Origin: Salinivibrio proteolyticus | Lineage (GTDB): Bacteria; Pseudomonadota; Gammaproteobacteria; Enterobacterales; Vibrionaceae | Direction of reading: 5' to 3' | DNA length: 35,180 nt | NCBI RefSeq assembly: GCF_001996165.1 | Contig: NZ_MUFP01000004.1 | Span: 1 to 35,180, forward strand | In this document: positions 1 to 35,180 of the stretch, piece by piece | Numbering within the stretch: position 1 is the first letter of the stretch | Layout: each line of letters starts with the position of its first letter | Made by a program: the position numbers and the translations under genes | The notes under the pieces: model-generated | Told to the model about the DNA's origin: nothing | The model's input: only the letters and a program-made list of their open reading frames with translations | The model's database searches: none

Positions 1-159
1 TAACTAAAAGTTATCGTTTGGTCACTCAGTTCATCGAATAAATCTTTTTGTCTATTCTCAACGAGTGCCCACACAGATTGCATAGGTCAAATTGTTAAAG
101 AGCGTGTCGATTTAGTGGTCGGCATTTCGTGACTTGCGTCTCATTGCCCCGTCGACAGG
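1..159 (-). other. rRNA operon leader (5' external spacer), partial
   Basis: Read on the minus strand, this stretch has the conserved order of a gammaproteobacterial rrn leader: a boxA element, then the boxC-like segment ATCTGTGTGGGCACTCG, then AT-rich sequence. It lies directly downstream of a promoter with rrn-type features. In such operons the leader carries the antitermination signals and one strand of the RNase III stem that releases pre-16S rRNA. The 16S gene itself would start to the left of base 1 and is not in the window, so the operon is inferred from its leader only. Confidence 0.85.
89..103 (-). promoter_or_regulatory. boxA antitermination element of the rrn operon
   Basis: On the minus strand the sequence is GCTCTTTAACAATTT, which contains the classic boxA core TGCTCTTTA-like element of E. 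coli rrn leaders. It binds NusB/NusE (S10) in the known antitermination complex. Its position about 55 nt downstream of the predicted start and just ahead of the GTGTGGGCACTCG segment matches other enteric and vibrio rrn leaders. Confidence 0.85.
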
Positions 160-165
160 AAGCGC

Positions 166-213
166 AGTATAGAGATTTCAGTTTTTCCCGCAACCCCTAA
201 ATATAAAAAAAAT
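166..213 (-). promoter_or_regulatory. rRNA operon promoter with UP element
   Basis: On the minus strand there is a -35 TTGCGG (188-193), a 16-bp spacer and a -10 TATACT (166-171). A GC-rich discriminator (GCGCTTCC) follows. The short 16-bp spacing and GC discriminator are hallmarks of stringently controlled rrn promoters. Upstream, bases 198-213 form an A/T block (TTTTTTTTATATTTA) that fits a UP element. Only one promoter is evident; upstream is a terminator and a coding gene rather than a second P1-type promoter. Confidence 0.75.
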
Positions 214-264
214 GCGCCTTGCGGTTTGTTTGTCTATAAAACAAACAAAAACCGTCAAGGCGCC
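203..264 (-). terminator. Rho-independent terminator for the 281-493 gene
   Basis: GCGCCTTG (214-221) pairs with CAAGGCGC (256-263). The stem continues through CGGTTTGTTTGT against ACAAAC...CCG with a small bulge around loop CTATAAA. Read leftward, the hairpin is followed by eight T residues (205-212). It would end transcription from the small membrane protein gene, and possibly the MocR gene, before the rrn promoter. Confidence 0.8.
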
Positions 265-280
265 AAAGATTACCGTTCAA

Positions 281-493
281 TTAATGCTGATTCTGGCGCT
301 CTTCTGCCCGCTCTTTCGCGCGGCAATGTCGAATAGACGCCCACGCCATAAAGAAAAGTACAAAAGGGATGGCGCCAGCGGTCCATTCAGCCCACGTGTA
401 GTAAGCCAATGTTTCAATAATGATGACATGGCCCAGAATCAGTAGGGCTGCGCAGATAATCGCAACGACCATCATGCTTAGCTCTGATTTCAT
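281..493 (-). CDS. small two-helix membrane protein, function unknown
   Basis: A 70-residue protein that I do not recognise. Residues 6-29 are strongly hydrophobic (VVAIICAALLILGHVIII), and a second hydrophobic stretch lies around residues 38-52 (AGAIPFVLFFMAWA). The tail is charged and ends KERAEERQNQH, consistent with an inner-membrane hairpin with a cytoplasmic tail. A strong Shine-Dalgarno (AGGGGGAG, then AAAAGG) precedes the ATG, and a good terminator follows the stop. These signals make it a real gene rather than a chance frame. It lies 75 bp downstream of the MocR regulator on the same strand with no terminator between, so the two may be cotranscribed. Confidence 0.65.
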   Translation of the reverse strand: MKSELSMMVVAIICAALLILGHVIIIETLAYYTWAEWTAGAIPFVLFFMAWASIRHCRAKERAEERQNQH

Positions 494-568
494 CCTTTTC
501 TCCCCCTAAAGTGTGTGCCCAGTTAGTGTATGCCTAGGGCCAGTGACGGGATTAGTACAAAGCCACCG

Positions 569-2032
569 CTATTTAGCTGTAACAGTATCGGCTATTGATA
601 AAGATGAGAGCACAGTCGCAATCTGTGTAAGGCCGCTGTCAACGCTCGCTGGCGTATCAGCATCAACAGTCTCAGGCGCACTGATAGAGAAGTTTAAGCG
701 GAAGCAGTCGTTAAACCGATCATCAGTGGCAAACAAAGCGCCCGGTGCGAGTGTAATGCCATATGGCAAGAGTTCTCGAAATAGCTGGCGAGTGTCCATG
801 CCATTATTCAGTGCGACCCATAAGAAGTAGCCACCTTGAGGGTCGGTGATCGATGCACTCGTCGGCAAAATACGACGCAGACTGTCACGTACCGCGTGTT
901 TGCGCTGTAACAAGGCAGTGCGCAAACGGCGCAGGTGTGCATCATACCCACCCTGCTGCAAATAATGCGCGATAGCGAGCTGGTTAGGGGCACCAACAGA
1001 TAAACTGGACACATACTGTCGCTTTTCAATTTGCGTGGCATAACACCCTGCCGCCACCCAACCAACCCGGAAGCCAGGCGCTAACTGTTTTGAAAACGAC
1101 CCACAATGCAAAACTAGCCCTTGGCTGTCATAACACTTCAGTGGCATTGGGCGTGATTCAGAGAAAAAGAGCTCACCATAGACATCGTCTTCTATTAAGG
1201 GGACTTGGTGACTCGCGAGCAGTGATACCAGTGCTGGTCTATCTTTTTCAGGAATAGATGCCCCCGTTGGATTATGAAAGTTACTCATCAGCCAGCAGGC
1301 AGCGACGTGGTGAGTACTCAACGCAGCTTCAAGCGCGTTTATATTCACTCCCGTTTCAGGATCAACCGGCACGGGCACGGGCTCCAGTTGCAAACGCTCA
1401 AGGGTTTGCAGCACCCCATAAAAGGCTGGCGCTTCGATGATCACTTTATCCCCGGGCTGAGTCAGTGCCGCTAGTGATAGGCTTAACGCTTCGATGGCAC
1501 CATTGGTGATGATGATCTCATCCATCGCCACTTTTATTCCTTGCCGCAGATAGCGCTGCGCAATCATGCGACGCAAACCTTCATCGCCAGGAGGAAGCAT
1601 GGTGAGATAATCTGGATGCGATGATTGACGAAGTACTCGTGCCATCGCCCGTCCTAACGCTTGCATGGGAAATAGCGTGGGATCAGGGAACGCAGAGCCG
1701 AACGGAAAGCACGAGCCTGACTTGCTCGCGCTAATCACATCAAAGACATCTTGATGCGCCTGCAGCCAATGAGAGTCTGCTTGAGGACGCGCCAAAGAGT
1801 CGGAGGACAATTGATTGTAATGCGGACGTACAAAGTATCCAGCTCTGGGGCGAGCCTCAACCCAGCCATCCGCTTCTAGCTGCTCATAAGCGCGCATGAC
1901 AGTCATTGGGCTAACATTTTGGAGGCGGCTCATCTCACGAACGGAAGGGATCCGCTCACCGGCTTGCCACACCCTTTGATCGATTTGCGTTTTTACCCAA
2001 ACGGCGATGTCTTGATAGCGAACTTGCACCAT
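569..2032 (-). CDS. MocR/GntR-type regulator with aminotransferase-like domain
   Basis: A 487-residue PLP-binding transcription factor of the MocR subfamily of GntR. A winged-helix DNA-binding domain occupies about residues 7-70 (GERIPSVREMSRLQNVSPMT). A fold-type I aminotransferase-like domain follows, with HNPTG at about 253, EDDVYGE at about 281, and the PLP Schiff-base lysine in SFSKQLAPG at about K315. An upstream GTG would extend the frame to base 2119. The ATG at 2032 is preferred because AGGGAG lies 5 nt ahead of it and the wHTH begins right after. Family members sense PLP or amino-acid-like effectors; the target here is unknown. It has no divergent partner gene, which is unusual for MocR proteins, because a tRNA gene on the same strand lies upstream. 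Confidence 0.88.
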   Translation of the reverse strand: MVQVRYQDIAVWVKTQIDQRVWQAGERIPSVREMSRLQNVSPMTVMRAYEQLEADGWVEARPRAGYFVRPHYNQLSSDSLARPQADSHWLQAHQDVFDVISASKSGSCFPFGSAFPDPTLFPMQALGRAMARVLRQSSHPDYLTMLPPGDEGLRRMIAQRYLRQGIKVAMDEIIITNGAIEALSLSLAALTQPGDKVIIEAPAFYGVLQTLERLQLEPVPVPVDPETGVNINALEAALSTHHVAACWLMSNFHNPTGASIPEKDRPALVSLLASHQVPLIEDDVYGELFFSESRPMPLKCYDSQGLVLHCGSFSKQLAPGFRVGWVAAGCYATQIEKRQYVSSLSVGAPNQLAIAHYLQQGGYDAHLRRLRTALLQRKHAVRDSLRRILPTSASITDPQGGYFLWVALNNGMDTRQLFRELLPYGITLAPGALFATDDRFNDCFRLNFSISAPETVDADTPASVDSGLTQIATVLSSLSIADTVTAK

Positions 2033-2063
2033 ACCACTCCCTGTGACAACCACGGCTCGATAA

Positions 2064-2090
2064 TACCTTGCCGCGTTCGCTTTGCCTTGC
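2064..2090 (-). repeat. direct repeat ahead of the MocR gene (possible operator)
   Basis: On the minus strand GCAAGGCA (2083-2090) and GCAAGGTA (2064-2071) are direct repeats 19 bp apart. The second overlaps a -10-like TATTAT (2060-2065), and both lie 30-60 nt upstream of the MocR start codon. MocR proteins such as GabR bind direct repeats, so these are plausible autoregulatory sites. That role is inferred from position and spacing only. Confidence 0.35.
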
Positions 2091-2138
2091 GCGATACCCG
2101 AGGATTGTGAAGTCATCACGATTCAGACGACATAAACG

Positions 2139-2172
2139 AAAAAAGCCCCTGTCTTTCGACAGGGGCTTTTTT
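2139..2172 (-). terminator. terminator after tRNA-Leu (bidirectional shape)
   Basis: GCCCCTGTC (2145-2153) and GACAGGGGC (2158-2166) form a perfect 9-bp stem with a 4-nt loop. Six A residues lie on the left and six T on the right, so it can work on both strands. Read leftward, it sits directly after the tRNA-Leu gene and before the MocR gene. Confidence 0.9.
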
Positions 2173-2178
2173 GGGATT

Positions 2179-2265
2179 TGGTGCCGAGAGAGGGACTTGA
2201 ACCCTCACACCCGTTAAGGCGGCGGATTTTGAATCCGCTGCGTCTACCAATTCCGCCATCTCGGC
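2179..2265 (-). tRNA. tRNA-Leu(CAA), CCA encoded
   Basis: The minus strand folds as an 87-nt class II tRNA. The acceptor GCCGAGA pairs with TCTCGGC, followed by A and an encoded CCA at 2179-2181. The D-arm reads GGCGGAATTGGTAGACGC. The anticodon stem GCGGA/TCCGC carries loop TTCAAAA, giving anticodon CAA, which reads UUG. A long variable arm (CGCCTTAACGGGTG) and a T-arm GAGGGTTCAAGTCCCTC complete it. The long variable arm and the G-rich D-arm are typical of tRNA-Leu. Confidence 0.95.
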
Positions 2266-2276
2266 AAGTGCTGGCA

Positions 2277-2304
2277 ATTATACGTACCGCCCTTTCGAGT
2301 GCAA
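2277..2304 (-). promoter_or_regulatory. promoter of tRNA-Leu
   Basis: On the minus strand there is a -35 TTGCAC (2299-2304), a 16-bp spacer and a perfect -10 TATAAT (2277-2282). An A/T-rich stretch just upstream (TTTTTTGTTTTTTAAT) may act as a UP element. The start of transcription would fall only a few bases ahead of the mature tRNA 5' end at 2265. Confidence 0.75.
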
Positions 2305-2339
2305 GCATTAAAAAACAAAAAATGTGTGTTCGCGCTATT

Positions 2340-2360
2340 TTTAACCAATTCGCGGTTAAA
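2340..2360. repeat. perfect inverted repeat upstream of tRNA-Leu and the RDD gene
   Basis: TTTAACC (2340-2346) and GGTTAAA (2354-2360) are perfect 7-bp arms around a 7-base centre. The repeat lies between the leftward tRNA promoter and the rightward RDD gene, so it could be an operator for either. I recognise no matching regulator. Confidence 0.3.
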
Positions 2361-2481
2361 TACATCAAAGGCGGTGTAATCATGAGCAAACGACATCGCA
2401 AAACCGCCCTATCAGCTTACTCACCCAAACAGTGAATGTGCTAGGCTAGCGGCGACTTTGATACTTGGATGTAGCTAAACC

Positions 2482-2982
2482 ATGCAGACTTCTTCTATTG
2501 CATGCCCAACCGCCGGTTTTTTTCGCCGTCTTGCTGTTTGGGTTTATGATCTTTTGATTGTTGCCGCATTACTTATGCTTGCGGGCGGCGCGGTGATGGC
2601 AGCATTGGCTATCGCACAAGCGCTCGGGATGTCGATGACACCTTATCAAGATGCCAGTGATTTCCTCACCCATCACCCTATCGCACAGCCTCTTTACACT
2701 GCCTATCTCGCCTGTGTGATTTGCGGGTTCTACGGCTACTTCTGGTGTAAAGCCGGTCAGACGCTGGGGATGCGAGCCTGGCGCCTGCGCATTCAAAATG
2801 CTGACGGTAGTAATATTCGCCCCACACAGGCACTGATTCGTCTTGCAACAGCCTGCTTTGGACTCGGCAACCTTATCGTGATTTTCGATAAGAACAACCG
2901 TGCGTTTCAAGATCACTTCGCAGAGTGCGACATGATCGTATTACCGAAGCCCGCCAAAGCCTCGAAAAGAAAGAAGCAATAG
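2482..2982 (+). CDS. RDD family membrane protein
   Basis: A 166-residue protein with the RDD-family signature at its start: FFRRLAVWVYDLLIVAALL (about residues 13-31), in which R and D sit in the first membrane helix. A second helix lies at about residues 70-88 (TAYLACVICGFYGYFW). The segment GQTLGMRAWRLRIQNADGS (about 92-110) is the usual conserved loop of the family. The C-terminus is very basic (KPAKASKRKKQ). The family's biochemical role is not settled; some members have been linked to ion or solute transport. It is monocistronic, with its own terminator downstream and the tRNA gene divergent upstream. Confidence 0.85.
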   Translation: MQTSSIACPTAGFFRRLAVWVYDLLIVAALLMLAGGAVMAALAIAQALGMSMTPYQDASDFLTHHPIAQPLYTAYLACVICGFYGYFWCKAGQTLGMRAWRLRIQNADGSNIRPTQALIRLATACFGLGNLIVIFDKNNRAFQDHFAECDMIVLPKPAKASKRKKQ

Positions 2983-2991
2983 CTGTCATTG

Positions 2992-3019
2992 GGAAGGCCC
3001 TGTGCCTTCCTCTTTTTTT
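2992..3019 (+). terminator. terminator after the RDD gene
   Basis: GGAAGGC (2992-2998) pairs with GCCTTCC (3004-3010) around loop CCTGT. A T-tract follows after one intervening base pair of CT (3013-3019). Confidence 0.75.
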
Positions 3020-3500
3020 CAACAATTCTATCGTAACCTCTAAATTTGATATAAAACAAAAAAACAGCGAGTTTTTAATCCTGCGATATTTTCACTTAAT
3101 CTGCTTTTTATTCACCACACCTATAGAGTAAGCATGACTAATTACGCAGTCTATGCACATAGAAAAGTCGTGGTAACTTGATGATTAGCGGCTAAAGCAA
3201 ATTTAAAAAAATAAAAACCCACCTCACCATCATACCAAGAACATTCTGAGTGATATATCTAAGCACATAAACCAAACAGCCATTCACTTTTAACCTGCTC
3301 ATCAATTAAGCGACAGCATACAGTCCCTTTCTTTTGTGAGATATCACTAAGAACTATTTACGGATGCACTTTTACAATAAAGAAAAAGCCACTGACGACG
3401 GCAGAAAAGAACAACGAAAATAACGTGAAACTTAAAAGAGTTACCTCAACACGTGTAGTGCCCTATTTTATTGCACTCAGAAGAGGTATGAGGAGATAGT
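3020..3500 (+). promoter_or_regulatory. AT-rich control region ahead of the ADI transporter gene
   Basis: These 480 bases are AT-rich and hold no convincing gene. They presumably carry the promoter of the transporter, but I could not pick one pair of -35/-10 boxes with confidence. AGCCATTCACTT at 3278-3289 recurs exactly ahead of arcA at 5245-5256. It contains ATTCA, the half-site of the enterobacterial ArgR box (TGAAT-N4-ATTCA). The imperfect palindrome GTGAGATATCAC lies at 3336-3347. A good Shine-Dalgarno (AAGAGG and GAGGAG) sits just before the start at 3501. Confidence 0.5.
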
Positions 3501-4943
3501 ATGAGTACCCAAAGTGTTCCTGAAAAAAAAGGTTGGTTCGCCAACCTCAAATTCCCATCCGCCTATACCATATTGTTCATTCTGATTGCCTTGGTCGCCG
3601 CGCTGAGTTGGATAGTCCCTGCCGGTCAGTACGAACGAGAATATAACGCTGAACTCGGCCGAGATGTGCCTGTATCAGGCACCTACCACCAAGTAGAGAG
3701 TAACCCTCAAGGCGTGGTCGACGTGCTGCTGGCCCCCATTGACGGTTTTTATAACCACGAAACCTATGAAGCGGCCGCCATTGATGTCTCACTCTTCATC
3801 CTCATTATTGGTGGCTTTTTAGGTCTGGTGACCAAAACCGGTGCCATTGATGCAGGGATTGAGCGGGTGACCAAACGCTTAGAAGGACGCGAAGAGTGGA
3901 TGATCCCTATCCTAATGGGCCTCTTTGCCGCGGGCGGTACGATTTACGGGATGGCCGAAGAGTCCTTGCCTTTTTATACCCTACTCGTCCCTGTGATGAT
4001 GGCGGCACGCTTTGACCCTGTGGTTGCAGCGGCTACCGTACTCCTTGGTGCCGGTATTGGTACTTTAGGATCAACCATCAACCCGTTTGCAACTGTCATT
4101 GCCGCGAATGCCGCCGGTATCCCTTTTACCGATGGTATTCTGTTACGCCTCGCTATCCTGGCCATTGGCTGGCTTATCTGTGTTGCCTATGTGATGCGTT
4201 ATGCCCGCAAAGTGCGCGCCGACCAGAGCCAATCCATAGTTTACGATCAGTTTGAGAGCAATAAAAAACACTTCCTTGGCGATCATGACGAAACACAAAC
4301 GCTTGCTTTCACTACCACGCGTAAAGTGATCTTAGGCATTTTTGCTGCCGCGTTTGCCGTGATGATCTATGGCGTATCCTCGCTAGGATGGTGGATGGCC
4401 GAGATCTCTGCCGTTTTCCTCGGTGCTGCGATTATTATTGGTCTGATTGCACGTATGAGTGAAGAAGAGATCACCACCAGCTTTATTGATGGCGCACGAG
4501 ACCTTCTGGGGGTGGCACTTATCATCGGTATTGCCCGCGGTATCGTGGTGATAATGGATAAAGGCATGATCACAGATACCATCTTAAACAGTGCTGAAGG
4601 TATGGTGACTGGGCTATCGTCTTTTGTTTTTATCAACGTTATGTATTGGCTGGAAGTCTTGCTGTCTTTCTTAGTGCCATCGTCATCTGGTTTGGCTGTC
4701 CTAACCATGCCTATCATGGCGCCACTGGCTGACTTTGCAAACGTTGGGCGCGAGTTAGTCGTGACCGCTTATCAATCTGCATCAGGTGTCGTCAACCTCG
4801 TCACCCCAACCTCAGGCGTGGTGATGGGTGGCCTTGCGATCGCTCGCGTTCCCTATGTTAAATGGATCAAATGGGTGGCGCCTTTACTCGGTATTCTTAC
4901 CATCATGATTATGATCATGCTCAGTGTAGGTGTCATGCTATAA
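3501..4943 (+). CDS. arcD: YfcC/ArcD-type transporter, probable arginine:ornithine antiporter
   Basis: A 480-residue polytopic inner-membrane protein of the YfcC family (DcuC-like superfamily). Hydrophobic helices run throughout, starting at about residues 20-42. Conserved family features include GGFLGLVTKTGAIDAGI near 103-119, YGMAEESLPFYTLLVP near 153-168, and a C-terminal helix pair with LVPSSSGLAVLTMPIMAPLAD near 392-412. YfcC-type carriers found next to arginine deiminase genes are generally assigned arginine/ornithine exchange; here that role rests on the neighbourhood of arcA, arcC and an OTCase. It is separated from arcA by 636 bases with a terminator, so it is probably its own transcription unit. 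It is not the amino acid permease (APC) form of ArcD. Confidence 0.8.
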   Translation: MSTQSVPEKKGWFANLKFPSAYTILFILIALVAALSWIVPAGQYEREYNAELGRDVPVSGTYHQVESNPQGVVDVLLAPIDGFYNHETYEAAAIDVSLFILIIGGFLGLVTKTGAIDAGIERVTKRLEGREEWMIPILMGLFAAGGTIYGMAEESLPFYTLLVPVMMAARFDPVVAAATVLLGAGIGTLGSTINPFATVIAANAAGIPFTDGILLRLAILAIGWLICVAYVMRYARKVRADQSQSIVYDQFESNKKHFLGDHDETQTLAFTTTRKVILGIFAAAFAVMIYGVSSLGWWMAEISAVFLGAAIIIGLIARMSEEEITTSFIDGARDLLGVALIIGIARGIVVIMDKGMITDTILNSAEGMVTGLSSFVFINVMYWLEVLLSFLVPSSSGLAVLTMPIMAPLADFANVGRELVVTAYQSASGVVNLVTPTSGVVMGGLAIARVPYVKWIKWVAPLLGILTIMIMIMLSVGVML

Positions 4944-4963
4944 CCTCTATTGATACACCGACT

Positions 4964-4996
4964 AGCGCGCTCACGTATTCGTCAGCGCGCTTTTTT
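4964..4996 (+). terminator. terminator after the ADI transporter gene
   Basis: The self-complementary octamer AGCGCGCT occurs at 4964-4971 and again at 4984-4991, forming an 8-bp stem around a 12-base loop. Six T residues follow. It separates the transporter gene from arcA. Confidence 0.8.
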
Positions 4997-5579
4997 ATGT
5001 CTGCCACTCCCTCGCTCAACCATGCTTCACCACGCTGATATATTCCTCTTCTCTTCTCATAACAACATGGCACCGTATTTCTCTTTTTACACCGTTCCGT
5101 TACCGGTATAAAACGGACATCCGCCATCGGACACTAAGTACAGTTATTTTACACTTTTAACAAAAAACGTATTTATATCGACATCAATCACAGTTTTGAG
5201 GAAAAAAACGTCTTTATTTGTTAACAAAGAAAAAATAGAAAGATAGCCATTCACTTATTACGCATACCCTCACCATTCAAAGTAATACTGATTGGCATAA
5301 AAAAGAAAACAGATCCGCATTAACAAAGGGAAATTAAAAAATATTTCGTTAGACACTCACAATTCCTGCTTAATTATTAAAAAACAAAAAAATCTCATGC
5401 CATAAATACCATTAACACAGGGTAAAAAAGGCAAAAGACAATGTTTTAATTCACTGTGATCTAACTTCAAGAATACCCCAGACACCGCGTTAGAATGAAT
5501 CTGTACCCAATAATACATCTGCACTTTTTATTCATCCCTTCCGATAAAAAGCCAAGCAGAGATATACGGAGAAAGAAAG
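4997..5579 (+). promoter_or_regulatory. long AT-rich control region ahead of arcA
   Basis: About 580 bases without a credible gene; the short minus-strand frame at 4933-5127 runs through the transporter's terminator and is not supported. The sequence is rich in A-tracts, especially 5160-5440. ATTCACT occurs twice (5249-5255 and 5449-5455); the first is inside the 12-mer shared with the transporter's upstream region. A TAATAC -10-like hexamer lies at 5511-5516 without a clear -35, which would fit an activator-dependent promoter. The Shine-Dalgarno GGAG lies at 5568-5571. Confidence 0.5.
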
Positions 5580-6800
5580 ATGAACAACTTCTATGTCGGC
5601 TCTGAAATTGGTCAATTACGTACCGTGATGCTGCATCGTCCTGAGCGTGCGCTCACCCACTTAACACCATCAAACTGTCATGACTTACTGTTTGATGATG
5701 TTCTGTCCGTTGAACGTGCAGGTGAAGAGCATGACAAATTTGCTCAAACCCTACGTGATCAAGGCGTTGAAGTCCTCCTGCTCCAAAATCTACTGGCTGA
5801 GACTCTAGATGTACCTGAAGCCAAAGACTGGCTGATGAACCTAAAAATCTCGGATTATACCTTCGGCCCTTCGTTTGCTAATAACATCCGTTGCTATTTG
5901 AATGACCTGCCTCACCATGAACTCGCGTCGATGTTCTTAGGCGGATTGGCCTACTCTGAGCTGCCAATTGCAACAACCTCTATGTTGCAAGCCATGCACG
6001 CACCGTCCGACTTTATTATTGATCCACTCCCCAACCACCTATTCACCCGCGATACCTCCTGCTGGGTTTACGGTGGTGTATCAATTAACCCAATGGCGAA
6101 ACCCGCGCGTAAACGTGAAACCAATCATCTTCGCGCCATTTATAAATGGCACCCTCGCTTTGCGAACGGTGATTTTATTACCTACTTCGGCGGCGAAAAT
6201 ATCGACTATGACAACGCCACCATTGAAGGCGGCGATGTTACCGTCCTCGGCAAGGGCGTGGTGCTTATCGGTATGTCCGAGCGCACAACCCCACAAGGGG
6301 TAGAAAACTTGGCTTCTAGCTTATTTAGACACGGCCAAGCCAAACAAGTGATTGCGATGGAGCTACCGAAACACCGCTCTTGCATGCACCTTGATACCGT
6401 GATGACCCATATGCGTGAAGATACCTTCTCGGTGTATCCAGAAGTGATCCGTAAAGATATCAAATGCTGGAGCCTCACCGGTGATCGCACCGGCAAACTC
6501 AACGTTCGCGAAGAAGATTACTTCCTGACCGCGATTGAAAAAGGACTGGATGTTGGCCCGCTAAACCTGATCACCACAGGGGGTGACAGCTTCGAAGCCG
6601 AACGCGAACAGTGGAATGATGCTAACAACGTACTGACTGTCCGTCCTGGCGTAGTCGTGGGTTATGAACGCAACACCTATACCAATGAAAAGTATGACAA
6701 AGCGGGTATCACTGTGTTGTCTATTCCCGGTGACGAGTTAGGTCGCGGTCGTGGCGGAGCACGCTGCATGAGCTGCCCAATCCATCGTGACGGCATCTAA
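5580..6800 (+). CDS. arcA: arginine deiminase
   Basis: A 406-residue cytoplasmic enzyme that hydrolyses L-arginine to L-citrulline and ammonia, the first step of the ADI pathway. All catalytic residues known from Pseudomonas ADI have counterparts: Asp158 in FTRDTS, Glu216 and Asp219 in IEGGD, His270 and Asp272 in [10 protein letters not shown], and the nucleophile Cys396 in GGARCMSCP near the C-terminus. The length is normal for the family. Fifty-eight bases and a strong hairpin separate it from arcC. The order arcA-arcC-OTCase, with a transporter upstream and argR downstream, supports a catabolic, ATP-yielding role under low oxygen or acid, as known for this pathway. Confidence 0.97.
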
Positions 6801-6810
6801 TCGCCTTGTT

Positions 6811-6833
6811 GGGCTGAGCAAGTAGCTCAGCCC
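6811..6833 (+). other. intercistronic hairpin between arcA and arcC
   Basis: GGGCTGAGC (6811-6819) and GCTCAGCCC (6825-6833) form a perfect 9-bp stem with loop AAGTA. No T-tract follows (CCCACCGAC), so it is not a standard terminator. It may protect the 3' end of arcA mRNA or mark a processing site, giving more ArcA than ArcC; that function is inferred. Confidence 0.6.
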
Positions 6834-6858
6834 CCACCGACTGTAGAGAGTATTAAGT

Positions 6859-7821
6859 ATGAAAAAACAAACTGTGGTGGTGGCACTCGGAGGCAATGCA
6901 CTCCTTCGCCGGGGTGAGCCTTTAGAAGCTGACATTCAACGCGCCAATATTGCCAAAGCGGCAAAAACCATTGCGGCAATTGGCGAACAATACAACGTGG
7001 TACTCGTGCACGGTAATGGTCCACAGGTTGGCCTACTCGCCTTACAGGGGTTGGAGTATAAATCCGTCACGCCATATCCACTCGACGTTCTCGGTTCAGA
7101 GACCCAAGGCATGATTGGCTATATGTTAATGCAAGAGCTGCATAACCTAGCCCCAGAGCAACACGTTTCTTGCATGCTCACGCAAATGACAGTCGATCCG
7201 AATGATCCCGCGTTTGCCAACCCCACCAAGCCCATTGGTCCCGTTTACGACCAACAAGAAGCCTCAGCGCTGGCTGAAAAATATGGCTGGGATATCAAAC
7301 CAGATGGCCAGTATTATCGTCGTGTTGTACCCAGCCCACAGCCAACCGGCATTGTGGAAGATGACGCCATCGCTAGCCTGATTGCGCAAGGACACCTTGT
7401 GATTTGTACCGGTGGTGGCGGCATTCCTGTGATTCAAGAGGGGAATCAGCTTAAAGGGATTGAGGCTGTGATTGATAAAGACATGTCAGCGGCTTTCCTT
7501 GCTCGTCAAATCAATGCCGATGCCTTGCTGATTTTGACCGATGCCGACGCGGTGTATTTGGACTATGGCCAACCCACCCAACGTGCATTGGCGGATACCA
7601 CCCCTGATGATCTGAGCCAATACACCTTCGACGCAGGCTCCATGGGACCCAAAATTGACGCGTCCTGCGAATTTATCCGTCAAGGCGGAAAACTGGTTGG
7701 CATCGGAGCCTTAGAGGATGGCCTTGCTATTCTTGCCGGCCAAGCCGGAACACGTATTCGTGCCCAAGCAGTAAATAACAACAATATTTCTCACGGCCAA
7801 CCTGCACCAGCGCAAGCCTGA
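6859..7821 (+). CDS. arcC: carbamate kinase
   Basis: A 320-residue amino acid kinase family enzyme that transfers phosphate from carbamoyl phosphate to ADP, giving ATP, CO2 and ammonia; this is the energy-yielding last step of the ADI pathway. The N-terminus [16 protein letters not shown] (about 4-19) and [17 protein letters not shown] (about 46-62) are the family's nucleotide/substrate loops. [12 protein letters not shown] (about 180-191) and [16 protein letters not shown] (about 207-222) are also typical. SMGPKIDAS (about 262-270) matches the conserved GSMGPK motif. It is followed after 26 bases by the OTCase gene, so the two are cotranscribed. Confidence 0.96.
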
Positions 7822-7847
7822 GACCAATAACGAGAGGATTACCCACT

Positions 7848-8852
7848 ATGGCATTTAATCTACGTAACCGTAATTTCCTAAAGCTGCTGGACTTCACACC
7901 TCGTGAGATCCAACACTTTATCGACATGGCCATTGAACTCAAAAAAGCCAAATACAATGGCTATGAAACCCCACGTTTAAAAGGTAAAAATATCGCGCTG
8001 ATCTTTGAGAAGTCATCGACTCGTACCCGTTGTGCGTTTGAAACCGCCGTGTTCGACCAAGGCGGACAAGTCAGCTATATCGGCCCAACAGGCTCTCAAA
8101 TTGGCCACAAAGAATCCATGAAAGATACGGCCCGCGTGCTTGGTCGCATGTATGACGGCATTGAATACCGTGGCTTTGGGCAAGCGATTGTTGAAGAGCT
8201 GGGCGAATATGCTGGTGTGCCGGTCTGGAACGGGTTAACCACCGAGTTTCACCCCACCCAAATCTTGGCGGATTTGATGACCATGATTGAACATGGTCGT
8301 GGAAAACAGCTTCACGAAATGCGCTTTGCGTACCTCGGTGATGCCCGCAACAATATGGGCAACTCTCTGATGGTCGGTGCGGCTAAAATGGGGATGGATA
8401 TTCGTCTAGTGGCGCCAAAAGCATTCTGGCCTGAAGAAGAGCTGGTCGCACAATGCCGCGCGATCGCTGAACAAACGGGCGCACGCATTACCCTCACCGA
8501 GGACGTGCAGGAAGGTGTCAAAGACTGTGATTTCTTGTACACCGACGTGTGGGTGTCTATGGGTGAATCCAAAGAAGCATGGGATGAGCGTGTCGCATTG
8601 ATGAAGCCTTACCAAGTCAATATGGACGTGGTCAAAGCAACCGGCAATCCACACGTAAAATTCATGCATTGCTTACCCGCTTTCCACAACAACGAAACCA
8701 CCGTGGGTGCGGAAATCGAAGCCAAATATGGCTTAAAAGGCCTTGAAGTGACAGAAGATGTCTTCGAGTCTGACTATTCGATTGTCTTTGATGAAGCAGA
8801 AAATCGCTTGCACACCATCAAAGCGGTTATGGTTGCCACTCTCGGCGACTGA
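7848..8852 (+). CDS. argF: ornithine carbamoyltransferase (catabolic type, arcB-like)
   Basis: A 334-residue enzyme interconverting citrulline plus phosphate with ornithine plus carbamoyl phosphate. It has the carbamoyl phosphate site STRTR (57-61), HPTQ (135-138), the ornithine loop SMGE (237-240) and HCLP with Cys275. In this operon, between arcC and argR, it should run in the catabolic direction, feeding carbamoyl phosphate to carbamate kinase. Sequence alone does not separate ArcB from anabolic ArgF here, so the name follows the usual family symbol. A GAGAGGA ribosome-binding site precedes the ATG. A strong hairpin follows the stop. Confidence 0.95.
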
Positions 8853-8858
8853 TCCACG

Positions 8859-8893
8859 CGCCGGGTGCCTATGCATCCGGCGTCTATTCTTTG
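8859..8893 (+). terminator. strong hairpin with weak T-tract between OTCase gene and argR
   Basis: CGCCGGGTGC (8859-8868) pairs with GCATCCGGCG (8873-8882) over 10 bp, including one G-T wobble, with loop CTAT. The following TCTATTCTTT is only a partial U-tract. It looks like an inefficient terminator that would lower read-through into argR and ridA. Confidence 0.65.
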
Positions 8894-8966
8894 CGTCAAG
8901 CAGTGACCATCATCAAGGTTTGCCCCCGCCAACACTGATACTATGCGTTTAAAATCACCAGAAAGC

Positions 8967-8979
8967 AGTGAAATTCACT
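8967..8979. promoter_or_regulatory. inverted repeat ahead of argR (candidate operator)
   Basis: AGTGAA and TTCACT form a perfect inverted repeat around one central base, 41 nt upstream of the argR start. The right arm contains ATTCACT, the same heptamer found ahead of the transporter gene and twice ahead of arcA. The spacing differs from the standard ArgR box, so recognition by ArgR is only a proposal. Confidence 0.35.
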
Positions 8980-9020
8980 ATTTTCGAGGTTAATAGCCAT
9001 CGATTATAAAGGAGTGACCG

Positions 9021-9509
9021 GTGAGTGATTATGCAATTCCGTCGGTGACAGCCTCCAATCCGGAGGAGAACATCCTCTCAGCCTGCCGGCATTTATTACA
9101 AACCCAAAGCTTTACCACCCAAGACGAAGTGCGTCAGCAGTTGGTCCAACTGGGGTATCTCGACGTCAGCCAATCTACCGTCTCTCGTTTGCTCTCCAAA
9201 CTTGGAGTGGCAAAGATCCCCAATGCACATGGACAGAAGGTGTATTCGATCAGCGGCGATATTGAGCCCGTTTACGCGGTGTCATCGGTAGGATCTCAAA
9301 TTGATGAAATCACGTGCAGTCATGCCATGGTGGTGATCAAAACCCACCCTGGTGGTGCGCAGTTGATCGCGCGCTTAATCGATCTGAATCGTCACCCTGC
9401 GATTTTAGGCACGGTAGGCGGTAACGACACGATTTTCGTTGCACCTCGCCGTGTGAGCGAGTTGAACTTATGCGAAAAAGCAGTACGAGAACGTCTGGCA
9501 AGCGAGTAA
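9021..9509 (+). CDS. argR: ArgR-family arginine repressor linked to ADI genes
   Basis: A 162-residue ArgR/AhrC protein. Residues 14-75 are the winged-helix DNA-binding domain, with the recognition segment VSQSTVSRLLSKLG at about 49-62. Residues 95-160 are the hexamerisation and arginine-binding domain, with HPGGAQLIARLID at 109-121. E. coli ArgR has GDDT at the arginine pocket (Asp128/Asp129); this protein has GNDT (Asn135/Asp136), so the first acidic residue is lost. It starts with GTG at 9021, supported by AAAGGAG six bases upstream. It follows the OTCase gene after a hairpin and probably controls the ADI genes. Vibrios usually also carry an argR next to mdh, so this may be a specialised paralogue. 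Confidence 0.93.
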   Translation: MSDYAIPSVTASNPEENILSACRHLLQTQSFTTQDEVRQQLVQLGYLDVSQSTVSRLLSKLGVAKIPNAHGQKVYSISGDIEPVYAVSSVGSQIDEITCSHAMVVIKTHPGGAQLIARLIDLNRHPAILGTVGGNDTIFVAPRRVSELNLCEKAVRERLASE

Positions 9510-9575
9510 GTACTTTACCTCGCCGCGCAACCGTTGCAGACTATTAACGTCGCTTTTTTAACAAAGGAATACAGC

Positions 9576-9968
9576 ATGACCCAAGTACTGCAAACTGAGC
9601 AGGCACCTGAAGCTATTGGCCCATATTCACAGGGTGTCGATCTCGGCAACATGGTACTGACTTCCGGTCAGATCCCTGTCAATCCAGTGACTGGTCAAAT
9701 TTCACCAGAGATCACTGCTCAAACACGCCAATCACTCGATAACGTTAAAGCCGTTGTTGAAGCGGCGGGCCTCAAAGTGAATGACATTGTTAAACTGACT
9801 GTCTTCGTTAAAAACCTTGAGGACTTTGCGGAAATCAATAAAGTCTACGGCGCTTTTTTTGATGAGCACGGCGTAGAAAACTATCCCGCCCGTTCTTGTG
9901 TGGAAGTCGCTCGCCTTCCTAAAGATGTAGATATTGAAATTGAAGGGATTGCGGTGCGTCACGCGTAA
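9576..9968 (+). CDS. ridA: RidA family enamine/imine deaminase
   Basis: A 130-residue RidA (YjgF/YER057c) protein. Members hydrolyse reactive 2-aminoacrylate and related enamines released by PLP enzymes, and form homotrimers. Visible motifs are AIGPYSQGVDLGN (13-25), TSGQIPVNPVTG (29-40) and the conserved arginine of YPARSCVEVARLP (Arg106), which binds the substrate carboxylate. An upstream ATG at 9534 would extend the frame; the ATG at 9576 is chosen because AAAGGA lies just before it and the family starts here. It follows argR by 66 bases and closes the ADI run. A strong terminator lies downstream. Confidence 0.95.
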   Translation: MTQVLQTEQAPEAIGPYSQGVDLGNMVLTSGQIPVNPVTGQISPEITAQTRQSLDNVKAVVEAAGLKVNDIVKLTVFVKNLEDFAEINKVYGAFFDEHGVENYPARSCVEVARLPKDVDIEIEGIAVRHA

Positions 9969-9990
9969 CCTATGCCCTTGCATACAAGAA

Positions 9991-10015
9991 AGCGGCGTTT
10001 GACGCCGCTTTTTTT
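9991..10015 (+). terminator. terminator after ridA
   Basis: AGCGGCGT (9991-9998) and ACGCCGCT (10002-10009) form an 8-bp stem with a 3-base loop, followed by seven T residues. The idi gene converges from the right and ends at 10030. Confidence 0.9.
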
Positions 10016-10029
10016 ATGCTTCCTCACAC

Positions 10030-10590
10030 CTAAGCCATAGCATGCGTCGGCGTCATCGCACAAATGTGAGCAAATACCTGTGAGAACCAAGCCGTAAATT
10101 GCTCCGGCGAGTCCGCCAGTGCCGCTTGTATATCTTGCTCCGACCACCAGCGACAATCTGATACCTCATCCGGGTTTAAGATCATCTCCACATGATTCAC
10201 TTCACACGCAATCACCTGATCCCACTCGTGCTCAACCAGACCATTATCCAGTTCAGCACGGTAGATAAAGACAGGCCCCATGGCGAAATCAAGCGGACGC
10301 GCAATACCAAGCTCTTCATATAAACGCCGCTTGGCCGCGGCAGCCACAGGTTCATCTTTTTTGGGGTGCGAGCAGCAGGTATTGGTCCATAACCCACCGC
10401 TGTGATATTTGCTGTCAGCACGACGCTGAAGCAAGAACTCACGCTCACCGTCTTGGTTAAGACGGTATAACATGAGCGAAAAGGCCGAGTGCAGCCATCC
10501 TTGCTGGTGGGCCTCCAACTTTTCAGCGGTCCCCTTGGGTTCACCCTCAGGTGACACCAAGACCACATGGTGACGCTGGGTTGGGGTCAT
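10030..10590 (-). CDS. idi: isopentenyl-diphosphate delta-isomerase, type 1
   Basis: A 186-residue Nudix-fold enzyme interconverting isopentenyl and dimethylallyl diphosphate. It has the catalytic cysteine in WTNTCCSHP (Cys73), the Nudix-like RLYEELGI (89-96) and the catalytic/metal glutamates in LVEHEWD (Glu120, Glu122). His34 in WLHSAFS is the conserved metal ligand. The length matches E. coli Idi (about 182). The ATG has GAGGAG eight bases upstream. It follows plsC by 14 bases on the same strand and is probably the last gene of that transcript. Bacteria that use the MEP pathway make both isomers directly, so this enzyme tunes their ratio rather than being essential. Confidence 0.95.
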   Translation of the reverse strand: MTPTQRHHVVLVSPEGEPKGTAEKLEAHQQGWLHSAFSLMLYRLNQDGEREFLLQRRADSKYHSGGLWTNTCCSHPKKDEPVAAAAKRRLYEELGIARPLDFAMGPVFIYRAELDNGLVEHEWDQVIACEVNHVEMILNPDEVSDCRWWSEQDIQAALADSPEQFTAWFSQVFAHICAMTPTHAMA

Positions 10591-10604
10591 GAGACACTCC
10601 TCAA

Positions 10605-11339
10605 TTATGCAGACTGCTTATTACGCTCAGCCACTTCCGCATCCAACTGCTCAAGTTTCGCTTTCATCAGTTGATGACAGTGTGCAGCAAGTTCGCGCAC
10701 ATTCTCTTTACTGTAGCCCTCGACCGATATCGGTGCCATCACTTCCACAATCACATGACCATTGTTCCAACGGTTCGCTTTGCAATGATGGGTCGAGCTA
10801 CATACCACCGGCACCAGCGGCACTTGTGCGCCAATGGCAGCATGGAATGCGCCCGTTTTAAACGGCAATAAGCCGCGGCCACGCGAACGTGTTCCCTCTG
10901 GGAATAACCATACGCATAATTGCTTCTCACGGATCTTTTCAATCACTTGAGCAATGGTTCCCATCGCTTTACTGCGGTTAGCACGATCAATCAATACGTT
11001 TCCGGTAAGCCAATACAGTTGACCAAAAATCGGGATCCACAACAGGCTTTTTTTGCCCACAGTGACCGCGCCCGGCATCAATGCATTCGAGAGCGTGACC
11101 ATGTCCCAGTTACTTTGGTGGTTAGCAATACACACACTCGCGCCCGGTTCACGTGGTGCGCCCTCGGCAAAGCGCAGCTCTACCTTGGTGCCAAATACGC
11201 CAGATAGACGACCAAACCATTTACTAATCTGGTAGCAGTTGCGTGGGTTACGTGGACTGAGTAGGCAATACAGCCCACCAAACACAAATAGCAAGATTGC
11301 GACAATCAGTACGGCAATCAGCCGTAACACAATAATCAT
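10605..11339 (-). CDS. plsC: 1-acyl-sn-glycerol-3-phosphate acyltransferase
   Basis: A 244-residue inner-membrane acyltransferase making phosphatidic acid from lysophosphatidic acid. One N-terminal membrane helix (about residues 2-26, rich in I, V and L) precedes the catalytic domain. The HX4D motif is NHQSNWD (His74, Asp79), and the second substrate-binding motif is FPEGTRSRG (Glu148 region). The ATG at 11339 is chosen over an upstream TTG because GGAGAG sits right before it. It is 108 bases downstream of parC with a terminator between them. The parC-plsC neighbourhood is the arrangement I recall from vibrios and enterics. Confidence 0.94.
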   Translation of the reverse strand: MIIVLRLIAVLIVAILLFVFGGLYCLLSPRNPRNCYQISKWFGRLSGVFGTKVELRFAEGAPREPGASVCIANHQSNWDMVTLSNALMPGAVTVGKKSLLWIPIFGQLYWLTGNVLIDRANRSKAMGTIAQVIEKIREKQLCVWLFPEGTRSRGRGLLPFKTGAFHAAIGAQVPLVPVVCSSTHHCKANRWNNGHVIVEVMAPISVEGYSKENVRELAAHCHQLMKAKLEQLDAEVAERNKQSA

Positions 11340-11410
11340 TTCTCTCTCCAAAAGAGCAGACTGTCAAAGGCGAGTCAGTATACGGATTCGGAACAAAAAT
11401 GCACCTAGTG

Positions 11411-11440
11411 AAAAAACGCACCTTCCAAAGAAGGTGCGTT
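11411..11440 (-). terminator. terminator after parC
   Basis: Bases 11415-11425 and 11430-11440 form an 11-bp stem (AACGCACCTTC with GAAGGTGCGTT) around loop CAAA. Read leftward, it ends in a run of six T residues and follows the parC stop within 10 bases. Confidence 0.9.
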
Positions 11441-11447
11441 CATCGGA

Positions 11448-13706
11448 CTAGCTGTCTTGCTCGTCAATAAGGATTTCTACCGCGGAGACCCGTTGCAGGC
11501 CTCTTGGCAGCATGCTGCCACGACGACCCCGTTCACCACGGAAGTTGTCGAGATCGGTCGCTTTTAAGGTCAACTTACGCTTACCTGCATGCAGGGTCAC
11601 GCCTGCTCCTTGCGGTAAGACATGTAACTGACTGAGCACCTCATCACGTGATTTGGCGCGCGCACCAGGGATATTGATGATCTTGTTTCCTTTACCTTTG
11701 CCCAACTGTGGCAAATCATGGATAGGGAATACCAACATCCGTCCCTCATTGGAAATGGCCAAGATCTGATCCGTTTCTAAGTCGTGAATACGGCGAGGCG
11801 GCATCACTTCGGCATGCTCAGGCACAGTTAACAGCGCTTTACCACTACGGTTTTTCGACAGCATGTCTGCCTGTTTACACACAAAGCCATAGCCTGCATC
11901 CGAGGCAAGTAACGTCAGTTGGCTTTCATCCGCCATCATCACATGACGAATCGACGAGCCTGGAGTGATATTGATACGGCCCGTGATCGGTTCACCCTGA
12001 CTGCGCGCCGACGGCAAGGTGTGCGATTCAATGGCATAGCTACGTCCGTCTGACCCCAAGAACACCGCGGGTTGATTGCTCTTGCCCGGTGCCGCATCGA
12101 GAAACTTGTCTCCCGCTTTATAGTTCAGCCCAGCCGCATCAACATCGTGCCCTTTGGCATGACGAATCCAACCTTTTTCCGACAGCACCACGGTAATCGG
12201 CTCACTGGGGATCAAATCACGCTCCGTCATGGCTTTGGCTTCTTCACGTTCCACCAGCGGCGAGCGTCGATCATCACCGTACTTTTCTGCATCGGCGAGG
12301 ATCTCTTTTTTGATCAAGGTATTCAACCGACGCTCTGAGCCTAACAGGGTTTGCAACTTGTCCCGCTCTTTGCTGAGCTCATCTTGCTCACCACGGATTT
12401 TGATCTCTTCGAGTTTGGCCAATTGACGCAGTTTGATCTCTAGAATCGCTTCCGCTTGCTTCTCGCTGAGCCCAAAGCGCTTGATCAGTTCTGCCTTTGG
12501 ATCATCCTCACTGCGGATGATTTCAATCACCTCATCAATATTGAGGTACGCGACCAATAAGCCCTCAAGAATGTGCAAACGCGCCAACACCTTCTCGAGC
12601 CGATACTCCAGTCGACGACGCACCGTATCCCGGCGGAACGTCAACCACTCCGACAGGATCATTTGCAGCCCTTTTACTTGCGGGCGTGCATCGAGACCGA
12701 TCATATTGAGGTTAACGCGATAGTTTTTCTCAAGATCCGTTGACGCGAATAAGTGATTCATCAACTGATCACTATCAACTCGGTTAGAGCGCGGCACCAC
12801 CACGATACGTGTCGGGTTTTCGTGGTCAGACTCATCACGCAAGTCATCGACCATTGGCAGTTTTTTCGCCCGCATTTGGTTGGCGATTTGCTCGAGTAAC
12901 TTGGCGCCAGAGACTTGATGCGGCAGTGAGGTGATCACAATGTCGCCGCTTTCTTTGTGCCAACGTGCCCGCATCTTGATGCTGCCACGACCACTGGTAT
13001 AGAGTTTTTTCAGCTCGTGATGAGGCGTAATGACTTCGGCTTCAGTTGGATAATCCGGCCCTTTGACGTATTCCATCAGGCCATCCAGATCGATACTGGG
13101 TTTATCAATCATCGCCGCCAGCGCGTTAGCAAGTTCGCGCGCATTGTGCGGGGGAATATCGGTGGCCATACCGACCGCAATCCCGGTCACCCCATTGAGG
13201 AGAATATGAGGAAGGCGCGCAGGTAAGGTTTTCGGCTCTTTCATGGTGCCATCAAAGTTTGGCACCCAATCCACAGTTCCTTGTCCCAGCTCTTGTAAGA
13301 GGACTTCCGAGAAGCGCGACAGGCGTGATTCGGTATAACGCATCGCCGCGAACGATTTGGGATCGTCCGGCGCCCCCCAGTTACCTTGACCATCCACCAA
13401 CGGATAACGATAAGAGAAAGGTTGAGCCATCAATACCATGGCTTCGTAGCAGGCAGAATCACCATGAGGGTGATACTTACCGAGCACGTCCCCAACGGTA
13501 CGCGCTGATTTTTTATATTTGGCGGAGGCAGACAGCCCCAGCTCAGACATTGCATAAATAATTCGGCGCTGTACCGGTTTTAATCCGTCACCGATAAACG
13601 GCAGCGCACGGTCCATGATGACGTACATCGAGTAATTGAGGTAAGCATCCTCTGTAAACTTGCGCAAGGCAAGCTGCTCGACGCCATCATAAGTCACCTC
13701 TGTCAT
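11448..13706 (-). CDS. parC: DNA topoisomerase IV subunit A
   Basis: A 752-residue breakage-reunion subunit of topoisomerase IV, which decatenates daughter chromosomes in a ParC2ParE2 complex. It aligns closely with E. coli ParC over its length. The catalytic tyrosine is Tyr124 in [10 protein letters not shown]. The quinolone region [12 protein letters not shown] has Ser84 and Glu88, equivalent to E. coli Ser80/Glu84, so it carries the drug-sensitive residues. The C-terminal beta-pinwheel has repeated motifs such as QGEPITGRI and [13 protein letters not shown], ending in [16 protein letters not shown]. It starts 25 bases downstream of parE, so the two are cotranscribed. Confidence 0.98.
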
Positions 13707-13731
13707 GCTGATAATATCCCGTTATATTTGT

Positions 13732-15624
13732 TTAAATCTCGGTCAGCTCGGCCATGTCGCCTTTTTGCTGCAACCAGTTACGACGATCTTCTGCCCGTTT
13801 TTTACCTAGCAGCATGTCCATCATCAATTGGGTTTGCTCAGGATCATCAATCGTCAGTTGCACCAAACGGCGTGTATTTGGATCCATCGTGGTTTCACGC
13901 AGTTGCAGAGGGTTCATTTCCCCCAACCCTTTAAAGCGCTGTACGTTGATTTTTCCGCGTTTATTACTTAATCGCTCAAGGATGCCTGCTTTCTCGTCTT
14001 CATCGAGGGCGTAAAAGACTTCTTTTCCGCAATCAATACGGTACAAAGGCGGCATCGCAACATACACATGTCCTGCTTCGACCAGGGCACGGAAATGCTG
14101 CACAAACAACGCACATAACAGCGTCGCAATATGTAGACCATCAGAATCCGCATCGGCGAGAATGCAGACTTTATCGTAGCGCAGCCCGGACAGGTCATCG
14201 GAGTCGGGGTCTATCCCTAGCGCCACCGAAATATCATGCACCTCTTGGGAGGCGAGGACTTGGTCAGCTGATACTTCCCACGTATTAAGAATTTTACCGC
14301 GCAGCGGCATCACCGCCTGAAACTCACGATCACGGGCCTGTTTCGCTGAGCCGCCTGCCGAGTCACCCTCCACCAAAAAGAGTTCAGTACGACTGGAATC
14401 TTGCATCGCGCAGTCTGTCAGCTTACCGGGCAATGCCGGCCCCGAGGCGACTTTTTTCCGTACCACCTTTTTCGCGGCGCGCATACGCCGATGCGCGCTG
14501 GCAATGCACACCTCAGCCAAACGCTCGGCCAAGTGAGGACGCTCGTTCAGCCACAAGCTAAAGGCATCTTTGACCACACCAGACACAAAGGCTGCGCATT
14601 GACGTGAGGACAAACGCTCTTTCGTTTGGCCGGCAAATTGCGGATCTTGGATTTTCACTGACAAGACATATGCACAGCGCTCCCAGATATCATCCGCGGT
14701 GAGCTTCACACCACGAGGCAATAGGTTGCGGAACTCGCAGAACTCGCGCATCGCTTCCAGCATACCTTGGCGTAAACCGTTGACATGGGTGCCACCTTGC
14801 GGCGTCGGAATTAAGTTAACATAGCTTTCAGTGGTTAATTCACCACCTTCCGGTAACCAAATCACCGCCCAATCGACCGCTTCATTTTTGCCACTGAACT
14901 CACCGACAAAGGGGGTTTCAGGCAATAATTCAAAGCCCTTCACACTGTCGGCAAGGTAGTCTTTTAGGCCCGCTTCGTAGCACCAGCTAATGGTTTCATC
15001 GGTATTTTTATCGGTGAAATTGATGGTTAAGCCCGGGCAAAGGACAGCTTTGGCTTTTAATATGGTTTTTAATCGCGACAGCGAGAACTTTCCGGAATCG
15101 AAAAATTGACTATCCGGCCAAAAGTGCACCCGCGTGCCACGGTTGCGTCGTCCGCACGTGCCAGTCACGGTCAAGTCTTGCACTTTGTCACCGTTTTCGA
15201 AGGCGATGTCATAGACTTGCCCATCGCGCTTGACCGTGATCTCAACACGACGAGACAAGGCGTTAACCACAGAGATCCCGACCCCGTGCAAACCACCACT
15301 AAATTGATAGCTTTTGTTGGAGAACTTGCCGCCAGCGTGAAGCTTACAGAGGATCAGCTCAACCCCAGACACCCCTTCTTCTGGGTGAATATCTACAGGC
15401 ATCCCTCGGCCATCATCAATCACTTCTAATGATTGGTCGGCATGAAGGATCACATCGATTTTACTCGCGTGGCCAGCAAGGGCTTCGTCGACACTGTTAT
15501 CGATCACTTCTTGCCCTAAATGGTTAGGGCGACTGGTATCTGTGTACATACCCGGGCGTCGGCGCACTGGCTCGAGCCCGTTGAGGACTTCTATCGATCC
15601 TGCGTTATAACTTTGCTCTGTCAT
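13732..15624 (-). CDS. parE: DNA topoisomerase IV subunit B
   Basis: A 630-residue ATPase subunit, the same length as E. coli ParE. The GHKL ATP site shows EVIDNSVDEALAGHA near 38-52, DDGRGMPVDIHPE near 70 and GGLHGVGISVVNALS near 103-117. The TOPRIM domain has LVEGDSAGGSAKQARDREFQ near 410-430 and DADSDGLHIATLL near 490. The frame is open to base 15663, but the ATG at 15624 (MTEQSYNAGSIEVLNGLEP) matches the family start. No strong Shine-Dalgarno is visible at either start. A strong hairpin lies 39-69 bases upstream of the start. parC follows after 25 bases. Confidence 0.97.
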   Translation of the reverse strand: MTEQSYNAGSIEVLNGLEPVRRRPGMYTDTSRPNHLGQEVIDNSVDEALAGHASKIDVILHADQSLEVIDDGRGMPVDIHPEEGVSGVELILCKLHAGGKFSNKSYQFSGGLHGVGISVVNALSRRVEITVKRDGQVYDIAFENGDKVQDLTVTGTCGRRNRGTRVHFWPDSQFFDSGKFSLSRLKTILKAKAVLCPGLTINFTDKNTDETISWCYEAGLKDYLADSVKGFELLPETPFVGEFSGKNEAVDWAVIWLPEGGELTTESYVNLIPTPQGGTHVNGLRQGMLEAMREFCEFRNLLPRGVKLTADDIWERCAYVLSVKIQDPQFAGQTKERLSSRQCAAFVSGVVKDAFSLWLNERPHLAERLAEVCIASAHRRMRAAKKVVRKKVASGPALPGKLTDCAMQDSSRTELFLVEGDSAGGSAKQARDREFQAVMPLRGKILNTWEVSADQVLASQEVHDISVALGIDPDSDDLSGLRYDKVCILADADSDGLHIATLLCALFVQHFRALVEAGHVYVAMPPLYRIDCGKEVFYALDEDEKAGILERLSNKRGKINVQRFKGLGEMNPLQLRETTMDPNTRRLVQLTIDDPEQTQLMMDMLLGKKRAEDRRNWLQQKGDMAELTEI

Positions 15625-15662
15625 AATCGATTGGCTTAATAAATGTGATGACATGGTCAGCA

Positions 15663-15693
15663 AGGGGGCCTAGCTTGTCAAGCTCCGCCCCCT
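15663..15693 (-). other. stable hairpin in the parE upstream region
   Basis: AGGGGGC pairs with GCCCCCT on the outside, and AGCTT with AAGCT on the inside, separated by a 2-nt mismatch, with loop GTC. The stem totals about 12 bp. No T-tract follows on either strand. It sits between the yqiA start-side region and parE; read leftward, it would be in the parE 5' untranslated RNA. Confidence 0.5.
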
Positions 15694-15787
15694 GTTACCG
15701 CGAGTTTATGTGAACTGCCATCCGCCTCGTACGCCGCCGTGTTCAGGCGAGACAAGGTTTGCCTAAGACGTTGGCAATAAAAGGAGG

Positions 15788-16366
15788 CTACAATCCAAGG
15801 AACTGGATAATGTCGGCGCAGTAGCGTTCAAAGCCAACAAAGCTATGATCGCCCTCTGGCTCAACCGTTTGTCGACTGGCACTAAATTTCTCAACCGCTT
15901 GACGATAGTCGAGCACTTCATCCCCCATTTGCTGCAGCAGCCAAAATTGCGAAGGGTGCGTCAAGGTAGGCACATCCAGCGTGCGCAGCGCCAAAATATC
16001 GTCAGCATCGAGTTGATAGCGCTCATGGGTGTAAGGATTCACCTGCTCGCCGATATAATCTTGTAATAACTCATACGGGCGTACCGCCGGATTGACCAAC
16101 ACCGCGGGTATATCATAGCGCTCACTGAGCCAAGTGGCGAGAAATCCCCCCAGTGAACTGCCAACTAGCCCCAGCTGATGGGTGGCACCATACGTATCGA
16201 CCAACTCGGTCAACAGATTCACGGTGGGTTCTGGATGGCTCGGCAGTTGCGGGACGAGTACCTGAATATCCGGACGCATCGTTTGACAATACGCCCGCAT
16301 TTGTCGCGCTTTTAATGACTGCGGAGAGCTATTAAAGCCATGAAGATAGAGCAGTGCTGAGGCCAT
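15788..16366 (-). CDS. yqiA: YqiA family esterase/hydrolase
   Basis: A 192-residue alpha/beta hydrolase similar in length and sequence to E. coli YqiA. It begins with LLYLHGFNSSPQSLKA (oxyanion region). The nucleophile serine lies in GLVGSSLGGFLATWLSERY (about residues 66-84), the acid is probably in LLQQMGDEVLDYRQ, and the histidine is in GDHSFVGFE near 178. E. coli YqiA shows esterase activity on short acyl esters; the natural substrate is unknown. The ATG at 16366 lies 4 bases after the cpdA stop, so translation is probably coupled. A TTG further upstream inside cpdA is less likely. Confidence 0.93.
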   Translation of the reverse strand: MASALLYLHGFNSSPQSLKARQMRAYCQTMRPDIQVLVPQLPSHPEPTVNLLTELVDTYGATHQLGLVGSSLGGFLATWLSERYDIPAVLVNPAVRPYELLQDYIGEQVNPYTHERYQLDADDILALRTLDVPTLTHPSQFWLLQQMGDEVLDYRQAVEKFSASRQTVEPEGDHSFVGFERYCADIIQFLGL

Positions 16367-16370
16367 AGGG

Positions 16371-17195
16371 TTAGTATCCACTGGAGTCAAAATCAGGACG
16401 GAACTGTTGCCCCGTCACACGCTCGACTTGGCTCTCAATCCGTCCATCACTGTGCAAATCCAACCAGCGCCAGCCGGGGTTTTGGTTATCCAATGCAAAA
16501 TCATGCGAGTCCGGCATAAATTGGATACAGGTTGAGGGCGATGCCATGACTTGTACACCTTGATGGCGAACATTCAGCGCTTGGTGAATGTGCCCACACA
16601 CCACAGCTTTTGCCTGTGGGTGGGCCGCCATGATCTGCCAAAACCGTTCGCGATTGACCAGTTTGTGCTGATCAAGCCAAGTACTGCCGGCCTCTAGGGG
16701 ATGATGATGCAATAACACCAGCGCATGGCGCTGTGGGTAGTCGCTTAAATGCTGCTCCAAAAGGCGTAACTGTTCGCTAGACAATTCACCATGTGGCACG
16801 CCCGACACTTGGCTGTCGAGTAATATCATTTGCCAGTGCTCGCCAAGCAACACTTGTGAACAATGCGATAGCGAGCCAGATTGCAATACCGAACGCATCT
16901 CAGGTTGAAAATCATGGTTTCCCGGCAGCCAAAAACAGGGTTGCTGCCAACGCTGAATTCCATCTACAAAGCGGCGATAAGATAACGCTGAGTGATCTTG
17001 AGATAAATCGCCGGTCGCAATAATGGCGTCAAAGGTACGTTGTGTGGCGCTTATCGCATCAAGCACCGCATGATAACTATGCAGTGTATTAACACCCAGC
17101 AAACTGCCCTGTTCGTCCGCGAACAGGTGCGTGTCGGTGATTTGCAGAAGACGAATACAATCGCCGTTCGCGTTCTCAATCTGGCAAGGCTGCAA
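16371..17195 (-). CDS. cpdA: 3',5'-cyclic-AMP phosphodiesterase
   Basis: A 274-residue calcineurin-like metallophosphoesterase that hydrolyses cAMP to AMP and so tempers CRP signalling. The metal-binding motifs appear in order: QITDTHLF (about 18-25), ATGDLSQD (about 60-67), PGNHDFQ (about 95-101), LLHHHP (about 161-166) and CGHIHQ (about 200-205). The C-terminus ends in FRPDFDSSGY as in E. coli. The start is a TTG at 17195; no ATG lies between it and the first conserved strand, and AAAGG sits about 12 bases upstream, a loose fit. It sits in the conserved nudF-yqiB-cpdA-yqiA-parE order. Confidence 0.94.
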   Translation of the reverse strand: MQPCQIENANGDCIRLLQITDTHLFADEQGSLLGVNTLHSYHAVLDAISATQRTFDAIIATGDLSQDHSALSYRRFVDGIQRWQQPCFWLPGNHDFQPEMRSVLQSGSLSHCSQVLLGEHWQMILLDSQVSGVPHGELSSEQLRLLEQHLSDYPQRHALVLLHHHPLEAGSTWLDQHKLVNRERFWQIMAAHPQAKAVVCGHIHQALNVRHQGVQVMASPSTCIQFMPDSHDFALDNQNPGWRWLDLHSDGRIESQVERVTGQQFRPDFDSSGY

Positions 17196-17217
17196 CGTTG
17201 AAAATACCTTTGCTGGT

Positions 17218-17664
17218 TTAGTTTAACGATGATTTATACACGGAGTCTGAGGCGGTCACGCCGCGGCGCAAACAGTGCGCCAGCCAATCAGACAAAAATG
17301 CATTAACCTGATGTTTTTCATTGCGCTGATGCATGCGCGGATTCGGATAATCATAACGCGCTTTTAGCCGTGAAATCTGCTGCGTGGTACACACTTCAGC
17401 AACACGTGCATCATGGTATAGACGCACGGTTAAATTCGCGCGTAAGTAGTCGGGAGCTTGGCCTTCGCCGAGCTGGGCAATGTCCAGTAAGGTGGTGTAA
17501 CGGGTTGACTCACGGACAACCAACGCATACTCCTGCCCTTGAATATCGTATCGACACACCTGCCCCACCTCGTCGCGTTTAGGCATTAAACGAACAAGTT
17601 TGGCGTAGTTGGTTTCATACAGGCGCATCATCGCCGGTAAGTCGACTCGATAATCTGTTTTCAC
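17218..17664 (-). CDS. yqiB: YqiB family protein (DUF1249)
   Basis: A 148-residue protein of unknown function matching E. coli YqiB. Shared blocks are MMRLYETNYAKLVRLMP near the start, VRESTRYTTLLDIAQ in the middle, and TVRLYHDARVAEVCTTQQ plus RYDYPNPRMHQRNEKHQVN in the second half. A GTG at 17664 is chosen over an in-frame GTG at 17670 because it places AGTAGG five bases upstream and matches the E. coli start. No signal peptide or membrane segment is seen. It lies 13 bases downstream of nudF and 22 upstream of cpdA, in one operon. Confidence 0.92.
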   Translation of the reverse strand: MKTDYRVDLPAMMRLYETNYAKLVRLMPKRDEVGQVCRYDIQGQEYALVVRESTRYTTLLDIAQLGEGQAPDYLRANLTVRLYHDARVAEVCTTQQISRLKARYDYPNPRMHQRNEKHQVNAFLSDWLAHCLRRGVTASDSVYKSSLN

Positions 17665-17677
17665 ACACACCTACTAT

Positions 17678-18316
17678 TTATTGATTGATTTGTTCATTAT
17701 AGCTTTGACGTAACCGACTAGCATTGAGTTCCAACCATTGCAGCGCAATGATGGATGCCGCGTTTTCAATCTCGCCATCGACTACCTTTTGATACGCCTG
17801 TTGACGTGAGAATCGATGAACCAAGATATCTTCATTTTCGCTTGCCAATCCGTGTACGCCAGCCGCTTCAGACGCATCGACAATCGCCACAAAGACCTCT
17901 AATTGTTCCGAGCAGCCGCCGGAGCTGGATAAATAGCGGGTCACTCGCTCCATCTGCTGCAATAAAAGGCCGGCTTCTTCCCGCGCCTCGCGATGTGCCA
18001 CTTGCTCGGGAGACTCTTGCTTATCCATCATGCCCGCAACAATCTCAAGCTGCCATGGCGAAGCCCCAGCAGCCATCGCTCCGACACGAATTTGTTCTAG
18101 CATAACCACTTCGTCACGCACAGGGTCATAGGGAAGTACTGCCACCGCATGACCACGCTCAAATAACTCGCGAACCACGGTACCACTCCAACCGCCTTTA
18201 AACAGTCGGTGACGAAACTGATAGCGATGAATCGAGAAAAACCCTTGATAGCATGGTGAGATATCTTCGATCACAATGTCTTCACGGCCAAACTGACCGG
18301 GGGGATGGCTGGACAT
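17678..18316 (-). CDS. nudF: ADP-ribose pyrophosphatase
   Basis: A 212-residue Nudix hydrolase that cleaves ADP-ribose to AMP and ribose 5-phosphate. A full Nudix box lies at residues 95-117 (GMMDKQE, then REAREEAGLLL), fitting GX5EX7REUXEEXGU. Upstream, GGWSGTVVRELFERGHAVAVLPYD (41-64) and EQIRVGA (74-80) are typical of the NudF branch. The ATG has AAGGAGCG directly before it. It heads the leftward operon nudF-yqiB-cpdA-yqiA-parE-parC and diverges from tolC across about 230 bases. Confidence 0.95.
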   Translation of the reverse strand: MSSHPPGQFGREDIVIEDISPCYQGFFSIHRYQFRHRLFKGGWSGTVVRELFERGHAVAVLPYDPVRDEVVMLEQIRVGAMAAGASPWQLEIVAGMMDKQESPEQVAHREAREEAGLLLQQMERVTRYLSSSGGCSEQLEVFVAIVDASEAAGVHGLASENEDILVHRFSRQQAYQKVVDGEIENAASIIALQWLELNASRLRQSYNEQINQ

Positions 18317-18547
18317 ACTCGCTCCTTGCTATTTGTGGTGGCGGTGCAGTCTTATCATTGGCACAGTTGCGCTGCAAACCTTAAACTTAACTTTTTTGAT
18401 AAAAGTTACAACTATTTTTAAGTCCCAATCGCAAACTGGATAGTTTACACTCAGTGTCTTAACAAATTGTCAGTTTCACGCAAGCATAATTGCGGTAAGC
18501 TAGTCGTCGTATTCTTATTGAACAGCTCAAATTCAGGGATTCTACCT
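18317..18547. promoter_or_regulatory. divergent nudF/tolC control region
   Basis: This 231-bp AT-rich gap must hold the promoters of both divergent units. An inverted repeat AACTTTT-TTGAT-AAAAGTT lies at 18389-18407. I could not assign a confident -35/-10 pair or a known operator. CAGGGAT at 18531-18540 serves as the tolC ribosome-binding site. Confidence 0.4.
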
Positions 18548-19858
18548 ATGAAAAAATTGCTCCCTTTGGCATTAGGCTTGGCACTCGGCAGCCTAAGCTC
18601 CGTGGCTCTAGCCGACGATCTCGCCCAAATTTACCAACAAGCGAAGCAAAGTGATCCCACACTCAATCAAGCCGCTGCTGAACGTGACGCTGCGTTTTCA
18701 GCCGTGGATGCAACGCGCGGTACATTGCTACCCCAAATTGGGTTAAATGCTGGCTATTCGATCACCCGCAATGACAGCAACGATCAGCGTGACAATAACA
18801 CCACCAGCGCAGACATCAGTCTAAGCCAACAAATTTTTAAGCGTGATAGCTGGATCAACCTCGATATCAGCGAAATGCAAGCTCGTCAGCTAGATGCCGC
18901 TTACGCCGCGCAACAGCAAGGCTTGATGCTGCGTGTCGCACAAGCCTACTTTGATGTACTCCGTGCCATGGACAAGCTGGAATTTGTCAAAGCAGAGAAA
19001 GCGGCGGTTGGCCGTCAGCTTGAGCAAACCAAACAACGTTTCGAAGTCGGGCTCTCCGCGATTACCGACGTACACGATGCACAAGCGCAATATGACGCAG
19101 TACTCGCCGACGAAATCTTGGCCCAGAATGCCCTAACCAATAGCTATGAAGGCTTGCGTGAGATCACTGGTGAAGCGCCACGTGATTTGCGCGTGTTAGA
19201 TACCGCACGTTTTAGCGCGAGTAAACCTCAGCAGCAGCCTACCGCGTTGGTTGAAACTGCCGAAGAGAAAAACTTGAAGCTGTTGGCAAGCCGCATTGCG
19301 CGTGATACGGCCAAAGAGCAGATCAAGCTAGCTGAGTCTGGCCATCTTCCGACTTTAACGTTTAGCGCTAAATACGGAATGACAGATGTCGATAATCAGC
19401 ATACTCCAGGCTCAGTCGATTCTAACGAAGGGACTGCCGGGCTCACCTTTAGTTTGCCACTGTTTACAGGGGGAAGCACCTCAGCGAACGTTGAGAAAGC
19501 GCAGTATAACTTCGTTGCGGCCTCGGAAAGTTTGGAAGCCACGTTCCGTTCAACGGTTAAGGACGTTCGCGCCTTCTATAACGACATTAACGCTTCTATC
19601 GGTGCCTTGCGTGCCTATGAGCAAACGGTCATCTCTGCGCGTTCAGCCCTTGAAGCGACAGAGGCCGGCTTTGAAGTGGGCACACGCACCATTGTGGATG
19701 TCCTCGACGCCACACGCCGCCTGTACGACGCCAACCGTAACCTGTCGAATGCGCGTTACGACTACATCTTGAGCCGCCTTCAGTTGCGTCAAGCCGTGGG
19801 GACACTTAGCGAGCAAGACTTGCTAGAAATCAACAAAGGCTTGATTGAAAAGCGCTAA
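18548..19858 (+). CDS. tolC: outer membrane channel protein TolC
   Basis: A 436-residue outer-membrane efflux duct that joins RND, ABC and MFS pumps and type I secretion systems. A signal peptide is clear (KKLLPLALGLALGSLSSVALA, cleaved before DDLAQIYQQ). Two OEP repeats follow, each with long helical stretches such as TKQRFEVGLSAITDVHDAQAQYD and its second-repeat partner EATEAGFEVGTRTIVDVLDATR. The frame opens at 18467, but the ATG at 18548 starts the signal peptide and has CAGGGA upstream. It lacks the long C-terminal extension of E. coli TolC, as is usual in vibrios. A terminator shared with hldE lies downstream. Confidence 0.96.
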   Translation: MKKLLPLALGLALGSLSSVALADDLAQIYQQAKQSDPTLNQAAAERDAAFSAVDATRGTLLPQIGLNAGYSITRNDSNDQRDNNTTSADISLSQQIFKRDSWINLDISEMQARQLDAAYAAQQQGLMLRVAQAYFDVLRAMDKLEFVKAEKAAVGRQLEQTKQRFEVGLSAITDVHDAQAQYDAVLADEILAQNALTNSYEGLREITGEAPRDLRVLDTARFSASKPQQQPTALVETAEEKNLKLLASRIARDTAKEQIKLAESGHLPTLTFSAKYGMTDVDNQHTPGSVDSNEGTAGLTFSLPLFTGGSTSANVEKAQYNFVAASESLEATFRSTVKDVRAFYNDINASIGALRAYEQTVISARSALEATEAGFEVGTRTIVDVLDATRRLYDANRNLSNARYDYILSRLQLRQAVGTLSEQDLLEINKGLIEKR

Positions 19859-19882
19859 GCATTAGCCACTATCTTTGATCTA

Positions 19883-19908
19883 AAAAGGTGCCCTCAGGCA
19901 CCTTTTTT
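19883..19908. terminator. bidirectional terminator between tolC and hldE
   Basis: AAAAGGTGCC (19883-19892) and GGCACCTTTT (19897-19906) form a perfect stem around loop CTCA. An A-run lies on the left and a T-run on the right, so it serves tolC rightward and hldE leftward. Confidence 0.9.
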
Positions 19909-19930
19909 ATTGACGGTTACTCGCTCGGTT

Positions 19931-21358
19931 TTATTGACCGCGACGAATTGACTCAATGATTTCGGTGGTGGAACAGCCGTCTTCAAAATTCAGCACTTTC
20001 ACCTCGCCACCGTTATCCATCACCGCCTCAGCACCCGCTATCTCATCAACCTGATAATCGCCGCCTTTGACCAATAGGTCAGGCAAGACAGCACCAATCA
20101 GGCGCGCAGGTGTTTCTTCACTAAAGGGCACCACCCAGTCAACCGCCCCCAAGCCAGCCAATACTGCCATACGTCGGTCAGTCGGGTTGACGGGACGTCC
20201 AGGCCCTTTTAAGGCTTGAACCGATGCGTCGGTATTCACCGCCACAATCAGGCGATCCCCCAGTTTGGCGGCTTCATTCAGGTACGCCACATGGCCAGCA
20301 TGTAAAATGTCAAAGCAGCCATTGGTCATCACCACTTTTTCGCCGCGCCCTTTGGCGACTTTCACCGCCTCAATCAACTGCGCTTCTGTGGTGACACCAA
20401 ATCCAGACTCGTGCGAGCCATGAATCGCTTCAGTCAACTCAATGGTAGATAAGGTAGAGGTACCGAGTTTGCCTACCACCACACCAGCCGCCGCATTCGC
20501 CAGTGCGCATGCCTCTTCGATGGGTTTACCCGCTGCCAACGATGCCGCCAATACCGAAATCACCGTATCGCCGGCCCCGGTCACATCATAAACTTCTTTA
20601 GCCAGTGTCGGCAGATTCAGTGGAGCGGCATCGGGGCGAAGTAGCGTCATACCGTGTTCACTGCGGGTCACCAATAATGCACCCAACTGATATTTTTCAA
20701 TCAGCGCAACGCCTTTTTCGACCAAGTCTTCATCACTGTCTACCCGTCCAGCAACCGCTTCAAACTCAGCCATATTTGGGGTTAATAAGCTGGCACCACG
20801 ATAGCGCTCAAAATCAGTACCTTTCGGATCCACCAAGGTGGTCACACCGGCTTGCTTGGCCGCCTGAATCAAAGGTTGGACTTGCGACAGTGCACCTTTC
20901 GCGTAATCGGACAAAATCATGGCCTGACATTGCGGTAAAGCTGCTTCGACTTTTGCCAACATAGGGGCCACATCCACGCCCTCAAATCCCTCTTCAAAAT
21001 CAAGACGGATCAGCTGCTGGTTGCGACTCATCACCCGCAACTTGGTAATCGTGGGGTGGGAATCGAGCGCGACAAAATCACACGCAACCTTGAGCGAATG
21101 AAGTTTCTGCGTGAGCGCATCGGCTTGCTCATCCTTGCCTGTCAAACCAATGAGTTGGGTATGACCCCCTAACGCAGCGATGTTCATGGCAACGTTAGCT
21201 GCGCCACCGGGACGCTCTTCTGTTTGATTGATCTTCACTACAGGTACAGGTGCCTCAGGCGAAATTCGCCCCGTTGGGCCATACCAATAGCGATCAAGCA
21301 TCACATCACCCACGACCAAGACTTGGGCTTGGCTGTAGTCAGGAAGGCTAAGTTTCAT
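19931..21358 (-). CDS. hldE: bifunctional heptose 7-phosphate kinase / heptose 1-phosphate adenylyltransferase
   Basis: A 475-residue fusion enzyme making ADP-heptose for the LPS inner core. The N-terminal PfkB/ribokinase domain (about 1-320) shows [18 protein letters not shown] (48-65) and the catalytic DVTGAGDTV with Asp264. The C-terminal nucleotidyltransferase domain (about 340-475) shows [16 protein letters not shown], where HAGH is at 353-356. The length is that of E. coli HldE (477). The ATG at 21358 is chosen because CGGAGAT precedes it and the family starts at MKLSLPDY; the frame stays open to 21442 without support. It diverges from lpxL, another LPS gene. Confidence 0.96.
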
Positions 21359-21584
21359 CTGGATCTCCGATACTGTCGTTACTGGGCGATAGTAGCACAG
21401 CCCCAATAAAAATGACCTATTGTCAGATGGCGCGCCGTACAAAAAACACGCAAAAACATTTCGATACCGTCACAGTGAGGCAGGTTCGCGCACGATTGTG
21501 GCGGGACACCTTTTTAATTTTGCTCTACAATAGCGCAAGCCTCTCGGCCCCTTCTGGTTTTGGTTTTCATGAGTCATTAACGCT

Positions 21585-22505
21585 ATGAGCGATTTTTCAG
21601 CGCCCACTTTTCGGATTGGGTTTGTTCACCCTCGGTATTGGCATACTTGGCTTGGTGTCGGATTCATGTATCTGGCAAGTTGGCTTCCTTATCGCGTCCA
21701 GTTTTATTTGGGCCGCGGTCTGGGTCGACTCATGTATACGCTGATGAAACGGCGCGTTGGCATCGCCGATCGTAACCTTGCACTCTGCTTCCCAGAAATG
21801 ACCCGCGCTGAGCGTACCGCGATGGTCAAAGAAAATTTTGCGAATTCGGGGCTTGCCTTGTTCGAAACGGGTATGGCGTGGTTTTGGCCTAAGTGGCGAA
21901 TCAACAAGCATGTCACCATTGAAGGGTTGGACACTCTGATTGATCTGGAAAAGCAAGGTAAAGGGGTATTGCTGATCGCCGTCCACTCGCTCAATCTAGA
22001 AATCGGTGCACGTGGCCTTAGTGACCAAACACCTGGCGTTGGCGTTTACCGCCCCAATACCAACCCTGTCTATGACTGGTTCCAGTTTCGTGGCCGAATG
22101 AAACGTAACATTGGCGTGGATCGAAAAGACGTCAAATCCATGATCCGCTACCTCAAAGAGGGACACCGGATGTGGTACGCCCCCGACCATGACTATGGCC
22201 GACGCCGCTCTACCTTTGCGCCGCTTTTTGCGGTCGAAAAAGCCTGTACCACCACAGGGACGAGCTTGCTCGCCACTGCCGGTCATGCAACCGTGGTACC
22301 TTTTTCCGTGATACGCCAACGACGCAATGGGCAGTATCACGTTAAGATAGAGGCGCCAATCAAACACTTTCCTAAAGACGCCCATGAAGCCGCCGTGGTT
22401 ACCAACCAAGCGGTTGAACGTTTAATTCTTCGCGCCCCTGAGCAATACATGTGGCTACACCGACGCTTTAAAACACGCCCCGAAGGTGAACCTTCGTTGT
22501 ATTGA
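21585..22505 (+). CDS. lpxL: lipid A biosynthesis acyltransferase (LpxL type)
   Basis: A 306-residue inner-membrane acyltransferase that adds a secondary acyl chain to Kdo2-lipid IVA. It matches E. coli LpxL closely: HPRYWHTWLGVG (15-26), NLALCFPEM (64-72), ETGMAWFWPKWRI (94-106), GVYRPNTNPVYDWF, and the C-terminal APEQYMWLHRRFKTRPEG. The catalytic HX4E motif is HSLNLE (His134, Glu139). One N-terminal membrane helix covers about 22-36. Vibrios carry several LpxL/LpxM homologues, so acyl-chain preference and position cannot be told from sequence here. No strong Shine-Dalgarno is seen before the ATG. Confidence 0.92.
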   Translation: MSDFSAPTFRIGFVHPRYWHTWLGVGFMYLASWLPYRVQFYLGRGLGRLMYTLMKRRVGIADRNLALCFPEMTRAERTAMVKENFANSGLALFETGMAWFWPKWRINKHVTIEGLDTLIDLEKQGKGVLLIAVHSLNLEIGARGLSDQTPGVGVYRPNTNPVYDWFQFRGRMKRNIGVDRKDVKSMIRYLKEGHRMWYAPDHDYGRRRSTFAPLFAVEKACTTTGTSLLATAGHATVVPFSVIRQRRNGQYHVKIEAPIKHFPKDAHEAAVVTNQAVERLILRAPEQYMWLHRRFKTRPEGEPSLY

Positions 22506-22508
22506 GTT

Positions 22509-22537
22509 AAAAAAGGGCTGCTCGCGCGGCCCTTTTT
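22509..22537. terminator. bidirectional terminator between lpxL and glnE
   Basis: GGGCTGC and GCGGCCC pair (one T-G wobble) around loop TCGC. A-runs flank the left and T-runs the right. It lies between the convergent lpxL and glnE stops. Confidence 0.85.
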
Positions 22538-22541
22538 GCTG

Positions 22542-25391
22542 CTATTGCTGACCTAACCACTGATGCCAAGCCTGTTCGACTACATCTCTTTGCGCCACAA
22601 ATTCGCTTTGAGGCACCACGCCTGATTCACCAGCAAGATGGCTGCGATGAAGCGCATTACGCATACCGGTATACGCCTCTTTCAGCGCCAAGGCTTGTGA
22701 TATCGGCATCACACCAGTCTCTCCGGCTTGTTCAAAAATACGTGCATTATCGCTGTAGCGCGTTAAGGCGGGATACTGCTGGCTATGGCTTAACACCAAA
22801 TACTGCGCCAGAAACTCAATATCCGTGATCCCACCTTTATCTTGCTTAATCGCAAACACGGCTGGGTCATGTCGGTGCGCATGCTGGCGCATTTTCTCTC
22901 GCATCGACGAAACCTGCTCACGCAGAATCTCTGGGCCTCTTGGGGTAGTAAGAATACGCTGACGAACCTCAGAAAATGCTCGGCTTAAAGACGGATCGCC
23001 ATAGATCATGCGCGCACGCACTAGCGCCTGATGCTCCCAAGTCCACGCTTCATTTTGCTGGTAATCCGCATACGCTTCCAAGGTACTGACCAACATTCCT
23101 GAGGTACCCGAGGGACGCAGACGGGTATCAATTTCATATAACACCCCAGATGCCGTGCGGGTTGAGAAAAGATGCACAATCCGTTGCGCCAGTCGTAAAT
23201 AAAACTGACGGCCATCTATCACCTTGCGGCCATCGGTTTCTATATGGCTTGGACAGTCATGCAAAAACACCACATCCAAATCGGAGTTGTAACCTAACTC
23301 CCAACCGCCGACTTTGCCATAGCCGACCACGGCAAACCCGCGCCCTTCACGGTCGGTTAAATGCGTAGGCTGACCATATTTTTCGGTCATTTGGTACCAC
23401 GCTTGATTCACCACCGCTTCCACAATCGCTTCGGCTAAATAGGTTAAGTGGTCACTCACTCGCATCACCGGCAATACCCCCGCAATATCAGCGGCGGCAA
23501 TTTTCAGTAACTGGGTTTGCTTGAATTGACGCACCGCTTCCATCTGCTGTTCCATATCTTCAACCGGGATCCGCGCCAGATAGTCCCCAAGCTCACTCCG
23601 ATACGCGTCGGGCGCTAACGGTTGATAGAGATGGGTTAAATCCAATAGCTCATCCAACAGCATGGGGTAACGGGCAAGCTTTTCTGCGACCAAGGGACTC
23701 GCAGCACATAAGCGTAGGACTTGGTCAATGGCGCTAGGGTGCTCGTCCAGAAGCTCAAGGTAGGTCGTGCGTGTCGCAATATTGACCAATAAGTGAGTAA
23801 TATGCGGCAGTACGCGTTCAGGATGAGGCTGCGCCAGTAATTTACTGAGTAATACTGGCATAAGGCGGTTTAGCACATCCCGACCTCTCGGGCCCAAGGT
23901 CCGCTTTGCCAGCTCTTGCTTAAAGCTCAGCAATTGATCTGCGATGCTGGTCTCCGGCACGCCAAGATCGGCCAAGATCAAATTCGCATTATCGGGATCC
24001 CGCGCCATCGCCCATAAGTCATGATATTCGCTATCAACGTCGGCATCGCCTTCTTGCTCATCATCCCCAATCAAGCCAGAAAACACCTGATGGACCGCAT
24101 GCATATGCTGGTGAATTTTAGCGACTAAGGATGGCCAATCCGATTCATTTAACGCCGCACACAAACGTGCTCGATCAAGCTCCGTCTCAGGAAGCGTTTG
24201 AGTTTGTTTATCGTCAATCGCTTGCAGCAGATTTTCAACCCGACGCAAGTAAAGGTACGCGGCCTTCAATTGCGCCACATCGTTAGCGGGTAATAACTCC
24301 AACTCATCCAGCGCCGCCAAGGTCTCTAACAAGCCCCGCTGACGCAAACTCGGCTCTCGGCCCCCGCGGATTAGCTGAAAAGATTGGGCAATAAATTCAA
24401 TTTCGCGAATACCGCCAGCGCCTAATTTAATATTGTCCGTCAAGCCGCGTCGACGGACCTCACGCTGAATTAACTGCTTCATACGACGCAGAGCTTGAAT
24501 GGCACTAAAGTCGATATAGCGACGAAAGACAAACGGGCGCAACATCTGACGCAAGCTTTGATAGCAATCGTATTGCTCTTTGCCCATCACCCGCGCTTTG
24601 ATCATCGCATAGCGTTCCCAATCTCGGCCTTGTTCTTGATAGTAATCTTCGAGCGCAGCAAAGCTCATCACTAAAGGACCACTGTCGCCAAAGGGGCGCA
24701 AACGCATATCAACCCGATAGCAAAAACCATCCACGGTCGGTTGGTCGAGCGCTTTAATCAAACGTTGCCCTAATCGGGTAAAAAACTGCGCATTGGCAAT
24801 ACTGCGTCGCGCACCTTGCGTTTCGCCATTGTCAGGATAGGTAAAAATTAAATCGATATCTGAGGAAAAGTTCAGCTCACCGCCCCCCAGCTTGCCCATG
24901 CCAAGGATCAACATAGGTTGCGCCTCACCTTCCGCATTCATTGGCGTGCCCCATGACTGAATGCAATGCGCATAAAGCCATTGATAGGCGGCCAGTATTT
25001 GCGCCTCAGCCAATGCCGATAGATGCTGTAAACTTTGCTCTACTGACCAATTACCTTGGATATCTTGCCAAGCAATCCACACCAGCTCTTGTTGGCGCAC
25101 CTGACGCAACACGCGATGGAACGCGGCTTCATCGTTAACCGATTCAAGTGCTTGGGCTAATAAGGATGGGTACTGACTCGCGCGACATGGATCATCACGA
25201 TGTTGGTATAACCAGTCCAATAAACCGGCTTGCTGTAATAGGGCGGCCGCAATAAATTCACTGCATCCAAGCGCCCGCTCGAGTTGCTCTCGGGCACAGC
25301 CTTGCCAGCGCGCCAATGCGTCTGCACAGTGCGCTTCAAGCTGGGAGGTATGATGATTGATGGTTGGGGCAAGCATATCAGGCAAAGCCAT
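22542..25391 (-). CDS. glnE: glutamine synthetase adenylyltransferase / adenylyl-removing enzyme
   Basis: A 949-residue bifunctional regulator of glutamine synthetase. It attaches and removes AMP on GlnA in response to PII and glutamine. Two nucleotidyltransferase domains are visible. The first has [20 protein letters not shown] (164-183, adenylyl-removing half). The second has [20 protein letters not shown] near 689-708 (adenylylating half). Each is followed by a GlnD PII-uridylyltransferase-type helical region, for example [15 protein letters not shown] and [15 protein letters not shown]. The length matches E. coli GlnE (946). AAGGAAT precedes the ATG. Confidence 0.97.
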
Positions 25392-25428
25392 GGTGATTCC
25401 TTGTTGCGCTATCCTGCTTTGACATTAA

Positions 25429-25459
25429 CAAAAAACGGCCCGCATGCGCAGCGGGCCGT
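25429..25459 (-). terminator. terminator after the chemotaxis receptor gene
   Basis: ACGGCCCGC (25435-25443) and GCGGGCCGT (25451-25459) form a perfect 9-bp stem. Read leftward, a T-run follows the stem. It ends the receptor transcript just before glnE. Confidence 0.9.
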
Positions 25460-25483
25460 TCCAGAGTGTGAAAAACGCGTCGA

Positions 25484-27085
25484 TTAAATCTTGAATGCGC
25501 CAATTTTTTCATTAAGCGATTGGGCACTTTGCTCCACCATTTCTGCAGTTTCATGCAACTCGGTGACCACGGTCACAGAAGCTTGCACCAGCTCTTTCAC
25601 GTTGGTGAGATTTTGGTTCATTTCACCCGCGACCGAAGCCTGTTGCTCAGACGACGAAGCAATTTGGAAATTCATATCATTGAGAGAGCGGATCTGCGCC
25701 ACGATTTGATCGAGTTCCCCACCCGCTTGGCTGACCGAATCAACGCTGCTATCAGCCTCACTCACACTGCGCTCCATCAAGCTCACTGCTTGTTGTGCAC
25801 TTTGCTGCAATTGGGTGATCATATCCTGAATTTCCACCGTCGCCTCTTGGGTATGTTGTGCCAACTTACGCACTTCATCGGCAACCACCGCAAATCCACG
25901 TCCGCTATCCCCAGCACGCGCTGCTTCTATTGCGGCATTGAGAGCCAGCAAATTGGTCTGCTCAGAAATCCCTTGGATAGTGACAACCACAGTGCCAATT
26001 TTTTCCACTTGCGATTCAACTTGGCTCACCACTTGTGAGGACTGACTAATGTCGCTAGACAACTCATTGATGGTGTTGATGGTCGTTCCCACATAGCGCT
26101 GACCACTTGCCGCCTGTTCATTCGACGCTTCAGTGGCTTTCGAGGCTTCACGCGTATGTTCAGCCACATTCTGCACCGTGGCACTCATCTCACTCATCGC
26201 TGAGGCAAGCTGATCGATTTCAGCAAATTGTTCCTGCGCAGATTCTTTTGTCTCCGCCATACTGATGGTCATAATCTCTGCTAACGAGGATAACTCATCA
26301 GCGGCTTGACGCTGTGCATCAATCACATCCACCAGTTGTTGGCGAGAGGTCTCAAGCTCACGCGCCAGATCGCCAAACTCATCACGGCTGTTCATTTCGA
26401 TTGGCTCACTTAAATCTCGCTGTGCCAACGCCCGAATTCGATCGGTGAGGTAATTGATTTGCCGCAGCATAATATTGGAGCCACCCAGCAAAATGACCAT
26501 AAAGGAGATAATCATCAGTGCCGTCTGCCAAGCTATTTGGATCATATAGTCGTGATAATACGACTGGGCTTCCGACGTTGGCTGAGAGGCAACAATCCAC
26601 CAATCACTGCCGGCAACAGGCACCGCATAACCATGTCGTGCGCCGTCATACACCGTATAGCTAAAGGCGCTCGACTGATTGAGAAACAGGTCAGCCACGT
26701 CACTATCTTGATGATCATCTGGTACGCGTAGCTCAGCGAATTGGGTCATTGAAGGATGTGCCCACACCTGACGCTTTTTATCATTCACCAAGTACAAATA
26801 AGCACCTTCGCTAAACTCGGCATTCATACTCTCGACCGCTTCTCGCATCAGTCGCTCACCGTCAGGCTGCGCAATCAATGCCTGAGTCATAGCTGCGCTC
26901 GAGCGCGCCAGTTCTTGTGTCTGTTTGAGGGTAAAATCCACCACGGATTGACGGAATGTTTGTGCATCCCATAATTGCTTACCCACCAACAACACGGTGC
27001 TAAATACCATCAAAATAACCAGCTTGGGAACTAAACGCAGATTGGTCACTGGTTTTTCCCATGCATAGAAGCTATGTTTCGCCAT
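25484..27085 (-). CDS. methyl-accepting chemotaxis protein (Cache-type sensor)
   Basis: A 533-residue transmembrane chemoreceptor. TM1 lies at about residues 20-38 ([18 protein letters not shown]). A periplasmic Cache-like domain (about 40-180) carries [18 protein letters not shown] and [21 protein letters not shown]2 is at about 188-208, then HAMP (about 208-262, [20 protein letters not shown]). The signalling domain has the conserved hairpin tip, including [18 protein letters not shown] and [13 protein letters not shown] near 365-400. No C-terminal CheR-binding pentapeptide of the NWETF type is present. The ligand is unknown. The ATG at 27085 is preferred over a GTG at 27097. A possible sigma-28 promoter lies upstream. 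Confidence 0.93.
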
Positions 27086-27165
27086 AATCCTGCACACTCC
27101 ATGCCCACATTAATGCTGACTCGCGACCCTACGAGGCGGGCGGTAATTATTTTCGACAATCCGTT

Positions 27166-27192
27166 ATATCGGTAAATCCGGTGATGACTAAA
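27166..27192 (-). promoter_or_regulatory. possible sigma-28 (FliA) promoter of the chemoreceptor gene
   Basis: On the minus strand TTTAGTCA, an 11-bp spacer and ACCGATAT compare with the enteric consensus TAAAGTTT-N11-GCCGATAA. The -10 matches 6 of 8 and the -35 only 4 of 8. The site is about 80 bases upstream of the start codon. The spacing is exact, but the -35 match is weak. The rest of the gap 27098-27383 shows nothing else I can name. Confidence 0.35.
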
Positions 27193-27383
27193 CCCTTGTT
27201 TACCTTATTTGTGATAACTGCCCGCATCCACATTCAATAATGATAAGTTAGTCAGTTCACCGGACACCCCAATGCCTCACCGCGCGGTTATATCTAACCA
27301 AAGAGAAATGCATTTTGATGTAGATTGCGTTTTCTTCCACTTTTATTAGGTAGTCATTCAATTTGCGATCGCACGCGCAGTAC

Positions 27384-27410
27384 AAAAAAAGCAGCTCATT
27401 GAGCTGCTTT
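27384..27410 (-). terminator. terminator after the CYTH-CHAD gene
   Basis: AAAGCAGCTC (27388-27397) and GAGCTGCTTT (27401-27410) form a perfect stem around a 3-base loop. Read leftward, seven T residues run through the end of the stem. It lies 13 bases after the stop of the gene at 27423. Confidence 0.9.
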
Positions 27411-27422
27411 AAAGGAAGGCAT

Positions 27423-28946
27423 TTAATCTTGCCAATAGGGGGTAAGCGTCAGGCCTGTTTGGCGACTTTGCGTCATCGCATGCAATAAAGACTCTTCTTT
27501 ACGCGCCAACCATTTTTCTGCTTGCTTCTTATCTTCGTCATCGTCCAACTCTGCCACCAGTTCACGCACAGGCTCGAGTAAACGCAGCTCTTCAATGCCT
27601 TGCAACATATCCAGCCAAGGCAGGCGGAACGCTTTGCGCCGGCTTTTATCAAACAAAGACGCGAGGCAGGTACCCAGTAACAAGTTGCGTTGCAGTCTTG
27701 GATACTGATCAAAATAGTCGTGCCGCGTCAGGGTTTTGGTCTCATCGAAAACCGCCAACAGCTCTTGCCAAGAATCAGGCAAGGCTTTATCGGCAAATTG
27801 TTGGATAGGCTGGGCAAGCTTTTCTTCCGCTTTGTCATCTAAGAAAGGCTGCCACCCTTTGGATAAAATCCACCGACTCAAATCCAACAGCAGGTTGCAG
27901 TAACGTGACGCATGGAGGAGCGCAACCACGTCTTCTCGCTCAGGCAAGGTTTCGTGCTTTTCTTTTAGCGCCTTAACCAAGGATTTGCGGGCATTAAGTT
28001 TGCGTAAATATTGCCCCTTATCTTCGCACAAACGTGCAATGGCAGTGGCATGGTCAAGCCAAGCTAACTCGCCTTCAAACCATTGCAGCTCTTGGCGCAA
28101 AAGGGTGCTAGCACGGCGAGGCACCACACTACCAAACAACGCAAGCGCTTGACGGATCAGTAATACCGCATAGCGAATTTCTTGCAGTGCATCGAGCGAT
28201 TCTCGCTCAATGTAGATTTGCTCATGGTAATGCCAGTGGCTCAGCGCATGCTCCAAAATACGGATCAGCGCTTTCTCTTGGGAGTCGTCATCACGTAACT
28301 TCACAATCGATAGTGCGGTGACCGGATCGCCCTGATAGCCCGTAGCTAAACGATAACCACGGGCAGCCTTGCTTAAATTGCCAAGACGCACGCCGCCTTC
28401 ATCAGCCAAGTTACGCGCCAGTGAGAACAAGGCATCGGTTTGACCAGAAATCAACTCCAGTTCAACCTCAGAAATCACATCTTTATCACCCGCATCCGTC
28501 GACACTTCGCCTTGATCACAGGCCAGTTCAATCTGGCTGCCATCTTCGGTCGCCAAAAGCCACTGACGGCGCACAAAGTCTGTCGAAAATAGCGGCTGAA
28601 GTTGACCCGCAAGCGCTTGTATATCTAATCCATCGGGCCATGCTTCGACCGGGATCAAAGAAAGGTCCGGCTCAGGTCCGTTAAGCTCGGCGTTGTACTC
28701 AGGGCGTTGATGTAGCCCTGCGACCACCCGGCCCGCCGTTTTCAGCGTTTGAATGTAAACGCCGTCAAAGCGGCGCACCCGCAAACCGATATCGTGTTTG
28801 CGTAGGGTAAAATCTGGCGTATCAAAGTAGATGTTTCCCAGCTCGCGCTGGCTCTGCTGTAGCTGCTTTACACCGACAATTTTATCGCGAATGCGGTGAG
28901 AGAAGTCAGAAGAGACAAAAAACTTGAGCTCTATCTCAGTGTCCAT
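27423..28946 (-). CDS. ygiF: inorganic triphosphatase, CYTH and CHAD domains
   Basis: A 507-residue protein. The N-terminal CYTH domain (about 1-200) has the metal-binding EIELKFF (ExExK, Glu4/Glu6/Lys8), YFDTPDFTLRKHDIGLRVRR near 40-59 and EVELELISG near 158-166. CYTH enzymes of this type hydrolyse inorganic triphosphate. The C-terminal CHAD domain (about 215-500) is helical and rich in His and Arg (for example ALSHWHYHEQIYIERESLDALQEIR); CHAD domains are known to bind polyphosphate. The ATG at 28946 is chosen for its TAGGT ribosome-binding site and the family start. It diverges from the DUF47-Pit pair, suggesting a phosphate theme. Confidence 0.9.
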   Translation of the reverse strand: MDTEIELKFFVSSDFSHRIRDKIVGVKQLQQSQRELGNIYFDTPDFTLRKHDIGLRVRRFDGVYIQTLKTAGRVVAGLHQRPEYNAELNGPEPDLSLIPVEAWPDGLDIQALAGQLQPLFSTDFVRRQWLLATEDGSQIELACDQGEVSTDAGDKDVISEVELELISGQTDALFSLARNLADEGGVRLGNLSKAARGYRLATGYQGDPVTALSIVKLRDDDSQEKALIRILEHALSHWHYHEQIYIERESLDALQEIRYAVLLIRQALALFGSVVPRRASTLLRQELQWFEGELAWLDHATAIARLCEDKGQYLRKLNARKSLVKALKEKHETLPEREDVVALLHASRYCNLLLDLSRWILSKGWQPFLDDKAEEKLAQPIQQFADKALPDSWQELLAVFDETKTLTRHDYFDQYPRLQRNLLLGTCLASLFDKSRRKAFRLPWLDMLQGIEELRLLEPVRELVAELDDDEDKKQAEKWLARKEESLLHAMTQSRQTGLTLTPYWQD

Positions 28947-29168
28947 ACGGGTACCTATAGCCAATTGCCAGACAAGGATATGAACAATTGATCCTGTCGG
29001 CAAGTACTGGAGTTATCAGGCTTGATCAGGCGCAATGAGGGTGAGATCACAAAAGCTGTTTCTTTAACCAATGTTCTGCGCTACCATTCGCCGCTCCGAT
29101 ATACCATCGTTGAACGTTTGGCCTCCATTTTGCCCTTTGGGCACGAGGCAACCAGGTAGATTACGGCT
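28947..29168. promoter_or_regulatory. divergent control region of ygiF and the DUF47-pit pair
   Basis: A 222-bp gap that must drive two divergent units. I see no clear Pho box (CTGTCAT-type direct repeats) and no confident promoter. A small hairpin TGCCC-TTT-GGGCA lies at 29132-29144, about 25 bases ahead of the DUF47 start. Confidence 0.35.
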
Positions 29169-29849
29169 ATGCCAGTAAATACAATTGTCGGGCTGTTTGC
29201 AAAAAGCCCAATTAAACCCTTACAACGCCATGTTAATCGTGTGAACGATTGCTGTGCGTTACTCATTCCTTTTTTTAACGCCTGTGAGCGTCAAGATTGG
29301 GAACAGGCTAACCAACTGCGTCAGCAAATTTCTGATATTGAGAAAGACGCAGATACACTGAAACGCAATATACGACTCAAACTTCCCCGCGGTCTCTTTA
29401 TGCCTGTTGATCGGACAGACATGCTGGAGCTGCTCACCCAACAGGATAAGTTGGCAAACTTGGCAAAGGATATCGCTGGCCGCGTGATTGGCCGTCAGCT
29501 CCGTATGCCCCCCTCGATGAATGATGCCTTTATCGCCTACGTCCAGCGTTGTTTGGATGCAGCCGATCAAGCACGCCGTGTGATCAATGAACTGGAAGAG
29601 TTACTAGAAACTGGGTTCAAAGGCCGCGAAGTGACCTTGGTGGCAGAAATGATTCATCAGTTGGATGTGATTGAAGACGATACCGACTCCATGCAAATCC
29701 AACTTCGCCAAGCATTGATGGCTGTCGAACACGAATATAACCCGGTCGACGTCATGTTCTTGTACAAAATCCTTGAGTGGGTCGGTGAAATCGCCGATCA
29801 AGCGCAGCGTGTTGGCGCGCGCTTAGAGGTGATGCTTTCCCGTTCCTAA
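29169..29849 (+). CDS. PhoU-like DUF47 (TIGR00153) family protein
   Basis: A 226-residue, largely helical cytoplasmic protein of the DUF47/TIGR00153 family, which is related to PhoU. The E-x3-D type metal-binding helices are visible as QQISDIEKDADTLKRNIRLKLPRGLFMPVDRTD near 47-79 and IHQLDVIEDDTDSMQIQLRQAL near 162-183. The C-terminal KILEWVGEIADQAQRVGARLEVML is typical. These proteins are usually encoded next to Pit transporters and are thought to regulate them. Here pit starts 28 bases downstream, so the two are cotranscribed. Confidence 0.93.
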   Translation: MPVNTIVGLFAKSPIKPLQRHVNRVNDCCALLIPFFNACERQDWEQANQLRQQISDIEKDADTLKRNIRLKLPRGLFMPVDRTDMLELLTQQDKLANLAKDIAGRVIGRQLRMPPSMNDAFIAYVQRCLDAADQARRVINELEELLETGFKGREVTLVAEMIHQLDVIEDDTDSMQIQLRQALMAVEHEYNPVDVMFLYKILEWVGEIADQAQRVGARLEVMLSRS

Positions 29850-29877
29850 CCGAGTGATGTAATAACAAGGTACTACA

Positions 29878-31134
29878 ATGGAAATCCTGATGAATCACGG
29901 GACCATTTTAATTATGGTCGCCGCGGCTTTTGGTTTTTTAATGGCAATTGGTATCGGCGCCAACGACGTCGCCAATGCAATGGGCACTTCGGTCGGCTCT
30001 AAAGCGCTGACCGTAAAACAAGCCATTATTGTTGCCATGATTTTTGAATTTGCTGGCGCTTATCTTGCCGGCGGCGAGGTAACAGACACCATCCGAAAGG
30101 GGGTAATTGACACCGCACTCTACGCGGATCAGCCGCTTGAGTTGGTGTTTGGTATGATGTCAGCCCTGCTGGCGGCTGGCACTTGGTTGCTCCTTGCCTC
30201 ATACATGGGCTGGCCAGTATCGACGACCCACTCTATCATCGGCGCCATCATTGGCTTTGCCTGCCTGTCTGTCGGCTCTGAGGCGGTGGATTGGCACACC
30301 GTACAAAGCATTGTGGGCAGTTGGATTATCACACCGCTTATCTCGGGCATCTTTGCCTACCTCATCTTCCTCAGTGCACAACGCCTTATCTTCGATACCG
30401 ATCATCCGGTGCTAAACGCCAAACGCTTTGTTCCCATTTATATGTTTATTACTGCGTTTATCATCGCGATGGTAACCATTAAAAAAGGCCTCAAACACGT
30501 TGGTCTTCACCTCTCCGCCTTTGAGGCCATTAGCGCGTCTATCGTGCTCTCTGCGCTGATCATGTTCTATGGGGTGTACTATATTTCCCGTAAGTATCGC
30601 GGCGACGAGAATCAAGGCTTTCAAGGCGTTGAACGTATTTTCAGCTTGTTGATGGTCGTCACCGCCTGTGCAATGGCATTCGCTCATGGTTCTAATGATG
30701 TGGCTAACGCGATTGGCCCTCTGTCTGCGATTGTGGCCACGGTACAAAACCTAGGGGAAGTGGCTGAGAAAACCCATATCGCTTGGTGGATTCTGCCTAT
30801 GGGCGGCATCGGGATCGTGGTCGGTTTGGCTACGCTCGGACACCGCGTGATGGCCACCGTGGGATCAGGCATTACTGAGCTCACCCCAAGCCGAGGTTTT
30901 GCCGCACAATTGGCGACCGCAAGTACCGTCGTCGTCGCTTCAGGAACAGGGCTGCCTATCTCAACCACCCAAACTTTGGTGGGAGCGGTGCTCGGCGTCG
31001 GCTTTGCCCGTGGTATTGCCGCACTCAATTTAGGCGTAGTGCGTAACATTGTCGCTTCTTGGCTTATCACGCTACCGGCTGGCGCCTTGCTAGCTGTGAT
31101 CTTTTACCATGTGATGACCGCTGCATTTGCGTAA
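29878..31134 (+). CDS. pit: inorganic phosphate transporter, PitA family
   Basis: A 418-residue polytopic inner-membrane low-affinity phosphate:proton or sodium symporter (PHO4 family). The two inverted PHO4 repeats carry their signatures: GIGANDVANAMGTSVGSKALTVKQA near 26-50, and AHGSNDVANAIGPLSAIV near 269-286. GWPVSTTHSIIGAIIGF near 111-127 and GLPISTTQTLVGAVLGVGF near 359-377 form the matching second motifs. A hydrophilic loop lies near 233-252. AAGGT precedes the ATG. It is translated from the DUF47-pit transcript, and a terminator follows. Confidence 0.95.
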   Translation: MEILMNHGTILIMVAAAFGFLMAIGIGANDVANAMGTSVGSKALTVKQAIIVAMIFEFAGAYLAGGEVTDTIRKGVIDTALYADQPLELVFGMMSALLAAGTWLLLASYMGWPVSTTHSIIGAIIGFACLSVGSEAVDWHTVQSIVGSWIITPLISGIFAYLIFLSAQRLIFDTDHPVLNAKRFVPIYMFITAFIIAMVTIKKGLKHVGLHLSAFEAISASIVLSALIMFYGVYYISRKYRGDENQGFQGVERIFSLLMVVTACAMAFAHGSNDVANAIGPLSAIVATVQNLGEVAEKTHIAWWILPMGGIGIVVGLATLGHRVMATVGSGITELTPSRGFAAQLATASTVVVASGTGLPISTTQTLVGAVLGVGFARGIAALNLGVVRNIVASWLITLPAGALLAVIFYHVMTAAFA

Positions 31135-31166
31135 ACTGAGCGAGTGATGTCAAATCACGGTCAAAA

Positions 31167-31196
31167 AAAGGGGAGCATGGCTCCCCTTTCCTTTTG
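31167..31196 (+). terminator. terminator after pit
   Basis: AAAGGGGAGC (31167-31176) pairs with GCTCCCCTTT (31180-31189) around loop ATG. The rightward T-tract is interrupted (TTTCCTTTT). A better uninterrupted T-run lies on the other strand, so termination of pit may be partial. Confidence 0.7.
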
Positions 31197-31262
31197 GCCT
31201 ATGGCACTATGCGCAACAAAGGCGATGTGTCCCATACTGAAAAAACGCAAAGGACCCCAGAC

Positions 31263-31874
31263 GTGAAACACCTGTATTCTGCTCTTATGTTGCTGATTGT
31301 ACTTGTGGCCCCCCGTGCAATGGCAGAAAACTATATTTCCGACGAATTGTTTACCTACATGCATTCTGGTCCAGGTACACAATATCGCATTATTGGTAGC
31401 GTCGATGCGGGCGATAAAATCACCGTATTAAACCGCGACCGCGATGCAGGTTATAGCCAAGTGGTCGATAGCCGTGGCCGTAAAGGCTGGGTGAAAAGTG
31501 ATTACGTCACCACGCAACCTGGCTTAAAAGAGCGACTGCCTGCGCTAGAAGCGGAGCTGAAAAGGGTTAAAACCGCGCTGGCAAGCGCCCAAGATGATGC
31601 CAAAGCACAGCAAAAAGGCTTGGTTGAATCGCTAGCAAAACGTAACGAACAAATTTCCAAGCTGGAAGCACACAGCAGTGAGCTCAATAAGAAGTTGATT
31701 GAGGCACAAAGTGAAATTCGTGCACTGCGCGCCAAGATTGATACCCAAAAAGACGACCTGCTGATGCGCTGGTTTACCTACGGCGGCATGGTGGCCGGCG
31801 GCGGCTTACTGTTTGGCCTTGTGCTACCACACCTTATCCCACGCAAAAAACGTCGTCGTGACGGCTGGGCATAA
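31263..31874 (+). CDS. ygiM: TIGR04211 family SH3 domain protein (YgiM)
   Basis: A 203-residue membrane-anchored envelope protein matching E. coli YgiM in length and layout. A signal peptide (about 1-22, ending PRAMA) is followed by a bacterial SH3 domain (ENYISDELFTYMHSGPGTQYRIIGSVDAGD and GRKGWVKSDYVTT, about 22-82). A long coiled coil (about 85-165, ERLPALEAELKRVKTAL and EAQSEIRALRAKID) precedes a C-terminal membrane helix and a basic tail (GLLFGLVLPHLIPRKKRRRDGWA). The function is unknown. The GTG at 31263 is chosen because AAAGGA lies eight bases upstream and the signal peptide begins there. The frame stays open to 31194 without support. It lies upstream of cca, as in enterics. Confidence 0.9.
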   Translation: MKHLYSALMLLIVLVAPRAMAENYISDELFTYMHSGPGTQYRIIGSVDAGDKITVLNRDRDAGYSQVVDSRGRKGWVKSDYVTTQPGLKERLPALEAELKRVKTALASAQDDAKAQQKGLVESLAKRNEQISKLEAHSSELNKKLIEAQSEIRALRAKIDTQKDDLLMRWFTYGGMVAGGGLLFGLVLPHLIPRKKRRRDGWA

Positions 31875-31880
31875 TGACTG

Positions 31881-31907
31881 AAAAAGGCTGCCTCGGCGGC
31901 CTTTTTT
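31881..31907 (+). terminator. terminator after ygiM
   Basis: AAAAAGGC (31881-31888) pairs with GCCTTTTT (31899-31906), and inner GC pairs extend the stem. A run of six T residues starts within the right arm. Confidence 0.85.
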
Positions 31908-32040
31908 ATTGCAACCGCCACACCAGTTTTCAGGCACAAAATATCCGTGCTGCATTTCAATATGTATACTTGGGAAAGAAATCGGAGTCTGCATGGGCGC
32001 CATGTCGGATTCCAAGGTTAATCCAAACAAGGAGTCTCGT

Positions 32041-33291
32041 GTGAAACACTATCTTGTCGGCGGAGCAGTACGTGATGCGCTATTAGGCTTGCCGGTCACA
32101 GATAAAGATTGGGTGGTCGTGGGCGCGACTGTCGAGCAAATGCAAGCGGCCGGTTACCAGCAAGTCGGCCAAGACTTCCCCGTGTTTTTACACCCCAGCA
32201 CACACGAAGAATATGCCCTCGCCCGTACCGAGCGTAAATCAGGCCAAGGCTACACCGGGTTTATTTGCGACTTCTCACCAGATATCTCACTGGAAGCGGA
32301 CCTTCAGCGCCGCGATCTCACCATCAACGCCATCGCCCAAAACGAAGATGGCAGCTTGATTGACCCCTATGGCGGTCAGCAAGATTTACACAACCGGATT
32401 TTGCGCCATGTCTCGCCCGCCTTTAGCGAAGACCCATTGCGGGTACTCAGAGTGGCACGATTTGCGGCTCGTTTTGCGCCGCTCGGCTTTACCCTTGCCG
32501 ATGATACCTTAGCGCTGATGAAAAAGATGGTCGCCAAGGGCGAGCTCGCTCACTTGACCCCTGAGCGGGTTTGGCGCGAGTGGGAAAAAGCGCTCGGCAG
32601 TGATTGTCCCGATGTGTTTCTTGCTGTGCTGCGCGGTTGTGGTGCCCTTGCGGTAGTGCTTCCTGAAATCGACGCCTTGTACGGCGTGCCGAATCCGGCC
32701 AACTGGCACCCTGAAATCGACACCGGCATCCACACGGAAATGGTAAGCCGTTATGCTGCCTCATTGACCGATGACAAAAGCACCCGCTTTGCTGCACAAG
32801 TCCATGATCTCGGTAAAGCCCTCACCCCTGCCTCTATTTTGCCGGGCCATCGCGGCCACGGTGATCGCGGACTGCCCGTTATCAAAGAGCTGTGCGAGCG
32901 ACTACGTATCCCCAACAGCTATCGGGATTTGGCCTTGGTGGTCAGTGCGCACCACTCCAAGGTTCACAAGTGCGATCAACTCAGCCCTGAGCATTGGGTG
33001 GCGCTATTTAATCAGATCGATGCGTGGCGCAAACCCGAACGGGTCGAGCAATTGGCCTTGGCGTGTTTAGCTGATGTGCGTGGCCGCAAGGGGCGTGAAA
33101 ACTATCACTATCCACAAGCCGATGCCTTACGCGAGCGCTTTGCTTGCGCGCAACAGGTAGAGGTTAAGCCGATTGTCGACGCCGGCTTTAAAGGCGCGGC
33201 GATTCGTGATGAGCTGCATCGCCAGCGTATTCAAGCGGTGGCCGCGTGTCCGGCGCCCGCCTGTCCCGACGCGGTTAGCGCATCGCGTTAA
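32041..33291 (+). CDS. cca: multifunctional tRNA CCA-adding enzyme
   Basis: A 416-residue class II nucleotidyltransferase that builds or repairs the CCA end of tRNAs. It has [13 protein letters not shown] (4-16), the catalytic DKD (Asp21, Asp23), [10 protein letters not shown] near 93-102, and [16 protein letters not shown] near 131-146. A C-terminal HD phosphohydrolase domain ([10 protein letters not shown] near 254 and [10 protein letters not shown] near 302) marks the gammaproteobacterial multifunctional form. The start is a GTG at 32041 with AAGGAG upstream; the frame opens much earlier but without support. Its stop codon overlaps the stop of dnaE2 on the opposite strand. Confidence 0.96.
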
Positions 33292-35180
33292 CGGAATTCT
33301 CGCGCGGCCACCGACAAGGTGGTGAGCGTCGGAGTCAGGTCAATCAACTTACCGGCAATCACGTGCACCACCTCGCCTTGCCGCTCGACAATGCCATGCA
33401 CTTTCAACACCTTGGCTTGCATAAAAGCACGGGATTGCGCCCGTGCCGTCCCCGCCCAAACCACCACATTGATATTGCCCGTATCGTCTTCCAAGGTGAC
33501 AAAGGTTACACCACTGGCCGTACCCGGGGATTGCTTACCCGTCACCACCCCCGCTACCGCCACCCAGCTTTGCGACGCACACTGTGATAACTCAACACCA
33601 CGAGTAAAACGGCCCAGCGTGCCGGCTTGCGCCATCAAACGAATAGGATGATCGGTGAGCGACAGCCCCAAGGCCGCGTAATCTTCAATCACGTTCTGCC
33701 ATTGGGAAGGTGAATGAGGCAACGCCACATCATCGTCACTGGCGGCCAGTAGTGGTAGTTGCCGCTGCTGATCCATCAGCGCCCAGCGCGCCTGAAAGCG
33801 GTTACCAGCCAGCGATGCCAGTGCGCCACTACTGGCTAGGGCTTGATAGGCATCGCGGTCAAGATTTATCCCTTGCAGTGCCGACAAAGACGCAAATCCC
33901 GTCTCTGGACGATGGGCCAGCAACCGGTCTATTGCCGCCATGCTTAATCCTTTGACTAACCGCAACCCCAGCCGCACGCCCCACTGTTCGCCGACCTTTT
34001 CTAAGCAATGATCCGCTCCCGAGTGTTGCACGCAAACCGGCAACACAGGCACCTGATGGCGCGTGGCGTCTTGCATCAATTGTGACGGTGAGTAAAACCC
34101 CATCGGCTGGCTATTAAGCAAGCCGGTGTAAAACGCGGCGGGATAATAATGCTTTAGCCACGCTGAGACATAGGCCAAAACCGCAAACGAAGCCGAGTGG
34201 CTCTCTGGAAAGCCATAATCACCAAACCCACAGATTTGCCGGTAAAGCTGCTCGGCAAAGTCGGCGCGATAGCCTCGCGCAGTCATCCCTGCGATCAATT
34301 TGTCGCGAAACGGCGCCAGTCCGCCTTTTTTCTTCCAAGCGGCCATCGCGCGGCGCAGCTGATCCGCTTCCCCACCGGAAAAGCCGGCCGCTACCATCGC
34401 CAGTTTGATCACCTGCTCTTGAAAAATGGGCACCCCGAGCGTACGCGCCAGCACTTGCTCAACAGCTTTAGACGGGTAGCTCACCACTTCTTCTCCGTCG
34501 CGTCGCTTTAGATACGGATGCACCATGTCACCTTGAATCGGACCGGGGCGGACAATGGCAATTTGGATTACCAAATCATAATAACAAGCCGGTTTGAGCC
34601 GCGGCAGCATACTCATTTGTGCTCGCGACTCAATTTGAAACACTCCCACGGTATCGGCGTGCTGAATGCGTGCAAACACCGCCGGATCGTCGCCTTGTTG
34701 GGTGATAGCCGCCAAACTCAAGCGAGGGCCACCGGTTTGGGCAATCAAATCAAAGGTACGTCGAATCGCGGTGAGCATGCCCAGTGCCAGTACATCGACT
34801 TTCATCAGATGCAGTGTTTCCAGATCGTCTTTATCCCACTGGATCACCGTCCGCTCTGCCATCGCCGTATTTTCCACCGGCACCAACTCATACAAAGGCC
34901 CATCTGCAATCACAAAGCCACCCACATGCTGAGAAAGGTGGCGTGGAAAGCCGATCAATGTCTGGGTCAGCGACAGCCATTGTTGGCTTTTTGCGCTTTT
35001 AGGATCGAGACCCAACTGCTGAAGTTGCTGCGTCCAAGGCTGGGTTTTATCGCGTCGATTGAGGTTTTGAATAAAAAAATCAATCTGGCTAGCGGGGATC
35101 GCCAACGCTTTGCCCACATCGCGCAATGCACTTTTCAGCCGATAACGGATCACGGTTGCCGCCAAGGCGGTCCGCTCTCG
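33288..35180 (-). CDS. dnaE2: error-prone DNA polymerase DnaE2 (ImuC), 5' part outside window
   Basis: The C-terminal 630 residues of a C-family DNA polymerase. The frame stays open through the right edge (visible residues begin [14 protein letters not shown]), so the PHP domain and most of the palm lie beyond the window. Seen here are a [15 protein letters not shown] segment, equivalent to the third palm aspartate, and [19 protein letters not shown]. The DnaE2 signatures [18 protein letters not shown] and [26 protein letters not shown] are also present. A C-terminal OB-fold ([18 protein letters not shown] then [14 protein letters not shown]) completes it. DnaE2 works with ImuA and ImuB in SOS mutagenesis; those genes would be expected to the right. 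It ends tail to tail with cca. Confidence 0.93.

Follow-up and report, generated by a model that had tools for sequence, protein, structure and literature searches.

An arginine deiminase-linked ArgR paralogue with asparagine at a ligand-contacting position in Salinivibrio proteolyticus and related bacteria

What does an ArgR protein respond to when its gene closes an arginine deiminase (ADI) cluster and one of the aspartates that contact arginine is replaced by asparagine? The question is raised by a 35,180-nucleotide stretch of the Salinivibrio proteolyticus genome, referred to here as the window, in which the gene order arcD-arcA-arcC-arcB is followed at the cluster end by an argR gene. Ligand-pocket positions are numbered as in E. 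coli ArgR, with Asn135 and its neighbors given in the numbering of the window protein. The genes and codons concerned are as follows.

3501..4943, + strand: arcD-type antiporter (Pfam DcuC; named arcD from its place and its relatives)
5580..6800, + strand: arcA, arginine deiminase
6859..7821, + strand: arcC, carbamate kinase (Pfam AA_kinase)
7848..8852, + strand: arcB, ornithine carbamoyltransferase (Pfam OTCace)
9021..9509, + strand: ADI-linked argR paralogue, 162 amino acids, GTG start, GNDT instead of GDDT
9423..9425, + strand: AAC codon of Asn135, which aligns with E. coli ArgR Asp128
9426..9431, + strand: codons of Asp136-Thr137, which align with E. coli Asp129-Thr130 and are kept
9576..9968, + strand: ridA-like gene immediately 3' of the ADI-linked argR, the same neighbor as in many relatives

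Outside the window, at G000:C48:19934-21151, lies another gene for arginine deiminase, which shares 71% identity with the window arcA, and an order-wide search likewise gave two arginine deiminase matches in many Vibrionaceae genomes.

The translation of 9021-9509 includes ...ILGTVGGNDTIFVAP..., and its motif reads GGNDT. Both halves of an ArgR protein were recognized by Pfam: the winged-helix DNA-binding domain (PF01316, Arg_repressor; 43.9 bits, cut-off 27) and the oligomerization and ligand domain (PF02863, Arg_repressor_C; 60 bits, cut-off 25). An AlphaFold2 monomer model, for which 29 related proteins were aligned, reached a mean pLDDT of 73.7 and a pTM of 0.44; its C-terminal half fits the E. 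coli ArgR-arginine complex 1xxa_C with a Z of 12.7 and 1.7 Å over 72 residues, and Gly134-Asn135-Asp136 forms a turn between two strands of the model. The first-pass annotation had called the protein an ArgR in which Asn135 takes the place of the first aspartate of GDDT. The two Pfam domains and the superposition on 1xxa_C bear out the former point, and the translation and its alignment to E. coli Asp128 the latter.

When the whole assembly was searched with Pfam, two ArgR genes were found. The other, at G000:C34:85014-85481, adjoins mdh, reads GAVAGDDTIF and is about 76 kb from the ADI-linked argR; it is the mdh-adjacent second argR with intact GDDT for which the first-pass annotation had proposed a search, and it rules out a genome lacking a housekeeping argR. 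GDDT was present in 31 of 31 distinct housekeeping ArgR proteins of the order, and Asp was also found in 24 of 24 further Vibrionaceae housekeeping copies, some of them identical to each other. GND was thus seen in 0 of the 55 housekeeping copies read from this order, which speaks against its being a common feature of ordinary ArgR. The search behind the first of these counts returned 49 matches, of which 30 were read; the remaining 19 comprised 4 ADI-type copies counted elsewhere, the locus L184 and 14 unread matches. Genome G155 holds a further ArgR paralogue among those 14.

The ADI-linked protein shares its two-domain fold with housekeeping ArgR (that of E. coli, that of Vibrio vulnificus, 3v4g, and the copy in the same genome), as well as Gln106, Arg110, Asp113, Asp129 and Thr130. 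It differs from housekeeping ArgR in having Asn for Asp128, in being one residue shorter ahead of the GND turn and in fixed differences within the DNA-binding domain. Identity to the housekeeping copy of the same genome is 36-37%, and only the housekeeping gene lies beside mdh.

Housekeeping and ADI-linked ArgR were separated by a branch with 100/100 support in a careful tree from which columns 127-130 had been left out, and a quick tree agreed. The window protein falls on the ADI side of this branch, apart from the mdh-adjacent argR, and shares both the branch and arc synteny with an ADI-linked clade that takes in Vibrionaceae, Aeromonas (GND) and Enterobacteriaceae (GSS). The topology indicates a single origin of the ADI-linked paralogue. 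Vibrionaceae members of the clade are as little as 43% identical to each other. With the tree rooted on the housekeeping side, position 128 requires at least three changes, namely, Asp to Asn, Asn to Ser and Asn to Asp. The Aeromonas and enterobacterial copies branch from within those of Vibrionaceae, but their branches are long and support is middling, so horizontal transfer of the ADI-linked argR may have taken place.

Close ArcA proteins were found in 70 of 394 genomes of the order. Outside Vibrionaceae, 20 arcA neighborhoods were read, and an ADI-type ArgR is present in 12. GDD occurs in none of these: the motif is GND in eight (with Val next in three Aeromonas-like copies and Met next in five from family f2) and GSS in four. 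At locus L184, the only ArgR is the mdh-adjacent GDD copy, some 4 kb from the arc genes, and no ArgR was seen in the arcA stretches L189-L192, nor in L183, L185 or L194 (cut by contig ends). Among plasmid records matching the ADI-linked ArgR, 239 of 281 are from Escherichia, and 234 Escherichia records match arginine deiminase. The one Escherichia plasmid that was read (L173, conjugative IncF) carries an arc-cluster ArgR lacking both motif aspartates (GSS) and Gln106.

The first-pass annotation had suggested aligning ADI-linked ArgR proteins of Vibrionaceae at this position. A protein search with the ADI-linked ArgR was made in a family draw of 150 Vibrionaceae genomes; the top score class comprised 84 places in 82 genomes, with E values of 4.2e-38 or better, and the lower class began at 1.9e-24 or worse among the matches listed. 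Asn occupies the position in 81 of the 84 places, Asp in two (L084 and L085), and one copy is frameshifted (L010). A named scan gave Asn in 78 of 80 places, with one Ile (L153) and one frameshifted copy; these 80 were retained from 303 confirmed places, and since GNDT was one of the two scan patterns, this count is biased and the family draw is the fairer estimate. Both Asn codons are in use (71 AAT and 66 AAC, with 140 of 164 loci parsed by the codon script). Together with the 81 of 84 places, this excludes chance and sequencing error, and that count likewise rules out an assembly error or a quirk of a single genome. The Asp-to-Asn observation holds and is more general than had been supposed from the window.

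Loss of the Asp128 equivalent from some of 84 ArgR homologues is described in the available part of PMC7248756, so variation at this position was already known; that part of the paper does not tie it to ADI. A class-level search for the GND pattern in 369 genomes gave matches in 64, and among the 30 loci read, an ArgR was found only at the window's own; these matches are probably mostly chance. In Salinivibrio socompensis, the ADI-linked argR is frameshifted (L010 1498-1981, also represented by L087 and L097) with the GND letters persisting in another frame, and the frameshift may be an assembly error of the draft genome. The ADI-type ArgR at 7126-7566 of L153, a Photobacterium metagenome-assembled genome, reads GID; arcB lies in the same stretch, and arcA was not seen there.

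Linkage to arcA was tabulated for 60 loci with flanks of about 7 kb. At the 52 loci with arcA, 51 copies carry Asn and one is frameshifted; at the eight loci without it, six carry Asn and two Asp. Fisher's test of Asn or Asp against arcA presence gave a P value of 0.016, which ignores relatedness and is therefore weak. No arcA was found in any of the eight genomes at an E value of 1e-10 or better, with a query that matched 70 of 394 genomes of the order. The six that keep Asn are Photobacterium-type genomes, and they indicate that Asn does not require ADI. A strict rule confining Asn to ADI loci is ruled out by these six genomes and by the Limosilactobacillus oris and Collinsella proteins described below. 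The two Asp copies, L084 and L085, come from near-identical arcA-less genomes and form a GDD branch inside the ADI clade; it is long and is unresolved in a mixed tree of Gram-positive and gammaproteobacterial proteins. Its placement suggests that Asp was regained, in one event, once the pathway had been lost. In both of these vibrios the GDD paralogue is without arc genes, and the L085 copy (6974-7456) lies beside apparent atp genes.

In E. coli ArgR, arginine is contacted by Gln106, Asp113, Thr124, Ala126, Asp128, Asp129 and Thr130, and Asp128 forms a bidentate salt bridge to the guanidino group or, without ligand, to Arg110, according to the sections of PMC2880562 consulted. These seven contacts plus Arg110 made up eight pocket positions, which were scored in a set of 97 distinct Vibrionaceae proteins of the GND type, without the frameshifted copy or the two that read GDD. 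Gln106, Arg110, Asp113, Asp129 and Thr130 were each present in 97 of 97; position 124 was Thr in 95, and position 128 was Asn in 96 and Ile in one. Position 126 was Gly in 87, Ala in nine and Ser in one, compared with Ala in 31 of 31 housekeeping proteins. Of the 8 pocket positions, 6 are conserved to at least 98%, compared with 39 among all 159 columns (P = 0.003). Fixed differences from housekeeping ArgR (thresholds of 95% and 90%) occupy eleven columns, of which Asn135 is the sole ligand contact; several others, such as Ser50, Thr53 and Lys65, are in the DNA-binding domain. The window protein itself keeps the Gln106, Asp113, Asp129 and Thr130 contacts, has the Asp128 contact replaced and has Gly rather than Ala at position 126; because the latter is also a contact, Asn is not the only difference in the pocket. 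In Vibrionaceae, the side chains that hold the ligand by its amino-acid end are retained. Beyond this family, Gln106 is replaced by Thr in the Aeromonas caviae protein (GND) and by Arg in that of the E. coli IncF plasmid (GSS). Erosion of the pocket is thus seen in Aeromonas and Enterobacteriaceae, whereas Vibrionaceae keep it largely intact, and the further losses have the look of ligand independence in the former two groups.

The same letters recur in Gram-positive bacteria. Among plasmid records, the arcA-adjacent ArgR proteins of staphylococci and Limosilactobacillus reuteri read GND in six of six cases, the staphylococcal set consisting of five genes on four records: two from S. capitis, an ACME-type and a second cluster from S. 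epidermidis, and a broken gene from S. warneri. Ten further ArgR proteins had no arcA in the stretch examined (flanks of 1.5 to 6 kb). Four of them read GDD (Listeria, Pusillibacter, Sedimentibacter and L. fermentum, the last displaced by the alignment and counted as Asp from its own letters), two read GND (L. oris and Collinsella, whose records gave no arcA match), and GTD, GHD, GFD and GAD occurred once each. Gram-positive-type and gammaproteobacterial ArgR lie on opposite sides of a branch with 100/100 support, and position 128 needs at least nine changes on this tree. These data are suggestive of repeated arrival at Asn in arc-linked Gram-positive ArgR, at a position that is loose there and in a small sample from plasmid records. 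The staphylococcal and L. reuteri proteins resemble the window protein in having GNDT in a gene next to arcA; unlike it, they have no Arg110 equivalent, and Gln106 is missing as well from the L. reuteri protein. S. aureus USA300 encodes ArgR1 and ArgR2 ahead of its native and its ACME arc operon and has AhrC as a third homologue (PMC9239276, in part), and the excerpted texts of PMC9239276 and PMC11668279 leave the roles of ArgR2 and AhrC to further study. The GND protein of the L. oris plasmid (L273, 6001-6462) is encoded between serine hydrolase and glutamine amidotransferase genes, and its flanks are annotated like those of the L. reuteri arc plasmid minus arcA and arcD, as if these had been lost.

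The first-pass annotation had read the window protein as a specialized sensor. A separate clade, a near-fixed Asp-to-Asn change in an otherwise largely conserved pocket and the usual adjacency to arc genes, all of them observed directly, give good support to a specialized regulator, and this part of the claim stands; the tie between Asn and the pathway is loosened by the occurrence of Asn in 2 of 10 unlinked Gram-positive-type proteins. Since Asn is fixed in almost all of the relatives of the arc-linked copy that were read, the protein probably senses a signal other than that of the ordinary copy. Asn cannot form a salt bridge to a guanidinium group yet can hydrogen bond to a neutral ureido group, making citrulline the most likely ligand. 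Of citrulline and ornithine, the former would fit the Asp-to-Asn change best, as ornithine has no group that would contact residue 128. We assign a probability of roughly 0.48 to the reading that the ADI-linked ArgR is a dedicated arc regulator or activator with an altered effector pocket, for which citrulline is the likeliest ligand. By this route, arginine would enter the cell and be converted to citrulline by basal ArcA; citrulline-loaded ADI-linked ArgR would then bind upstream of arcD and arcA and raise their transcription in a positive loop, and housekeeping ArgR would continue to sense arginine in parallel. At the level of the pocket, Asn in place of Asp would remove the charge that selects arginine and leave hydrogen bonding suited to the ureido group. 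Because arginine synthesis too passes through citrulline, it would not be a clean catabolic signal.

The same substitution at the same place, D128N, was reportedly made in E. coli ArgR by Niersbach et al. in 1998 (J Mol Biol), designed so that the protein would prefer citrulline, and reportedly had that effect. That variant is said to have been engineered in a repressor of arginine biosynthesis, whereas the Salinivibrio Asn is natural and sits in an arc-linked paralogue. Among the papers searched, none connected D128N to ArgR or described a superrepressor form of the arginine repressor, and three that name Niersbach appear to cite a different publication, from 1995.

The closest system with regulatory data is that of Vibrio fluvialis, in which an arc-adjacent ArgR is needed for full expression of arcD and arcACB and binds both promoters, as described in the parts of PMC11172107 consulted; its accession, AMF95903, is three numbers from that of arcB. 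The V. fluvialis argR is downstream of arcB, as in Salinivibrio, and its protein was judged through V. furnissii, which lies close to V. fluvialis in the arc tree of the same paper. The V. furnissii ADI-type ArgR (L157) reads GND and is 52% identical to the window protein. Its genes are ordered arcD-arcA-arcC-arcB-(pyrB-like)-argR; in Salinivibrio, argR directly follows arcB, whereas V. furnissii has the pyrB-like gene between the two. By analogy with the published activation of arcD and arcACB in V. fluvialis, we infer that the Salinivibrio protein may play the same role. The terms "GDD," "second argR" and "mdh" do not occur in the main text of PMC11172107.

The strongest rival to a citrulline-responsive regulator is a paralogue that, lacking the Arg110-Asp128 salt bridge, binds DNA by default, independently of ligand, either alone or in mixed hexamers with the arginine-sensing housekeeping ArgR. 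We regard this as rather unlikely, although several observations are in keeping with it. The V. fluvialis ArgR shifted arc promoter DNA in a buffer for which the sections of PMC11172107 consulted list neither arginine nor another ligand; these shifts could also have come from an excess of protein or from ligand carried over. In simulations of E. coli ArgR, the Arg110-Asp128 pair drives motion of the apo state (PMC2880562, in part), and the enterobacterial members lack both aspartates and Gln106. A precedent for such a division of labor exists in Lactococcus lactis, where ArgR binds DNA and AhrC senses arginine (PMC6586332, excerpted text). There, ArgR is encoded near arc, with argS between, and is paired with an arginine-sensing paralogue, much like the Salinivibrio pair; compared by description, it represses arc at low arginine, unlike the activator proposed for Salinivibrio. 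What a ligand-free protein would hardly explain is the identity of Gln106, Arg110, Asp113, Asp129 and Thr130 across all 97 Vibrionaceae copies, together with Asn128 in 96 of them.

Next in standing, and less probable still, is that the ligand is arginine itself, bound more weakly, such that the arc genes answer high arginine and housekeeping ArgR answers low arginine. A low-affinity catabolic sensor would be physiologically sensible, the pocket is conserved where it holds the amino-acid end, and expression of the V. fluvialis arc genes rises strongly, 8- to 34-fold, with arginine (PMC11172107, in part). Yet many substitutions could lower affinity, whereas Asn in particular is close to fixed, is encoded by both of its codons and turns up again in the staphylococcal and L. 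reuteri proteins. It is very improbable that the change is neutral, a sign of decay or a mistake of this assembly: the frameshifted S. socompensis copy and the GID of one Photobacterium genome might be taken that way, but Asn holds in 81 of 84 places among copies down to 43% identity, and the pocket is conserved above average.

A broader proposal, which we put forward tentatively, is that ArgR proteins linked to arc serve in nature as citrulline receptors and have arisen more than once, in gammaproteobacteria, staphylococci and lactobacilli, by the same Asp-to-Asn exchange, which would convert an arginine pocket to one for citrulline. Citrulline, as the first product of the ADI pathway, would then switch that pathway on, and position 128 could revert to Asp once the pathway is lost. 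Bacteria with ADI must distinguish arginine to keep from arginine to burn, and the one-residue mark of arc-linked paralogues makes the division between paralogues testable at the bench, with a catabolic copy that may read citrulline. If this is true, many natural sequences would exist for a specificity change that is said to have been engineered once in E. coli. As a practical matter, such genes should not be annotated simply as arginine repressors.

If the ADI-linked ArgR acts on the arc genes as proposed, operators would be expected upstream of arcD and arcA, and two weak sequences upstream of arcA are candidates.

5249..5266, + strand: weak ARG-box-like site, candidate operator (3 mismatches), upstream of arcA
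5292..5309, + strand: weak ARG half-site-like sequence, candidate, upstream of arcA

Both ends of the first site are conserved in six of six aligned Salinivibrio sequences, and the second reads GGCATAAAA in five of six. Across the whole window, the Vibrio ARG consensus gave 18 matches with up to 3 mismatches versus 16.6 expected; with no enrichment, the sites upstream of arcA are to be regarded as candidates only. In 64 arcD-arcA intergenic stretches, which come from related loci and include two pairs representing the same genomes under two locus identifiers, sites matching at 14 or more of 17 positions numbered 188, versus 112 by Markov resampling. Upstream of arcD, TTGATATAAAACAA at about 3046-3059 is nearly conserved in six Salinivibrio sequences and resembles an FNR/ANR box. 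A TGTGAGATATCACT element, closer to arcD than TTGATATAAAACAA, is likewise nearly conserved in the six sequences.
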